In this document: piece after piece, positions 1 to 64,000 of the stretch
Position numbering within the stretch: the first letter of the stretch is position 1
Layout: every line of letters starts with the position of its first letter
Assembly (NCBI RefSeq): GCF_000424305.1
Contig: NZ_KE384162.1
Location: 558,001-622,000, forward strand
Reading direction: 5' to 3'
DNA: 64,000 nucleotides
From: Pseudobutyrivibrio ruminis AD2017
GTDB lineage: Bacteria > Bacillota > Clostridia > Lachnospirales > Lachnospiraceae
The notes under the pieces: model-generated
Databases searched by the model: none
What the model saw: the letters and a program-made list of their open reading frames with translations, nothing else
What the model was told of the DNA's origin: nothing
Program-made: the position numbers and the translations under genes

Positions 1-53
1 AGGAAGGCAAGGAGCCTGTTTCATTTTTCAAGTATGCATTCGGTCAGTTATAA
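1..53 (+). CDS. C-terminal end of an unidentified CDS
   Basis: Frame 3 reads 16 sensible residues ending KYAFGQL and a TAA at 51-53, followed 20 bases later by a clear hairpin terminator. The other two forward frames give less protein-like text. Too little is present to name the protein. The gene begins outside the window. Confidence 0.55.
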   Translation, partial: EGKEPVSFFKYAFGQL

Positions 54-72
54 TTTTTAGAACTAAAAAAAC

Positions 73-104
73 AGGGACTTGCAAAACGCGAGTCCCTTTC
101 TTAT
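73..104. terminator. Bidirectional intrinsic terminator
   Basis: AGGGACT (73-79) pairs with AGTCCCT (91-97), extended by three more pairs to a 10-bp stem with a five-base loop. T-rich sequence follows on the plus strand, and a run of seven T follows on the minus strand. It sits between two converging genes and probably serves both. Confidence 0.8.
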
Positions 105-111
105 TTATTAT

Positions 112-279
112 TTAATTATCTTCTGCATTTAATGCAGCATCAATGATAGACATAAGCTCCATCGCACTTCTGAAATTAAGTTTCTCATCGCGGTCAGCCC
201 ATGTAACCTGTCCCTGCCATGTATCGTTTTCACATTTATTAACATGAACTACAAATGTGCCCTCTTTTTTTTCTGTCAT
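112..279 (-). CDS. Small conserved-looking protein of unknown function (55 aa)
   Basis: ATG at 279 is preceded by an excellent ribosome site (AGGGAGG, seven bases upstream) and the frame runs 55 codons to TAA at 112. The product is acidic, with a central WQGQVTWADRDEKLNFRSAM stretch and a predicted helical end (ELMSIIDAAL). There is no signal peptide or membrane segment. It stands alone between a terminator and the divergent exonuclease gene. The strong ribosome site and protein-like composition argue that it is real. I do not recognise a function. Confidence 0.7.
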   Translation of the reverse strand: MTEKKEGTFVVHVNKCENDTWQGQVTWADRDEKLNFRSAMELMSIIDAALNAEDN

Positions 280-453
280 AGTTGCACCTCCCTGCTCGTT
301 CTTATAATATCATACATTCCATTACATAAAGCATTATATTTTTTGATTTGTTTATAAAAACTTTTGTAAATAAAAAAAGCTTAGACTAAATTAGCTTGCC
401 TGGTGCCTTACAAACCTTTAATATTTACATATATTAATCAATTGGAGGCTCTT

Positions 454-1209
454 ATGAAAAAATTCATTTCATGGAATGTAAACGGTCTTCGCGCCGTTGT
501 AGGCAAAGGATTCTTTGAATACTTTGATTCTGTAGACGCAGATATCTTCTGCTTACAGGAAATAAAGTTATCTGAAGGTCAGTTTGATACTACAAAAGAA
601 GGCTATCACGTATACTTTAACTATGCTGAGAAAAAGGGCTATTCAGGTACTGCTATCTTCACAAAGGAAGAACCTATTAGCGTAAGCTATGGTATCGGCA
701 TTGAAGAGCATGACCACGAAGGACGTGTCATCACTCTTGAATTTGAAGATTACTACTTTATTACCTGCTACACTCCTAACTCTCAAACCGAGCTTAAACG
801 CCTTGACTATCGTATGACCTGGGAGGATGATTTTAGAAACTATCTTTGCAAGCTTAACGAGAAAAAGGGAGTTATTCTTTGTGGCGATTTAAATGTAGCT
901 CATGAAGAAATAGATATTAAAAATCCAAAGACTAACCGAAGAAACGCCGGCTTCACAGATGAAGAACGCGAAAAAATGACTGAGCTTTTAAATGCTGGCT
1001 TCATAGACAGCTTTAGATACTTCTATCCTGATATGACTGATATTTATTCTTGGTGGTCATACAGATTTAAGGCCAGAGAGAAAAATGCCGGTTGGCGCAT
1101 AGACTACTTCATTGTCTCAGAGGATTTAAAAGAAAAAATGGCCGATGCCAAAATACATACTGATGTATTCGGCTCCGACCATTGTCCTATCGAGCTTGAT
1201 TTAAATTAA
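454..1209 (+). CDS. exoA: Exodeoxyribonuclease III (AP endonuclease family)
   Basis: A 251-aa exonuclease III of the endonuclease/exonuclease/phosphatase fold, acting on abasic sites and 3' ends in base-excision repair in the cytoplasm. The family motifs appear in order: WNVNGLRA near the start, LQEIK (metal-binding Glu), YTPNSQ, GDLNVAH (Asp/Asn of the active site), GWRIDYF and the terminal SDHCPI (catalytic Asp-His). The start was placed at ATG 454, which has GGAGG seven bases upstream; the in-frame ATG at 403 has no ribosome site and adds 17 unconserved residues. The stop overlaps the stop of the converging permease gene by two bases. Length is normal for the family. Confidence 0.96.
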
Positions 1210-2459
1210 TTACTACGCAGCGCATCGATTGGGTTTAGGTTTGCGGCCTGGTGGCTTGGAAGGATTCCAAACACAATACCGATAACCATTGAAAATACCA
1301 CTGCAATAAATGCGGCTGGCCACGAGATGGCTACTGGAGTTCCACTCATTATTGAAATAATTTGTGCAAGTCCAATACCACACACTACGCCAAGAACACC
1401 GCCCATCGATGTAAGCACTGCTGCCTCAGTAAGGAACTGTCCCATAATCTTTCCTTTTCTAGCCCCTATGGCCTTCTTCAATCCAATTTCGGCAGTTCGC
1501 TCTGTAACAGAAACAAGCATTATATTCATAACACCGATTCCACCAACTAATAGGGAAATAGCTGCAATCCAAATAAGCATTGAATTTGTAGATGAAGACA
1601 GTTGCTGTAGCTGCTGCGCCTGCTCTAACAAATCCTTTGATTGATATTTAATAGAATCATCTGCTGGACTAATATATGAATTGACTATATCTGCTGTTTT
1701 TTTACCAGCGGCAGTCATATCATCAGTTGATACAGCTCTAACAAGAATGTTTTCTGGCTCATCATATCTGTAGCTTATAGGCCAATCCTTAAGTGGAATA
1801 TAAAGTGTTCCAGTTTCATCCTGCATATAGGTTTCGTAATCAGCTACTGTATTAATGATAGGTTCAAATGTTGAGCGGGATTCTACAACTCCAATTACAA
1901 CATATGCGTCACCAGCTATTTCGATTACTTTTCCAAGAGGATCTTCATTCTGTAATAAATCTTCAACTACTGCTGTATCAACAACGCACACCTTCTTAAA
2001 AGCATTACATTCATCAGTAGTGAATAATCGTCCCTCTTTAACGGTAAGATTTGCTGTAGAGAAGAAATCTGATTCAACACCCTTTACATATCCACCGTTC
2101 ATTTGAGTATTTTGATAATAAACTCCATCATATATCTGCCTATTTGCATATTTGCTTGCAGACTGCACTTCAGACAAGGAACGAACCTCTTCTAATACAG
2201 TATCACTTATACAAGGAATACCATAAGGTGGTTCACCATATGATAAATCCATTGGCCAATCGTTTTGATAAAGCTGAATATCAACCGTATTAGATCCTGA
2301 ACCAATAAGATTCTCCTTTATTTGCTGATTTGTTCCTTCTATAGTTGAAACGATAGCGATAATGGCAGCAATACCAATAATAATTCCAAGCATAGTCAAA
2401 AATGACCTAAGCTTATGTGTCCATATGCCTCGAAAGGCTAATCTTAAATTTTCAAACAT
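1206..2459 (-). CDS. MacB/FtsX-type ABC transporter permease
   Basis: A 417-aa membrane subunit of a MacB-like exporter. It has an N-terminal membrane segment (about residues 18-40, [17 protein letters not shown]), a large extracytoplasmic MacB-type domain (about 45-290), then three membrane segments in the FtsX domain. The conserved loop [10 protein letters not shown] between the first two of these is typical of the family. Last gene of a four-gene operon; its ATG overlaps the stop of the preceding adaptor gene in a TAATG junction, indicating translational coupling. The substrate cannot be told from sequence; relatives export peptides or antimicrobials. Confidence 0.92.
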
Positions 2460-4048
2460 TAACCTAAGCCTCCATCACCATAATCTAAACCATCAGCCTT
2501 TTCACAAGGAATACCTTCTATAGCTCCATTGCCATAAGGGAAAGCCAGAAAATCTTTTTTGGTAACTCCTTTTTTGATTTCAGTCATATTTCCCCATAAG
2601 CTTTTACCAACCTTAACATATTCCTTCTTAAGAGTCTTAGATTTTCCCATTTTCATAACGTAACTTCCCGATGCATCCTTTCGGATATAGTAAGATGGAA
2701 TGTAGAAGCCACCATCTTCTCCACCGGCAGGAGTAATAGTAATATCAACAGCTGAACCAATTTCTATACCACTGCTTCTATCAAAGCTTGCTTTGAATTC
2801 ATAACTGCTACTGTTATTATTTCCACTACCGCTATAAAAATTATTTTCTTTACTTGGTGTATCACTAATTTCAGTAATGATAGCATCTGCAGTGGCACCG
2901 TTATCCCAGCAATTGATAGATACTGAATCCCCTACTTTTACGCTATCCAAATAAAACTCTCCAATAGATCCTGATATGAAATATTCATCAGTAGCAGAAA
3001 CTATGATGAAAGCCTGATTTGTATTGTAGTTATCAACGTTTTGAACCTTTGAAACAGTTCCTGATACCTTTGCTATAATTTCGCCATTATCGGTTGTGTT
3101 TTTCATAACCTCCATCTCATTTTGGAGTTTACGTAAAGCTAAATCCTGCTTTTTAACATTAGTCTGAGATGTTTCAATGGCTTCCTTAAGCTGAGCGGCA
3201 TTCAATCCTTCTGGGACCTTTTTCTCTCTTTCAATTGTGCCGTCCATATAATAAACTTTTTCACCAACTGGCTTATGTGTTTCGGAATCATATATTTCTG
3301 TAGTTCTTAGATATTCCTGTTCACTAGTTTCTGTCTTAATCTCGAAATCATCAGATTCTTTAATATTAACTCCTGCTAAGTCACCTCTAAGACTATCAAC
3401 TGATATCTTTTCACGTATTGGATTGCCATCTGCATCCTCTTCTTCCGTTCCATCTTCTTTCAACTTGTTTTTGTAGATGTAGTAGATGGTGCTACCTGGA
3501 TTACCATCTGAATCAAATGTCTCGCTGGCTACAACATCACCTCTTTTATAGGAACCATCATAACCATCATGTGCAATATCATTCTTAGCAATATAATCTT
3601 TAGCAGATATATAAGAAAACCTGCTATAATAATCCATTGTATATGTATTAGTAGGCACAGCCTTAGTTTTAAGGAGACGATCAAGCTTTGTCTGTTCTAC
3701 TTGGAGCTCGTGGGTAGCTTTTAGTATCTGAAGCTCCTTTCCCTTCAAATCCTGTGACTCTCTTTTGACAACCATCAAAACATCGCCTTCGTTTACATGG
3801 TCGCCTTCTTTAACATTAACAGACTGGATTTCTGTTCCTTTTGCGATAAAAGCAGACTGAGATTTTTCAGAAGTAACTGTTCCATAGCTTTGAATATTGT
3901 CTCCCCAATATTCATCCATGCCCTCATTCTGCATTGAAATAACCTTAGCAGTCTTTTTGCTTTGTCTGTAATTAAATACTCCAAACAATGTACCAACAAC
4001 AAGTCCAACAACTACAACAAATATAATTAAAGGCTTAAACTTCTTCAT
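2459..4048 (-). CDS. HlyD/MacA-type membrane-fusion adaptor (second adaptor)
   Basis: A 529-aa adaptor anchored by one N-terminal membrane helix (about residues 6-26). A biotinyl-lipoyl-like half motif, VKEGDHVNEGDVLMVV, lies near residue 85; a long coiled-coil region and a second beta-barrel half follow (IIAKVSGTVSKVQNVDNYN). Roughly 150 acidic residues (about 110-270) are inserted between the two lipoyl halves, making it longer than usual for the family. The gene starts inside the end of the ATPase gene (14-base overlap) with GGAGGG seven bases upstream. It probably bridges the permease and the cell wall; why the operon needs two adaptors is unclear. Confidence 0.85.
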   Translation of the reverse strand: MKKFKPLIIFVVVVGLVVGTLFGVFNYRQSKKTAKVISMQNEGMDEYWGDNIQSYGTVTSEKSQSAFIAKGTEIQSVNVKEGDHVNEGDVLMVVKRESQDLKGKELQILKATHELQVEQTKLDRLLKTKAVPTNTYTMDYYSRFSYISAKDYIAKNDIAHDGYDGSYKRGDVVASETFDSDGNPGSTIYYIYKNKLKEDGTEEEDADGNPIREKISVDSLRGDLAGVNIKESDDFEIKTETSEQEYLRTTEIYDSETHKPVGEKVYYMDGTIEREKKVPEGLNAAQLKEAIETSQTNVKKQDLALRKLQNEMEVMKNTTDNGEIIAKVSGTVSKVQNVDNYNTNQAFIIVSATDEYFISGSIGEFYLDSVKVGDSVSINCWDNGATADAIITEISDTPSKENNFYSGSGNNNSSSYEFKASFDRSSGIEIGSAVDITITPAGGEDGGFYIPSYYIRKDASGSYVMKMGKSKTLKKEYVKVGKSLWGNMTEIKKGVTKKDFLAFPYGNGAIEGIPCEKADGLDYGDGGLG

Positions 4049-4736
4049 GTTCGCCCTCCTCTAACCCAGAATAGAGCCTGCCATCAACTATGCGATATGT
4101 TTTTTTCGCATGGCTTGCAATATTAGAATCATGGGTAATCATAATAATTGTTGTGCCCTCGTCATTAAGCTTTTGGAACAAATCCATAATTGCTGCACCC
4201 GATTTCTGGTCCAAGGCACCTGTAGGCTCATCTGCAAGAAGAACCTTAGGATTATTAACAATAGCTCTTGCTATGGCAACACGCTGCTTTTGACCACCTG
4301 ATAGCTGGTCAGGTCTAAATTTAACTCTGTCTGCAAGTCCAACTCTGCTTAAAGCTTCGATAGCACGTCTTTCTCGCTCCTTCTTTTTTACACCAGCATA
4401 GCTTAATGGAAGGGCCACATTTTCAATGGCATTTTCCTCGTTCATTAGATAAAAGGATTGGAATACAAAGCCGATAGAATTTAATCTTAAATCCGACATT
4501 TGTCTGTCCTTTAATTTAAGAACATCCATATCCTCAAAAAAATATTCACCGCTGGTTGGTTTATCCAGGCAGCCAATAACATTCATAAGTGTACTTTTAC
4601 CAGAACCTGATGGTCCCATTATGGCTACATATTCACCTTCGTCGACAGTAAGAGAAACATCATTAAGTGCTGGTACAGAAGTTTCGGAGCCTGATTGTCC
4701 ATATACTTTAAAAATATTGTTTAACTTTACTATCAT
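4035..4736 (-). CDS. ABC transporter ATP-binding protein (MacB/LolD-like)
   Basis: A 233-aa ATPase subunit with Walker A GPSGSGKST, a Q-loop (GFVFQSF), signature LSGGQKQR, Walker B VLLADEPTGAL and the switch His (MITHD). The PTGALDQ form of the D-loop is usual for the MacB/LolD group. It starts two bases after the stop of the first adaptor gene and overlaps the second adaptor, so all four proteins are translated from one message. It powers the permease encoded at 1206-2459. Confidence 0.95.
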   Translation of the reverse strand: MIVKLNNIFKVYGQSGSETSVPALNDVSLTVDEGEYVAIMGPSGSGKSTLMNVIGCLDKPTSGEYFFEDMDVLKLKDRQMSDLRLNSIGFVFQSFYLMNEENAIENVALPLSYAGVKKKERERRAIEALSRVGLADRVKFRPDQLSGGQKQRVAIARAIVNNPKVLLADEPTGALDQKSGAAIMDLFQKLNDEGTTIIMITHDSNIASHAKKTYRIVDGRLYSGLEEGEHEEV

Positions 4737-4738
4737 AA

Positions 4739-5935
4739 CTATTCACCCTCAACACCGGAAACTGTCTTCATTCCCTCTTTCATATCTTCCATTGGGTATG
4801 CAAGCTTAGTTTTCTTATCTATCCCCTTAACCTCATATACCATCTGCTCTTCATAATAATCACCAAGCTCAACAGATTGTTTTGCAAGCTTTCCCTTGTT
4901 ATCAACCCAAACAAAAGGATTACCATCCTCATCATAAGCTAAATAGTAATCATACAGATAAGTACCGTTAGAAAAATCCATTTCAGGAGCATCAGTCTGA
5001 CCAATTTCGATGTATAAATGCTGGCCCATCATCAACCCTTCACTATTATCAAGTGTTATATAGAAAGGATATTTTGTTGATGTGCTATCGCTAGAATCTT
5101 CACCGCCATAAGAGTTTTCATTATTTTCCTGTTTAGACTCTGTATCAATCTTTGTAATTGTTCCTGACCAAGTCTTTGATTCATCAACACGAGAACGTAA
5201 TGTAACAGGCTCATCCACGTTTATAGCCCATACATTCTGCTCATTAATCTGTCCCTTAACACGCATTTCCTTAGATGCAAGGATTGTAATAAAGGTGCCA
5301 TCTGAAGTGTATGGATTAGTATCATCAGCGATTTTGGTGATGGTACCTGATACAGTAGATTTCACTGTAGAATTGTTTATCTTCTTTTTGTTTTCCTCAA
5401 TTTTAGCATTAGTCTGCTCAATTGAATTCTTAGTAATTGCAATATCAGTGTTTAATCCATTTATCTGATTTTGAAGGTCTTCTCTTTCATCCTTATCTTT
5501 GTCAGTTTGACCTTTTATCTTAGCTATATCAGCCTGGAGCTTTTCTATTTGTCTATTGCTGTTTTCAATATTTAAGTTGTAGCCTTCAATATCGAAACCA
5601 TATTGAACAATTTCTGCCTCAAGTGAATCTGTTTTGTAAGAAAAAAGTGGTGTACCCTCAGATACAGTATCTCCTTCAGAAACAAATATTTGATCTAATT
5701 CTCTTTCTGAGCTTTTTGTAATACTAGTAGACTCCTGTCCTTCAACAATACCCATAAAAACATCAGGAGTATAGCTACTTTGTTCGCCCATTATTTCTGA
5801 TAAAGGTGTAACGTAGATTTGAGATGAATCATCTGATTTTCCAGAAACATTAGATAGAATTCCAGATTTAAAAGTAAAAACTGCAGACGCAGCAATAATA
5901 GCAATCAAGACGATTGCCACAATCTTTTTTTTCAT
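4739..5935 (-). CDS. HlyD/MacA-type membrane-fusion adaptor (first adaptor)
   Basis: A 398-aa adaptor and first gene of the export operon. It has an N-terminal membrane anchor (residues 5-22), a lipoyl half motif (VSEGDTVSEGTPLFSYKTD, near residue 90), a coiled-coil hairpin (about 110-190, rich in Glu, Lys, Asn and Gln), the second lipoyl half (VSGTITKIADD) and a beta-barrel region. The ATG has AAAGGGAGAG upstream. It shares architecture but little text with the second adaptor, so the two are old paralogues rather than a recent duplication. Confidence 0.87.
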   Translation of the reverse strand: MKKKIVAIVLIAIIAASAVFTFKSGILSNVSGKSDDSSQIYVTPLSEIMGEQSSYTPDVFMGIVEGQESTSITKSSERELDQIFVSEGDTVSEGTPLFSYKTDSLEAEIVQYGFDIEGYNLNIENSNRQIEKLQADIAKIKGQTDKDKDEREDLQNQINGLNTDIAITKNSIEQTNAKIEENKKKINNSTVKSTVSGTITKIADDTNPYTSDGTFITILASKEMRVKGQINEQNVWAINVDEPVTLRSRVDESKTWSGTITKIDTESKQENNENSYGGEDSSDSTSTKYPFYITLDNSEGLMMGQHLYIEIGQTDAPEMDFSNGTYLYDYYLAYDEDGNPFVWVDNKGKLAKQSVELGDYYEEQMVYEVKGIDKKTKLAYPMEDMKEGMKTVSGVEGE

Positions 5936-5999
5936 ACTTAAACTCTCCCTTTCAATAGTTAAAAAACTGTTCTAGTCTTAATAATACAGTTATAACATT

Positions 6000-6035
6000 A
6001 AAAAAGAGGCAATGCAATACAAGGCCTCGTTTTTT
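6000..6035 (-). terminator. Intrinsic terminator of the HD-domain gene
   Basis: On the minus strand GAGGC and GCCTC pair across a 13-base loop; the stem is flanked by A6 and followed by T6. It lies 31 bases after the stop of the HD gene and separates it from the export operon. Confidence 0.6.
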
Positions 6036-6065
6036 ACTCAATACTTACAGGATTTTTTAACCTAT

Positions 6066-6524
6066 TTATCTACATAACAAAGTTTCCTTTGTAGAAATAC
6101 ATTTATCGGCAATACAAACAATCCATGCTTCTCTGCATTTAGGAATTTTTGTTATGTTTAATGGCCACATATGGCTTTCAATAACCCCCTGTGTCTTTTC
6201 CGAAATACTAAAATGATTAGTAGCATTGATACGAGCTGTTTTTGAATGAGAAAACCCATGTAGGCCATGTCCATCATCTGTAACATGCCAATCATACAGA
6301 TAATAATCGTGTAAAAACGCCCCTACGGAAAGTACTTTTTCATCGCCGCCTATGTGAAATCGTTCGTTAATCCAAAAACTAAGTCTTGTAACGCTTTCCA
6401 CATGATCATATGTTGAAATCTTACCATGCTGAATATAGCTTTTCATTCTCTGCACTCTTTCATCAGCCTTAAAGGGTGCTAGAATTGATTTAAGCTTTCT
6501 CTCTTCATCTGGTCTAAGTCTCAT
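6066..6524 (-). CDS. HD-domain phosphohydrolase
   Basis: A 152-aa protein of the HD superfamily. Metal-ligand motifs are in order: YDHVESV (first His), FLHDYYLYDWH (the HD pair), FSHSK and IESHMWPLN (His), and IADK (final Asp). This is the small stand-alone HD form found in Clostridia, with no fused sensor or nucleotidyltransferase domain. Substrate unknown; HD enzymes usually cleave phosphoester bonds in nucleotides. GGAGG precedes the ATG. It is followed by its own terminator and is probably monocistronic. Confidence 0.85.
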   Translation of the reverse strand: MRLRPDEERKLKSILAPFKADERVQRMKSYIQHGKISTYDHVESVTRLSFWINERFHIGGDEKVLSVGAFLHDYYLYDWHVTDDGHGLHGFSHSKTARINATNHFSISEKTQGVIESHMWPLNITKIPKCREAWIVCIADKCISTKETLLCR

Positions 6525-6617
6525 AAAAACCTCCGACTAATACCACAATTCAATAGACGCATAATATCAAAAAATTATGTATTAGTTGTGAAATAATAAT
6601 CTAAAAACAAAAAATAA

Positions 6618-7421
6618 CTATCTAAATTTATAGAAGGAATCTGTTCTTCTTCCATCATTGAAGGTACCTTCTATGATTATTTCCCCATCTTGATTTATTT
6701 CAGCAATTCCCACCTTACTAGAATGGTTTTGCAAATATGAAATATAAAAGACATAAACATCCTCTGTAAAGAAGTAATCATATCTTTCTTCATCTGTTAG
6801 TTCATCTTCTTTTTCAAGACAACAATCACCTAATTCAAGATTAAATCTACCTACATACTCTGAATCAGTTCTTCCAAATGTAACAGTGTAACCATCTTCC
6901 TCTGGGAAATCCAACACTATCTGGTTGTAGGCATCATCCAAAGACGAAACAGCAGTCACCTCGTGCTCAGATACCCTTGGCTTTTCTTCCTTGTTATAGT
7001 CAGGGATGCTGTTGAACAAAACAAGAATCCATATCTGAAATAACAATATCAAAACAAGTAATACCACTATAACTGTAGTGATACAACCTTTAATATCAAT
7101 CTTTAGTTTCTTCTTAGGAGCAACTTCAGATTTAATCTTATTTTTCGCATAATCACTGTCACCAATAGTTTCCATGCAATGATTACATATCACATGGTTA
7201 TCAGCATGCTGGCCACAGATGACGCATTTTTCGTCAGTCTCAAGGCCCGCAGCTATATCAAATATCCTGCTTTTAAATCTCTTGCCAAAAACTGAGCCTA
7301 GAATTTCTCGTTCGTTTTCTAGCCTCAGAATACCTTCCACCACTTCCATCCTAGTAAAATCATATTTGGAAGTAAGCTTCACCATATATAAAAACTCTTG
7401 TCTTAATTTTTCATCCCCCAT
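6618..7421 (-). CDS. Single-pass membrane protein with zinc-ribbon motif, function unknown
   Basis: A 267-aa protein with three parts: an N-terminal cytoplasmic segment (1-110) carrying two CxxC knuckles (C66/C69 and C79/C82) that look like a small zinc ribbon; one hydrophobic helix (about 113-136); and an acidic extracytoplasmic domain (137-267) with no recognisable motif. The N-terminal 50 residues are predicted helical. It follows the PilZ gene by only eight bases, so the two are probably co-transcribed and may act together at the membrane. I do not recognise the family. Confidence 0.75.
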   Translation of the reverse strand: MGDEKLRQEFLYMVKLTSKYDFTRMEVVEGILRLENEREILGSVFGKRFKSRIFDIAAGLETDEKCVICGQHADNHVICNHCMETIGDSDYAKNKIKSEVAPKKKLKIDIKGCITTVIVVLLVLILLFQIWILVLFNSIPDYNKEEKPRVSEHEVTAVSSLDDAYNQIVLDFPEEDGYTVTFGRTDSEYVGRFNLELGDCCLEKEDELTDEERYDYFFTEDVYVFYISYLQNHSSKVGIAEINQDGEIIIEGTFNDGRRTDSFYKFR

Positions 7422-7429
7422 GATTGCCC

Positions 7430-8092
7430 CTACTCTAAACTATCTTCTTTTCGTCTGTCTAATCCCTTAAAGCATAGATAAGCTAAGAGCTTGTTATCTC
7501 TTTCAAGAATCTTGCCCGCGTAAAAAACGCCGTTTCTTTCAGTTTCAGCTCTAACGATTCTAGCCTTTACCGCCAAACTAAAATCCGAATTATTAGCTTC
7601 GTCAGCAAAATTAACCTCTACCACATCTCCAATTGTTACTCTAAATGAATTTCCAATAAAAGATATACCGCTATCGCTAATATCAAGAACTGAAACAGAG
7701 AATCTACGACCATCTTCCATAAGAGCAGAACCAGGCTTTTTGACTATAACGCGCCCGTCCTCTCTTCTTTCACTAGAAGCTGCAATTTTGCCAAATGCCT
7801 TAGCATCAATGGCATAATAATCAATCCCCTTAAAGTTCACTAAAGAAACCGACAAATTCTTCCATACAACTCTGCCATTAGTGACAGGATCTATACAGTG
7901 CAAGCAAAAGCTTAATCCCTGTGGTGACCCCTGAGTGAAATCAACTACTGTACCATTATAAATGTAAGGCTTTACAAGCGCCCCAGTGCCATTGTTTGTA
8001 CCTATAACCTCTGTTTTAAATTCAAATGAAGAATCACCTATTAAAATCTCTAAGGTGACAACCTGTCCCGCAACTAACTTATCAATAGTCAT
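7430..8092 (-). CDS. PilZ-domain protein (c-di-GMP receptor, YcgR-like)
   Basis: A 220-aa protein. The N-terminal half (1-100) resembles the YcgR-N/PilZN beta-barrel; the C-terminal PilZ domain carries both halves of the c-di-GMP binding signature: RREDGR (RxxxR) near residue 110 and DISDSG (DxSxxG) near residue 138. Such proteins change flagellar motor or secretion behaviour when c-di-GMP is bound, which fits the two GGDEF genes and three chemoreceptors in this window. ATG with GGGAGAG upstream. The zinc-ribbon membrane protein follows closely. Confidence 0.88.
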   Translation of the reverse strand: MTIDKLVAGQVVTLEILIGDSSFEFKTEVIGTNNGTGALVKPYIYNGTVVDFTQGSPQGLSFCLHCIDPVTNGRVVWKNLSVSLVNFKGIDYYAIDAKAFGKIAASSERREDGRVIVKKPGSALMEDGRRFSVSVLDISDSGISFIGNSFRVTIGDVVEVNFADEANNSDFSLAVKARIVRAETERNGVFYAGKILERDNKLLAYLCFKGLDRRKEDSLE

Positions 8093-8178
8093 AATACTCT
8101 CCCGATTACAATATAATTATATTTTACCTAATTAATCGGTCATTTTGAATTATAATTTCGCTTTTTTTGAGAAATATA

Positions 8179-9033
8179 TTAAGAATTCTGTCGAATTGCT
8201 GCCTCTACAACATGCTTAACAAGAATGCTTGTTGTAACGCCACCAACTCCTCCTGGAACAGGAGTAATAGCATCAACCATCGATTCAACCTCGTCGAATA
8301 TAACATCTCCGCATAATTTGTTTTTCTCAGCATTCCAACCGATACCAACATCAATAACAGTCTGGCCTTCTTTTAAATAATCTTTGCCAACACTTTCCAT
8401 CTGACCTGAAGCAACTACAACAATATCAGCATCCTTTGTAATAGATGTAATATCAATTGTTTTTGTGTGACAAATAGTAACCGTTGCATTAGCATGCATA
8501 AGAAGCATAGCAACAGGACGACCAATTACAAGTGAACGGCCGATTACTACAACCTTTTTTCCCTGTAATGGGATATTATAAAACTTAAGAATTTCCATAG
8601 CTGCTTCTGCCGTACAAGGAGCAAATCCAAGCTTAGTGTTTGTAAAAACTCCTGCAAGAGATAAATCTGTACAGCCATCAACATCCTTTTTTGCCGCAAG
8701 CATATTTCTTGCTTTTAGTTCATCTATGTGCTTAGGAAGTGGTCTAAACATAAGAATTCCATTTATAGTAGCATCTTTATTTAATTTATCTAATTCACTT
8801 AAATATTCTTCTTCAGTAACATCCATTGGCAGAGCAATTGCTTTAACTGAAACTCCTACCTGCTCACATCTTTTTTTAGTGCCTCTTTCATAAGACAAAT
8901 CATCTTCTCTTTCACCAACTCTAAGAATTGCAAGTGTTGGTGTTATTCCATCTTCCTTAAGCTTTTGCACGTCTTTTGTAAGCTTTGCATTTAAGCTTTC
9001 AACAACATCTTTTCCCTTAAGTAGTTTTGCCAT
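8179..9033 (-). CDS. folD: Bifunctional methylene-THF dehydrogenase / methenyl-THF cyclohydrolase
   Basis: A 284-aa FolD that interconverts 5,10-methylene-, 5,10-methenyl- and 10-formyl-tetrahydrofolate, using NADP. Family features: YERGTKKRCEQVG with the catalytic Lys, the conserved DVDGCTD, the dinucleotide-binding stretch VVIGRSLVIGRPVAMLL, and the terminal TPVPGGVGGVTTSIL. Usual length. The gene is 12 bases downstream of fchA on the same strand, so the two folate enzymes form an operon. Confidence 0.96.
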   Translation of the reverse strand: MAKLLKGKDVVESLNAKLTKDVQKLKEDGITPTLAILRVGEREDDLSYERGTKKRCEQVGVSVKAIALPMDVTEEEYLSELDKLNKDATINGILMFRPLPKHIDELKARNMLAAKKDVDGCTDLSLAGVFTNTKLGFAPCTAEAAMEILKFYNIPLQGKKVVVIGRSLVIGRPVAMLLMHANATVTICHTKTIDITSITKDADIVVVASGQMESVGKDYLKEGQTVIDVGIGWNAEKNKLCGDVIFDEVESMVDAITPVPGGVGGVTTSILVKHVVEAAIRQNS

Positions 9034-9045
9034 GTTTCCTCCTAA

Positions 9046-9660
9046 TTATAATCTTGATATAACTGCAGAATATATATTATCTGCCTTAACAAGATATCTA
9101 TCTAAATATTCATCAACACTATCATCGATAGCTTTTGCGTAATCCCTATCCTTCATAAGATTGGTGTTAACCTTTACATTAACCGCAGCACCCTTCATGG
9201 CACCGGCAAGTAATGCTACACCTGTGGCCGCATCGCTAATCATAAGCTTAGAGCCCTTTATAGCAAATTCTTCCTGCAAATCTATAGCTGCTGCCGCAAG
9301 CTTTACTATTTCATAAGGAACTTTTGCTGCATCCTTTAAGCACTGCTCCATAATAATATCTCTTGAGCTGTCCTCCTTTGGAATTGCGTAAGCCTTAGAT
9401 AAAGGTTCAAAAGCGGTAGCATCATCATCTATACTTTTTAAAAGCTTACTTTGAAGTTCATTAGCTTTAATCATCAATTCCTTTATATCATCTTCAACAT
9501 CAACATACTTTTTCTTTCCAACAGTAAACTCTCCTACCATTGATCCTAAAGCAATACCAATGCTTCCAACCAATGCGCTGGCTCCACCGCCTCCAGGGAC
9601 TGATGTTTTAGCTGCCAACTGCTTAGTAAATTCTGTAACACTTACATCCAATAAACTCAT
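9046..9660 (-). CDS. fchA: Methenyltetrahydrofolate cyclohydrolase / cyclodeaminase family protein
   Basis: A 204-aa FTCD_C-family protein, with the hallmark start VPGGGGASALVGSIGIALG and an all-helical remainder. In clostridia FchA makes or uses 5,10-methenyl-THF, the step beside FolD, which it precedes by 12 bases. The start is ATG 9660 with AGGAG eight bases upstream; the longer frame would run back through the terminator at 9687-9711, so it is rejected. Having both FolD and FchA gives two possible cyclohydrolases; FchA may act in formimino-group transfer or in formate metabolism. Confidence 0.9.
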   Translation of the reverse strand: MSLLDVSVTEFTKQLAAKTSVPGGGGASALVGSIGIALGSMVGEFTVGKKKYVDVEDDIKELMIKANELQSKLLKSIDDDATAFEPLSKAYAIPKEDSSRDIIMEQCLKDAAKVPYEIVKLAAAAIDLQEEFAIKGSKLMISDAATGVALLAGAMKGAAVNVKVNTNLMKDRDYAKAIDDSVDEYLDRYLVKADNIYSAVISRL

Positions 9661-9680
9661 AACTTTTCTCCTTGTATAAA

Positions 9681-9711
9681 ATAAAAAGACCTTGGAAATC
9701 CTCCAAGGTCT
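9681..9711 (-). terminator. Strong intrinsic terminator between the 57-aa gene and fchA
   Basis: AGACCTTGGA (9687-9696) pairs perfectly with TCCAAGGTCT (9702-9711) around a five-base loop, and T5ATTTT follows on the minus strand. It starts at the stop codon of the 57-aa gene and ends about 20 bases before the fchA start codon. Confidence 0.85.
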
Positions 9712-9884
9712 CAATCACTTATAAAATCAAAAATTGTCATCTGATTAGAATCTGCGACTAAATTCTCGTAGGTCTCCTGCTCTTCAGCAGTCATTTCCCT
9801 TTGGAAAACATATGTCTCTTGTTTTATGACTCCATCTTTATCAAAATACATCTGTCTGTATCTTGTTGTATTATTTTCTAACAT
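9711..9884 (-). CDS. Small protein of unknown function (57 aa)
   Basis: The frame starts at ATG 9884 and ends in TGA at 9711, inside the first stem base of the following terminator. The product is soluble, acidic and rich in aromatic residues (RYRQMYFDKDGV, then an EEQETYENL helix, ending MTIFDFISD). It has its own promoter (9921-9948) and its own terminator, so it forms a separate transcript of about 220 bases. The ribosome site is poor; an overlapping ATG for a four-codon frame (ATGGGCAAAGAATAATG) lies just upstream and could couple translation. Function unknown. Confidence 0.6.
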   Translation of the reverse strand: MLENNTTRYRQMYFDKDGVIKQETYVFQREMTAEEQETYENLVADSNQMTIFDFISD

Positions 9885-9920
9885 TATTCTTTGCCCATCT
9901 ATATAATAAAATCAATCTTA

Positions 9921-9948
9921 ATTCTATCATAATAGGGGAAAATATCAA
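9921..9948 (-). promoter_or_regulatory. Sigma-A-type promoter for the 57-aa gene
   Basis: On the minus strand, TTGATA (9943-9948) is followed by a 16-base spacer and TAGAAT (9921-9926). It lies between the stop of the GGDEF gene and the 57-aa gene, giving a leader of about 30 bases. Confidence 0.55.
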
Positions 9949-11619
9949 TTAATTCTTTCTACGTTCATAGACTGATTGTGAATAAAAATTCTTCTTATCA
10001 ATTAACATATTATCATCAGCTATATTACATAGTTCTTCTGGCATAGAATCAGGGTAATCTCTGATTGCAGCAACACCAATAGCTGCTGAAAATCCGTCGA
10101 TATATTTTCCCTTCCAAGTGGAAGCCAGATGATTAAATTTATCTATTCTTCGTTTGATTTCGGATTCGGAGGCAATAAGCATAACTACAAATTCGTCTCC
10201 ACCAATTCTACTGATTACTGCTGTAGGACTGTCATCGAATGCACTATTCAAACAATATGCACATGCTTTTAATAACTCATCTCCTGCATCATGCCCAAAA
10301 TTATCATTGTAGTATTTCAATCTGTTAACATCTAAATACACAACCGTCGTATCCTTCAGCAGTTCTCTATCATTTAGAAGGGCAAGCTCCTCATAGAAAT
10401 ATCTTCTGTTAGTAAGATGTGTTAATTCGTCTGTATATGCAAATTCCTTTGCTTGAACCAGTTCTTCCTCTTCCTCTACCTTAAGGCCGATTCGTTTATA
10501 AATAAGGCCAACCTGAGTAGCAATATATATCATAAGGCCTATGACAAGAAAAATATTATAGTTACTATCTATGTCATTTATATACATAGCAAGGGAAACC
10601 AAACAAACTAATAGAAATGCAAGATTTCCAATAGCTATTAATCGTCTTTCAGATTTGCGCTTAGCTTCCTTTAAGCTAGTATATGAATAGTAAGCAGTTA
10701 TTCCCAATATTACTAGTGCAATAAGGTGACCTATAACAACAAGCTGGCCCCAATCTATTACTCCAAATAAACAAAGAATAAACAATCCCGCTAAAAGAAC
10801 TGCAATAATGCCATCAACAACATTATCAACAAATGAAACTCTAAAATTAACAGCTCTCACCAGCTCGAAAAATGCAAGTGGCATCATCAAAAAGACGATA
10901 ATCTCTAAGATTGCAAAACCAGTTCCATTTCCAAAAACAATATACAGCAATCTGGTTTGACATATAAGCCAAACACTAGCTGTAATTGCAAAAATACCAG
11001 CATATAATAGAGCTTCAAAAGAAAGCTTTCTCAATATATGAGAACGTTTAGCAATAAAATATGCGGCTATTAACACCTCACAAAAACCATAGAAAAACAG
11101 AATAACTGCAACCACTAATTGCAACCATTGCTTTTTCAAAACATAAATACCATAGCCAGAACGAGTACTTATATATGCACCATATACTTCAGAGCCATAT
11201 AAGGATTTCTGTAGCTTCAAGGTAATATCTATTTTCTTTCCGGAGTATTCCTCTTTCAAAGGCAAATGTATTTCTTTTTTTCCTACATTTGTATATGAAT
11301 TAAATAGTTTATTATTTACTGAGCGATACACCTGATTGCCATCGATTTCTATCGAGTAGTCATCGTAATAGCATTCAAAAATCAAGAACTGATCGCCATA
11401 AACATTTGGCATTGTATTACTGATTACGAACTCAGTATCGTCTTCATATGGAAACTTTATTTCCACATTATCAATAGTCCATCCACTATCATACTCAATA
11501 AAATTCTCGTGGTATTTACTATTTTCCTGATTTGAATAGGCAAATCCCAAAAGCTCAATAAAAAGTATAACTATTACATATACTCCTACTAATACCTTTC
11601 GTAAAAAACCCTTATCCAT
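9949..11619 (-). CDS. Membrane diguanylate cyclase with 7-TM sensor module
   Basis: A 556-aa protein: an N-terminal membrane helix (9-28), an extracytoplasmic beta-rich domain (about 35-155), a block of about seven membrane helices (160-375), then a cytoplasmic GGDEF domain (about 395-550). The order matches 7TMR-DISM sensor proteins. The active-site sequence is an intact IGGDEF after DELTHLTNRRYF, so it should make c-di-GMP. The RxxD product-inhibition site is absent upstream of GGDEF. The extracytoplasmic part probably binds a carbohydrate or other small ligand, as suggested for DISM domains. It follows the PfkB kinase gene by about 20 bases and may share its message. Confidence 0.9.
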   Translation of the reverse strand: MDKGFLRKVLVGVYVIVILFIELLGFAYSNQENSKYHENFIEYDSGWTIDNVEIKFPYEDDTEFVISNTMPNVYGDQFLIFECYYDDYSIEIDGNQVYRSVNNKLFNSYTNVGKKEIHLPLKEEYSGKKIDITLKLQKSLYGSEVYGAYISTRSGYGIYVLKKQWLQLVVAVILFFYGFCEVLIAAYFIAKRSHILRKLSFEALLYAGIFAITASVWLICQTRLLYIVFGNGTGFAILEIIVFLMMPLAFFELVRAVNFRVSFVDNVVDGIIAVLLAGLFILCLFGVIDWGQLVVIGHLIALVILGITAYYSYTSLKEAKRKSERRLIAIGNLAFLLVCLVSLAMYINDIDSNYNIFLVIGLMIYIATQVGLIYKRIGLKVEEEEELVQAKEFAYTDELTHLTNRRYFYEELALLNDRELLKDTTVVYLDVNRLKYYNDNFGHDAGDELLKACAYCLNSAFDDSPTAVISRIGGDEFVVMLIASESEIKRRIDKFNHLASTWKGKYIDGFSAAIGVAAIRDYPDSMPEELCNIADDNMLIDKKNFYSQSVYERRKN

Positions 11620-11640
11620 AGCTCCTACCCCACAATATTG

Positions 11641-12570
11641 CTAGTTTTCAGGTAATTCTAATCCAAATTCACTAGGTAAAAATCTAGGACATACATTGTC
11701 CGAGGTTACTATAACTGAAGCTGCAAGAGTAGAACCAATCTCGCAGGCCTCTGCCATAGTCTTTCCATAAGTAAGACCAATAGTTACACCTGCAAAGAAG
11801 GAATCTCCTGCACCTGTAGTATCCTTAACATCTACCTTTCTTGCAGGTACAAAACCTGTATTACCATCAATATCTGCATAAACTGCACCCTTGCCACCAA
11901 GAGTAACAATCATCTTTTTAATCTGAGCGCCCTGTACCTTTTTAGCAAGGATTTCTTCCATTTCCTCTGGAGTCTTCTCTGAATAATCATCCATGAAAAG
12001 AATACCAGCCTCCTGCTGATTACATACAAAGCATTCTACATTCTTAAGAAAATCTCTACGTTCTACAGCAATGCTCATGTTTGAAACAGCTGCATAAACC
12101 TTTAGATTATACTTTTCCGCATATTTGAACACTCTTTTAATAGTGTCCTTTTCCATATCTATCTCAAGGGCGATACTATCTGCATCCTTAAAGATTTCAT
12201 CACCCTCTTCATCAAGAATATCATTGATTACTGAAAGGTCAGGTCTCTTTGAAATTGAAGCAACAACATCACCATGATTATCAAAAACTGCAAGCCACTT
12301 ACCCATTCCGTCTGGTGTACGACGAACAAATCGTGTATCAACCTTATGGTTATTAAGCTTTTCAAGTACTCCTGTGCCAATACCACTATCATCAACAAGG
12401 CTAACAAATGTAGGTCTAAGCTCAACATTTGCAATATCCTCAACTACATTTCTACTAACTCCACCGTGTACCTCTTCTACTGTACCAACATTTCTACCAG
12501 CTGGAATATAGCTTGATGTAGAATGTCCTTTAATGTCAATAAATACCGCACCTAGTACAACAATTCCCAT
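11641..12570 (-). CDS. PfkB-family carbohydrate/nucleoside kinase
   Basis: A 309-aa kinase of the PfkB (ribokinase) superfamily. It shows the N-terminal GGVSRNVVEDIA region (PfkB signature 1) and the ATP-site/catalytic DTTGAGDSFFAGV (signature 2, catalytic Asp). The substrate is not certain; the arrangement of the N-terminal part is compatible with a pseudouridine- or ribokinase-like enzyme. The start chosen is ATG 12570, with AGAGGA about ten bases upstream; an in-frame TTG eight codons earlier (12594) is possible but overlaps that ribosome site. It is divergent from the CobW GTPase gene. Confidence 0.85.
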   Translation of the reverse strand: MGIVVLGAVFIDIKGHSTSSYIPAGRNVGTVEEVHGGVSRNVVEDIANVELRPTFVSLVDDSGIGTGVLEKLNNHKVDTRFVRRTPDGMGKWLAVFDNHGDVVASISKRPDLSVINDILDEEGDEIFKDADSIALEIDMEKDTIKRVFKYAEKYNLKVYAAVSNMSIAVERRDFLKNVECFVCNQQEAGILFMDDYSEKTPEEMEEILAKKVQGAQIKKMIVTLGGKGAVYADIDGNTGFVPARKVDVKDTTGAGDSFFAGVTIGLTYGKTMAEACEIGSTLAASVIVTSDNVCPRFLPSEFGLELPEN

Positions 12571-12609
12571 AATTAATATTTCCTCTTTCCTCAATTTATA
12601 ATCTATCCG

Positions 12610-12637
12610 ATTATAACACTCGTAGTAATATTAGCAA
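12610..12637 (-). promoter_or_regulatory. Promoter for the PfkB kinase gene
   Basis: On the minus strand TTGCTA (12632-12637), 16 bases, then TATAAT (12610-12615). A perfect -10 box at a good distance from the start codon. It lies back to back with the cobW-like promoter, so one regulator could control both. Confidence 0.6.
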
Positions 12638-12641
12638 AGAT

Positions 12642-12669
12642 TTGTGTAAAAAATATAGTAAAATATGAT
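12642..12669 (+). promoter_or_regulatory. Promoter for the CobW-family gene
   Basis: TTGTGT (12642-12647), 16 bases, TATGAT (12664-12669). The leader to ATG 12700 is about 25 bases and contains the ribosome site GTGAGGT. Confidence 0.55.
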
Positions 12670-12699
12670 AGAATTTGAGTATTCTAGTGAGGTAACAAG

Positions 12700-13632
12700 A
12701 TGATTAAAGTTGATTTGATAACAGGATTTCTAGGAAGTGGCAAAACTACCTTCCTAAAGAAATATGCTAAATATTTTATGGATAAGGGAATGCGAATTGG
12801 CATCCTTGAAAATGACTACGGCGCAGTAAATGTAGATATGCTCCTTCTAAACGAGCTTCGAGGTGATAACTGCGAGCTTGAAATGGTTGCAGGCGGCTGT
12901 GATGCCGATTGTCATAAAAGACGATTCAAGACAAAGCTTATTGCAATGGCCATGAGCGGCTACAGCAGGGTAATAATCGAGCCTTCGGGAATCTTTGATG
13001 TGGATGAATTCTTCGATGTATTACATGAGGAGCCACTTGATAGATTTTACGAAATTGGTAACGTAATTACGATAGTTAACGCAAAGCTTGAGGATGATTT
13101 GTCGTCAGACTCTGATTTCTTTTTAGCCTCCCAAATTGCAAACGCTGGAAAGATTGTCCTTAGCCGCACACAGCTTACCGACAATGCTCAAATTGAAAAG
13201 ACAAAAGCACATTTACAGCGTGCCGCTGAAAAAAGCCAGCTTAAAATTGATATTGATATGCTTTGCTTTACAAAGGATTGGGATTCTTTAACTGAAGAAG
13301 ATTTTGCCACGCTTACAAACGCAAGCTACGCTACCCGCTCCTATGTGAAAAGAAGAACCACCGATGACAGTGGCTACAAAACTGTATACTTCCTTGAGCT
13401 TCCAATGAAAAAGGCTGATATTAAAGCAAAAATTGACACACTTATGTCGGATGACAGCTTTGGAAACATCCATAGAGCCAAAGGCTTCTTTTTGGATGAC
13501 GAAACCTGGTATCAGTTTAATGCTACAAAAGAAGATTTCGAATTAAATACCATGCCTGTAGGCCAGGAGGTATTTATTGTAATTGGAGAAAATCTCAATC
13601 AGGATAAGATAAAAGAATATATGAATGCATAA
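12700..13632 (+). CDS. CobW/COG0523-family GTP-binding protein
   Basis: A 310-aa G3E-family GTPase. Residues 1-190 form the GTPase domain: P-loop GFLGSGKTTF at the start, ENDYGAVNVD (switch), VIIEPSGIFDVDEF (Walker B-like) and a SRTQLTD base-recognition motif. A C-terminal CobW_C-like domain follows (about 215-305). The metal-binding CxCC usual in this family is replaced by GGCDADCH, so metal handling may differ. COG0523 proteins deliver or insert metals (Zn, Co, Fe) into target enzymes; no clear client is adjacent. It has its own promoter and ends at a strong terminator. Confidence 0.9.
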   Translation: MIKVDLITGFLGSGKTTFLKKYAKYFMDKGMRIGILENDYGAVNVDMLLLNELRGDNCELEMVAGGCDADCHKRRFKTKLIAMAMSGYSRVIIEPSGIFDVDEFFDVLHEEPLDRFYEIGNVITIVNAKLEDDLSSDSDFFLASQIANAGKIVLSRTQLTDNAQIEKTKAHLQRAAEKSQLKIDIDMLCFTKDWDSLTEEDFATLTNASYATRSYVKRRTTDDSGYKTVYFLELPMKKADIKAKIDTLMSDDSFGNIHRAKGFFLDDETWYQFNATKEDFELNTMPVGQEVFIVIGENLNQDKIKEYMNA

Positions 13633-13668
13633 AAATAGGGCGTATCAATCACGATACGCCCCCTTTTT
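13632..13668. terminator. Bidirectional intrinsic terminator
   Basis: GGGCGTATC (13638-13646) pairs with GATACGCCC (13653-13661), loop of six; T5 follows on the plus strand and a T-rich run on the minus strand. It lies between the converging cobW-like gene and the aconitase-family gene and overlaps the latter's stop codon. Confidence 0.85.
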
Positions 13669-14908
13669 AGGCTTCCACAATTGTTCCTGCAATGGCAGTT
13701 GCCGCCGCAGTAGCAGGACTGGCAAGATATATCTTAACCTTGCTAGTTCCCATACGTCCCAAGAAATTTCTATTATTGGTAGCTACTACTACCTCATCAT
13801 CGGAAAGGATTCCGCCACCTCTTCCACAGCAAAGACCACATCCTGGTGTTGTTATTATGCAGCCTGCATCAGAAAGTATCTGCAAAGTGCCGTCACTTAA
13901 GGCCTGTCTATAAATCTTTCGGCTGGCAGGAGTAACTATCATCTTTACAAAAGGTGCCACATGCTTTCCCTTTAGAATAGCTGCCGCCGCCTGTAAATCT
14001 TCTAATCTTCCGTTAGTACATGAACCTAAGAAAACCTGGTCAACCTTTGTTCCCTTAGCATCTGCAACTGGATGAATATTATCAACAAGTGATGGACATG
14101 CAAGCACTGGCACAAAATCCTTGGCATCATATTTTAAAACTTTTGAATATACTGCATCATAATCTGCCATAAGTGCTTTGACACTGTCATCAAAAGGAAT
14201 GTTACAGTATTCGCAGGTCTTTTCGTCAGGTGTAAACAAACCACATTTTGCACCAGCCTCAACTGCCATGTTGGACATTGTCATTCTGCTTGCAATGCTC
14301 ATTTCATCTATAGTGCTTCCTGTAAATTCGATGGATTGATATGTTGCCCCGGATGCTGTCAAATCACCTATAATTCTAAGAATCACATCCTTGGACATTA
14401 CGTTTTTAGGAAGCTTACCATTAATCTCTACCTTAATAGATTCTGGAACTCTCACCCACAACTCTCCTGTGCCAAGAATTCCTGCCATTTCCGTATATCC
14501 GATACCTGTAGCAAATGCACCTACGCAGCCGTAAGTAACAGTGTGACTATCAGTTCCAAATGCAATATCACCTGGCTTAACATAGCCTGCCTCAGTCATC
14601 AGCTGGTGACAAATTCCATCTGTTCTGTGGATGTGTTTGATTCCATATTTTTCAGCGAATTCATCTCCAACTCTAAAATGTCTGGTATCATCTACCTGTG
14701 TAGCAGGTAAGAAGTGATCATAGATTAAAACCACACTATCAGGCTTTGCCACCTTAGCAAATCCCATCTCCTGAAACTTTTGTACTGCAAAGGGCACCAT
14801 AATATCATCTATCATGCACCAGTCCACAGGTACAGTTACAATATCACCAGGCTTTACTTCGCCACCAACCTTATTTCCAATTATCTTTTCGACTAATGTA
14901 TGTCCCAT
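13667..14908 (-). CDS. Aconitase/isopropylmalate isomerase family, large subunit (pair B)
   Basis: A 413-aa large subunit of the archaeal-type LeuC/homoaconitase group, a 4Fe-4S hydro-lyase that moves a hydroxyl on a tricarboxylate-like acid. Cluster ligands are visible in FLGSCTNGR and TPGCGLCCG; GTDSHT and the YDH substrate motif are present. The second cluster motif and the N-terminal text (VDWCMIDDIMVPFAV) differ from ordinary LeuC, so the substrate may not be isopropylmalate. It lies 13 bases after the pair B small subunit and is last in a four-gene run. No leuA or leuB is nearby. Confidence 0.85.
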   Translation of the reverse strand: MGHTLVEKIIGNKVGGEVKPGDIVTVPVDWCMIDDIMVPFAVQKFQEMGFAKVAKPDSVVLIYDHFLPATQVDDTRHFRVGDEFAEKYGIKHIHRTDGICHQLMTEAGYVKPGDIAFGTDSHTVTYGCVGAFATGIGYTEMAGILGTGELWVRVPESIKVEINGKLPKNVMSKDVILRIIGDLTASGATYQSIEFTGSTIDEMSIASRMTMSNMAVEAGAKCGLFTPDEKTCEYCNIPFDDSVKALMADYDAVYSKVLKYDAKDFVPVLACPSLVDNIHPVADAKGTKVDQVFLGSCTNGRLEDLQAAAAILKGKHVAPFVKMIVTPASRKIYRQALSDGTLQILSDAGCIITTPGCGLCCGRGGGILSDDEVVVATNNRNFLGRMGTSKVKIYLASPATAAATAIAGTIVEA

Positions 14909-14921
14909 AATATCTCCCGTA

Positions 14922-15407
14922 TTACGCTAAACCATTCTTCTTTCTCATTGCCTTTACAAGGCCGCCTGCTTCAAGTATTTCTAACAGATTATCTGGTAAT
15001 GAAGCTATAGGGTATGATTTTCCATTTACCTTTATTTCCTTACCAGTAAAAACCTCTGCCACATCTCCCTCCGAAACCTCATCATATAAATCAGGCTGTT
15101 CTATAAGAAGAAGGCCATTGTTTATAGCATTTCTAAAAAAAATTCTTGCATAGGATTTTGCAACAATGCAGGATACACCTAGAGCCTTTACCACCTCTGG
15201 AGCCTGTTCTCTTGAGGAGCCACATCCAAAATTATGACCAGCTACTATCATGTCCCCTGGCTGAATTTTGGCAGCAAGCTCTGGACGAAGTGGACTAAAA
15301 GCATAAGGCTTCATCTTTTCCACAGTCTCATACGCTAAATACTCTGTAGGAAGAATAATATCTGTATCTATGTCATCTCCAAGTTTCCAAATCTTTGCTT
15401 TAAACAT
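14922..15407 (-). CDS. Aconitase/isopropylmalate isomerase family, small subunit (pair B)
   Basis: A 161-aa LeuD-like swivelling-domain subunit. The conserved GHNFGCGSSREQAP carries the substrate-binding Ser/Arg. The substrate-specificity loop reads EYLAY, a hydrophobic version of the YLxx loop; in characterised archaeal enzymes hydrophobic loops go with isopropylmalate and an Arg goes with homoaconitate. The start is one base past the stop of the pair A large subunit, so translation is coupled. It should pair with the large subunit at 13667-14908. Confidence 0.85.
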   Translation of the reverse strand: MFKAKIWKLGDDIDTDIILPTEYLAYETVEKMKPYAFSPLRPELAAKIQPGDMIVAGHNFGCGSSREQAPEVVKALGVSCIVAKSYARIFFRNAINNGLLLIEQPDLYDEVSEGDVAEVFTGKEIKVNGKSYPIASLPDNLLEILEAGGLVKAMRKKNGLA

Positions 15408-15408
15408 A

Positions 15409-16650
15409 CTATACCTCCGATGTGATGTAGCCTTTTATAGCAGATGCTGTAACGGTGGCGGCGCTGGCAAGGTAGACGAAGGAATCTTTGTGGCCGGCGC
15501 GGCCCTTGAAGTTGCGAGTGCCGGTGGAAATAAGGGTCTCTCCTTCTCCGATAACACCTTGGCAAGCTCCCCAGCATACTGAGCAATTAGGATTCATTAC
15601 CATTGCACCAGCTTCCATAAATATATCTAAAAGGCCTTCCGTTAGCGCCTGCTTATATACTTCTCTGCTGGCTGGAACCACAAGAAATCTCACCTTATCT
15701 GCAACATGCTTTCCTTTTATAATGGCTGCACCCACACGTAAATCTTCAATACGTCCGTTGTTACAGCTACCAAGAAATGCTTCGTCAATCTTTGTGCCTT
15801 CGCATTCTTTAACAGGCACTACGTTATCTACAAAATGAGGCTTTGCAACAATAGGCTCTATTTCATCTAAATCAATATCGATTACCTGAGCAAAAACAGC
15901 ATCCTCATCTGATTTAAAGATTGCCTTAGGCTCTCTGCCATGGTCCTTTAAATAATCTAAGGCCACATCATCCACTTCCATAAGAGCTGTCTTTGCACCA
16001 GCTTCTACGCACAGATTACAGATAGAAATTCTATCTGCCATAGAAAGGCTAGCCATGCCGTCTCCCACAAATTCCATTGCCTTATAGTTGGCTCCGTTTG
16101 CAGAAATACGACCAATTATTGTAAGAATCAAATCTCTGGCATAAACACCTTTTCTTAGCTTACCATGAAGATTAATTCTGATTGTTTCAGGCACTAGCAA
16201 CCATGATGTTCCTGTAACCATTGCATACAGATAATCCGTACAGCCTACACCTGTTCCAAATGCTCCAAGTGCTCCATAAGCACATGTGTGAGAATCTGCA
16301 CCAAATATAAGCTCTCCTGGACGTACATGCTTTTCCATCATGACCTGATGGCAGACGCCCTCCCCCTCATAAAATGTAATGCCATGCTCTCTTGCAAAAT
16401 CACGCATCTTTTTATGGCTTGCTGCAGTCTTAGGACTATCTGCTGGGATATTATGATCAATAATCCACACCAGCTTATTTACATCTGCAATCTTTGGATT
16501 TTTCAAATTGTTATACATATCTATAGTCAAATGAGTTGTACCATCATTTGACATTAATCTATCTAAGGTAACTGTTTCAATATCTCCAGCTTTACAGCTT
16601 TTTACACCTGCGGCTGCTGCGATAATCTTTTCAGCCATAGTCATTCCCAT
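15409..16650 (-). CDS. Aconitase/isopropylmalate isomerase family, large subunit (pair A)
   Basis: A 413-aa large subunit, the same length as the pair B subunit but clearly diverged. Landmarks: LDRLMSNDGTTH, the IIDHNIPAD substrate motif, FGADSHTCAYGALGAFGTG, cluster Cys in FLGSCNNGR and in NPNCSVCWG. The C-terminal GTRNFKGRAG is typical of clostridial LeuC-like proteins. It is separated from its probable small subunit (16771-17238) by 120 bases containing a long inverted repeat, whereas it touches the pair B small subunit. Confidence 0.87.
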   Translation of the reverse strand: MGMTMAEKIIAAAAGVKSCKAGDIETVTLDRLMSNDGTTHLTIDMYNNLKNPKIADVNKLVWIIDHNIPADSPKTAASHKKMRDFAREHGITFYEGEGVCHQVMMEKHVRPGELIFGADSHTCAYGALGAFGTGVGCTDYLYAMVTGTSWLLVPETIRINLHGKLRKGVYARDLILTIIGRISANGANYKAMEFVGDGMASLSMADRISICNLCVEAGAKTALMEVDDVALDYLKDHGREPKAIFKSDEDAVFAQVIDIDLDEIEPIVAKPHFVDNVVPVKECEGTKIDEAFLGSCNNGRIEDLRVGAAIIKGKHVADKVRFLVVPASREVYKQALTEGLLDIFMEAGAMVMNPNCSVCWGACQGVIGEGETLISTGTRNFKGRAGHKDSFVYLASAATVTASAIKGYITSEV

Positions 16651-16672
16651 AATTCTTTCTCCTTTTAGTCCG

Positions 16673-16755
16673 CATAGTTACGTAAACAAACATTATATTT
16701 CAACGGTCAACTAACATGTTTCCCTTTTGAAATATAATTTTTGTTTACTACTATG
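16673..16755. repeat. Long imperfect inverted repeat between leuD-like and leuC-like genes
   Basis: The left arm 16673-16703 and right arm 16727-16755 are inverted copies of about 30 bases with roughly 27 matches, around a 23-base loop. Both outer ends read CATAGT and both inner ends ATTATATTTCAA when aligned. It fills most of the 120-base gap between the two genes. It could fold in RNA as an attenuator or mRNA-processing hairpin, serve as an operator, or be a miniature inverted-repeat element. No T-run follows, so it is not a standard terminator. Confidence 0.75.
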
Positions 16756-16770
16756 CTCTTCTAAATATTC

Positions 16771-17238
16771 TTACTTGTTTAACGAGGCGATTAAACCGCC
16801 CTGATCCAATATTTCCTGCATTTTGGCTGGGAGCTTGGTGCAGGAATAGGTGGCGCCGCCTGTTGTGATGGTTCCGTTTTCTAAGTCTAGCTCCATCTCG
16901 TCGCCTTCTTTAACTACATCATATAATTCCTTACTAACAATTACTGGCATACCTATGTTAATGGCGTTTCTGTAGAAGATTCTTGCAAAGGATTTTGCAA
17001 CAACTGCCTTTACTCCAAGTGCCTTTAGCACGCTAGGAGCCTGTTCTCTTGATGAACCACAGCCAAAGTTCTCATCTGCCACTACGAAATCCCCTGGCTT
17101 TACTTTGCTTGCAAATTCCCCATTTAGAGATTCAAATGTATGTGTTTTCATTTCATCTATTGTTGGAAATAGTAGATACTGAGAAGCGATGATTTGATCT
17201 GTATCTACGTCTTTATCGAATTTAAATACTTTACCCAT
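16771..17238 (-). CDS. Aconitase/isopropylmalate isomerase family, small subunit (pair A)
   Basis: A 155-aa LeuD-like subunit with NFGCGSSREQAP and the specificity loop QYLLF, again hydrophobic. First gene of the four-gene aconitase-family run; it probably partners the large subunit at 15409-16650. Good ribosome site (AGGAG) before ATG 17238. With two hydrophobic-loop small subunits, one pair is likely to be the leucine-pathway isomerase and the other an enzyme for a related methylated or branched substrate, but the sequence does not decide which. Confidence 0.85.
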   Translation of the reverse strand: MGKVFKFDKDVDTDQIIASQYLLFPTIDEMKTHTFESLNGEFASKVKPGDFVVADENFGCGSSREQAPSVLKALGVKAVVAKSFARIFYRNAINIGMPVIVSKELYDVVKEGDEMELDLENGTITTGGATYSCTKLPAKMQEILDQGGLIASLNK

Positions 17239-17391
17239 AACACGACTCCTTTTATTATTTGTACTATATTCTATCCTATCTCTTTAGCAATTTAAAGAGG
17301 TAAATCGTCTGTTTTATATTTAGAACTTTAAATAATCACAATCATGCTTTATTATAATTAAATACATTTTTAACTTTATAGGAGATATATT

Positions 17392-17910
17392 ATGAATTTA
17401 GTTTTAATCGGAAGAATTTTTTCATTATTGGCTTGCATACTTATGGTTATCATAGGTTACCTTAAGCATAAAAAGACAATCCTTTGGGCTCAGAACCTTC
17501 AGTTTGTTTTATTTTCCATTTCATACGCCTGCTTAGGTGGCATCGCTGCAGTAGTTGGTAATATGGTCAGCCTTCTTAGAAACCTTATCTGCCTCAAGTG
17601 GAATCTTACATTACCACTTCAGATTTTCTTCATCGGCTTCCAGGGTGTATTTACTTTTATCACTACTCAGAATCGCTGGATTGACTGGCTTCCATTTATG
17701 GCTGCAACATTTATTACTTTATCACTTAGTTCTAAAAAGGATATCGTTATTAAGCTTGGTTGCATCGGCAGTATCATCTGCTTTGGAACATACGATTTCT
17801 TCCTTCAGAACTGGATTGTTTTTGGATTTGATTGTTTCTCACTTGTCACAAGTCTTATTGGTATTTACCGAATTAAATCAGATAAAAAAGAAGCAGAAGA
17901 GACCTTTTAA
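17392..17910 (+). CDS. YgjV-family inner-membrane protein
   Basis: A 172-aa very hydrophobic protein with about five or six membrane helices and short charged loops, matching the YgjV family (bacterial inner-membrane protein, function not established). Recognisable text: GYLKHKKTILWAQNLQFVLF near the start and SLVTSLIGIYRI at the end. AGGAGA lies nine bases before the ATG. The stop codon lies within the terminator hairpin shared with the converging alanine racemase gene. Confidence 0.8.
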   Translation: MNLVLIGRIFSLLACILMVIIGYLKHKKTILWAQNLQFVLFSISYACLGGIAAVVGNMVSLLRNLICLKWNLTLPLQIFFIGFQGVFTFITTQNRWIDWLPFMAATFITLSLSSKKDIVIKLGCIGSIICFGTYDFFLQNWIVFGFDCFSLVTSLIGIYRIKSDKKEAEETF

Positions 17911-17930
17911 AGGACTCTCCTGCTTTTCTT
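17889..17930. terminator. Terminator hairpin shared by ygjV-like gene and alr
   Basis: GCAG (17893-17896) pairs with CTGC (17920-17923), continuing inward with AGAG/CTCT, CC/GG and A/T pairs with two mismatches; TTTTCTTTT follows on plus and an A-rich flank gives T on minus. It contains the ygjV stop codon and abuts the alr stop codon. Confidence 0.65.
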
Positions 17931-19100
17931 TTAAAATCTAAGCATTAACTCACGCTCTATTTCTTCACCATTTCTATAATATACCCTAGGTACTCTCTTG
18001 CTAACTGCACATGTAAGCTCATAAGGTATTGTGCCCGCTTTTTCAGCAAGGTCATCTACAGAATTATTCTCACCGAAGATTTCTACTTCACTTCCAACAT
18101 CTACAGTAGGCATATCTGTAATATCAATCATACACATATCCATGCAAATCTTACCGCGAAGCTTTGCTGGGCCTTCCTTTGTGATTAATGAACAGTTGTT
18201 AGAAAGGCTTCTAAGGAATCCATCTGCATAACCATAAGGTAAGACACCGATTCTTGTTGTCTTGTCTGTAACAAAGGTTCTACCATAGCTGATTGCTGTT
18301 CCTTCAGGGTAAATCTTGATAGTGCTGACTGTAGTCTTCAATGTCATAGCTGGACGAAGATCCATCTGACGAGCAAAATCTCCATAGCCATATAAAAGAA
18401 GACCTGGACGAACCATATCAAGATATGTCTCTGGAAAACGAGCTGTAGCACCTGTATTTGCACAATGTCTAATTTTAAACTTGTGACCAATCTTATCCTC
18501 AACAGCTTTAATTACACTTGTGAAAAGCTCAAACTGATGCTTTGTATATTCATCATTGTCTTCGCCAAATTCATCTGCAACAGCAAAATGAGTGAAGATT
18601 CCCTCTGCATCTAAGCCTGGCATATTACATGCTTCTGCTATTCCTTCTACACCATTATCAAAATAAGTATTATCGCAAAGATAGCCCAGTCGAGACATAC
18701 CTGTATCTACTTTTATGTGAACCTTAAGTGTGCCACCACATTTAACAGCTTCAGCGCTGTATTCGTCTGCCTTTGCCTTGCAGGTTATAGCCTGTGTAAT
18801 ATCATATTCAATCAAGCGTGCCACCTGCTCCTTTGGTGTATGTCCTAAAATAAGAATAGGCATTGTTATTCCGTTTGAACGAAGCTCTAATGCTTCATCT
18901 GCACTACTAACTGCAAGATAATCTGCTCCAAGCTCCTGCAAAAGACGACCTACCTGGATACTACCATGTCCATAAGCATCTGCCTTTACTACTCCAAGAA
19001 ACTTAACATCGCTTCCGATTTTCTGTCTGATTACTTTATAATTATGAGCTATCGCATCTAGATTTATTTCAGCCCATGTACGTCTAAGTGTTGATTCCAT
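17931..19100 (-). CDS. alr: Alanine racemase
   Basis: A 389-aa PLP enzyme making D-alanine for peptidoglycan. PLP lysine K39 is in VVKADAYGHG, and the second catalytic base, a Tyr, is in AISYGRTF; LGYLCDN, HCANTGAT and KICMDMCMID are also characteristic. The start is ATG 19100, with AGGAG ten bases upstream; the 11-codon extension upstream has no ribosome site. A TATAAT lies at 19138-19143 and could drive the gene independently of the amino-acid transporter genes just upstream. Confidence 0.97.
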   Translation of the reverse strand: MESTLRRTWAEINLDAIAHNYKVIRQKIGSDVKFLGVVKADAYGHGSIQVGRLLQELGADYLAVSSADEALELRSNGITMPILILGHTPKEQVARLIEYDITQAITCKAKADEYSAEAVKCGGTLKVHIKVDTGMSRLGYLCDNTYFDNGVEGIAEACNMPGLDAEGIFTHFAVADEFGEDNDEYTKHQFELFTSVIKAVEDKIGHKFKIRHCANTGATARFPETYLDMVRPGLLLYGYGDFARQMDLRPAMTLKTTVSTIKIYPEGTAISYGRTFVTDKTTRIGVLPYGYADGFLRSLSNNCSLITKEGPAKLRGKICMDMCMIDITDMPTVDVGSEVEIFGENNSVDDLAEKAGTIPYELTCAVSKRVPRVYYRNGEEIERELMLRF

Positions 19101-19160
19101 TATAGTATTGCTCCTATATATTTTTGTAAACAATACTATTATAGCCTTTTATCGAAAAAA

Positions 19161-19895
19161 CTAAAGTACCTTTGATAAGAAGTCCTGAAGTCTTTGGCTC
19201 TTAGGGTTTTCAAAAATATCCTTAGGGCTTCCCTGTTCCTTAATTCCCTGCTCATCAAAGAAAAGTACTCTATCTGCCACTTCCTTAGCAAATCCCATTT
19301 CATGAGTAACAACAACCATTGTCATTCCATCATCTGCAAGCTCCTTCATAAGTGAAAGAACTTCCTTTACCATTTCAGGATCAAGAGCACTTGTTGGCTC
19401 GTCAAAAAGAATAACCTCTGGATTCATGGCAAGTGTACGTGCAATGGCTATACGCTGCTTCTGTCCACCTGAAAGGCTATCAGGATAAGCTGTTGCCTTA
19501 TCTGCAAGGCCAACTCTTTCAAGCAATTCCATTGCCTTTACATTTGCTTCCTCTTGGCTCATAAGTCCTAACTTAACTGGCGCAAGTGTAAGGTTCTTCT
19601 TGATTGTAAGATGTGGGAACAGATTAAAATGCTGAAATACCATTCCAACTCTACGACGAACATCATCAATATCTACGCCTTTTTTTGTAATATCTTCGCC
19701 ATCCAAATATATTGCACCAGCTGTAAGCTTCTCAAGCTGATTTAATGTTCTGATGAAAGTAGATTTGCCACAACCTGATGGTCCAATTATGGCAATAACC
19801 TCTCCCTTTTCAATTTGCATATTTACATCTTTCAAAATCACATTATCGCCGTATGCCTTTGAAAGATTTTCTACTTTAATTAATACTTCAGACAT
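19161..19895 (-). CDS. Polar amino-acid ABC transporter ATPase (GlnQ-like)
   Basis: A 244-aa PAAT-family ATPase: Walker [22 protein letters not shown], signature [15 protein letters not shown], Walker [15 protein letters not shown], and switch [14 protein letters not shown]. It starts ten bases after the fused binding-protein/permease gene, so these two proteins form a complete importer for a polar amino acid. Substrate unknown. Confidence 0.95.
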
Positions 19896-19905
19896 ATTTG
19901 CTCCT

Positions 19906-21408
19906 TTATCTCTCGTTCTTTCTAAGCTTCATTTCCAGTTTTGATACAAATGCATTTAATACCTGTACAATTGCAAGATAGATAATTGCAACTGCAATAA
20001 GTGGCATAAATGCCTCGTAAGTAATACTTCTAATGATATCTCCACCTCTGGTTAAATCCATAAGACCGATATATCCGCAGATTGAAGTTTCCTTAATAAG
20101 AGAAATAAACTCGTTAGCAAGTGATGGCAAAACTGTCTTGATTGCCTGTGGCAAAATGATGATTGTCATTGTCTGCTTATAGTTAAGTCCAAGGCTTCGT
20201 CCTGCCTCCATCTGTCCATCATCAACTGACATAATACCGCCACGCATAATTTCAGCAACATAAGCACCTGAGTTAATAGCAAATGCAATAATAGCTACTA
20301 AAAGCTTTGGAACATTAACTGTCTTAAATACTACATAGTAGATAATCAAAAGCTGAATCATAATAGGTGTTCCACGGATGATTGTAAGATAAAGCTTGCA
20401 GATTGCATTTAAAATCTTAAATCCGCCAGTCTTGTCATAGGTAACACGAACTATTGCAACTAAAAAGCCTATAATCATACCAGCAAGTACGGCGCAAAGT
20501 GCAATGATAAGAGTATTTAATAAACCTTTTAACAAGAAAGTATATCTGCTATCATCAACAAAATTTCTCTTAAGGTTCGCAACAAAGCCAAGGCTATCTC
20601 CTGAAAGAGAATCATCCTTTACGATGATTGCCTGCTTGGTAGTTACATAAGAGTCTGAGAAATTAATAGACTTAAGTCTTTCCTCTGTCATGGTCATACC
20701 AGCAATACCCACATCCGCCTTGTGAGATGATACCGCATTGATGATACTGTCAAATTCGATATCCTCAATTTCCACCTTACGTCCGAGCTTGTCACCTATT
20801 GCTTTGATAAGCTCCATATCGATACCAACAACCTCACCATTTTCATAATATTCATATGGAGGGAAAGCGGCATTTGTAGCAACTACAAGTGTACCATTGT
20901 CATATGTAGTACCCTCAGGAGTAACATAAGGACATGTTCCCTTTGTCTCATCACCGATATAGTTAGCAGTGATTTGATCTACAACGCCCTCTTCCTTAAG
21001 CTCTGCTAAAGCTGTGTTAACTTCATCTAAAAGCTCAGTGTTATCCTTTGCAATGCAGATTGCATATTCCTCCATAGTAAATGGCTCATCCAAAATAGTA
21101 AGTGTTGGTTCGTTAGCTGTGCTTGCAAGAGCTGGCTGTTCGTCAACGATAACACAATCTACCTTACCCTGCTTAAGAGCCTGGATTGCATCAGCAATCT
21201 TGTTGTATCTATCAACAGTAGTGCCTGCCTCATCTCCTTCGTTTTCAGATGCATATAAATCTCCAACTGTACCGAGCTGTACACCGATTTTTGCACCGGC
21301 TAAATCATCAACTGATTTAATCTGTTTGGTTTCATTAGCCTTGCTTCCACAGCCCACCATCATTACAGCTGCAGCAAGGATCATAAATGATAATAATTTC
21401 TTTCTCAT
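19906..21408 (-). CDS. Fused, circularly permuted solute-binding lipoprotein + permease (amino-acid ABC importer)
   Basis: A 500-aa fusion. Residues 1-20 are a lipoprotein signal with Cys20 (MMVGC). Residues 30-155 read as the second lobe plus the C-terminal end of a family 3 solute-binding protein ([17 protein letters not shown] to ITANYIGDE). Residues 172-264 read as the first lobe, which normally comes first ([17 protein letters not shown] to TTKQAIIVK). One complete domain is therefore present in permuted order. Residues about 288-497 are a HisM-type permease with five or so helices and the EAA loop ([13 protein letters not shown]). Its ATPase follows. A TATAAT at 21442-21447 is a likely -10 box. 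Confidence 0.92.
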
Positions 21409-21460
21409 GTATATTTATCCTCTTGTGATGTATTTTTATACATTATAACACAATAAATTT

Positions 21461-21497
21461 ATAAAAAAAGTATCTAATTATAAAAAATCAGATACTT
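21461..21497 (-). terminator. Intrinsic terminator after the sce7726-like gene
   Basis: AAGTATCT (21468-21475) pairs with AGATACTT (21490-21497); on the minus strand a run of seven T follows the stem. It lies ten bases after the stop codon at 21507. Confidence 0.7.
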
Positions 21498-21506
21498 CTT
21501 AATATA

Positions 21507-22253
21507 TTATTTGTTAATTTTAGCCATACGCCTAATACGTCGCACTCTGGTGGACTTCTTAGGACCTCGCCTTCTTGGCGTATGTTCTTTTCTATAAGCT
21601 GCAATTTCCTCAAGTAATTTTTCATAATCCCTTTCGAATAATAGCTCACTTATTTGTTTATTTAAATCTGTTACATTAATTCTTGTTTCAGGTATGATTG
21701 GTTCCTTACCTTCAGCCTTTGCTGCCCTTTTAATTCGTGTAATTTCAGCCTTGGTAAGTGGAAGCTTCGTCCATTCGATTAATGTCTTTCTTACAAATGC
21801 CTTACTTCTTCCATTGTACTTTGGCATATTATACATTTCCTGAAGGGCTGCCAGCTCTGGGCGCCATAAAAGCTCCAGCTTTCGGTTTAACCTCATCTTT
21901 TTGTTAAGCTCAGGCCTTCTTAGAAAATAAAAATCACACTGGTTTTCCACTTCATCTACAGTGATTATTCCCCAATGCTCAGGGATATGCTCTCCCACAT
22001 GGTTAGCATGGCTGCTTCCAACCACTACTATATTGTAATCGAAATATTTGTCGTAATCCTTTATCTGACTTTCAAGACGTGTGTATGTATCAGCATCAGA
22101 TTTAATCTCGATTCCCACAAGGGCGCCTGTAATCACCATAATTACATCAGCCCTTGAGCTTCCCATCATCTTTTCTTCGATTATCCTGGTTTTTCCATAT
22201 TCACACTCAAGATAATCAAACAAAGGCTCTCTTATGTCCTTGTCTTTAAGCAT
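21507..22253 (-). CDS. sce7726-like protein with PD-(D/E)XK nuclease-like core
   Basis: A 248-aa protein. The N-terminal 100 residues fit the sce7726 family pattern: DIREPLFDYL, then SSRADV with Asp36, then GIEIKSD with Glu49 and Lys51, then LESQIKDYDKYFD. The spacing Asp-(about 12)-Glu-x-Lys is that of the PD-(D/E)XK nuclease fold. The C-terminal region (150-248) is basic, ending in RRRGPKKSTRVRRIRR, compatible with nucleic-acid binding. It follows a lipoprotein gene by two bases. Family function is unknown; a role in defence or DNA processing is only inference. Confidence 0.75.
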   Translation of the reverse strand: MLKDKDIREPLFDYLECEYGKTRIIEEKMMGSSRADVIMVITGALVGIEIKSDADTYTRLESQIKDYDKYFDYNIVVVGSSHANHVGEHIPEHWGIITVDEVENQCDFYFLRRPELNKKMRLNRKLELLWRPELAALQEMYNMPKYNGRSKAFVRKTLIEWTKLPLTKAEITRIKRAAKAEGKEPIIPETRINVTDLNKQISELLFERDYEKLLEEIAAYRKEHTPRRRGPKKSTRVRRIRRMAKINK

Positions 22254-22255
22254 GT

Positions 22256-23065
22256 CTACTCCATTGAATCTATCTTTGCAATGATATCATCTGCTGATTC
22301 TCCACCATTTTCGAAGCCATCAACAACAAGCTTTGTATCAATATACTTATTAATTGTCTCATCATATTCTTCCTGGCTTGAAAGCTCTTGTTCATTAACT
22401 TCCCAGTAAGAAATGATTGGGTCACCATTTTCATCAAAGCTATCCTCTGCCCAAACATCTAAAGGTCTGCTAGAACCATAAGCAAGCTGGATAAAGAAGC
22501 CATCCTTTATAGCTACCACATAATCATTTATTGTAGAATCTGCCACAATGTTTTCGTGGGCGATAAGGCTATTCTTTCCTTTGATATATTTAATATTCTC
22601 TATCTGACTCGAGAAAATATTCACTGTAGGATTTGTAAATGTAGCAATTGCAAGCTGATTGTTCATAGTTGTATAAACAAGCTCCGGCACATTATCATCA
22701 TCTACATAAATAAGGGAATAGCTATGCTCCATTTCGTCATTTTCGCAGTCTTCAATCAAAGACTTATATGCTTCCTGCCAGCTTTCAAATTCTGAAATCT
22801 CAGCATCCCCTGACTTTTTATAATTGGTACCTGCTCTGTCATCTGCTTCAAAAGCTGCCTTGTATTCATCGGAGTAGCTATAGCCTTCCACTACCTCTAT
22901 TTTTACATCATCATTGTTTTCTTCATCGCCTGTAGTTTCTTCTACGTCCTTAGAACCTCCCAAAAGAGACTTTGGTCCGTTGTCTGTGGCCTGCTCCAAG
23001 CCACATGCCAGGCATACGCTTCCTACCGATAATATTAATAAAATAGATACTAATTTCTTTTTCAT
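22256..23065 (-). CDS. Predicted lipoprotein, function unknown
   Basis: A 269-aa secreted lipoprotein. The signal peptide ends in a lipobox with the Cys in CLACG (about residue 21), followed by a low-complexity acidic linker and a domain with the text SYSLIYVDDDNVPELVYT, a pattern common in Lachnospiraceae lipoproteins. The start is the ATG at 23065 with AGGAGG six bases upstream, rather than a farther in-frame start. It is coupled to the sce7726-like gene (two-base gap), which is an odd partner for a surface protein. Confidence 0.75.
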   Translation of the reverse strand: MKKKLVSILLILSVGSVCLACGLEQATDNGPKSLLGGSKDVEETTGDEENNDDVKIEVVEGYSYSDEYKAAFEADDRAGTNYKKSGDAEISEFESWQEAYKSLIEDCENDEMEHSYSLIYVDDDNVPELVYTTMNNQLAIATFTNPTVNIFSSQIENIKYIKGKNSLIAHENIVADSTINDYVVAIKDGFFIQLAYGSSRPLDVWAEDSFDENGDPIISYWEVNEQELSSQEEYDETINKYIDTKLVVDGFENGGESADDIIAKIDSME

Positions 23066-23109
23066 ATTGCCTCCTAAATTTAGCTTCCTAATCATTATAC
23101 TAGATTTAA

Positions 23110-23142
23110 TAAAAAATCGCAGTCTAATTAATAGACTGCGAT
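23110..23142 (-). terminator. Intrinsic terminator after chemoreceptor gene
   Basis: ATCGCAGTCTA (23116-23126) pairs with TAGACTGCGAT (23132-23142), loop of five; T6 follows on the minus strand. It belongs to the chemoreceptor ending at 23160. Confidence 0.85.
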
Positions 23143-23159
23143 CTGATGAACCAAAGCTT

Positions 23160-24698
23160 CTAACTATTTAACAGTCGATTTATTTCATCCACCATTTCGT
23201 TTATTGTTTTAGCTTGTACGGCAACCTCTTCAGTATTTTTTGCATTACTTTCTGCCATCGCTCTGATTGATATAAATTGTTCATTTTCATCTCGAATACT
23301 TTCAGCGATATTTTGATTTATATCAACTGTTTGTCTGATGATATCAGCCTGTCGTTTAATTGCTGTATTCATTTCATTTACAGCATCCACAGACTCTCTC
23401 AACATACCGCTCATATCTCTAATATCATCAAATACCTTCTTGAACTGTTCATTTTGCTCTTCAAGCTTTGATGCATTATTATCTACCTGAGTTGTAATCT
23501 CTTTTACATTCAGTTGTACCCTGTCTATTACAGCTCCTACATCATTTAATGAGCTCGATGTACTTTCTGCTAGTTTACCAACTTCTGTAGCAACAACAGC
23601 AAAGCCCTTTCCTGCTTCACCAGCTCTTGCAGCTTCAATAGATGCATTCAATGCTAAAAGACTGATTGAAGAAGATATCCCCTGAATCAATTCTAATGTT
23701 GTACCAATTTCTTCAACAGCAACTGATAATCTTTCAGCCACATCCGTTGTTGTTGCCATTGAATCTGATACTTCTGTATTTATTCCCTGCAAATCATTGA
23801 GAGATTTCTCATTTTCATTAGATTTAATAAGTAGATTATCTGAGGTTATTTCAACTTTTCCAACGTTTTCCTCGACTATGTTCTCACAATCACTTAATTC
23901 AGAGAGATTGTTCATACTTTCATCTGCCTTAGTTCCAAGAAGATTACTACTTTCTACCAAATCGTCACTTGTAGCAGACAATTCTTCAGCTGAAGCGCTT
24001 TCATTAGAAGCAATATCCAAAAGTGCTGAACCAGCTGTGACCATCTTTTCGGATATAATTTTTACTGCATCCATTACTCCCACAACTCTTCTATTGTTTT
24101 CTTCCAACTCATCCTTTTTTGCATTAACAAGGAAATATGAAACAAAGAATACAAATAATGATATGCCAGCCAATGAAATTGTCAGACCAACGATGCACAT
24201 TATAATATCTGTAACATACAGTTCATCTTTAGCAGGTAATAAAGCACTTCCACGAACAATCCAACCACTTATTAATGTAACAATGCAAACTATACCTGTA
24301 ATTAATAACTGTTTAATATCTAAGAAAAATCCAATCAAGGTTAAAAAGAATGCCAAAAAGCCCCAGAAATTTCTTGTAGGGCACATGAATACAATATATG
24401 TCCACTGAATAATAAGGACTAAAGAACAATAAACTTTTCCTAACGGTAATTTGCCATCTATTAGATACCCATCCTCATCAAATGACATCTTTAAGATAAA
24501 CATACCTATAAATAAAAAACAAATATCCATAATAGCGAAGCAAATTACAGCTACCCAGGACATATCTTTGTAAAAACCAATCAATTTTTCAGTAATAAAC
24601 ATACACGTAGCAAACATACATGCACCTGTCAAAGCTATTATGCCCCATTTAAATACAGCTGATAAATACACTTCGAAAGCAGACTTTTTATTACCCAT
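23160..24698 (-). CDS. Methyl-accepting chemotaxis protein with multi-helix membrane N-terminus
   Basis: A 512-aa chemoreceptor. The first 205 residues are six or seven membrane helices with only short loops, so there is no periplasmic-type sensor domain and no HAMP domain. Residues about 210-510 are the coiled-coil signalling domain, with the hairpin tip around [20 protein letters not shown]. It may sense membrane-associated or energy-related signals, or partner another protein. Ribosome site GAGGAGG about ten bases before the ATG. Monocistronic, with its own terminator. Confidence 0.92.
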
Positions 24699-24763
24699 TT
24701 AACTACAACCTCCTCGTTTTTTAAGATGCAATAATTCTAGCACCACTTTATGATAAAAATGTT

Positions 24764-24793
24764 AAAAAAAGACCTAAGCCTAAGCTCAGGTCT
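24764..24793 (-). terminator. Intrinsic terminator after the esterase gene
   Basis: AGACCTAAGC (24770-24779) pairs with GCTCAGGTCT (24784-24793) with one mismatch; T7 follows on the minus strand. Confidence 0.8.
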
Positions 24794-24820
24794 GATTTTC
24801 GGGGAAATCGTCATTATTTA

Positions 24821-26626
<1,806 letters not shown>

Positions 26627-26751
26627 TTACATTTTCTCCCTTTTCATGTAATGATTTCCCCATAAATTCATTCTATCAACATTTTGAGTATTTCGCAACA
26701 TTATCGTAACTTTTATGTAATATTCAGAAATAAAAATTAGAAAAATTTATG

Positions 26752-26782
26752 AAAAAAAGAGGGCCGTTTTATTTGGCCCTCT
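26752..26782 (-). terminator. Intrinsic terminator after chemoreceptor gene
   Basis: AGAGGGCC (26758-26765) pairs with GGCCCTCT (26775-26782); T7 follows on the minus strand, 17 bases past the chemoreceptor stop codon. Confidence 0.88.
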
Positions 26783-26798
26783 AATAGATATACATTAT

Positions 26799-28472
26799 TT
26801 ATCTTTTAAGATTAAACTTTTCAACTAATCCCTTCAGTGAATCAGCATGCTCGTTCATCTCGTAGCTTAGTGCAAGTGACTCCTCTGATGTAGCTGCATT
26901 ATTCTGTCCAACAGAAGAAATCTCACCAATATTATTTGACATTTCCTTAACTGATTCAGCTTGGGTATTAGATGCCTCAGCAATGGATTTAACCTTGACA
27001 GCAATTCCCTGAACCTGGTCAACCATGTCATTAAGCTTTGTGGCTGTATCATTTGCTATAGAAATACCAATTTCTACGTTTCTTAGGGAAGCGTTAATAA
27101 GCTCTGCTGTATCCTGAGCTGCCTCCACTGTCTGTCCTGCCAGCTTTGAAACCTCTCCTGCAACAACTGCGAAGCCCTTTCCTGCCTCACCAGCTCTTGC
27201 TGCCTCAATAGAAGCATTCAGTGACAACAGGTTAGTTTCATCTGCGATTTCATTGATTGTATCAATAATCTTTGAAATCTCCTGAGAAGATGATGAAATG
27301 GCATCCATAGCATTTACAACATCCTGCATCCTCTTATTGCCTTCTACAATATTTTCTGCAACCACCTCAACCTCTTTTGAAATAGTTGTGGCATCTGTAG
27401 AGCTGTTAGAAATCTGATCTGTAATTCTATTTACTGTAACTGACAAATCGTCAACGATATTTGCCTGAGATGTAACTGTATCTGCAAGGTTTTGTCCTGC
27501 ACCAGCAATCTGGTTAGCACCATTTGATACCATATCAGATACTTCCATAATCTCCGTCATAGAATCAGATATCTGCTGTGAAAATGATTCTATTGCATTC
27601 TGGATATCCTTGAAATCTCCATCAAAATCTCTATCAAAGGCAATATCGAAATTGCCCTGTGCCATGGTAGACATCTTGTTTCCAATCTCATCGATGTAAT
27701 AAATCAGCGATTCAACTGCTGTTCTAAGCTGATTTGCAACTCTTCCAATTTCGTTATCAGCATCATAATCAATGTCTACATGAACATTGCCCTTAGCGAT
27801 CTCTTCTGTAGCCTTTGCAAGAACGTCCAAATCCTCTTCTATTTCTTTAATGAGGGCTTTGCTCGTTTTCTTATTAATTGTTATGATTACAATAAGTCCT
27901 ACTATTAAAACAACAACTGCAGCGCCTATAATAACAAGAATTGTTCTATATTTACCAGTTGCAGCTTTTTCTGCAAGTGTACCAGTTTCATCCAAGGAAT
28001 CTGCTAATGTCTCTGATACATCATTAAGTGTAGAATTATAATATTCTAAAGCGCTCTCAGAATCTCCATTTTCTACTAAAGCCAACATCTCAAAGGAAGC
28101 ATCCTCAAAGGCCTTCCAATTAGTTGTAAGCTGAGCACCTAAAGTATCGTTATTAAGGTTCTTGGAAATAGTAGAAAAATATCCCTCTATCTTAGGAAAT
28201 CTTCCCTCCAAATCCTCCTTCTGCGCAGCTGTAACCTCAGGATCATTAGATGCAACAGCAAGAAGCAAACGCTTATTAATTGTCTGCACATCCTTTCTGA
28301 TTTCCATCTGGTAGGTTTCAGTTACAAATTGAACATTGTAAAAGCTATAAATATTAACAAAAATCACGGCCAGGAATATTGCCATTATCAAAGTTGTTCC
28401 TTGAAACAGCTTGATAGTAAATGACGAAAAACCATTTAGCGCCTGTGCTATTGTCCCTTTCTTTTTATTCAT
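26799..28472 (-). CDS. Methyl-accepting chemotaxis protein (4-helix-bundle sensor)
   Basis: A 557-aa classical chemoreceptor: TM1 (about 18-40), an extracytoplasmic helical sensor resembling the 4HB_MCP type (41-180), TM2 (about 180-202), HAMP (203-270), then a signalling domain with the tip [20 protein letters not shown]. Strong ribosome site (GGAGGG) before the ATG. It likely signals to the flagellar motor through CheA/CheW encoded elsewhere. Monocistronic, with a downstream terminator. Confidence 0.94.
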
Positions 28473-28572
28473 TCTTTTCCCTCCAATACATGCTGTAGAT
28501 TATTACACACATACCTCGATACTGTAATTATAAAAGAAAAGGCTTATCTATAGGCTTTTTTCACAATTTTTT

Positions 28573-29325
28573 TTATAATTTTTCTTTTACAGAAGATGTG
28601 CTAACAGGAAATGTGAAGTATGTATTAGTATATGGCTCATCCGCAAGAGTAAAATGCCACCACTCTTCTGCCAATGGATTAAAGCCATGACGTAGCATAA
28701 CATCTCTTAAAAGCATACGGTTTGCATACTGTTCTTTAGTGATACCAGTGTAATCAGGATGACTAAGCTCTCCAAAATAATCGAAGGTTCCACCCATATC
28801 AACTTCCTTTTCTGTTCGCATATCAAACAAAGTAAGATCTACAGTGCTTCCACGGCTATGGCCAGAATGCTCAGCAATATATCCCTGTGGAAACAATACA
28901 TTCTTCTGAAGCTCTGGATAAAAATACTGTTTCATTCTTGTATCCTTAGGATTCTGCGCCCAGTCTACAAAATTTGTTACTGCCATCTGAGGTCTATAGG
29001 CATCATAAATCTTTAATCTATAGCCCTTTGCTACAAGTTCATCACTGGCTGCCTTTAAAGCTGTAGCAGCTTCTTTTGTAAGTAGCGCCACTGGCTCCTC
29101 ATAGCCATCTATTCTATCTCCTATAAAATTATAAGTAGAATAATAACGGATTTCTAAAATTGCATCAGGTACAGCATCACTTAACAACACGAAATCTGAT
29201 GCATCTGCAGAATAAACAACTGTTTCTTCAGCATTTGATTCCATAGGAACCGACAACAAAATAATGATTGCACTAAGAGATAATGCAGATAATGTTCTAA
29301 ACACTTTTAAACCTTTTTGATACAT
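28573..29325 (-). CDS. Secreted D-alanyl-D-alanine dipeptidase (VanX/DdpX family)
   Basis: A 250-aa zinc dipeptidase with a signal peptide (cleavage about SNA/EE, near residue 34). Zinc ligands and catalytic residues are in order: IYDAYRP (Arg), HSGHSRGSTVDL (His and Asp) and EEWWHF (catalytic Glu, zinc His). It hydrolyses D-Ala-D-Ala; with no vanRS, vanH or vanA here, it is better seen as a peptidoglycan-recycling enzyme outside the membrane than as a resistance gene. The start is ATG 29325 with GGAGGAG six bases upstream. The first repeat element begins about 70 bases upstream, so the promoter must lie within or against it. Confidence 0.9.
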   Translation of the reverse strand: MYQKGLKVFRTLSALSLSAIIILLSVPMESNAEETVVYSADASDFVLLSDAVPDAILEIRYYSTYNFIGDRIDGYEEPVALLTKEAATALKAASDELVAKGYRLKIYDAYRPQMAVTNFVDWAQNPKDTRMKQYFYPELQKNVLFPQGYIAEHSGHSRGSTVDLTLFDMRTEKEVDMGGTFDYFGELSHPDYTGITKEQYANRMLLRDVMLRHGFNPLAEEWWHFTLADEPYTNTYFTFPVSTSSVKEKL

Positions 29326-29393
29326 GTTTTTCTCCTCCATTGCCAATAGCTTTCGCTTAACTCCTCTTAACATGTATCAAGATAACATTTGGA

Positions 29394-29419
29394 TTGTCAC
29401 AATAGTATCACAGTGACAA
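29394..29419. repeat. Degenerate outlying inverted repeat of array A
   Basis: TTGTCAC (29394-29400) and GTGACAA (29413-29419) face each other across 12 bases. These are the same end sequences as the 50-bp units of the adjacent array, but the conserved centre is missing. Confidence 0.6.
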
Positions 29420-29445
29420 ATGCTGCCATTGTTTCTGGTGGGATT

Positions 29446-29717
29446 CTGTCACAAGTATCCCCACAAACCCACATTTTCCATTACCCTTGTGACAGGATTT
29501 CACTGATTCTGGCTTTTTTCTGTCACAAACCTCTTCACAAACCCACATTTTTCGTTATCTCTGTGACAGAATTTCATTGATTCCGCCTGATTTCTGTCAC
29601 AAACTTTCTCACAAACCCACTTTTTCCGTTACACCTGTGACAGAATATCACTGATTCTGGTTATTTTCTGTCACAAACCTCTTCACAAACCCACATTTTT
29701 CGTTATCTCTGTGACAG
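29446..29717. repeat. Array A: four 50-bp units with inverted-repeat ends, period exactly 74 bp
   Basis: Units at 29446-29495, 29520-29569, 29594-29643 and 29668-29717. Each begins CTGTCACAA (or CTGTCACAAA) and ends with TGTGACAG, with an invariant interior ACAAACCCAC. The 24-bp spacers are near copies of each other (GATTTCACTGATTCT and relatives), so the true unit is a 74-bp tandem repeat. The 574 bases between the dipeptidase start (29325) and the next gene (29900) hold this array and no gene that I can support. Confidence 0.93.
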
Positions 29718-29899
29718 GATTTCATTGATTCTAAAATAACCTACTGTAATATGGAATTCCCCCCCTTGCATTGTTATATTTTTAATGTATATTTCATTCT
29801 CGACGTCAATATATAACTTTATCTTGACTATTGTTCATTACTATGGTATTTTAATGAAATCTTTATTGAGTCGTTTTTTATTCCATACATAAAAATTTA

Positions 29900-30682
29900 A
29901 TGAATTATAATCTAAAAAATCTATATCAAGAATTAGATAAAATCGAAAAGGAGATTTTATCTCTCCCCAAAGGTAATCTATTAGTTTATCCAAATGGAAA
30001 ATGGCATAGATGGTTTTATTTAAATAACACCACTAGACAATATATTTCCAAAAAAGATTATTCTTTTGCAACAAAGCTTGCTAGGAAAAAATATCTTGAA
30101 CTTAGGAAAGCATTATTACTTGCCCAGATTGATGTTATCAACAATGATTCCACTAAAGCTTTTAAAGCTGCACATTCTGAGCTTCAAGAATTATTGCTAG
30201 ATAAAGGATATAGCTATCTGTTAAGACCCTACTTTAACAAAATTCCCACTGATGATCTAATTAATTGGCAATCATCATATAATTCCAATCCGAAGAACCC
30301 TGAGCAATTGACCTTTCAATGCCCTTCAGGTAATTTAGTGCGCTCAAAATCAGAAGTTTTTATTGATATGGCACTATCAAGCAATACTATTCCTTACAGA
30401 TATGAATGCGAACTCATTTTGAATGGAATCAAGTTCTACCCTGATTTCACATTAAAGCATCCTGTCACAGGCGATATTATTTACTGGGAACATTTAGGAA
30501 TGATGGACAATAATGATTATGCCAAGAAAGCATTTTCAAAGCTTCAGACGTACCAGGCCAACCACATTATCCCTGGTGAGAACCTTATACTTACCTTCGA
30601 ATCAAGAAATAATCCTTTCTCATTTTCCGATGCCGAGCTTGCTCTTAACATGCTAGGAATCAAAAAAAATGTGCCGTTATAA
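29900..30682 (+). CDS. PD-(D/E)XK-like protein of unknown function
   Basis: A 260-aa soluble protein. The C-terminal half has a pattern typical of this fold: VRSKSEVFIDMAL (Glu near 154), YECELILNGIKFYPDFTL (Asp near 183), then YWEHLGMMD (Glu-His near 200). The N-terminal half is basic and helical with a WHRWFYL segment, compatible with DNA binding. The ribosome site is very weak, so the exact start is uncertain. It is AT-rich, lies between the two repeat arrays and is the only candidate nucleic-acid enzyme there. Similar orphan proteins occur in Lachnospiraceae; no function is known to me. Confidence 0.75.
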   Translation: MNYNLKNLYQELDKIEKEILSLPKGNLLVYPNGKWHRWFYLNNTTRQYISKKDYSFATKLARKKYLELRKALLLAQIDVINNDSTKAFKAAHSELQELLLDKGYSYLLRPYFNKIPTDDLINWQSSYNSNPKNPEQLTFQCPSGNLVRSKSEVFIDMALSSNTIPYRYECELILNGIKFYPDFTLKHPVTGDIIYWEHLGMMDNNDYAKKAFSKLQTYQANHIIPGENLILTFESRNNPFSFSDAELALNMLGIKKNVPL

Positions 30683-30760
30683 AAGGTGTTGTTATTTTTT
30701 TAAATGGTGTTATTATAACGCTGTAATTAATGAACTCTTTTTTCGGAGGAATGAAATATC

Positions 30761-31750
30761 ATGAAAAATAGTTTGGTAAAAATGATGACACTCGTTGGTA
30801 TGGTTGGTATGATGTCTTCTACTGGACTTGTAGCACACGCTGCAGAGGCACCATCTACAGCTCAGACACAGACAGTTAAGCAGAATCTTAATGCTTCAGT
30901 TATTGCAAAAGTATTTGATGCCAAGTATTACGCTGAGGCTTATCCAGATGTAGTTGCGGTACTTGGATCTGATCCAGCTGTACTTTTAAATCACTATGTA
31001 AATAATGGTATCTATGAAGGTAGAGATGCTTCAGCTACATTCAATGCTTCTATTTATGCACTTGCAAACTCAGATATTGCTGCAGCTTATGGTGATAACC
31101 TTGAAGCTTATGTAGAGCATTATCTTGCATTTTGTGCTAAGGAAAATAGAATTGCATGTAATGAGCAGATGGCTAAGCTTGATATTAACACTCAGGCACA
31201 GATTGCAAGTAAGGGTGCTGCTACATTTGAAGCTAAGGGTGTTACTGCTATCTCATTTGCTTCAACATACTCTAGTCAGGCTCCACAGGCTTCACTTTGG
31301 TATGGAGACATTGTAAAGATTAATGCAAATGGTGATACAGCTGCACTTGGAGAAACAATCGCTAAAGGTAATACTAATCAGTATGTAACATATGTACCAA
31401 CTGGTAATGGTGGTTATAGAGCAGAATTTTCTTTCAGAAATGGTTATCTTGACGCCGCTGTAAATAAAGATCTTGCAGATGCTGGTGATCCTGAATATAT
31501 CGCTTGGGTAGCTAATCATCCAGAGTGGTATGATGAAAATGGTGAAGCCATTAAGATGCCTACAGGGCCTATTGCTGGATTTGATGAAAGAGGATTTGCA
31601 ATCCCTGGTACAGTATCATCTGGTTCATCTTCTAGTTCAGGTTCATCTAGTTCTAGCTCAGGTTCTTCATCTAGTGCTCCAGCAGCTAGTTCAGCGCCAT
31701 CTGCACCATATATTGATGATGTAGTTCTTTCAGTTCTTTATGGTAATTAA
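30761..31750 (+). CDS. Secreted protein with YYxxxYPDV-type repeats and Ser-rich tail
   Basis: A 329-aa exported protein: signal peptide (1-28, ending AHAAE), then two copies of a repeat of about 40 residues (FDAKYYAEAYPDV...HYVNNGIYEGRDAS at about 53-90; FNASIYALANSDIAAAYGD...HYLAFCAKENR at about 93-130) known from surface and adhesion proteins, then an unrecognised domain (150-280). A Ser-Gly-rich stretch (about 287-305) precedes an Ala/Ser/Pro tail with no sorting motif. GGAGG precedes the ATG. Probably a cell-surface protein; role unknown. It ends at a strong terminator. Confidence 0.8.
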   Translation: MKNSLVKMMTLVGMVGMMSSTGLVAHAAEAPSTAQTQTVKQNLNASVIAKVFDAKYYAEAYPDVVAVLGSDPAVLLNHYVNNGIYEGRDASATFNASIYALANSDIAAAYGDNLEAYVEHYLAFCAKENRIACNEQMAKLDINTQAQIASKGAATFEAKGVTAISFASTYSSQAPQASLWYGDIVKINANGDTAALGETIAKGNTNQYVTYVPTGNGGYRAEFSFRNGYLDAAVNKDLADAGDPEYIAWVANHPEWYDENGEAIKMPTGPIAGFDERGFAIPGTVSSGSSSSSGSSSSSSGSSSSAPAASSAPSAPYIDDVVLSVLYGN

Positions 31751-31777
31751 TATCTTTTCTCTGATATAAAATATATT

Positions 31778-31813
31778 ATCCCTACTGATTAAATTCAGTA
31801 GGGATTATTTTTA
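31778..31813 (+). terminator. Intrinsic terminator after the secreted-protein gene
   Basis: ATCCCTACTGA (31778-31788) pairs with TCAGTAGGGAT (31795-31805), loop of six, followed by TATTTTTAT. Confidence 0.88.
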
Positions 31814-31816
31814 TAC

Positions 31817-31855
31817 AAAAAAGATAGTTACGGATTACCCATAGCTATCTTTTTT
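31817..31855 (-). terminator. Terminator hairpin for the truncated minus-strand gene
   Basis: AAAAAAGATAGTTA (31817-31830) pairs with TAGCTATCTTTTTT (31842-31855) with one mismatch; T6 on both strands. It lies 12 bases past the stop of the gene fragment, evidence that this was once a complete gene. Confidence 0.75.
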
Positions 31856-31867
31856 ATTAATATTTAA

Positions 31868-32515
31868 TTAATATCCTACGGTTATGCCACTTACAGATAT
31901 TCTAGAAACTGCATCGGCAGGTTCCCATCCCATTGTCCAACCGTAATTGTCTAATACATTATGAGTTTGTGCTTTTGCACTAACTTTCAAATAACAACCG
32001 TTAAGTTGTGAATCGCCTAGACCGTATAGATATATTGTATTACCTGTCGAACTATTTGTAGCCAATATCTCACCGGTAGGTGAATATAGTGTCATTGAAA
32101 GATATGCTAAATCTCTTTCATATGAATAATGAAGAGTAATTGTCTTAGCACCTGGATATATTAAATTATCATGGGTAATCATTGCTATCGCACAACTAGA
32201 ATCTTTCCAAGTCTCTTTTGATCTAGAGCCTTCTGGATATACTGTGTTAGTTCCTACTGCACTAGCTGATAAAGTACCCGCTGTATTAGCTGAACTAAAT
32301 GAAATAGTCTCTGATGACTTACTAGGAGTCTTATATACTCTTGCAGTATATGTATCCTCTGATCCATCTTTCTTAAAGCTATATGGGCTAACAATTGTAT
32401 ACTCGAAGTAATCACCTTTATCTACTTTAGTAAACTCAAGATTAATATTATCATGTACATGCTTACATCATTTACACAATGACAGTCTACATATGCTCCT
32501 GAGTAATCAGATTTC
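31868..32515 (-). pseudogene. 5'-truncated, frameshifted remnant of a secreted/surface protein gene
   Basis: An open frame runs from about 32466 to TAA at 31868 (about 199 codons) with no start codon or ribosome site at its beginning. The preceding 50 bases continue the same protein in another frame (SDYSGAYVDCHCVNDV, then a shift, then HVHDNINLEFTKV), so there is a frameshift near 32465. Coding sequence then stops at the first unit of array B. The product is Ser/Thr/Tyr-rich and beta-like, as in a surface or adhesin domain. An internal ATG at 32182 could give a 104-aa fragment but lacks support. It keeps an intact terminator. Confidence 0.75.
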
Positions 32516-32523
32516 CTCCCTTT

Positions 32524-32795
32524 CTGTCACAAGCTTCCTCACAAACCCACATTTCATGTTACTCTTGTGACAGAATCCTGGCTCAAATCTGCCCTTTCTA
32601 TCACAACACCTCCTACAAACCCGCATTTTACGTTGCTCTTGTGACAGAATCCTGACTCTAACCACCATTTTCTGTCACAGCATCTCCTGCAAACCCACAT
32701 TTTCCATTACCCTTGTGACAGAATCCTGACTCTAACCACCATTTTCTGTCACAAGCTTCCCCACAAACCCACATTTCACGTTACTCTTGTGACAG
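32524..32795. repeat. Array B: four 50-bp units with inverted-repeat ends, period exactly 74 bp
   Basis: Units at 32524-32573, 32598-32647, 32672-32721 and 32746-32795, in the same orientation as array A. The interior motif (ACAAACCCACAT) and CTGTCACAA/TTGTGACAG ends are shared with array A; the second unit has CTATCACAA. The 24-bp spacers are alike within this array (AATCCTGACTCTAACC and relatives) but differ from those of array A. So each array grew by local duplication of a common 50-bp core. Confidence 0.93.
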
Positions 32796-32807
32796 GACCG
32801 CCAACTA

Positions 32808-32892
32808 AGGGGGATTCGATTCTCGCCCGCCGGCTCGGTCGGCTCGCGACCGTGTGGTCCACTGGACCACGCTCGCCCCTCGACATCGCGGG
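32808..32892 (-). other. Partial tRNA-Met copy split by a 57-bp GC-rich palindromic insert
   Basis: Plus-strand AGGGGGATTCGA (32808-32819) and CCCTCGACATCGCGGG (32877-32892) match two stretches of the tRNA-Met gene that lie one base apart there (one mismatch in 28). Between them sit 57 bases of about 70% GC with a perfect 17-base palindrome GTGGTCCACTGGACCAC (32854-32870) and a CGGTCG/CGACCG hairpin (from 32836). Array B ends 12 bases to the left. The copy covers the anticodon-stem 3' side to the T-loop and acceptor junction, the part usually duplicated by tRNA-targeting elements. Confidence 0.6.
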
Positions 32893-32934
32893 AACCCCAC
32901 GGTTTGATTGAGTTGAATTCACATCGAGCTGAAT

Positions 32935-32974
32935 AAAAATAAAAGCTAGACCATTTGGTCTAGCTTTTATTTTT
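32935..32974 (-). terminator. Intrinsic terminator of the tRNA operon
   Basis: A perfect 19-bp inverted repeat (32935-32953 with 32956-32974) with core AAAGCTAGACC, rich in A on one side and T on the other, directly after the tRNA-Met 3' end on the minus strand. Confidence 0.92.
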
Positions 32975-32976
32975 AG

Positions 32977-33050
32977 TAGCGAGAGGGGGATTCGAACCCT
33001 CGACACCGCGGGTATGAACCGCGTGCTCTAGCCAACTGAGCTATCTCGCC
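32977..33050 (-). tRNA. tRNA-Met(CAT), elongator type
   Basis: A 74-base cloverleaf without encoded CCA. Acceptor GGCGAGA pairs with TCTCGCT (G-U at the first pair), the D-arm TAGCTCAGTTGGCTAGAGCA is standard, anticodon stem CGCGG/CCGCG encloses loop TTCATAC with anticodon CAT, and the T-loop is GTTCGAATC. The first pair and loop match bacterial elongator Met rather than initiator. Lysidine-type Ile (CAT) is less likely but not excluded by sequence alone. Confidence 0.95.
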
Positions 33051-33077
33051 ATATGTCGAAAATATTCAGTTTTAAAA

Positions 33078-33150
33078 TGGGACCTACAGGGCTCGAACCT
33101 GTGACCCCCTGCTTGTAAGGCAGATGCTCTCCCAGCTGAGCTAAGATCCC
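33078..33150 (-). tRNA. tRNA-Val(TAC)
   Basis: A 73-base cloverleaf without encoded CCA: acceptor GGGATCT with AGGTCCC, D-arm TAGCTCAGCTGGGAGAGCA, anticodon loop CTTACAA (anticodon TAC), T-loop GTTCGAGCC. It lies 27 bases upstream of tRNA-Met, so both come from one transcript. The 248 bases between it and the next gene (33399) hold no gene I can support. Confidence 0.96.
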
Positions 33151-33398
33151 AGAGCTTTTCGCGATTTGTGTACCGCTTCAAGCGACTCGTATAATATAGC
33201 ATTGGATTGGAAGAATGTCAACTCAAAAACAAATATTCGCAATACTTTTATTTTGAGCATTAATTTGCTGAAATTTTCTATCCCGTCTCAGCCCCAGTCC
33301 CTATACTATCGGACATTTTATAGCTATAAAAGTTTTATAATTATTTCACATATAGATGATATTATTACCCATATAGTGATTCTTGTGAGGATAAAAAT

Positions 33399-33551
33399 AT
33401 GACAGATAATAACAAACAATTAATTGATGATTCTGGAATGCACTCAGACACTCAAGAGATAGCTTCGAAGAGATTTGTATTGATATGTCGTTTCTTTTGT
33501 ATTGTATTAGCAATTCTAGGGGTAGCCGCATTGTACAACGGATTTATGTAG
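33399..33551 (+). CDS. Small single-pass membrane protein (50 aa)
   Basis: ATG 33399 has GAGGA eight bases upstream; 50 codons to TAG at 33549-33551. The N-terminal half is polar (NNKQLIDDSGMHSDTQE) and the C-terminal half is a single membrane helix (about residues 27-45, RFFCIVLAILGVAALYNG). It ends ten bases before the potassium channel start, with a second GAGGATAAA ribosome site in between, so the two are co-translated. It could be a channel accessory subunit; this is inferred from position only. Confidence 0.65.
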   Translation: MTDNNKQLIDDSGMHSDTQEIASKRFVLICRFFCIVLAILGVAALYNGFM

Positions 33552-33561
33552 AGGATAAATT

Positions 33562-34290
33562 ATGTACGATTTCAAACGAAGAATATACGAAGTATTAGAG
33601 GTTTCAAAATTTGGTGATAAATCCAGCCGTGCCTACGATAAATTAATGACGGTAGCAATTATTGTAGGTTTAATTCCCATGATGTTAAAAAAGGAAACCA
33701 CCTATACCTACTGGATTGAAATTCTAACCAGCTTCATTTTTCTGACAGACTACATCGCCAGAGTTTACACTGCCGACTATAAAATGGGCTATAAAAGCTA
33801 TAAAGCATACATAGCCTACCTTTTCACGCCACTAGCAATATTTGATTTTCTATCTATTTTACCTGTTATCTATCTGTTTACACCTGTCTCTTCAATGATT
33901 GGTCTACTTCGCCTTTTTAGAATATTCCGCGCCCTAAAGCTGATTAGATATTCGAAAACAATGATAATAATAGCCAATGTTATTCGCAAGGTTAAGTCTC
34001 AGCTTATGGCTGTTCTCATTCTGATTATTGTATATATATTTGTTTCTGCCATGCTGATATTCCAGCTAGAGCCTAACCTATTTAATAATTTTTTCGATGC
34101 TCTCTACTGGGCAACCATTTCTATCACAACAATCGGTTATGGCGATATATCACCTGTAACTCCTATTGGACGCCTTATTACCATGTGTTCAGCACTTGTA
34201 GGTGTTGCTGTGATTGCCCTGCCATCAGGTATTATTACAGCTGCTTATATGACAGAGATTACAAAAACAAAATCTAAGTATGAGTTGTAA
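33562..34290 (+). CDS. Voltage-gated potassium channel
   Basis: A 242-aa six-helix channel. S1-S3 span about residues 25-115; S4 carries spaced Arg/Lys (RLLRLFRIFRALKLIRYSK, about 115-135); S5 follows, then a pore loop with selectivity filter TTIGYGD near residue 195 and S6 ending about 230. No RCK or cyclic-nucleotide domain, so it is the short KvAP-like form. It probably controls membrane potential or K+ leak. The stop codon lies inside the following hairpin. Confidence 0.93.
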   Translation: MYDFKRRIYEVLEVSKFGDKSSRAYDKLMTVAIIVGLIPMMLKKETTYTYWIEILTSFIFLTDYIARVYTADYKMGYKSYKAYIAYLFTPLAIFDFLSILPVIYLFTPVSSMIGLLRLFRIFRALKLIRYSKTMIIIANVIRKVKSQLMAVLILIIVYIFVSAMLIFQLEPNLFNNFFDALYWATISITTIGYGDISPVTPIGRLITMCSALVGVAVIALPSGIITAAYMTEITKTKSKYEL

Positions 34291-34304
34291 TCATACTTAG
34301 ATTT
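34262..34304. terminator. Hairpin terminator between converging channel and GH9 genes
   Basis: AAATCTAAGTATGA (34270-34283) pairs perfectly with TCATACTTAGATTT (34291-34304); the 7-base loop holds the channel stop codon. A T-rich run (TTTTGTTTTTG) follows on the minus strand, so it terminates the GH9 operon best. Confidence 0.75.
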
Positions 34305-34327
34305 GCCTGTAATAAAATATGAAATTG

Positions 34328-35962
34328 TTACATCAATCCAGCCAATACAAATACTAATGGCGAGTTCCAATAAATAGTAATTTCATTTAATGAATAGCAA
34401 TCCACATGATCTATATAGCATTTCATTGGTGCTGTATCCTTTGGAAGTTCCTGTGCTCTTTCATCCTGTAAGCCTGTGTTTGGACCACCCGAAACAAGGC
34501 CTGGCCATGCATCTAATTTAGCTGCAAAGGTTGGACGAAGATGCGGATTTTTAAATGCCTTTTCACCATTTCCTGTAACATAGCTTACATCCATGGAATT
34601 GCAGCCAAGTAAGTAATTTAGTCCTGCTGTTAACGTATTTACGAATTCAGCCTTAGGCTCCAGCTTGTTTGCTACAGTAAGTACCATCAGATACTTAAGT
34701 AGTTCCATGTTGCTACCCCAGATGAAGTTCTCCTTTTTCATGCAAAGGCCAAAGCCATTTTCTGATGAATTTCTTACTAATCTGTTAGCTTCCTCAATTA
34801 GTGCTCGCTTTACAAATTCATAAAGCTCACTGACCTCATCCTTTAAAATTAATGAAAGTGCGCCAAGTCCGGCAACATCTGCCCAACCAAAGCAAGTAAA
34901 TATATTTCCTGTGTATTCCTTAAATGCATCCCCCTTATCGTATGCTTCAATAAACGGCTTCTGCTTTAGGGCATCCTGGTAATACTTCTTTTCTCCTGTC
35001 GCTTCAAATAAAGCTGCAGCAGCCCAGAATCTATTAGAATTATCTTCGTTTTCAGGATACTCTCCTGTATTTGAGCCTTCGGCATTTTTAAATAATACCG
35101 CATCATTATTAGCCTCAAGCCATTTATAAGCCTTTAAAGACCTTTCAAGAAGCAATTTAGCATATTCCTTATCATAAGCCCCATATACGGTATTAGCCAG
35201 TGCAAATACTGCGGCAATATCCGCAGTTGCAAGAGATGATACATTAAACAAAAACAATTCCTCTTTGTCATCCTCAGGCATAATAAATGGAGCGTGACTA
35301 AAGGTCGTAACCTTGTGCCATACACTTCCATCCTCTCTTTGCATTTTCATAAGAAAATCCAATTCCACTTTTACTTCTGCTAATATATCTGGCAAAAGCC
35401 CTTTCTCGCAGGAAACCTTTGGAATGTCAAATTCCACCTCAAGAAGCTTTGGAAAGAATCTTACAGCATATAATAAATGTGCCACCGCTACAGCTCCTGC
35501 AGTAGAATATCTGCCAAAGTCACCGGCATCATGCCAACCGCCGCATACATCTACAGCAGGCACATCCTCACCGTATACAGTTGCCTTTGAAACATGGCAA
35601 GGCTCATGATAATACTTTCCTGCGTACTTCTTATCCAAGCCATGACCGCAACGAAGATAATAAAAGCATTTGCAAACATCCTTCATAAGCTTATCGAATG
35701 CATTTTCTCCAACAAAAAAAGATGCACTGGAAACATCCCCCGCAAGGATTTTGTACATCCCCTGATTTTTAATCTGACTAAAATCAGCGATATAGGTATC
35801 CTCACCAGAGATTTCATCAGTGCCAAAGTGAGTAGCTTCCCCTTTAAGCACTGATTCTCCATTTGCATCAATTACTTGAAAACCTGCTGCATCAAAATTA
35901 AGCACAGCTTTCTTTTCAGCGTTAGGCATAAACCCAACCTGATTAACAAAAATCTTGTTCAT
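34328..35962 (-). CDS. GH9 cellodextrinase (Ced1-like), intracellular
   Basis: A 544-aa family 9 glycoside hydrolase: an N-terminal Ig-like CelD_N domain (1-85, starting IFVNQVGFMPNAEKKAV) and the (alpha/alpha)6 catalytic domain, with nucleophile-activating Asp pair in GGWHDAGDFGRY (near 145) and the catalytic Glu in SLNEITIYWNS near the C-terminus. There is no signal peptide, dockerin or CBM, so it should hydrolyse imported cello-oligosaccharides in the cytoplasm. Size and layout resemble the Butyrivibrio fibrisolvens cellodextrinase Ced1. It is the last gene of an operon of otherwise housekeeping functions. Confidence 0.93.
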   Translation of the reverse strand: MNKIFVNQVGFMPNAEKKAVLNFDAAGFQVIDANGESVLKGEATHFGTDEISGEDTYIADFSQIKNQGMYKILAGDVSSASFFVGENAFDKLMKDVCKCFYYLRCGHGLDKKYAGKYYHEPCHVSKATVYGEDVPAVDVCGGWHDAGDFGRYSTAGAVAVAHLLYAVRFFPKLLEVEFDIPKVSCEKGLLPDILAEVKVELDFLMKMQREDGSVWHKVTTFSHAPFIMPEDDKEELFLFNVSSLATADIAAVFALANTVYGAYDKEYAKLLLERSLKAYKWLEANNDAVLFKNAEGSNTGEYPENEDNSNRFWAAAALFEATGEKKYYQDALKQKPFIEAYDKGDAFKEYTGNIFTCFGWADVAGLGALSLILKDEVSELYEFVKRALIEEANRLVRNSSENGFGLCMKKENFIWGSNMELLKYLMVLTVANKLEPKAEFVNTLTAGLNYLLGCNSMDVSYVTGNGEKAFKNPHLRPTFAAKLDAWPGLVSGGPNTGLQDERAQELPKDTAPMKCYIDHVDCYSLNEITIYWNSPLVFVLAGLM

Positions 35963-35985
35963 TTTTATTCCCCCAATAATATATT

Positions 35986-37029
35986 TTACGCCTTTATAGC
36001 CCAGCGCATTTTTGTAGATTTACTTCTAGGATTAATTCTGCATTCCTCTGCTGATGGTCTGATTACATCAGAAGAAACCTCAGAATATACGCCAAGCTTT
36101 GACAATTCCTTAAATGACTTTTTGACTAATCTGTCTTCCCCTGAATGGAATGTAAGTATTGCTACTCTGCCACCTGGATTTAAGATGCCAGGAAGCTTTT
36201 CCAAGAATGAATAAAGTACCTCGAATTCACTATTAACGTCTATACGAAGTGCCTGAAATACTCTTGCACAGGATTTTTTGATGGCCTGCTCCTTTTCCTC
36301 CTTTGGCACCTTCCATAAAGCCTCTGATATGGCTTCACGTAATGCTGTGGTGGTATCCATAGGATTGCCCTTTGACATAAGAGTAAACACCTTGTGAGCA
36401 ATCTCCTCAGCATAAGGCTCATCGGAATTTTCTACCATCATTCCGATAAACTCTTCCTCGGTGATATTGTGAAGACGTTCTGCTGCACTTTCGCCATGCT
36501 CAGGGTCTAATCGCAAATCCAATGGTCCATCTATTTTGTAAGAAAAACCACGCTCTGGATTATCTATCTGCATAGATGATACACCTAAATCCGCCAAAAC
36601 AAAATCAAACTTTCCAGCCTCTGCTGCAACCTGATCAATGTTTGCAAAATTAATAAGTCTAAACTGAAAATTATCCTCTCCAAAGCCAGCACCCCGCAAG
36701 CGCTCTACAGTCTTTGCAGATTCGATTGGATCCACGTCAAGGCCGTACATTATACCCTCGCCCTTAAGCTGTTCTAGCATTTTTCTAGTATGTCCACCAT
36801 AGCCTAGGGTACAATCTAAGCCCTGCTGTCCTGGCTTAATCTGTAGGAAATCTAATATCTCCTTCACCATAATAGAAATATGCATGCCTGCTGGAGTAGA
36901 GCCCTTTGCAATAACATGCTCTATAGTATCAGCGTACTTTTCAGGGTTGTGCTCCTTATATTTTTCTTCGAATTTCTTTGGATATTTTCCAGAGTAATGT
37001 ACTCTTCTTTTATGCTTCTTTTCTTCCAT
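35986..37029 (-). CDS. RsmH/MraW-family methyltransferase, probable paralogue
   Basis: A 347-aa SAM-dependent methyltransferase with RsmH text throughout: HISIMVKEILDFL, DCTLGYGGHTRKML (SAM loop), GLDVDPIES, LADLGVSSMQID, FSYKIDGPLDLRLD and ILTFHSGEDRLVKKSF. True RsmH makes N4-methyl-C1402 in 16S rRNA and usually sits beside ftsL in the cell-division cluster. This one has a basic extension of about 40 residues at the start (KKHKRRVHYSGKYPKKF) and lies between metH and a cellodextrinase gene, so it may be a second paralogue with another target. Six-base gap from metH. Confidence 0.88.
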   Translation of the reverse strand: MEEKKHKRRVHYSGKYPKKFEEKYKEHNPEKYADTIEHVIAKGSTPAGMHISIMVKEILDFLQIKPGQQGLDCTLGYGGHTRKMLEQLKGEGIMYGLDVDPIESAKTVERLRGAGFGEDNFQFRLINFANIDQVAAEAGKFDFVLADLGVSSMQIDNPERGFSYKIDGPLDLRLDPEHGESAAERLHNITEEEFIGMMVENSDEPYAEEIAHKVFTLMSKGNPMDTTTALREAISEALWKVPKEEKEQAIKKSCARVFQALRIDVNSEFEVLYSFLEKLPGILNPGGRVAILTFHSGEDRLVKKSFKELSKLGVYSEVSSDVIRPSAEECRINPRSKSTKMRWAIKA

Positions 37030-37035
37030 AATCTC

Positions 37036-39465
37036 CTAACCAAACTTCTTCATTAGATTAGCCACAAGCTTAACACAGTCTGCTGCATCTGCAGAATAAC
37101 CGTCAGCATTAATCTCATCCTTAAATGATTCGTTGATGCAGGCGCCGCCAATAATAATCTGAGCTCTGCAGCCCTTTTCCTTTGCAAGCTTTACCACATC
37201 ATCCATTCGCATCATTGTGGTAGTCATAAGTGCGGACAAGCCGATGATATCAGCATCCACCTCCACCGCTTTATCAATTATAACATCCGCTGGCACATCC
37301 TTGCCTAAATCTATTACATTATAGCCGTAATTCTTAAGCATAAGTGCCACCAGATTTTTTCCAATGTCATGAATATCGCCTTCAACTGTAGCGATAACAA
37401 TTGTAGCCTTAGCATCGGAATCTTCGCTTGTAAGAAGTGGTTCGATGTGCTTCATACCAAGCTCCATCGCATTAGCACCTGCAATTAGCTGAGGAAGGAA
37501 GTATTTCTTTTTATCGTATAAATCTCCTACCACGTTGATTCCCTTGATAAGGTGTTCTTCTATAATAGCCTGAGGCTCCACGCCCTCATCAATAAGCTTT
37601 TGAATCTCAGCTATTATCTGCTCCTTTTTACCCTTAACAACACATTCTGCCACTGGGCTTAAATCACCGTAGGCCGATTGACCAGACTGAGGGCTGCCTG
37701 CTCCTTTACTGGCAGTACTAACACTGCTTTCCAATACAGGTAGTGATGCATATTTCTCCAAGGCACCAGGCTTATTCATCAATGTATCCGCAGCTGCAGC
37801 GCAGTACATAAGCATATCCTGATTAGGATTAGCGATAGCCATTGTAAGTCCCTTGCTAACTGCAATAGTAAGATATGTTGTATTAACAAATGGTCTGTTA
37901 GGCATTCCAAAGGAAATGTTTGAAAGACCGCACACTGTGGGAAGCTTTAGCTCATTCTTGCAATATTCAATAGTTTCAAAGCACTGTAAGCCTGCTGTAC
38001 CCTCTGCACCTACTGTCTGAACTAATACATCAACAACGGCATCCTCCTTGCGAAGGCCAATACGCTCTGCCGCTGTTAAGACTGTATTAATGTGCTGCTT
38101 TTTTTCTTCTATATCCTTAGGAAGTCCTGCCCCTGATAAAGGAAGGGTGATAAACATAGCACCATACTTTTTAGCAAGACGAAGCATATCCTCCATCTTG
38201 GCTTCCTCGGCAGAGATGGAATTGATAAGTGCTCTACCAGGATAAATACGAAGAGCTGCCTCCATTACATCCACATGGCTGGTATCAAGACACAGTGGTA
38301 AATCCACAGCCGATGTAACCTCATAAATGCTATCAAGCATCATCTGCTTTTCGTCGATACCATTCATACCCATGTTTACATCTAATATGTTGGCACCCTT
38401 TTCCTCTTGCTCTCTGGCAAAATCCACTACCATTGAAAGGGAACCATTCTTTAAGGATTCCTGGAACTTCTTCTTTCCAGTAGGATTGATTCTTTCGCCG
38501 ATAACCATAAATGGCCCATCCAAATCAATCCATGTATTCATTCTCTCAGAGGTAACTACTCTAAGAGGTTCGTTCTTATATACGTGCTGAGGCTTATCCT
38601 TAAGGGCAGATACCAACGCCTTAATATGCTCTGGTGTTGAACCACAGCAGCCACCAAAAAGTGATGCACCTGCTTCATAAAGCTTTAGACATGATTCTGT
38701 AAATTCAGCTGGTCCCATCTTATAGACAGTTTTGCCATTTTCAAGCTCTGGCAATCCTGCGTTTGGCTTTACCATAATAGGGACGTTTGCAACAGCAGCC
38801 ATCTGCTTTACCAAATAAAGCATAGCATCTGGACCAGTGCTGCAGTTCATGCCCACACAATCTACACCCATAGATTCAAGAACTATCATGGCTGTATCAG
38901 GTGCGGTTCCGTACAGTGTCTTTCCATCAGGATTGAAGGTAAGTGACACGATAATAGGAAGGTCACAGGATTCTTTGATTGCAAGCACTGCTGCTCTACA
39001 TTCCTGAAGGCTCATCATTGTCTCCACAACAAACAAATCGACACCCTCTTCAAGGATTGCAGCCACCTGCTCCTTGTAGCAATCCACCAAATCCTCAAAC
39101 ATTAAATCCCCAAGAGGAAACAGCTGCTTACCTGTCATGGAAATATCAGCTGCCACAAGTCCCTTTTCGCCTGCCACTTCTCTAGTAAGTCTTACAAGCT
39201 GTCTGTTCATCTCAATTAGATTATCCTCAAGACCATATTCTGCCAGCTTTATTCTAGATGCCGTAAAGGTCGGGGCAAGAACTATGTCTGAGCCTGCCTC
39301 GTAATATAATCTCTGCAAATCCTGAATTGCTGAAGGATTATCAATAATCCATTTTTCAGGACAAACCCCTGCTTTAAGGCCCCGTTTTTGAAGCTCTGTT
39401 CCTGTGGCACCATCAATAAATACAATTCTTTCTTCTAATAGCTGTCTAAACTCTTGTCGTGTCAT
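37036..39465 (-). CDS. metH: Cobalamin-dependent methionine synthase (short form, no reactivation domain)
   Basis: An 809-aa MetH. Residues 1-290 are the homocysteine-binding zinc domain (C208, C273, C274 in MNCSTG and GGCCGST). Residues 310-575 are the methyl-THF (pterin-binding) domain (VIGERINPTGKKKF, DVNMG). Residues 620-809 form the cap and B12-binding module, with the cobalt His in EGDIHDIGKN. The C-terminal AdoMet reactivation domain of the 1200-aa E. coli enzyme is missing, so a separate reactivation system is needed. No B12 riboswitch was seen upstream; mnmA lies 40 bases before it. It links to the one-carbon enzymes at 8-9.7 kb through methyl-THF. Confidence 0.95.
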   Translation of the reverse strand: MTRQEFRQLLEERIVFIDGATGTELQKRGLKAGVCPEKWIIDNPSAIQDLQRLYYEAGSDIVLAPTFTASRIKLAEYGLEDNLIEMNRQLVRLTREVAGEKGLVAADISMTGKQLFPLGDLMFEDLVDCYKEQVAAILEEGVDLFVVETMMSLQECRAAVLAIKESCDLPIIVSLTFNPDGKTLYGTAPDTAMIVLESMGVDCVGMNCSTGPDAMLYLVKQMAAVANVPIMVKPNAGLPELENGKTVYKMGPAEFTESCLKLYEAGASLFGGCCGSTPEHIKALVSALKDKPQHVYKNEPLRVVTSERMNTWIDLDGPFMVIGERINPTGKKKFQESLKNGSLSMVVDFAREQEEKGANILDVNMGMNGIDEKQMMLDSIYEVTSAVDLPLCLDTSHVDVMEAALRIYPGRALINSISAEEAKMEDMLRLAKKYGAMFITLPLSGAGLPKDIEEKKQHINTVLTAAERIGLRKEDAVVDVLVQTVGAEGTAGLQCFETIEYCKNELKLPTVCGLSNISFGMPNRPFVNTTYLTIAVSKGLTMAIANPNQDMLMYCAAAADTLMNKPGALEKYASLPVLESSVSTASKGAGSPQSGQSAYGDLSPVAECVVKGKKEQIIAEIQKLIDEGVEPQAIIEEHLIKGINVVGDLYDKKKYFLPQLIAGANAMELGMKHIEPLLTSEDSDAKATIVIATVEGDIHDIGKNLVALMLKNYGYNVIDLGKDVPADVIIDKAVEVDADIIGLSALMTTTMMRMDDVVKLAKEKGCRAQIIIGGACINESFKDEINADGYSADAADCVKLVANLMKKFG

Positions 39466-39505
39466 CCTGTCTCCCTTTCATGCAAAAACCTGTTGCCTAC
39501 TAATG

Positions 39506-40573
39506 CTACTTGCCCACGATGGTGCCTCCGCCCAGCACCACATCATTATCATAGAACACTGCTGCCTGACCGGGTGTTATGGCTCTCTGTGGTTCCACAA
39601 ATGTTATCTGAGCTGTAGTTTTATCTAGTCTGATCACATGGCAAGGCTGGTCTGCCATTCTATAGCGTACCTTTGCACTACAATCAAACTCTTCTCTATC
39701 ATCATTTGGATCAATCCAATTGATATTCTTAACTAATACATCCCTTGAGAATAAATCCTCATTCTTTCCAAGGATTACCCTGTTACCAGGAACATCTAAT
39801 GCTACTACGTATAAAGGATATGCGGCAGATATGCCAAGTCCCTTTCGCTGACCAATTGTATATCCAACTATACCCTTGTGCTTTCCAAGAACATTACCTT
39901 CCATATCTACAAAATCACCTGGCTCATATTCCTTGCCTGTGAATCTCTTAAGAGCTGAAACATAATCTCCGTCTGGGACGAAGCAGATATCCTGGCTGTC
40001 AGGCTTGTTGGCGTTAATGAAATTGTGGCTTTCTGCTATACGGCGCACCTCGTCCTTTGAAAGCTCTCCCAGTGGGAACTCTGTATGTGCAAGCTCCTCC
40101 TGAGTCATGTTATAAAGTACATAGCTTTGGTCCTTATTACCGTCAAGGCCCTTTAAAAGCTGATATCCATTATCGGTTTTACGAATTCTAACGTAATGTC
40201 CAGTGACAATCTTTTCGCAGCCTAAAATCTGTGCTCTGCGATAAAGCTCGTCAAACTTCATGTGCTTGTTACACTCAATGCATGGATTAGGTGTCATACC
40301 ACATTCGTAGCAGCTTATAAAATTATCAATAACAGTCTCTCTAAATTTCTCTTGGAAATTAAAGGTATGATGTGACATCTCAAGACGTCTTGCAACAGCC
40401 TTGGCATCCTCCACGTCATCTAAGGAACAGCAGGTGTGACCATTGCACACGCCGATGTCCTCATTTGCATAAAGCTTCATAGTGCAGCCTACGCAATCAT
40501 ATCCCTTTTCCTTCATTAATAATGCAGCGACACTACTATCTACGCCACCGCTCATAGCTATTAATGCTTTCAT
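39506..40573 (-). CDS. mnmA: tRNA-specific 2-thiouridylase
   Basis: A 355-aa MnmA that installs 2-thiouridine at position 34 of Glu, Gln and Lys tRNAs. The PP-loop AMSGGVDSSVAALL is at the N-terminus; the catalytic Cys pair lies in MTPNPCIECNKHMKF (near 102) and DSQDICFVPDGDY (near 200). GQRKGLGI and FVEPQRAITPGQAAVFY are typical. Second gene of the operon, 15 bases after the HD hydrolase. Confidence 0.96.
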   Translation of the reverse strand: MKALIAMSGGVDSSVAALLMKEKGYDCVGCTMKLYANEDIGVCNGHTCCSLDDVEDAKAVARRLEMSHHTFNFQEKFRETVIDNFISCYECGMTPNPCIECNKHMKFDELYRRAQILGCEKIVTGHYVRIRKTDNGYQLLKGLDGNKDQSYVLYNMTQEELAHTEFPLGELSKDEVRRIAESHNFINANKPDSQDICFVPDGDYVSALKRFTGKEYEPGDFVDMEGNVLGKHKGIVGYTIGQRKGLGISAAYPLYVVALDVPGNRVILGKNEDLFSRDVLVKNINWIDPNDDREEFDCSAKVRYRMADQPCHVIRLDKTTAQITFVEPQRAITPGQAAVFYDNDVVLGGGTIVGK

Positions 40574-40588
40574 AATGTAATAAACCTC

Positions 40589-41179
40589 TTATTCGTCCTT
40601 AATATTCCCCGCCTTTACATTGGCTTCTATTATAGAATCAACAACCTTAAATAGCTCCTTAGAGCCTAGGGCTGTTTTGTCCTGTCTGCCGTGAACCTGG
40701 GTGGCACTTACGCCGTGCTGTCTCCAGTCATCGCCACCATTGCTGTTATTAAGCATTAGTGGCTGCAGATTATCCATGGAATGAGCAAACTTTGATTCAG
40801 CAGTCTCGTAGGCTTCAAACTCTTCAAAAAGAGCCATAAGCTCGCTGGCCTGATCACTAGGAAGCATTCCAAAAAGATGCTCTTTAGCAGCCTTTTCTCT
40901 TAAAGCCTGAGTCTTCTTTCCCTCTTCATCATAAGCGTAGGTATCGCCAGCTTCTATTTCCACGATGTCATGAATCAGGCACATTAGCATAACCTTTCCT
41001 ATATCTACAGGCTCGTTGGAATATTCCCTTAAAAGATATGCCATTATAGCCATATGCCAGGCATGCTCTGCGTCATTTTCATTTCTTCCATGTCCTGAAA
41101 TATGTGTCTGTCTAAATATATTTTTCTCTTTATCTATTTCAAGAGCAAAATCTAGTTGTCTTTTTAATCTATCAGTCAT
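40589..41179 (-). CDS. HD-domain hydrolase (YfbR/5'-deoxynucleotidase-like)
   Basis: A 196-aa HD_3-type hydrolase. Metal ligands: ENDAEHAWHMA (His), CLIHDIVEIEAGDTYAYDE (HD and following Glu/Asp) and the later HSMDNLQPL (Asp). Homologues such as YfbR and YGK1-type proteins dephosphorylate nucleoside monophosphates. First gene of the five-gene minus-strand operon; AGGAG precedes ATG 41179. Confidence 0.88.
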   Translation of the reverse strand: MTDRLKRQLDFALEIDKEKNIFRQTHISGHGRNENDAEHAWHMAIMAYLLREYSNEPVDIGKVMLMCLIHDIVEIEAGDTYAYDEEGKKTQALREKAAKEHLFGMLPSDQASELMALFEEFEAYETAESKFAHSMDNLQPLMLNNSNGGDDWRQHGVSATQVHGRQDKTALGSKELFKVVDSIIEANVKAGNIKDE

Positions 41180-41233
41180 TACTTTTCTCCTATTTTAGAT
41201 ATTGAGTCTCTTACCTATAAAAACTATAGGCTT

Positions 41234-41262
41234 ATTATACTTATGCTTAAGGTAAAAATAAA
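41234..41262 (-). promoter_or_regulatory. Possible promoter of the HD-mnmA-metH operon
   Basis: On the minus strand TTTATT (41257-41262), 17 bases, then a perfect TATAAT (41234-41239). The -35 is weak. A small CCTATAG/CTATAGG hairpin lies just downstream (41216-41232). Confidence 0.35.
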
Positions 41263-41384
41263 CAAATAAATTATAAAATCTAGCATCCCTTACCTATATT
41301 TATTTTTAAAAAATATTCACAAAGTACCCACATTTATTATCTACAATATGCTTAAGTTACTATGTGTAATTAAGTGAGGATGGC

Positions 41385-42830
41385 ATGAAAACACCAACAT
41401 ATAACCTTTTAAAACAATTTGTAAATCTTGCTCCTGCTCCTTGTACGGCCCTTGCTGTAGAAAGAAAACCTGACGGCACCTGCGGCGAGATTCGTTTTTT
41501 TGCCGTAAATGATGCCTTCAAAAGAAGCTTCTATGATCTATTCATTAAGACAACAGGAAAAGAGCCAGCCAGCATAGAGGAGTTGGATTCATTCATAGAG
41601 GGACAGCCTTACACTCTTACTCTTTCAAAAGAGCCTAAATTTGAGGAAATATGTTTTAGAAGCGCTTGGAATAAGGAATACATCCACACCTACATAGATA
41701 CTACAAGTATGTACGGATATTGGACTGAGGATTTTTTAATTCCTTGCGATTGTGACCACGAAGAAAATATATCTTATTGCTATTTCATATATCAGCTTAA
41801 TAGAGAAATGGATACTGGAAAGTTCAGCGCCGTTTCTCCAGATATTTCAAGCTACGTAATCAAAGCCTGCCTGGAGCTTCGAAATGAAAATGAATTTTAT
41901 TCCAGCATGAATGTGGTTATAAAAGATTTAAGAGAATACACTGATTCCTTTAACGCCTGCATCTTAACAGTGGATTCTGAAAGAAAGACCTTCCAAATTA
42001 TAAGTGAATCTGTCAAAAATAATGTGCATTCCATAAAGGACTACTTTAAAACCTTCCCTTACGAAATAATTGCCAGCTGGGAAAAGCTTCTTAAAGGCAC
42101 CAACAATATCATCATTAAAGATGAAAATGACATGGATTATTACGAAACCCTCGCCCCAAGCTGGGTGAAAACCATGAAGGAAGCACATGTTAAAAACCTT
42201 TGCCTTTCTCCATTTGTGCATCACGGAGAAATAATAGGTTATTTATATTTAACAGATTTTGATGGTTCCAACTTAGCCAGAATAAAAGAGATTGTAGAAT
42301 TACTCTCATTCTTTCTTACTGCCGAGGTGGCCAACCATACCTTCCTAGAGAAGCTTGAATACCTTAGCAATGTAGATATACTAACAGGAGTATTCAATCG
42401 TAACTGCATGAACGTAAATGTAGATGAATTATCTCTAAAGCTTAAGCTTGAGCCTAAGCCATTTTCAGTAGCATTCTTTGACTTAAATGGTCTTAAATCT
42501 ATAAATGACCATGGTGGTCATAATTCTGGCGATGACTTGCTTAAGGATGCAGCAAGTGTCCTAAAAGAGGTTTTCCCTGACGACCAGATATATCGAGCCG
42601 GCGGCGACGAATTCGTAGTTATTTCTTTAAATGATTCTGAAAATGATTTTCTTAAGAAGCTTGCCGCAGTCCGAGCGAAGGCCTGCGACCCTGATTGGCT
42701 TAACTTTGCTATAGGGCACTATCATGATGATTCACAAGGTAATCTTCGTCTGGCCATGCGCTATGCCGATGAAAACATGTACGAAGATAAAAATGCATTC
42801 TACGATGCTCACCCTGAAAAACGTAGATAA
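41385..42830 (+). CDS. Soluble GGDEF-domain protein (diguanylate cyclase)
   Basis: A 481-aa cytoplasmic protein with no membrane segment. Residues 1-150 look PAS-like, 150-310 look GAF-like, and 320-480 are the GGDEF domain (VDILTGVFNRNCM, then RAGGDEFVV). The active-site GGDEF is intact, so c-di-GMP synthesis is expected. There is no RxxD inhibition site. The ribosome site GTGAGG precedes ATG 41385. It is followed by a 132-aa gene of unknown function in the same direction. Confidence 0.9.
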   Translation: MKTPTYNLLKQFVNLAPAPCTALAVERKPDGTCGEIRFFAVNDAFKRSFYDLFIKTTGKEPASIEELDSFIEGQPYTLTLSKEPKFEEICFRSAWNKEYIHTYIDTTSMYGYWTEDFLIPCDCDHEENISYCYFIYQLNREMDTGKFSAVSPDISSYVIKACLELRNENEFYSSMNVVIKDLREYTDSFNACILTVDSERKTFQIISESVKNNVHSIKDYFKTFPYEIIASWEKLLKGTNNIIIKDENDMDYYETLAPSWVKTMKEAHVKNLCLSPFVHHGEIIGYLYLTDFDGSNLARIKEIVELLSFFLTAEVANHTFLEKLEYLSNVDILTGVFNRNCMNVNVDELSLKLKLEPKPFSVAFFDLNGLKSINDHGGHNSGDDLLKDAASVLKEVFPDDQIYRAGGDEFVVISLNDSENDFLKKLAAVRAKACDPDWLNFAIGHYHDDSQGNLRLAMRYADENMYEDKNAFYDAHPEKRR

Positions 42831-42850
42831 CCCAAAGGAGGGCGAACACC

Positions 42851-43249
42851 ATGTTGTCAAATAACCGAATTGTAAATAAAAATTTCTACGATGAATACAA
42901 ATACTTTGATGAATATTTGACAAACTACCTTAATGTGGAAGAAAACGGGGTAGACGAATATATCAAACGCATGAAGCATGCCATCTATGAAGTAAAGGAT
43001 GTACTTCCAGAATGGATGCCTACTATTGCACGCCTTGAAAAAATGAAAGCCAGATTCATGAGCCTAGACGACGCCGAAATAAGCTTCGATGACTTTCAGG
43101 GAAAGGATGAAGATGTTGTTTGGATTAGAATCTTTTTGGAAAAAATTGAGCAAAAGGCTGATCCTTTAGAAAAATATAGCAAGCTCAAATTCACTTTTAA
43201 GAAAAGGAAAAAGAGCCTGCTACAACGTTTCTTAGGTTTATTTAATTAG
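42851..43249 (+). CDS. Small acidic/basic helical protein, function unknown (132 aa)
   Basis: ATG 42851 follows AAAGGAGG by nine bases and lies 20 bases after the GGDEF gene. The protein is soluble and mostly helical, with an acidic first two-thirds and a basic end ([19 protein letters not shown]). The text [24 protein letters not shown] resembles a segment of small Lachnospiraceae proteins of unknown function. The C-terminal amphipathic helix could bind a membrane. Its stop overlaps the stop of the converging chemoreceptor by two bases. Confidence 0.75.
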
Positions 43250-44955
43250 ATTTTAAATGAATCCTTAATGTCCCTAAGTTCATCAGAATTCTCTTCTGTT
43301 TCACTAACTACCTTTACAACTCCATCTGAAAGGTTGGCCACGTCTGTGGCCTTTTCTGCTACTGTAGTAACAGCCTCTGCTGCCTCTCCTACCGTTCGAG
43401 AAATCTGCTCGACAGATTCTGAAATAGCAGTTGTTGCTTCCTGCAAATCAGAAATCTTATTAGATATCTGAGTCATGGAATCAGAGAAATTCTCAGCATC
43501 CAGCTTGTAGTTATCTGCCATTGATAAGAATGAATCATAATCCTTTGCAATATCAGTCTCAATGTAGTTAAGTGTTCGAGACAGGCATTCGTTCATAAGG
43601 TTAACAGCATTCTGAACCTCTGAAACGATTTCCATAATATCTGCAACTGTCTCACTTGATTGTGTTGCAAGTCCACCGATTTCTGTTGCTACTACTGCAA
43701 AGCCCTTACCAGCTTCACCAGCTCTGGCTGCCTCAATAGAAGCATTAAGTGCAAGAAGATTTGTCTGGCTGGCAATATCCTGAATAGTTGTTGCAAGAGT
43801 ATTAACCTTTTCAACAGCCTTAGATTTTTCAAGAGCATCCTGGCCTTGTTCATTAATCTCTTCATATATTCTTTCAGTCTTTTCTTTTGCTGCAACTGTC
43901 TCCTTGTAGACTTCATTAGCCTTTCTCTTTGTTTCTACAGCATTATTGGCGCCAGCCTTTGCTTCCTCTGCTATGCCATCAGCGTTTTCTTTAATAAGAT
44001 TTGTTCTTTCACTGATAACATCTGTAGTAGCGCTTGTTTCCTGCATGCTGGCTGCCAGCTCTTCAGATGTTGCAGAGTTATCAGCATTTGCAGAATCGAT
44101 TTCTTGAGTGATGTCCTTAAGTCTAAGAGCATGTCCCTCCAAATCTACAGATGTGCTGGCGATACGTTCTACAATATCACGTAAGCTGTGCTCCATAGAA
44201 TCAACAGCTCTAGCCATAACACCAGTTTCATCCTTCTTGTGTTCGATGGATTCAAGATCATCATTTGCTGTGAAATCAAGCTTTCCTACGTTTTCAATAA
44301 CACCTGTGATAATTCTGATTGGCTTTGTAATACCATTACCTGCAACAATACCTATCAGTAAAATACCTACGCCAACTATACATGAAAACAGCAATCCAAG
44401 ATTTCTAATCTGGTTGATTTCTGCCATTATTTCAATTTCATCAGCTACGCAAACAGTAACCCATCCCTGGGAATTGATAACCTGATAAGCTGCATATTTC
44501 TTTACGCCATTTTCATCCACATAATGGAAAATCTTTGCCTGAACATAATTTCCGGATGGAATCTGTTTAAGTAATTCGTTTACTACATTATTAGTAGCCT
44601 GGGTTCCTACCTTTTCAGGTTTTTTATGGTATAGGAAGAGACCATCAGCATCTGTTACATAGATATAACTAGATGAGATACCATTTAATCCTCTGCCTTC
44701 AAAAATAGGCTTTAAAACTTCATAGTCAACGCCATCAACCCCTCGGGCTGCAATCTCCTGCTCTACAATCTCAGAGCACAATGTGGCAAGATCTTGCATA
44801 TTGTTCTCATTAATCTTCTGAACAGCTGATTTTGCCTGTGGAATAATATAAAACATATTCAGGGCAAAGAAAGCTACAACGCTAATGATAACAAGTGCGA
44901 GAATCTTTACATAAATTGAATGCAGATTAATCCCGTTCTTTTTCGATTCCTCCAT
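43246..44955 (-). CDS. Methyl-accepting chemotaxis protein with Cache-type sensor
   Basis: A 569-aa chemoreceptor: TM1 (about 12-34), an extracytoplasmic single-Cache-like domain (35-190; [36 protein letters not shown]), TM2 (about 195-217), HAMP (218-275) and a signalling domain with the tip [20 protein letters not shown]. The start is ATG 44955 with GGAGGG seven bases upstream; an upstream TTG overlaps that ribosome site. It lies 34 bases after a precorrin-2 dehydrogenase gene. Cache domains usually sense organic or amino acids. Confidence 0.93.
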
Positions 44956-44989
44956 GAATGATCCCTCCAATTGTTCTACCGATTATGAT

Positions 44990-45622
44990 TTATAGGGACA
45001 TACTAATAGCACCAAGCAACTCTTCCACCTCTTCATCAGAAGGAATACCATCATAACAAAGGGCATAATCTATAAGTTGCTCAAATGCACTATTTCTACT
45101 TGATTCTCTTGGGAATAAATCATTAATAGGCTCTTTCCATCGGCCTAGCATTTCATTTAATTCACCAAGACGCCACGTAAGAACTTCCTTTTCCTTGTTT
45201 CTTAAGAACTTTTCTAAGGCTTCACTGTTTCCACAACTAGAAAAACCTGCAACAAGGTTTTGTTCCTTTAAATATGTAGGGAAATCAAATGTACTCTTTG
45301 ACTTATCTAAAACAACATGTACAGGAATTCCGCCTTCCTTACACATCATAGATATCTGACCGTTAAGCTCATCATCTTCTGTTGCTACAACAACAAGCAT
45401 TCTTCCCTGTAAATCTATAGGAGTAAACTGTCTTTGCTCTAAAAGAAGATGATCTGTTTCTTCTGAAAGAGCTGCAAGATCCAAGGAAACCTCATCGGCT
45501 ATTAAATGAACCTTAGCCCCAAAATCTAAAAGAGCTCTTGTCTTTTTTAAAGCAGCAGCATCACCGCCTACTACCAAACAATTAGCATCAGTTAAATCTA
45601 AAAAAATAGGGAAATAAGCCAT
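44990..45622 (-). CDS. Precorrin-2 dehydrogenase / sirohydrochlorin ferrochelatase-like (Met8/CysG-N)
   Basis: A 210-aa protein with the NAD-binding start YFPIFLDLTDANCLVVGGDAAALKKT and the conserved ASP-region equivalent FSSCGNSEALEKFLR. It oxidises precorrin-2 to sirohydrochlorin with NAD in siroheme or cobalamin synthesis, fitting the B12-dependent MetH. Start ATG 45622 with AGGAGG five bases upstream; a GTG two codons earlier is embedded in that site. No other corrin genes are nearby. Confidence 0.88.
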   Translation of the reverse strand: MAYFPIFLDLTDANCLVVGGDAAALKKTRALLDFGAKVHLIADEVSLDLAALSEETDHLLLEQRQFTPIDLQGRMLVVVATEDDELNGQISMMCKEGGIPVHVVLDKSKSTFDFPTYLKEQNLVAGFSSCGNSEALEKFLRNKEKEVLTWRLGELNEMLGRWKEPINDLFPRESSRNSAFEQLIDYALCYDGIPSDEEVEELLGAISMSL

Positions 45623-45715
45623 AGACACCTCCTAAAATTCGTCTCTTTCGCAAGTATAACAAAAATATGTGAAAAAATTATTCCTAAACACCACTAATCT
45701 GCAACTAAAGCAATA

Positions 45716-45748
45716 AAAAAAGCAGAAACCTTTCGATTTCTGCTTTTT
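45716..45748 (-). terminator. Intrinsic terminator after the 5'-nucleotidase gene
   Basis: AAAAAGCAGAAA (45717-45728) pairs perfectly with TTTCTGCTTTTT (45737-45748), loop of eight; T7 on the minus strand. Confidence 0.9.
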
Positions 45749-45768
45749 GCGTTAAATCATTTCATTAA

Positions 45769-47430
45769 TTACTTAATAACGATGTTTCCGTGAACTGTAC
45801 CATAGTCCTTAGAAGTGATAACACCCTTAAGTTCAGTCTGTACGTAGTCCATAACAGCTTCATCCATTACGATACCTGTATCAAACTGCTCTGAAGCGTT
45901 TGCAAATGCATAATATGTGTCACCACCAGCTGCACAGAAGTTGTTTGTTACAACTGCATATTTATCTGTAGCTGAGAATGGCTTGCCATTAATGCTTTGA
46001 ATACTTACACGGTTAATTGCTGCTGGCTTATAGTATGTTGAAGCAGGATAAGCCTCACCCTGAGCAAATGGCTTTGCTGTATCAACTGTAAATTTGATAC
46101 CTGATACCTGTGAGAAACCACCGATTGCTCCTGGTGTTGAGAATGTGCTTGCTTCTAATGCTTCAAGCAAATCAACACCACTGATATATACTACTGAAAT
46201 AGTGTTTCCAAATGGAAGTACTGTATTTAAATCCTTCTTTGTAACACTACCAGCTTTGATAGAAGCACGAATGCCGCCACCGTTTGTGATAGCTACAACG
46301 TGGTCTTCCTTAACCTTAAGTCCGCCTTCCTTAAGTACAGACCACTTAATAGCATCTGTGATAAGATCTCCAAGGTTTGTCTCCTGTGTTCTAACACCTG
46401 GAGCCTTCTGACCATTTAAGTCAACCTCTGACTTTGCAAATTCAACACCGTATTCAGCATCTACTCTATCAGTAATTGACTTTGAAAGTGCTTCAATTGC
46501 TGGAGCCTTAAGAATACCATCATCTACTTTGATAAGGTAGTTATCCTCGATTTTCTTTGTTGCATTATCGATAACAACCATACCGATTTTTTCAAACTTT
46601 GTACCTGTAGACTGTACTGGCTCACCATTTTCACCAGCTGTCATTACTGTATGAGAATGACCATCCAAGATAATATCGATGCCTGTTGTCTTAGCATAAA
46701 GGTCAACACTTCTGTGTCCGTCTGGAGCAGATTCATCATCTACACCAAGATGTGCAAGGCATACAACGATATCACAGCCATCAGCCTTTAGCTTGTTAAT
46801 CTGTTCCTGAGCACATGGATAAAGCTCGCCCTTAGATAAGAACTTGATTCCCTTAATAAGAGCAGGGTTAACCTTTGTCTGAGTCTCTGGTGTTTCCATA
46901 CCAAAGAAACCAACCTTAAGACCTGAAGCTGATGTGAATTCGTAAGTTGGGTCAAGGATTGGCTTACCATTCTTATCTAATACATCAGCGCAGATAGTTT
47001 TGAACCAAGCTCTTGAAAGATTGTTCTTAAGCTGGTCATAACCATAATCGAATTCGTGATTACCAAGAGTAGCAACATCATAGCCTGCAAAGTTCATCAT
47101 TGTAATAGCATCATGTCCCTTTGTAGTGCTTACATATGGTGTACCCTGGCTAAAATCACCTGCATCTGCAAGGATTACCTCAGCACCTCTAGCCTTAAAT
47201 TCATACTTTAAAGCTGCAGCCTGTGCATAACCTTCAAGTGCTCCGTGCACATCATTTGTGTGGAGAATAATAGTTTTTCCACTTAAATCATTAGGTACGT
47301 TGGCAATTGAACGGACATCAGCCTTTACCTCGGCAGCATAAGCTGTCTTTGGTGTAAGACCAATGGATAATACCATTGCAAATGCCATTACAAGAGTGAT
47401 AATTCTCTTGAAATTTCTTTTTAGTCGCAT
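45769..47430 (-). CDS. Secreted 5'-nucleotidase / 2',3'-cyclic phosphodiesterase (UshA-like)
   Basis: A 553-aa exported metallophosphatase with signal peptide (1-32, ending AYAAE). Metallophosphoesterase motifs: ILHTNDVHG, DAGDFSQG, LGNHEFDYG, LAHLGVD and DGHSHT. The C-terminal 5'-nucleotidase domain (about 320-530) includes TNGGGIRASI and the substrate-stacking VVTNNFCAAGGD. There is no LPxTG or membrane anchor. It frees phosphate and nucleosides from external nucleotides. Monocistronic, with a strong terminator. Confidence 0.94.
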   Translation of the reverse strand: MRLKRNFKRIITLVMAFAMVLSIGLTPKTAYAAEVKADVRSIANVPNDLSGKTIILHTNDVHGALEGYAQAAALKYEFKARGAEVILADAGDFSQGTPYVSTTKGHDAITMMNFAGYDVATLGNHEFDYGYDQLKNNLSRAWFKTICADVLDKNGKPILDPTYEFTSASGLKVGFFGMETPETQTKVNPALIKGIKFLSKGELYPCAQEQINKLKADGCDIVVCLAHLGVDDESAPDGHRSVDLYAKTTGIDIILDGHSHTVMTAGENGEPVQSTGTKFEKIGMVVIDNATKKIEDNYLIKVDDGILKAPAIEALSKSITDRVDAEYGVEFAKSEVDLNGQKAPGVRTQETNLGDLITDAIKWSVLKEGGLKVKEDHVVAITNGGGIRASIKAGSVTKKDLNTVLPFGNTISVVYISGVDLLEALEASTFSTPGAIGGFSQVSGIKFTVDTAKPFAQGEAYPASTYYKPAAINRVSIQSINGKPFSATDKYAVVTNNFCAAGGDTYYAFANASEQFDTGIVMDEAVMDYVQTELKGVITSKDYGTVHGNIVIK

Positions 47431-47552
47431 TATACATCCCTCCTATTTGTATTTCTATACAACCACATACATTATATAGATTTTTATACAAGAAAAGAAT
47501 ATAGTCTTTAAAATAAAAATTGACGAATTTTCAAGCACTAGCTTAGCTATTT

Positions 47553-49508
47553 TTATAGATTATCCCCTTCAAAGTATGAATAGTTTTGAGACTCACTAGC
47601 AACTAAATAGATTTCTTTTCCATTTAGAATTTTCCTTGGCCATCTAAATGGAAGTCCATGGTAAAAATCGTCCTCTACAAGAGCTCCATCTACATACACC
47701 TGAACCACATCACATTTCAAATCAACATTGATAAAAGCTCTGTCATCTTCTAATTCAAGCTTATAGTAGCTGATTTCTTTGTTGCTATATAATAATTCAG
47801 CTTTATACATTTCAGGAATAACAAAAGGTGCATCTATAAGCTTTGTAATGGTATAGCCTGATTTATCAGCATTCTTTAATGCTTCTATGGATTTGCCAGG
47901 TTCCTCTACATAAAATACTCTTCCATCAACCTTTCTAAGCTTCTTTGCTTCCTCAAGGCTGATTAGTCTGATATCACATTTTTCATCTGGATTAACAAAT
48001 TCAAACTGAGGCTTTATACCAGGAAGCTCCATAAAAATCCATGTGTCTTTATCCTTACATAAAGGCTGAGCTGTAGCATATTTTAGTACTGCAGTATCAT
48101 TAAGCTTCATGTTAAATGGCATGAAAAAGCTGATATCTCCCTTAACATCAATAGCAGGAAATACCACATCACCTGTATCTATCACCACATCTGAAACATC
48201 CCGGGCGTCATGAAGTCTTTGATAATGATTTATAAAAACAAAGCCACCATTTTCATCTCTTCTAACTCCGTACCTGAGCTTTTTCATATCACCTATTTCA
48301 ACATTACTATCAGCTTCTACATAGGTCATTGTGGCAAGCTTATCTTCATAATCATGTATAAATAGATGCAACAGATTAAGCAAGTCATAGGACTCTCTGG
48401 TTTCCTCATAGGAAGAAATTGGAGCCTGAAAATCATATGAGATGATTGGATAATCATTTGGATAGCCTGTGGCTTTGGATTCCTGAAGCGTATAGTCAGG
48501 ATACACCTTATTTAGTCCACCATGGTACATGTAATATCCAAGCATATTGGCACCTTCGCATAGCATGATAAGTGTCATGGCATAAATATCCATGCCATGA
48601 ATCTGATATCTTCTATGGTAGGTATTCATAAGACCTGCCCCGATTTCACAGGTAAAATACGGATAACGGTCATAAGGCAATTGCCAGCTATCCTCTTCTA
48701 ACGCCTTTATTAAATCCTTACCTATGGCAGAATCATTTCTTATGCCAGTAAAATAATATCTTGCGCATGGAGGAAGCTTTTCAGTCCCTTCATCCCATGG
48801 TGCATCACAATATCCTCCAAATGAGGGGATTACATCATCAACAGGAATCTTTGCTCCATTTACACTGTTCCAGCCTGTGACTGTAAAAATAGGTACATCT
48901 ATTCCTACTTCCTTAGCTATGTTTTTAAGTGTAAGCAGATGCTCGGCATTATCTGTAAGCTCATTATCTAACTGGCACATTTCAATAGGACCACCATCTT
49001 TAAATAGCAGACCGCTAACTTCGTCTGAAATTGCTTTGTACCATTTCTTTACAAGCTTTAGATATTCTTCATCATTTGTTCTAAGCTCTAAATCCTTATT
49101 AATAAGCCAATCAGGGAAGCCACCATTTCTAACCTCGCCATGACACCATGGGCCAATACGAATGCAAACCTTAAGCCCTGCCTCCTTAGCCATAAGAACA
49201 AAGGCTCTAAGGTCGTTGTCACCTGTCCAGTTCAGCTTTCCTTCCTCTGGCTCGTGATATATCCAAATGATGTAGGTGGATACAATATCTATTCCACCCT
49301 CCTTCATCAGCCTAAGTGCTGTTTTCCACTGTTCTCTAGGGACTCTGCTAAAATGCATTTCCCCCATAATGGCCATGGATGGCTTACCATTTTTTTCTAC
49401 ATAAAGGCTGTTAACTTCTATACCTTCTTTATTTACGTTAACGCCTCCTAAATTAAGATGCTTCTTAATTATTTCTGGCTTCTTGTAGTCCTTAAATTTG
49501 TAAATCAT
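47553..49508 (-). CDS. GH35 beta-galactosidase-like glycoside hydrolase, intracellular
   Basis: A 651-aa family 35 glycosidase without signal peptide. The TIM-barrel start MGEMHFSRVPREQWKTAL and IRIGPWCHGEVRNGGFPDWL are family hallmarks; the acid/base Glu is in CQLDNELT and the nucleophile Glu in FTCEIGAG. C-terminal beta-domains follow (about 400-651). It probably releases terminal galactose from plant oligosaccharides in the cytoplasm. It follows the SpoU methyltransferase gene by 17 bases and may be co-transcribed. Substrate linkage is not certain. Confidence 0.92.
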   Translation of the reverse strand: MIYKFKDYKKPEIIKKHLNLGGVNVNKEGIEVNSLYVEKNGKPSMAIMGEMHFSRVPREQWKTALRLMKEGGIDIVSTYIIWIYHEPEEGKLNWTGDNDLRAFVLMAKEAGLKVCIRIGPWCHGEVRNGGFPDWLINKDLELRTNDEEYLKLVKKWYKAISDEVSGLLFKDGGPIEMCQLDNELTDNAEHLLTLKNIAKEVGIDVPIFTVTGWNSVNGAKIPVDDVIPSFGGYCDAPWDEGTEKLPPCARYYFTGIRNDSAIGKDLIKALEEDSWQLPYDRYPYFTCEIGAGLMNTYHRRYQIHGMDIYAMTLIMLCEGANMLGYYMYHGGLNKVYPDYTLQESKATGYPNDYPIISYDFQAPISSYEETRESYDLLNLLHLFIHDYEDKLATMTYVEADSNVEIGDMKKLRYGVRRDENGGFVFINHYQRLHDARDVSDVVIDTGDVVFPAIDVKGDISFFMPFNMKLNDTAVLKYATAQPLCKDKDTWIFMELPGIKPQFEFVNPDEKCDIRLISLEEAKKLRKVDGRVFYVEEPGKSIEALKNADKSGYTITKLIDAPFVIPEMYKAELLYSNKEISYYKLELEDDRAFINVDLKCDVVQVYVDGALVEDDFYHGLPFRWPRKILNGKEIYLVASESQNYSYFEGDNL

Positions 49509-49525
49509 TATTTCCCCCTAAATAT

Positions 49526-50335
49526 TTAATTTTTGCAAAGCTCCCAGAAGGTAACTGCACTTGCAGCAGCTACATTTAATGAATCTACATTATGATGCAT
49601 AGGGATAATAGTTACAAAATCACTATTATCAATTGTCTCCTGCTTTATTCCTGTGCTTTCTGTTCCAAATATAACTGCTAGCTTTTCCTGCTCCTTTAAA
49701 ACAGGATCAGACAAAGGGATTGCATTATCCTTAAGTGCCATAGATACAACAGAATATCCTTCCTCCTTTAGCAATGAGACGTAATCAGAATCCTTGTCAA
49801 AATAAGTCCATGGAACCTGAAATACTGTTCCCATAGCTACTCTGGCTGCTCTTCTATAAAATGGGTCTGAGCTGGCATAGGTAAGGAAGACTGCATCTAC
49901 CCCAAGTGCTGCCGCAGATCTAAAAATAGCACCTACATTAGTTGGATTCATAACATCCTCCAATATAGCTATCCTTTTTGATGCTGATAGTAATTCCCTA
50001 ACATCAGGCAGGCTTGGTCGCTTAAAAGCGGCGATAACTCCTCTTGTAAGATTAAAGCCTGTGATATTATTAATAACCTCAAGCTTTGCTACAAAAACAT
50101 CCACATCCTCTGATGCCATACTTAACAATTCCTGTACTACCTCAGATTCATAAGCCTTTTCCTCTACAAAAAAAGCTAGAGGCTCAGCTCCCCTACTAAA
50201 AGCCCTTTTTATAACCTCTGGAGTTTCTGCAATAAACACTCCTCCATTGGGCTCAAAATAGTGATAAAGCTGCGCCTCATTATATTTAGTAAAAATATCT
50301 ACTCTTTTATCTTCAATATTATCTATCCTAATCAA
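49526..50335 (-). CDS. SpoU/TrmH-family RNA 2'-O-methyltransferase
   Basis: A 269-aa SPOUT methyltransferase. An N-terminal substrate-binding domain (1-105) is followed by the knotted catalytic domain with MNPTNVGAIFRSAAALG (motif 1), IFGTESTGI (motif 2) and SLNVAAASAVTFWEL (motif 3). It methylates the 2'-OH of a ribose in rRNA or tRNA; the exact target is not readable. Monomer length is normal for the rRNA-type TrmH members. Confidence 0.92.
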   Translation of the reverse strand: MIRIDNIEDKRVDIFTKYNEAQLYHYFEPNGGVFIAETPEVIKRAFSRGAEPLAFFVEEKAYESEVVQELLSMASEDVDVFVAKLEVINNITGFNLTRGVIAAFKRPSLPDVRELLSASKRIAILEDVMNPTNVGAIFRSAAALGVDAVFLTYASSDPFYRRAARVAMGTVFQVPWTYFDKDSDYVSLLKEEGYSVVSMALKDNAIPLSDPVLKEQEKLAVIFGTESTGIKQETIDNSDFVTIIPMHHNVDSLNVAAASAVTFWELCKN

Positions 50336-50403
50336 TGTCGACTCCTAATTAAACGTATACTTCAGATAGATAATATCCTTATTTTAAACATTTCGCAATT
50401 AAT

Positions 50404-52149
50404 TTATTCTACATCCTGTAGAGCTGCAAAATCCTCTTCACCAGTTCTAATTTTAACAACCTGCTCTACATCATATACGAAGATTTTACCATCACCGATG
50501 TGGCCTGTATAAAGAACCTTCTTTGCAGTTTCAATAACATCCTTAACTGGAACCTTACATACAACAACATCCACTCTAATCTTTGGAAGTAATGCTGGCT
50601 CTAAAGCAACACCTCTATAATATTCAGGTGCACCCTTCTGAACGCCACAGCCCATTACATGGGATACTGTCATACCTGTGATACCAAGCTTCATAAGAGC
50701 ATTCTTAAGCTTCTCAAGGTTACGCTCCTTGCAAAGGATTTCTACCTTTGTCATTCTAGGCTTTCCTGCAGCTGTAATCTGTGAAGGTGCGTACTCAACC
50801 TCAACTGCCTCATCCATAGATGCAAGACCAGCAGCCTCTAATGTATCTGTAATAAGTGTTGCTGTCTCATCATCATATTCATCTGTATCGAAATCATCCT
50901 CAAGCATGTTGAATCCAGAATATGCTGATGGAAGTCCATGCTCTGTTCTATCAAGACCTACAATTTCCTCTTCTGCTGATGCACGAAGACCAATAGTATT
51001 TTTGATTAACGTAAATGCGATAGTAATTGTAACCGCCGCCCAGGCACCTACTGAAACAACACCTATAAGCTGAATTCCAAGAAGCTTAAATCCTCCTCCA
51101 TAAAAAAGACCTGTAAGTGTGCTATCAGGAGCTGCAGTTGTTGCAAATAATCCTACTGCAATTGTTCCCCAAATACCGTTCATCATGTGAACTGCTACAG
51201 CTCCAACTGGATCATCAATGCGAAGCTTATAATCAAGAAGCCATACGCCAAATACTACGAGGAAACCTGAAACAATACCAATGATGATTGCACCAAGTGC
51301 ATCTGTAACGTCGCATGGGGCTGTGATTGCAACAAGGCCTGCAAGTGAAGCATTAAGTGACATTGATACATCTGGCTTACCAAATTTAATCCATGTGAAA
51401 GCCATTGTTGTGCATGTAGCAACTGCAGGAGCGATTGTTGTTGTAACAAATATAGATGCAAGCTGCTCTACTGATGTTGCAGCAGCACCGTTAAATCCAT
51501 ACCATCCAAGCCAAAGGATAAATACGCCAAGTGCTCCAAGTGCAATGTTGTGACCTGGGAATGCATTTACCTTTGTAATTTTTCCCTTACTGTCGTGATT
51601 AAACTTACCAATTCTAGGTCCTAAGATTTTAGCTCCGATTAATGCACAGATACCACCTACCATGTGGATGGCACAGCTACCTGCGAAATCATGGAAGCCA
51701 ATAGCTGAAAGCCAGCCGCCTCCCCAAATCCAGTGTGCCTCGATTGGGTAGATTACTAGTGAAATGATACCTGAATAAATACAGTAGCTAATGAACTTTG
51801 TACGCTCAGCCATAGCGCCACTTACGATTGTTGCTGTTGTAGCACAAAATACCAGGTTAAAAACAAAGTTGCTCCAGTCAAAGCTGGCATAATCTGTAAA
51901 TACCTGAAGGGAAGGCTTTCCAACAAGACCAAAGAAAGCATTCTCACCAAACATAAGACCAAAGCCTAAAATAATAAACATTACTGTACCAATACAAAAA
52001 TCCATAAGATTTTTCATTATGATATTTCCAGTATTTTTTGCTCTGGTAAATCCAGCCTCCACCATTGCAAAGCCAGCCTGCATCCAAAAAACTAAGGCTG
52101 CACCAATTAAGAACCATACGCCAAATAGCATGCTTGAATAATCTTCCAT
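50404..52149 (-). CDS. amt: Ammonium transporter fused to a PII (GlnB/GlnK) domain
   Basis: A 581-aa fusion. Residues 1-400 form the 11-helix Amt channel (FWMQAGFAMVEAGF, IYPIEAHWIWGGGWL, and the paired-His region). An acidic linker (about 405-465) joins a complete PII domain (about 470-581): KVEILCKERNLEKLKNALM, GVQKGAPEYYRG, LLPKIRVD, GDGKIFVYDV and KIRTGEE. The ATP and 2-oxoglutarate residues are kept, but Tyr51, the uridylylation site, is replaced (RGVALEPA). The sensor should block its own channel according to 2-oxoglutarate and ATP/ADP. Start ATG 52149 with AGGAGG eight bases upstream. Confidence 0.95.
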   Translation of the reverse strand: MEDYSSMLFGVWFLIGAALVFWMQAGFAMVEAGFTRAKNTGNIIMKNLMDFCIGTVMFIILGFGLMFGENAFFGLVGKPSLQVFTDYASFDWSNFVFNLVFCATTATIVSGAMAERTKFISYCIYSGIISLVIYPIEAHWIWGGGWLSAIGFHDFAGSCAIHMVGGICALIGAKILGPRIGKFNHDSKGKITKVNAFPGHNIALGALGVFILWLGWYGFNGAAATSVEQLASIFVTTTIAPAVATCTTMAFTWIKFGKPDVSMSLNASLAGLVAITAPCDVTDALGAIIIGIVSGFLVVFGVWLLDYKLRIDDPVGAVAVHMMNGIWGTIAVGLFATTAAPDSTLTGLFYGGGFKLLGIQLIGVVSVGAWAAVTITIAFTLIKNTIGLRASAEEEIVGLDRTEHGLPSAYSGFNMLEDDFDTDEYDDETATLITDTLEAAGLASMDEAVEVEYAPSQITAAGKPRMTKVEILCKERNLEKLKNALMKLGITGMTVSHVMGCGVQKGAPEYYRGVALEPALLPKIRVDVVVCKVPVKDVIETAKKVLYTGHIGDGKIFVYDVEQVVKIRTGEEDFAALQDVE

Positions 52150-52175
52150 ATTCAAATCCTCCTTTATATATATTA

Positions 52176-52212
52176 AATGGGGCGCAGTTCACATTGTGAA
52201 CTACGCCCCATT
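52176..52212 (-). promoter_or_regulatory. Long hairpin between glnN and amt
   Basis: An 18-bp stem with one 2-bp mismatch: AATGGGGCG...GTTCACA (52176-52193) against TGTGAAC...CGCCCCATT (52195-52212), loop of one base. On the minus strand only a weak T-run follows (TTTAATATATA), 20 bases before the amt ribosome site. It could partly terminate glnN transcripts, stabilise mRNA ends or act as an attenuator. Confidence 0.7.
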
Positions 52213-52226
52213 GCGTAACTATTTTA

Positions 52227-54320
52227 TTATTTTACTGAATAAAGAATCTCTCCATAGGTTGGATAAGGCCAGATATCACTTGGAACTACTGTCTCAAGCT
52301 CATCCACCACTTCTCTAAGTTCATTCATATCTGCAAAAATAACATCATGATGGAACTTAGCAAGCTCGTAGATATCCTCTAATTCCTTGGCCTTTTCAAT
52401 ATCTGCCTCAAGCTTCTCTAATCTTTCATCCATTGTAAATGTAAGCTTAGATGCCTGCTTTAATCTCTTTGTCTCTACAGTGGAATCAACATCAATTCCT
52501 GTAGCAGCCTTTGCATTTAATGTTTCAGCAAGTGAATACTGATAATCGTTTGCAGCTGCCATAATGTTCTTCTTTACCATGGCATCCATTGTAAGAGCTT
52601 CGATGTCGATTACCTTATAGTAATTTTCAAGCTGAATATCATAACGGCTGTAAAGCTCCTGTTCCGTAAATACGTTATGCTTTGTAAATACATCAATAGC
52701 CTTTTTATCGACGAAAGCAGGAAGTGCATCTACTGTAGATTTAAGGTTCTTAAGTCCTCTTCTTTCAGCTTCCTTAACCCATTCATCTGAATAACCGTTT
52801 CCGTTAAAGATAATTCTTTTATGTGCTGTAAGCTCTCTCTTTAAAAGCTCTGCTAAGGCCTTTTCAAAATCTGCTGCCTTTTCTAGCTCATCAGAGAACT
52901 TATCAAGTTCCTCAGCCACAATTGTATTTAAGATTACGTTTGGTCCAGAGATAGATGCTGATGAACCAAGTGATCTAAATTCAAATTTATTACCTGTAAA
53001 TGCAAATGGTGATGTTCTGTTTCTATCTGTTGTATCCTGCGAAATGCTTGGGATTACTGTTGCACCTACAGACATCTTTTTCTTTTTAATATCCTCATAA
53101 TCAGTTCCATCGATGATTGATTCAACAATAGCCTCTAGCTCATCTCCAAGGAACATTGAAATAATTGCTGGTGGCGCTTCGTTTGCACCAAGTCTATGAT
53201 CATTTCCAGCAGAAGCTACCGATACACGGAGCAACTCCTGATATTCATCTACAGCCTTAATGACCGCTGTAAGGAATAATAAGAACTGTGTGTTATGGGA
53301 AGGGGTAGCACCAGGCTCTAGCAGGTTTACTCCGGTATCAGTCGAAATTGACCAGTTGTTATGCTTACCTGAACCATTAACTCCTGCAAATGGCTTTTCG
53401 TGTAGCAGGCAAGTCATACCATGTCTTTTTGCAACTACCTTCATCATCTCCATAGTAAGCTGATTGTGGTCTGTTGCGATATTTGTTGTTGAATAAACAG
53501 GTGCAAGCTCATGCTGTGCTGGGGCTACCTCGTTGTGCTTTGTCTTAGCAAGTACCCCTAGCTTCCAAAGCTCTTCATCAAGCTCCTTCATAAATGCTGA
53601 AACTCTTGGCTTGATGGTTCCAAAATAATGGTCATCTAATTCCTGTCCCTTTGGAGGCTTAGCACCAAACAATGTTCTACCTGTATAAATCAAATCTGGA
53701 CGCTTGTTGTACATCTTTTCATCAATAAGGAAATATTCCTGCTCAGGTCCAACTGTTGTAATAACTCTTTTAACATCCTCATGACCGAACAGCTTTAATG
53801 CTCTTACTGCTGATTTATCAAGAGCTTCCATGGAACGAAGAAGTGGAGTCTTTTTATCAAGCGCCTCTCCTGAATAAGAACAAAATGCAGTTGGAATACA
53901 AAGTGTATCATCCTTTATAAATACATAGCTTGTTGGGTCCCAGGCTGTATAGCCTCTTGCCTCGAATGTAGCTCGAAGACCACCTGATGGAAATGAAGAT
54001 GCATCTGGCTCACCCTTAATTAGCTCCTTGCCTGAAAATGTCATGATAATCTTGCCACCTTCTTCAGGCTGAATAAATGAATCATGCTTTTCTGCTGTAA
54101 CACCAGTCATTGGCTGGAACCAATGTGTGAAGTGTGTGGCACCAAGTTCGATTGCCCATTCCTTCATGGCATGTGCAATTACGTTTGCCAAATCTCTATC
54201 TAGAGGGCGTCCCTCTTCCACTGTCTTTTTAAGGGCCTTGTAGGCATCCTTAGGGAGACGCTCCTTCATGGTTTCATCGTTGAAGACTTTGCTTCCAAAT
54301 ATCTCTGTAACTTTACTCAT
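52227..54320 (-). CDS. glnN: Glutamine synthetase type III
   Basis: A 697-aa GSIII, the large hexameric/dodecameric form common in Bacteroides, Clostridia and rumen bacteria; it makes glutamine from glutamate, ammonium and ATP. The catalytic centre includes [12 protein letters not shown] (metal Glu), [35 protein letters not shown] and [16 protein letters not shown]. The C-terminal helical region (about 560-697) is the GSIII-specific tail. It is upstream of Amt-PII and downstream of asnB on the same strand. The GC-rich palindromic element at 54342-54440 occupies its leader. Confidence 0.96.
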
Positions 54321-54341
54321 ATCAAATCCTCCTTATGTACG

Positions 54342-54440
54342 CCCTCATCCGTCGACTTCGTCGCCACCTTCCCCCAGAGGGGGAAGGCTTAAAGGCTTCC
54401 CCCTCTGGGGGAAGCTGTCACCGAAGGTGACTGATGAGGG
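54342..54440. mobile_element. 99-bp GC-rich palindromic repeat (MITE-like) in the asnB-glnN gap
   Basis: The outer ends are CCCTCATC and GATGAGGG. Inside, each half has a small hairpin (GACTTCGTC or GTCACCTTCGGTGAC) and a CTTCCCCCAGAGGGGGAAG palindrome, so the two halves are inverted copies of each other around a central AAGGCTTAAAGGCTT. Over 60% GC in an AT-rich genome. From memory it looks like palindromic repeats scattered in gut Firmicutes genomes; this is unverified. It lies 10 bases past the asnB stop and ends 21 bases before the glnN start codon. Confidence 0.75.
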
Positions 54441-54449
54441 TCTTACTTC

Positions 54450-56036
54450 CTATACACCACTATCTCCATAATTTGCTAACACTCTCGCTGACGGGTCATC
54501 CACATTACAACCTGGCCAGTTTTTATTTGGCATCCAAAAGTCCACTACCATGTGAGCTTGTCCAGGATAATATTTTTCAAACAACTCTCTGTAAAGAAGT
54601 GATTCCTTAGTGAAAGGTGCTCTGAATTCGTATTTACGTTTTGCATTCTCCAAATCTTCGTCTGAGTAAATGCTGTTTGCGTATTCCTTTAGGTAATAAA
54701 CCATTGAATGTCCAACTGCATCTGAGAAGGCTGCCTTTTCTCTGAATAAAATGTCGTAAGGTAAATAATCATCGTTCTCAAAGGCATGTCTTAACAGGTA
54801 TTTTCCCTTGTTGTATCTATTCATCTTAAGCTTTGGATTAATGCTCATTACATAATCTACAAAATCCAAATCTCCAAAAGGAACTCTGGCCTCCATTGAA
54901 TGTACTGATATGCATCTGTCTGCTCTTAACACATCGTACATATAAAGCTCTCTTAGCCTCTTTTCTGCTTCCCTTTGGAACTCCTCCTCATTTGGTGCAA
55001 AATCTGTATATTTATATCCGAATATCTCATCTGAAATCTCTCCAGTAAGCAATACTCTGATTTCAGGGAATTTCTTTTTGATTCCCTTGCAGATAAGATA
55101 CATTCCCATGCTTGCTCTGATGGTTGTAATATCGTAGGTTCCAAGGGATGCAACTACTTCCTCTAGAGACTCAATTACTAAGTCCTTATCAATGATGATT
55201 TCGTGATGCTCTGAACCGATGTATTCTGCAACCTCTTTTGCATATTTCAAATCAATGGCATCCTCATTCATTCCTATTGCAAAGGTTTTTATTGGCTTGT
55301 CCATAAACTTCTGTGCCACCGCACACACCAGTGATGAATCAAGTCCGCCTGATAAAAGAAAACCAACAGGAGCATCTGCATCAAGTCTCTTTTCTATTCC
55401 TGCAATAAGCTTTTCTTTAATCTTTGCTGAAGCCTCATCTAATGAATCCTCACTATAAGGCTTGCGCTTTGCCAAATCTCTGTAGCAGGTAAACACACCC
55501 TTGTAATAATAATGTCCTGGTGGAAATGGCATTACCTTGTCTGTTAGTCCCACAAGGTTCTTGGCCTCGGAAGCAAACATGATTGAGCCTTCACTGTCGT
55601 ATCCATAGAACAAAGGCCTGATTCCTATTGGATCTCTGGCTGCTACCAAATCATCCAAATCCTTGTCGTAAATAACCATTGCAAATTCTGCATCCAATTT
55701 ACTAAACATCTGGCATCCGTATTTACGATACATTGGAAGAATTATTTCGCAATCGCTGTCACTTTTGAATTTGTATCCCTCTGCCTTAAGCTCTTCTCTT
55801 ACAGGCTTGAAGCCGTACAGCTCGCCATTACATATTACATAATTGCCCTCAAGCTCAAAGGGTTGCATACCATCTTCAGTTAATCCCATAATTGAAAGTC
55901 GTTGAAAGCCTAACACGCTGTCATTTACTGTAATGACCTTTTGCATATCAGGTCCTCTAGATAGGGTTTTTGAAAATGCCTCTTCGAAATCTTTCATTTC
56001 AACGTGGCATTTACTAAGAGCCATAATTGAACACAT
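54450..56036 (-). CDS. asnB: Asparagine synthetase B (glutamine-hydrolysing)
   Basis: A 528-aa AsnB. The N-terminal glutaminase starts MCSIMAL, so Cys2 becomes the nucleophile; LSRGPDMQ, CNGELYGF and DSDCEIILPMY follow. The synthetase domain has the PP-loop GFLLSGGLDSSLVCAV (near 235) and LTGEISDEIFGYKY. The start is ATG 56036 with GGAAGGTG upstream; the longer in-frame version would bury Cys2 and run into the leader terminator. It has a promoter and a terminator in its own leader and follows the ANTAR regulator gene. Confidence 0.95.
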   Translation of the reverse strand: MCSIMALSKCHVEMKDFEEAFSKTLSRGPDMQKVITVNDSVLGFQRLSIMGLTEDGMQPFELEGNYVICNGELYGFKPVREELKAEGYKFKSDSDCEIILPMYRKYGCQMFSKLDAEFAMVIYDKDLDDLVAARDPIGIRPLFYGYDSEGSIMFASEAKNLVGLTDKVMPFPPGHYYYKGVFTCYRDLAKRKPYSEDSLDEASAKIKEKLIAGIEKRLDADAPVGFLLSGGLDSSLVCAVAQKFMDKPIKTFAIGMNEDAIDLKYAKEVAEYIGSEHHEIIIDKDLVIESLEEVVASLGTYDITTIRASMGMYLICKGIKKKFPEIRVLLTGEISDEIFGYKYTDFAPNEEEFQREAEKRLRELYMYDVLRADRCISVHSMEARVPFGDLDFVDYVMSINPKLKMNRYNKGKYLLRHAFENDDYLPYDILFREKAAFSDAVGHSMVYYLKEYANSIYSDEDLENAKRKYEFRAPFTKESLLYRELFEKYYPGQAHMVVDFWMPNKNWPGCNVDDPSARVLANYGDSGV

Positions 56037-56054
56037 AAAATCACCTTCCCGTCG

Positions 56055-56106
56055 GTAATAAAAAAGGCGCCGTAAGCGAAGACATTTCTTCACTTACGAC
56101 GCCTTT
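56055..56106 (-). terminator. Intrinsic terminator inside the asnB leader (attenuator)
   Basis: On the minus strand AAAGGCGTCGTAAGTGAAGA (56106-56087) pairs with the stretch 56082-56063 with two mismatches, loop of four, followed by T6. It ends 25 bases before the asnB start codon, so transcription must pass it to express asnB. Its upstream arm overlaps the P2 hairpin at 56096-56111. Confidence 0.85.
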
Positions 56107-56163
56107 GTCGTTTACCTTGATTTATTTGTTTAGAATAATATTATTTTGACAATCCGTTGTCAA
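56096..56163 (-). promoter_or_regulatory. Candidate ANTAR-responsive antiterminator (two A1/G4 hexaloop hairpins)
   Basis: P1: TTGACA-ACGGAT-TGTCAA (56163-56146), 6-bp stem, hexaloop ACGGAT. P2: ACGAC-AAAGGC-GTCGT (56111-56096), 5-bp stem, hexaloop AAAGGC. Both loops have A at position 1 and G at position 4, the known signature of ANTAR binding hairpins. P2 uses the upstream arm of the terminator, so P2 and terminator exclude each other. The linker (34 bases) is longer than usual, and P1 also reads as a promoter -35 region, which is the main doubt. Confidence 0.5.
56135..56163 (-). promoter_or_regulatory. Sigma-A promoter for asnB with overlapping dyad
   Basis: On the minus strand a perfect TTGACA (56158-56163), 17-base spacer and TATTAT (56135-56140). 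The -35 box is one arm of the dyad TTGACAA-CGGA-TTGTCAA, so a repressor could bind there if it is DNA-level control. Transcripts from it would contain the terminator and P2 but not P1. Confidence 0.6.
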
Positions 56164-56171
56164 CACTTTTT

Positions 56172-56744
56172 TTATTTTTCTTGATATTTTTTTATTATAT
56201 CCATTGCCATTTGATATCTTGAAATCCTAAGATCCATAGCATTCTTCTCTATCTGTTTATGGGCTTCCTCCTCTGTCATATCCTCGTTAATAATCAAAAG
56301 AAGCTTAGCCCGTGAAATTACCTTTAGCTCATCCAGCTTTTTTTCTAATTTGGCACTTTCCCTGTGAGCCATGCCAATTCGCCTTTGAGCTGCCAGTGCA
56401 TGTCGCAGGGCCTGCCAAAGCAAAGGCTTGCTTATAGGCTTTGAAACCGTAATGATTCCATAGTCAGCTACCCTATCGGTGATTTCATCATAATAATCCG
56501 CCTTTATAAACAGCAGTACCTGACAAACATTCTTTTCCGCAATATCTATTACCTGCTCTACAGAATTAGAACCGGCCATTGGCAGATTGATAAAGCATAT
56601 ATCAAAATCATAATCCGTAATGGCGCGCTTTGCAGAAGGATAGCTTTCCACACAAAGGATATCCATATATCCGTTTTCTTTCAGATAGGATTTGTAGAAT
56701 GCGCTTGCCTTTTCATTATCGCAGACAATTAATGCTCTCTCCAT
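56172..56744 (-). CDS. ANTAR-domain response regulator (antiterminator)
   Basis: A 190-aa protein: a receiver-like domain (1-120; DNEKASAFYKSYLKENGY, degenerate phosphorylation pocket with DFDICFINLP) joined by a coiled coil (125-145) to an ANTAR RNA-binding domain (about 140-190; ISRAKLLLIINEDMTEEEAH, then DLRISRYQMAMDII). ANTAR proteins bind paired hexaloop hairpins in leader RNA and stop terminators forming. It lies 18 bases after the glutamine-synthetase-like gene and directly before the asnB leader. Regulation of nitrogen genes is inferred from this setting. Confidence 0.9.
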   Translation of the reverse strand: MERALIVCDNEKASAFYKSYLKENGYMDILCVESYPSAKRAITDYDFDICFINLPMAGSNSVEQVIDIAEKNVCQVLLFIKADYYDEITDRVADYGIITVSKPISKPLLWQALRHALAAQRRIGMAHRESAKLEKKLDELKVISRAKLLLIINEDMTEEEAHKQIEKNAMDLRISRYQMAMDIIKKYQEK

Positions 56745-56762
56745 AGTCCACTCCTTTTAAGA

Positions 56763-58010
56763 CTAAATACTCATCTTAATTGTCTCAATATAATTTTCTG
56801 CGATTTTTGCAAAATTAGAATCCTGTAAAAAGCTACTGTTTTCAGCACATTCAATAGCTTCCTCAATAGATGCTGGAAGCATTTTAAGCTTTGAATATTC
56901 CGATTCTGATAATAGTCTTGATTTAACCTCAAGTGCTGGAGGAAGCTTTTCGTTTCCTCTTACACCTGCCATTCCTGCCTGCAAAATAATAGCTGCAGCA
57001 AGATATGGATTAAGACATGAATCAGGTGAACGCAAAATAAAATGCTTTCTTCTTCCGTTGATTTCAGGAACTCTAAATAATCTGGAATTATTCTGCTTTG
57101 ACCAGGTAATATATTTAGGCGCTTCAAGCACACCTAGTCTGTCATAAGAATCACGTCTGCAATTAAGGAAAATGGTAATGTCTCTCATTCTGTTTATGAT
57201 ACCTGCCATAAAGTTTTCTGAAGCAAGCTTATCATCATTAATAAGATTCGTTTCTCCCTTAAAATTAGACATGAGAATATGCAAGCCATTGCCTGGAGCA
57301 TCCTCAATAGGACGTGGCTCAAAGCAAGCGTACGCGCCATTTCTTGCAGCTATATTTTCTACAACGTTTTTGTAGGTTACAAAGTTATCTGCTGTAGTTA
57401 AAACGTCAGCAGAATGAAAATCTATTTCGTTTTGTCCTGGTCCTCTTTCATGATGAGAAGACTGTGGTGATATGCCCATCTCCTCTAAGCTTAGGCAGAT
57501 TTCTCTTCGAATGTTTTCACCCTTGTCGCTAGGGGCAACATCCAAATATCCACCATTATCAAAAGGCTCACTTGTAGGGATTCCATTATCATCTGTTTTA
57601 AAAAGATAAAACTCAGAACGAAGTCCCATCTTGGTAGAAAATCCCATTGTTTCACACTCTTTAAGAGTGTCCTTTAAAAACTGTCTGTAATCCATTGAAT
57701 ATGGAGTACCATCAGCATAAACAACATTGCAATAAAACCTGATAACTCTGCCAGACTGTGGGCGCCATGGAAGTACATGCAGGGTATCTGCATCAGGCTT
57801 TAAAAACAGATCTCTTCCAGATTCATCCTCAAAGCCTAAAATCAAAAATGGGTCAAAATTGATTCCATCCTCAAAAGCGCTCTTAAGCTCCGATGGCATT
57901 ATGGAAATATTTTTCTGATTTCCGTACAGGTCACAAAAGGCCAAACGAATAAACTTTACATCGTTTTCCTCAACAAAATTAATAATATCATCAATAGATA
58001 AATGAGACAT
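56763..58010 (-). CDS. Glutamine synthetase type I-like protein (divergent)
   Basis: A 415-aa GS-family protein, shorter than the usual 440-470. Catalytic-region motifs are present in order: GLRSEFYLF, GPGQNEIDFH, APGNGLHILMS (usual GSGMH changed to GNGLH), EAPKYITWSKQNNSRLFRVP and SPDSCLNPYLAAA. There is no adenylylation loop at the C-terminus. It may be a true glutamine synthetase or a gamma-glutamyl ligase relative; its place between gltD and the ANTAR gene favours ammonium assimilation. GGAGGG precedes ATG 58010. Confidence 0.85.
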   Translation of the reverse strand: MSHLSIDDIINFVEENDVKFIRLAFCDLYGNQKNISIMPSELKSAFEDGINFDPFLILGFEDESGRDLFLKPDADTLHVLPWRPQSGRVIRFYCNVVYADGTPYSMDYRQFLKDTLKECETMGFSTKMGLRSEFYLFKTDDNGIPTSEPFDNGGYLDVAPSDKGENIRREICLSLEEMGISPQSSHHERGPGQNEIDFHSADVLTTADNFVTYKNVVENIAARNGAYACFEPRPIEDAPGNGLHILMSNFKGETNLINDDKLASENFMAGIINRMRDITIFLNCRRDSYDRLGVLEAPKYITWSKQNNSRLFRVPEINGRRKHFILRSPDSCLNPYLAAAIILQAGMAGVRGNEKLPPALEVKSRLLSESEYSKLKMLPASIEEAIECAENSSFLQDSNFAKIAENYIETIKMSI

Positions 58011-58068
58011 TGCCTTCCCTCCAAAGGTTAATAGTTAGTTATATCTTAATCAATCAGGTTGAAAAATT

Positions 58069-59562
58069 CTACAAATTTGTATAACCCATCAAATACTCAT
58101 CAACCTCTTTTGCACAGTCTCTTCCATTTCTGATTGCCTTTACAACTAAGGATTGTCCTGTATGCATATCTCCAGCTGCAAATACCTTTGCTGTACTTGT
58201 AGCAAAACCGCCTTCTTTAGATGCTACATTAGTTCTGCCATCTACCTTTACCTTAAAGGCATCAACAACATATTTTTCTGCACCTAAAAATCCTGCTGCA
58301 ATCAGGCAAAGCTGACACTTTACTTCCTTTTCAGTTCCCTCTACTGGGACCATCAGCTTTCTTCCAGTCTTTTTATCTACCTGACTTTGAAGAGCTACTA
58401 ATACAACAGATTTAAGATTACCTGATTTGTCTGTTTTAAATTCCTTTACAGTTGTAGTATACAGTCTTGGGTCATGACCAAACTTTGCAATAGCTTCCTC
58501 CTGGCCGTAATCTGTTTTGCAAACAAGAGGCCACTGTGGCCATGGATTGCTTTCGGCTCTTTCATCAGGAGCCTTTGGCATCATTTCAAGCTGAGTTACT
58601 GACTTACAGCCGTGACGAATAGCTGTACCGACACAGTCGTTTCCTGTATCACCACCACCGATAATAATTACATCCTTATCCTTGGCAGAAATATACTGTC
58701 CATCCACTAATGTCATATTATTATTCCACAGACATTTTGTTGTAGAAGTTAAGAAATCTACTGCAAAATAGATTCCCTTTGCATCCTTTCTTCCTGCCCC
58801 ATCAATATCTCTAGGTTCAGATGCACCGCAGCATAAAACTACAGCATCATATTTTGCTGTAAGCTCACTAGCCTTAATATCAGCCCCAACATTGGCATTT
58901 ACTATAAAGCTAACACCCTCCTGCTCCATCACATGAATCTTTCTATCTATGATTTGCTTTTCAAGCTTCATGTTTGGAATACCATATCTAAGAAGTCCAC
59001 CAACATTATCATTTCTCTCATAAACAGTAACACTGTGACCTCTTCTGTTAAGCTGGTCTGCAACTGCAAGTCCAGCTGGGCCTGAGCCTACTACAGCAAC
59101 AGTTTTTCCTGTTCTTTGCTTTGGTGGTTTTGCATCTGCCAGACCATGCTCATAGGCGTATTCTATTATTGCCATCTCATTAGCCTTTGTGGTAACAGCA
59201 TCACCATTTAAGCTGCAGGTACAGGCCTTTTCACATAGGCCTGGACATACTCTGCAGGTAAACTCTGGAAAGTTGCTGGTCTTATGAAGTCTTTTATATG
59301 CCATTTCATAGTTTTCCTGATAAACCAAATCATTCCATTCAGGTATCAGGTTATTGAGAGGACAACCTGAAGTCATCCCCTTTATAGTCATTCCAGATTG
59401 GCAAAAAGGTACACCGCAATCCATGCATCTAGCTCCCTGCTTTGCTCTTTCTTCTTTAGACAAATGAATATGAAATTCATTGAAATTATTAATACGTTTA
59501 AGAGGACTGATTGCTGGTTCCTCTACTCGCTCGTATTCTAAAAATCCTGTAGATTTTCCCAT
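58069..59562 (-). CDS. gltD: Glutamate synthase small (beta) subunit
   Basis: A 497-aa flavoprotein that passes electrons from NADPH to GltB. Fe-S Cys motifs are at the N-terminus (CMDCGVPFCQSG, CRVCPGLCEKACTCSL); the FAD site is VAVVGSGPAGLAVADQL (near 150) and the NADPH site VIIIGGGDTGNDC (near 290). The C-terminal AAGDMHTGQSLVV is typical. Start ATG 59562 with AAAGGAGG seven bases upstream; it lies 13 bases after gltB. Confidence 0.96.
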   Translation of the reverse strand: MGKSTGFLEYERVEEPAISPLKRINNFNEFHIHLSKEERAKQGARCMDCGVPFCQSGMTIKGMTSGCPLNNLIPEWNDLVYQENYEMAYKRLHKTSNFPEFTCRVCPGLCEKACTCSLNGDAVTTKANEMAIIEYAYEHGLADAKPPKQRTGKTVAVVGSGPAGLAVADQLNRRGHSVTVYERNDNVGGLLRYGIPNMKLEKQIIDRKIHVMEQEGVSFIVNANVGADIKASELTAKYDAVVLCCGASEPRDIDGAGRKDAKGIYFAVDFLTSTTKCLWNNNMTLVDGQYISAKDKDVIIIGGGDTGNDCVGTAIRHGCKSVTQLEMMPKAPDERAESNPWPQWPLVCKTDYGQEEAIAKFGHDPRLYTTTVKEFKTDKSGNLKSVVLVALQSQVDKKTGRKLMVPVEGTEKEVKCQLCLIAAGFLGAEKYVVDAFKVKVDGRTNVASKEGGFATSTAKVFAAGDMHTGQSLVVKAIRNGRDCAKEVDEYLMGYTNL

Positions 59563-59575
59563 GACTAATCCTCCT

Positions 59576-62500
59576 TTACGCACCCTGTCCATTCATCAGG
59601 AAATTAAATGCTTCTATCTGAGCCTGCTCTGGCGATAAGCCCTTAGCTTCCATCTTCACCATAGCCTGTAGCATCTTTTTGTAATCGTATGGAACAATCT
59701 TTTTAAATTTAGGCAGATAATCACTGAAATTATCATAGATTTCCTTGCCCTTCTTTGAACCTGTAGTTTTAACATGCTCTCCAATGATATCCTTCAATTC
59801 CATAACATCATATTTATCTGTTACAGTCTCAAGACATACCATGGATTTGTTAAGCTTTTTGTAAAGAGTTGCATCCTCGTCAAGAACATAGGCAACACCG
59901 CCACTCATACCAGCCGCAAAATTCTTTCCAGTCTCACCAAGAACAACTACTCTACCACCAGTCATGTATTCACAGCCGTGGTCTCCAACGCCCTCTACAA
60001 CAGCTGTAGCACCGGAATTTCTAACTGCGAATCGCTCACCTGCTACACCGTTAATAAAAGCTTTTCCGCTGGTAGCTCCATAAAGTGCTACATTCCCGAT
60101 GATAATATTTTCATCCTCTTTATAGGTAGCTCCCTTAGGTGGATAAATAATCAGCTTACCGCCTGATAATCCCTTACCAAAGTAATCGTTAGAATCTCCT
60201 GCAAGCTCCAGTGTTAATCCCTTTGGAATAAATGCACCAAAGGATTGTCCACCTGCACCCTTACAGTTAACCTTGTAGGTATCCTCTAAAAGGCTTTCTC
60301 CAAATTTTCTAGTGAGCTGGGCCCCAAGCAAGGTTCCAAGTGATCTATCCGTATTTACGATATCAACGTCGATCTCCTTTGGCTTTCCTGCATTAATGGC
60401 ACTCTTAAGCTCCTTTAGAAGGATTCGCTCATCAATAGTCTTTTCCAGTTCAAAGTTAAATGTATTCTTTTTATTGTATTCAATCTTCTCGCCACCTGAT
60501 GGATTCAAAAGTACAGCTGACATATCAATCTTTTCAAATGGTGAATCCTTAGTAGCTTCCTTAAGCTTTAACAAATCTGTTCTTCCGCACAGCTCATCTA
60601 CAGTTTTACAGCCTAAGCTAGCCATGTATTCACGTAATTCTTCCGCCACAAAGCGCATGAAGTTTACAACATATTCTGGCTTACCTGAAAAACGCTTTCT
60701 AAGCTCTGGATTCTGGGTTGCTACACCAACAGGACATGTATCAAGATTGCACACACGCATCATTACACAGCCCATAGTAACAAGAGGTGCTGTTGCAAAT
60801 CCAAACTCCTCTGCTCCAAGAGCACATGCAATGGCAACATCACGGCCGCTCATAAGCTTTCCATCTGTTTCAATAACAACCTTGTTTCTCAGCCCATTCA
60901 TAATCAGTGTCTGATGGGCCTCAGCAAGTCCTAACTCCCAAGGTAATCCGGCATTATGAATAGAAGATTTTGGTGCTGCACCTGTACCTCCATCATAACC
61001 AGAAATAAGAATTACCTGAGCACCTGCCTTTGCTACACCAGATGCAATAGTTCCGACACCAGCTTCTGAAACCAGCTTAACTGATATTCTGGCATCCTTA
61101 TTGGCGTTCTTTAAATCGTAAATAAGCTCTGCCAAATCCTCGATTGAATAAATATCATGATGAGGTGGTGGTGAAATAAGTGCCACTCCTGGTGTAGACA
61201 TTCTTGTCTTTGCAATCCAAGGGTAAACCTTCTTACCTGGCAAATGTCCACCTTCACCAGGCTTTGCTCCCTGAGCCATCTTTATCTGGATCTCTTTAGC
61301 AGATACCAGGTATTTGCTGGTTACTCCAAATCGGCCTGAAGCCACCTGCTTTATAGCTGAGCAGCGATTAATTCCATCAGGGCCTATTTCGTATCTTTCA
61401 TCCTCTTCGCCACCTTCACCAGAATTAGATTTTCCGTGAAGCTGATTCATGGCAATGGCCATTGTCTCATGGGCTTCCTTTGAAATAGAGCCATAGCTCA
61501 TTGCACCAGTTTTAAATCTTTTTACAATAGAATCTACTGATTCTACCTCATCAATGCTAATACCCTTCTTTGGATAATTAAAATCAATTAATCCACGAAG
61601 ATTTCTAATGTTATCCTCTTCATTTACAAGTGCTGTATATTCTTTAAATGTACTGTAATCGCCTGTTCTTGTTGCAAGCTGAAGCAAATGAATTGTAGCA
61701 GGATTGTATAAATGCTCCTCGGCACCTGAACGCATCTTATGCTGTCCCCTTGAATCCAATGACTCATCCACATCAAGTCCTAATGGGTCAAATGCCTTTG
61801 AGTGCTGATATTCAACATTAGACTGAATATCCTCTAAAGTGATTCCACCTATTCTTGATATTGTGCCTGTAAAATATTTATCAATTACAGCTCTGCTTAT
61901 TCCAATAGCTTCAAAAATCTTTGCACCCTGGTATGACTGAACAGTTGATATTCCCATCTTTGATGCTATCTTGATAATTCCGCTGATAACTGCCTCATTA
62001 TAGGAATCTATTGCTGCATGAGCATCCTTATTAAGCTGTCCCTTTTCAATCAACTCTGCAATGGTCTCCTGTGCAAGATATGGGTTGATTGCAGATGCAC
62101 CGTATCCAAGTAAGGTAGCAAAATGATGTACCTCTCTTGGTTCACCTGATTCTAGAATAAGTGAAAGTGATGTACGCTTCTTAGTCTGAACCAAATGATG
62201 CTGTACAGCAGCAACAGCAAGAAGTGATGGAATTGCCACATGGTTTTCATCCACTCCTCTGTCAGAAAGGATAATAATGTTTGCCCCTTCTCTATTTACT
62301 CTGTCAATCTCTACATACAAATGCTCAATAGCTTTTTCTAATGAAGTGTTCTTGTAGTAGATAATAGGAACTGTAGCTGCCTGTAGTCCTGGAACCTTCA
62401 TTGATTTAATCTTCATCAAATCAGTTGTTGTAAGAATAGGATTGTTAATCTGCAGCATGTTGCAGTTTTCTTCCTTCTCCTCAAGAACGTTTCCTGCTGT

Positions 62501-64000
62501 TCCAAGATATATAGTTGTAGCTGTAACTATTTCCTCTCTGATTGAATCAATAGGTGGATTAGTTACCTGAGCAAAAAGCTGCTTGAAATAGTTAAATAGT
62601 GGTTGTCTGTTTTTAGACAGCACTGCAAGCGGAACATCTATACCCATTGCTCCTGTGTTTTCTACTCCATTAAGAGCCATAGGAAGAATGGAATCCTTAA
62701 TCTCCTCGTATGAATATCCAAAAGCCTTCTGCAATCTGTCTCTTTCTTCCTGTGAATATTTAGGAACTGATTCATTTGGAATTTTAATATCAGCAAGATG
62801 AGCAAGATTTGCATCTAGCCACTGACCGTATGGCTTTCTGTTTGCATAGGTGCGCTTTAATTCATCATCTGCAATAAGTCTTCCTTCAACAGTATCAACT
62901 AGAAGCATTTTGCCTGGCTTTAATCTGTCCTTACATTTGATTCTGCTTTCCTCAATAGGAAGAACACCTACCTCGGAAGAAAGAATAAGATAATCGTCGT
63001 TTGTAATATAATATCTGGATGGTCTAAGTCCGTTTCTATCTAAGACTGCACCCATAATATCTCCATCTGAAAACAGGATAGATGCAGGGCCATCCCAAGG
63101 CTCCATCATAGTTGAATAATACTGATAAAAGTCCCTTCTTGCCTGCTCCATAGCCTTGTTCTTTACCCATGGCTCTGGAATAGTTATCATGACTGCCAGT
63201 GGAAGTGGCATACCATTCATAACAAGAAACTCTAGTGCATTATCTAGCATGGCAGAATCGGAACCAGCCTGATTACATACTGGAGTGATTTTTGTCATCT
63301 GCTCCTCTAACACTTGAGAAACCATAGTTTCTTCTCTTGAAAGCATCTTGTCAGCATTACCCTTAATGGTATTGATTTCTCCATTATGAACAATGAATCT
63401 GTTTGGATGAGCTCGTTCCCAAGATGGATTTGTGTTAGTAGAAAATCTTGAGTGAACTGTTGCAATGGCAGATTCATAATCCTCATCTAACAAATCAAGG
63501 AAAAATGTTCTAAGCTGATCTACTAAGAACATGCCCTTATATACAATAGTTCTGCTTGAAAGTGAGGCTACATAGGTATCCTCTGCTGTCTGTTCAAAAA
63601 CACGTCTTGCAACATAAAGCTTTCTATCAAAATCCAAGCCCTTTTTACATGCTGCTGGCTTTTTAATAAATGCCTGACATATAAATGGCATACAGCTTTT
63701 TGCAAGCTCGCCTAATATTTCTGGTCTTGTTGGTACATCTCTCCAACCTAAAAACTCTAAGCCTTCCTTTTCAACAATGATTTCGAACATCTTCATTGCC
63801 TGTTTTCTTTTAAGCTCGTCCTGAGGGAAGAAAAACATTCCTATACCGTATTCACGTTCATTTCCAATATTGATTTTTGCCTTAGCACAAGCCTTTTTGA
63901 AAAACTTATGAGAAATCTGAAGTAGAATACCAACACCATCTCCAGTTTCGCCTGATGCATCTTTACCAGCACGATGCTCCAGATTTTCTACAATCTTTAA
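59576..64000 (-). CDS. gltB: Glutamate synthase large (alpha) subunit, 5' end beyond window
   Basis: About 1474 residues are present; the frame is open to the window edge and an estimated 45-50 N-terminal residues, including the glutaminase Cys, lie outside. Domains in order: class II glutaminase (EHRAGKDASGETGDGVG near the visible start; FIVHNGEINTIKGN), central domain, FMN/2-oxoglutarate synthase domain (YGSISKEAHE, KPGEGGHLPG, ISGYDGGTGAAP), the 3Fe-4S Cys motif CNLDTCPVGVATQNP, and the C-terminal beta-helix with Gly-rich repeats (GATSGKAFINGVAGERFAVR). It makes two glutamates from glutamine and 2-oxoglutarate with GltD. Confidence 0.97.
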   Translation of the reverse strand, partial: LKIVENLEHRAGKDASGETGDGVGILLQISHKFFKKACAKAKINIGNEREYGIGMFFFPQDELKRKQAMKMFEIIVEKEGLEFLGWRDVPTRPEILGELAKSCMPFICQAFIKKPAACKKGLDFDRKLYVARRVFEQTAEDTYVASLSSRTIVYKGMFLVDQLRTFFLDLLDEDYESAIATVHSRFSTNTNPSWERAHPNRFIVHNGEINTIKGNADKMLSREETMVSQVLEEQMTKITPVCNQAGSDSAMLDNALEFLVMNGMPLPLAVMITIPEPWVKNKAMEQARRDFYQYYSTMMEPWDGPASILFSDGDIMGAVLDRNGLRPSRYYITNDDYLILSSEVGVLPIEESRIKCKDRLKPGKMLLVDTVEGRLIADDELKRTYANRKPYGQWLDANLAHLADIKIPNESVPKYSQEERDRLQKAFGYSYEEIKDSILPMALNGVENTGAMGIDVPLAVLSKNRQPLFNYFKQLFAQVTNPPIDSIREEIVTATTIYLGTAGNVLEEKEENCNMLQINNPILTTTDLMKIKSMKVPGLQAATVPIIYYKNTSLEKAIEHLYVEIDRVNREGANIIILSDRGVDENHVAIPSLLAVAAVQHHLVQTKKRTSLSLILESGEPREVHHFATLLGYGASAINPYLAQETIAELIEKGQLNKDAHAAIDSYNEAVISGIIKIASKMGISTVQSYQGAKIFEAIGISRAVIDKYFTGTISRIGGITLEDIQSNVEYQHSKAFDPLGLDVDESLDSRGQHKMRSGAEEHLYNPATIHLLQLATRTGDYSTFKEYTALVNEEDNIRNLRGLIDFNYPKKGISIDEVESVDSIVKRFKTGAMSYGSISKEAHETMAIAMNQLHGKSNSGEGGEEDERYEIGPDGINRCSAIKQVASGRFGVTSKYLVSAKEIQIKMAQGAKPGEGGHLPGKKVYPWIAKTRMSTPGVALISPPPHHDIYSIEDLAELIYDLKNANKDARISVKLVSEAGVGTIASGVAKAGAQVILISGYDGGTGAAPKSSIHNAGLPWELGLAEAHQTLIMNGLRNKVVIETDGKLMSGRDVAIACALGAEEFGFATAPLVTMGCVMMRVCNLDTCPVGVATQNPELRKRFSGKPEYVVNFMRFVAEELREYMASLGCKTVDELCGRTDLLKLKEATKDSPFEKIDMSAVLLNPSGGEKIEYNKKNTFNFELEKTIDERILLKELKSAINAGKPKEIDVDIVNTDRSLGTLLGAQLTRKFGESLLEDTYKVNCKGAGGQSFGAFIPKGLTLELAGDSNDYFGKGLSGGKLIIYPPKGATYKEDENIIIGNVALYGATSGKAFINGVAGERFAVRNSGATAVVEGVGDHGCEYMTGGRVVVLGETGKNFAAGMSGGVAYVLDEDATLYKKLNKSMVCLETVTDKYDVMELKDIIGEHVKTTGSKKGKEIYDNFSDYLPKFKKIVPYDYKKMLQAMVKMEAKGLSPEQAQIEAFNFLMNGQGA

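What the first reader, a model, noticed from the sequence alone, without database searches (positions are those of the whole stretch)
29446..32795. Two arrays of a 50-bp inverted-ended unit at an exact 74-bp period bracket a 2.8-kb segment
Eight units share CTGTCACAA/TTGTGACAG ends and the interior ACAAACCCAC. Each array has four units, and unit starts are exactly 74 bases apart in both arrays. The period is close to seven helical turns, so every unit faces the same side of the DNA. The 24-bp spacers are conserved within an array but differ between arrays, so the arrays expanded separately. This is not CRISPR (spacers are not unique) and not a plain satellite (the 50-bp core is conserved between arrays 2.8 kb apart). 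A phased protein-binding array such as a partition site, a replication or integration site, or a structured RNA array are all open options.
Basis: seen in the sequence. Interest (0 to 1): 0.75.

Follow-up and report, generated by a model that had tools for sequence, protein, structure and literature searches.

The report
Nuclease-linked helically phased repeat arrays
In gut and rumen bacteria of the family Lachnospiraceae, short DNA repeats set at whole turns of the helix sit beside, and change together with, the gene of an unnamed nuclease-like protein, which points to an undescribed two-part repeat system and suggests a protein partner for a kind of bacterial tandem repeat whose purpose is unknown.

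Summary
In detail: eight 50-bp units with inverted ends, two arrays of four, starts exactly 74 bp apart. The arrays recur: in 5 of 29 congeneric genomes the same arms return, mostly at 74 bp, with a variable middle. They sit beside the gene of a ~260-aa protein with a PD-(D/E)XK-type nuclease domain (window 29900-30682 +), which has 1 to 11 matches per genome in 28 of 29 genomes. Many paralogs have their own arrays with other arm words: clusters in 33 of 80 near windows against 4 of 583 far ones in the genus, 24 of 119 against 0 of 335 outside it. Repeat distances follow steps of about 10-10.7 bp. For three words, the genomes with two or more units are those with the matching gene. Arm changes are mostly one-sided (26 to 1), which favours double-stranded half-sites over hairpins. 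Arrays differ between close species, and enclose different genes. Best reading: a REP/RAYT-like repeat system with a PD-(D/E)XK nuclease. Binding, cutting and spreading by the protein are inferred, not shown.

The parts
29446..29495 (-). array 1, unit 1 (strand = orientation of the core AAYGnAA..GGnTTTG)
29520..29569 (-). array 1, unit 2
29594..29643 (-). array 1, unit 3
29668..29717 (-). array 1, unit 4 (same sequence as unit 2)
29900..30682 (+). 260-aa protein: N-terminal region of unknown fold (helix, three strands, long helix), C-terminal PD-(D/E)XK-type nuclease domain; the putative partner of the arrays
   Evidence: ORF; invariant RSKSE, PD, EHxG residues in 30 relatives; model pLDDT 92.8; fold comparison; recurrence beside arrays
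30683..32523 (.). slot between nuclease gene and array 2 whose content differs between species (here a secreted-protein gene 30761-31750 + and a short ORF 31868-32182 -)
   Evidence: G024 has about nothing here; G010 matches only to 31155 and then has other sequence
32524..32573 (-). array 2, unit 1
32598..32647 (-). array 2, unit 2 (left arm CTATCACA)
32672..32721 (-). array 2, unit 3
32746..32795 (-). array 2, unit 4

Best explanation
The arrays are one half of a two-part repeat system. Each array is a row of 8-9-bp half-sites that alternate in orientation and lie whole helical turns apart, so that copies of one protein can bind side by side on one face of double-stranded DNA. The protein is most likely the product of the cognate PD-(D/E)XK-type gene (here 29900-30682): its more variable N-terminal region would read the half-site and its conserved C-terminal domain would nick or cut DNA, so that the array is copied to new places or lengthened by repair from existing copies. 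Arrays with the gene would be autonomous, arrays without it non-autonomous, as REPs are to RAYT genes. SHOWN: recurrence, linkage to the gene, word-to-gene matching, phasing, and differences in presence and enclosed genes between species. INFERRED: that the protein binds the half-sites, that it cuts, and that cutting drives the spread.
Against: No binding or cutting was tested. The N-terminal region matched no known DNA-binding fold convincingly. At strict thresholds 65 of 80 named loci show no array of three or more units within 1.5 kb, 19 of 40 genus loci none within 600 bp, and 43 of 65 loci outside the genus no half-site cluster. The TSD-like repeat rests on one A+T-rich locus and has one mismatch to the empty site. 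The gene stands near hypF in four species at 46-62% identity to the window copy, so the gene itself looks mostly vertically inherited. The usual lysine of PD-(D/E)XK sites is not at its usual place (EHxG; recalled standard). One orphan-like TATCGCAA unit occurs in G012, which has only distant paralogs. Word families were partly defined by adjacency, so the co-occurrence test is not fully independent; words that fell in no group were left out of the tree count (66 of 101 rows). Two of seven listed word groups (TTGAYAAA, TGTCCAAA) do not form single groups on the tree.
Confidence: 0.6

Rival explanations
1. The arrays are phased binding sites through which the protein controls genes or folds the nucleoid; the nuclease domain has another or no use, and spread is by ordinary recombination.
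For: Helical phasing suits co-operative binding; arrays lie mostly between genes; a protein polymerising on constant-size repeats was proposed for Bacillus 52-nt repeats (PMC8161180).
Against: In the 65 loci oriented by the gene, clusters lie upstream 11 and downstream 13 times, so not only at its promoter; array places are not all shared by close species; acidic active-site residues are invariant.
Confidence: 0.2
2. Selfish or recombinational cassette system: arrays are portable homology or attachment sites that let genes be captured and exchanged, with the nuclease making the initiating break.
For: Same-orientation arrays bracket a slot with different content in G000, G010 and G024 while both outer flanks stay alike; two ~306-bp 97%-identical array copies bracket Fic-like and helicase-like ORFs in G005; G024 has arrays by hypF without the gene.
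Against: Most of the 16 fetched stretches hold one array without a partner array nearby (partners in L021, L023, L026); homologous recombination between direct repeats would do this without any dedicated enzyme.
Confidence: 0.12
3. Structured or guide RNA array serving an RNA-guided nuclease.
For: Units fold into a 10-15-bp stem; four + strand units have z -3.4 to -4.6, two - strand units -1.5 and -3.8; the unit middle is variable.
Against: Arm changes 26 one-sided to 1 two-sided, and mixed orientations in 8 of 20 loci; helical phasing; no Rfam family at gathering score in the arrays.
Confidence: 0.04
4. Chance neighbourhood of an unrelated satellite and a common gene family.
For: Many nuclease loci lack arrays and some arrays lack the gene.
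Against: Near/far Fisher p 2e-29 and 2e-15; word-to-clade clustering.
Confidence: 0.02

Closest known systems
REP/REPIN sequences with TnpA-REP (RAYT), 'REPtrons' (PMC8266576 and PMC8049555: abstract and section list seen; PMC3116915 and PMC3733652: search listings only)
   Same: Short dispersed repeats with inverted arms, a cognate single gene that co-diversifies with them, copies elsewhere in the genome without the gene
   Different: RAYT is an HUH enzyme that processes single-stranded REP; here the gene is PD-(D/E)XK-type, arms look like double-stranded half-sites, and the arrays are phased at whole helical turns
Constant-size tandem repeats of Bacillus and other Firmicutes, 52 nt and 20-21 nt (Subirana and Messeguer, PMC8161180; parts 1-4 of 5 read)
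   Same: Fixed repeat length near whole helical turns, variable species-specific sequence, short words often present with their reverse in the same repeat, arrays only partly conserved between strains, function unknown
   [quoted passage not shown] here a cognate gene family is proposed, and most distances are 50-54, 60-63, 68-75, 80-85 and 91-96. Whether Bacillus has a counterpart gene was not tested
Tn7 TnsA and other PD-(D/E)XK nucleases
   Different: Stand-alone 260-aa protein; the window's two arrays face the same way; no further transposition gene among the window proteins scanned. No targeted search for TnsB/TnsC was made
CRISPR and TIGR-type arrays (recalled)
   Same: Arrays with a constant and a variable part beside a nuclease gene
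   Different: Spacers are similar within the window's arrays, units face both ways in some arrays, arms differ between paralogs; no Cas or Nop partner was seen in the proteins scanned

Membership tests
REP/RAYT (REPtron) | HUH (Y1) transposase as cognate gene | tested here: not met
   The recurrent gene is PD-(D/E)XK-type by conserved residues and fold comparison
REP/RAYT (REPtron) | Single-stranded hairpin recognised | tested here: inconclusive
   Proxy only: 26 one-arm vs 1 two-arm substitutions in 95 distinct units speak against stem selection; units can fold into stems
REP/RAYT (REPtron) | Repeats co-diversify with the cognate gene | tested here: met
   Word groups cluster on the nuclease tree; presence in the same genomes for three words
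REP/RAYT (REPtron) | In vitro cleavage of cognate repeat | not testable with these tools
   Needs protein
Constant-size Firmicutes tandem repeats (52 nt) | Constant repeat length, variable species-specific sequence | tested here: met
   lengths differ from 52 in many families
Constant-size Firmicutes tandem repeats (52 nt) | Same repeats or gene present in Bacilli | not tested
Tn7-like transposon | TnsA together with TnsB/TnsC and inverted end arrays | tested here: not met
   The window's two arrays face the same way and the three ORFs of the bracketed segment that were scanned match no transposition family in Pfam
CRISPR array | Near-identical repeats with unique spacers and cas genes | tested here: not met
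   Spacers similar within the window's arrays; no cas family in the Pfam scan of five window proteins or the PADLOC scan of five nuclease paralogs
PD-(D/E)XK nuclease superfamily | Fold and acidic catalytic residues | tested here: met
   (RSKSE in 40 of 40, PD[FY] with EHxG in 39 of 40 genus ORFs); the usual lysine is not in its usual place

The most novel reading that the evidence does not exclude
A separate class of two-part genomic repeat: a PD-(D/E)XK nuclease that reads helically phased half-site arrays on double-stranded DNA and drives their spread, with some two dozen distinct word/nuclease pairings inside Lachnospiraceae, and with arrays that also serve as exchange slots for cargo, defence-like genes included. 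The enigmatic 52-nt repeats of Bacillus would be the same phenomenon with their own protein partner.
Probability: 0.4. Interest if true: 0.92.

Novelty: categorically new. Interest (0 to 1): 0.85.

Why it matters
Constant-size, variable-sequence tandem repeats in Firmicutes have been reported without a function or a known protein partner (PMC8161180). Here a specific, widespread and unnamed gene family is linked to arrays of that kind, and many paralogs come with their own word. That makes the question directly testable with one protein and one array. If the nuclease drives spread, bacteria have a second, independent solution to the REP/RAYT way of life, and a natural set of protein/half-site pairs becomes available for studying how DNA recognition evolves.

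Tried and rejected
RNA family search of 29000-33400: only the two tRNAs reach gathering score; 12 weaker matches were listed, one of them (SpR10, 17.3 bits against 50) inside array 2. Coding repeat: rejected because 74 is not a multiple of three, so no frame runs through (own reasoning). Integron attC or another single integration site, partition or replication site: arrays are many and scattered. Viral origin: no relative in viral contigs (one scan); in the phage collection 3 records, one nearly full-length at 30% identity in an unannotated faecal scaffold marked UNVERIFIED; plasmids share only part of the protein, under ATPase or helicase annotations where annotated. My early guess that the N-terminal region is an integrase arm-binding or AP2-like domain found no support in fold comparison (absence there is not proof). 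My guess that the ORF at 31868-32182 is a remnant of the 349-aa ORF of G010 was wrong: no match. A second, more permissive array finder did not find more (14 of 80 and 18 of 40). The careful tree did not finish; the quick tree is used. Motif invariance in alignment A2 is not used as evidence: its rows were picked by containing RSKSE (74 of 80 loci, 65 of them used) and by a search pattern with YWEH. Literature: searches listed no report of a PD-(D/E)XK gene with cognate arrays; the library holds open-licence PMC papers only, and the 2020 paper on which PMC8161180 builds is not held.
Full report
OBSERVATION. The shared arms are 8 bp (CTGTCACA / TGTGACAG); one unit has CTATCACA. In the whole genome (2.9 Mb, 21 contigs) the arm pattern gives 8 matches per strand, 7 in these arrays and 1 elsewhere, and 0 in its reversed control. 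The named collection places the closest relatives of the neighbouring protein in Pseudobutyrivibrio.

RECURRENCE. The same arms occur in 5 of 29 genomes of the genus (G000, G005, G006, G010, G024: 8, 39, 8, 30 and 25 matches per strand; the reversed control gave 1, in G010). Sixteen stretches around array places were fetched. Spacing is mostly 74 bp, also 64 and 84, and values such as 73, 75, 83, 85 and 95; the middle of the unit varies. In a mechanical ORF listing arrays overlap ORFs of 70-109 aa and, by a few bases, one of 349 aa, so they lie mostly between genes.

MANY PARALOGS HAVE THEIR OWN WORD. Tandem Repeats Finder on 30 paralog loci showed, besides the window's family, arrays with other arms at periods of 72-75 or 50-53. 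I then took 40 loci from the upper part of the protein list, leaving out those found through arrays. A strict array finder (three or more units) gives an array within 600 bp of the gene in 21 of 40 and three arrays further off. A simpler test counts 8-base words present at least four times, at least twice in each orientation, in 700 bp. Near windows: 33 of 80; far windows in the same stretches: 4 of 583; shuffled near windows: 0 of 400. For 65 named loci outside the genus: 24 of 119, 0 of 335, and 1 of 595. Of the 80 named loci, 15 of Pseudobutyrivibrio and one Butyrivibrio fibrisolvens record counted among them were dropped for that count because they repeat genus loci or loci found through arrays; with them the count is 40 of 149 against 2 of 425. 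Many loci, and most outside the genus, thus show no array at this threshold.

WORDS FOLLOW GENES. GGTATAAC multi-unit arrays occur in G003, G007, G021, G023, G024 and G028, the six genomes that hold the paralog beside which that word lies; one single hit in G020 looks like chance. TATCGCAA in two or more units occurs in G001, G004, G007, G009 and G027, again those with the cognate paralog; single hits in G000, G012 and G028 are exceptions, of which G012 looks like a real orphan unit. CTGTCACA arrays occur in G000, G005, G006, G010 and G024, all with a cognate gene. If the sets were independent, exact agreement would have odds of 8e-6 (5 of 29) and 2e-6 (6 of 29), but adjacency helped define the pairs, so the plain statement is better: for these three words and exact arms, no genome of the 29 without a cognate gene has two or more units. 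On a quick tree of 101 proteins, word groups that I drew by eye need 10 changes (least possible 7) against a shuffled mean of 23.9, 0 of 200 as low; GGTATAA, TATCGCAA and TGTCACA are single groups, AGTAT needs 2 changes, nGCCCAA 5, TTGAYAAA 3 and TGTCCAAA 3; 66 rows carried no grouped word.

HELICAL PHASING. Same-strand distances between copies of a word cluster near 50-54, 60-63, 70-75, 80-85 and 91-96, with 10 of 116 values at 40-48 and a few others. Over 27 crude word families and 116 distinct family distances the vector strength at 10.5 bp is 0.574 (best near 10.45); over all 483 it is 0.731 (best 10.65). In the 65 loci outside the genus it is 0.674 for 57 locus-distances, with the best period 9.85. 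The step is thus about 10 to 10.7 bp.

DOUBLE-STRANDED HALF-SITES. A unit can fold into a stem, but among 95 distinct CTGTCACA units, gathered by arm similarity, 75 have perfect arms, and the arm changes are 26 in one arm only and 1 matched in both. Units face both ways in 8 of the 20 loci compared (L022, L023, L024, L029, L031, L035, L036, L219). Both facts fit protein half-sites better than RNA or hairpins, though young one-sided mutations would look the same. The middle carries a looser, oriented core AACGnAA..GGnTTTG that recurs in the TTGTCAAA family and weakly in TATCGCAA; orienting by similarity inflates this somewhat.

DIFFERENCES BETWEEN SPECIES, AND CARGO. By hypF, G005 and G010 have arrays and the nuclease gene, G024 has arrays between uppP and hypF without the gene, and G000, G013 and G023 have no unit in the loci read; a nuclease gene stands by hypF also in G006 and G027, the latter with another word. 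At cysK-agr, G005 has five units, G010 three, and G000, G013 and G023 none; the other genus loci printed lack cysK there. At the trp leader of G005 an array is flanked by ATTATTTATT on both sides, where G010, with identical TrpD, has one ATAATTTATT and no array; a second 97% copy of ~306 bp lies 4.87 kb away across Fic-like and helicase-like ORFs (names by eye). At an aldo/keto reductase gene, G005 and G024 have three units each, G010 one, and G006, G013 and G023 none; G023 keeps a lone half-site and G013 one with a change. A host terminator there has CTGTCACA arms in five of the six species read, G010 being the exception. At the window's own locus G010 and G024 keep the outer flanks and the nuclease (main blocks 87-93% DNA identity) while the slot between nuclease and array 2 differs.

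RANGE. In a 249-genome draw from the phylum 8 had matches: 4 full-length, all in the window's own family, and 4 with the C-terminal domain only. In a 150-genome family draw 49 had a match, a few of them to one part of the protein only. No relative was found in viral contigs.

PRIOR WORK. Subirana and Messeguer (PMC8161180, parts 1-4 of 5 read) describe 52-nt and 20-21-nt tandem repeats in Bacillus and other Firmicutes with constant size and variable sequence, short words often present with their reverse, and no evidence for a Cas-like partner protein. The present arrays look like the same class of object with a protein partner. REP/RAYT systems (PMC8266576, abstract seen) are the closest two-part systems in logic. 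The searches named under Tried and rejected listed no report of this gene-array pairing.

JUDGEMENT. The pairing of phased arrays with a cognate PD-(D/E)XK-type gene family is well supported. That the protein binds the half-sites is likely; that it cuts and drives spread is a reasonable inference and is not shown.

Noticed in passing
window 32803-32975: Between array 2 and tRNA-Met lies a G+C-rich stretch that repeats GGGGGATTCGA of the tRNA-Met 3' part, like a tRNA fragment left by an integration.
   Followed up: partly
window 29391-29420: A short palindrome with related arms (TTGTCACA ... AGTGACAA) lies between array 1 and the M15 peptidase gene.
   Followed up: no
window 30761-31750; L034:7455-8447; L026:8207-9142: A secreted-protein gene stands next to the nuclease gene at two different loci (tblastn to the window copy 88% and 65% identity).
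   Followed up: partly
L023:4590-9123: Fic-like and UvrD-like helicase ORFs enclosed by two 97%-identical array copies; names by eye, no family search.
   Followed up: partly
L330, upstream of the reductase gene: In G010 the array site next to the aldo/keto reductase holds what looks by eye like a transposase end and one remaining unit.
   Followed up: no
L221, L205, L238: Other inverted-ended repeat families (CTACTGCC/GGCAGTAG-like; GACTATATAGTC-like) beside hypF and agr genes in other species.
   Followed up: no
G000:C5:201169-201218 (L033:7170-7219): A single further unit of the window's family with a degenerate neighbour 73 bp away.
   Followed up: partly
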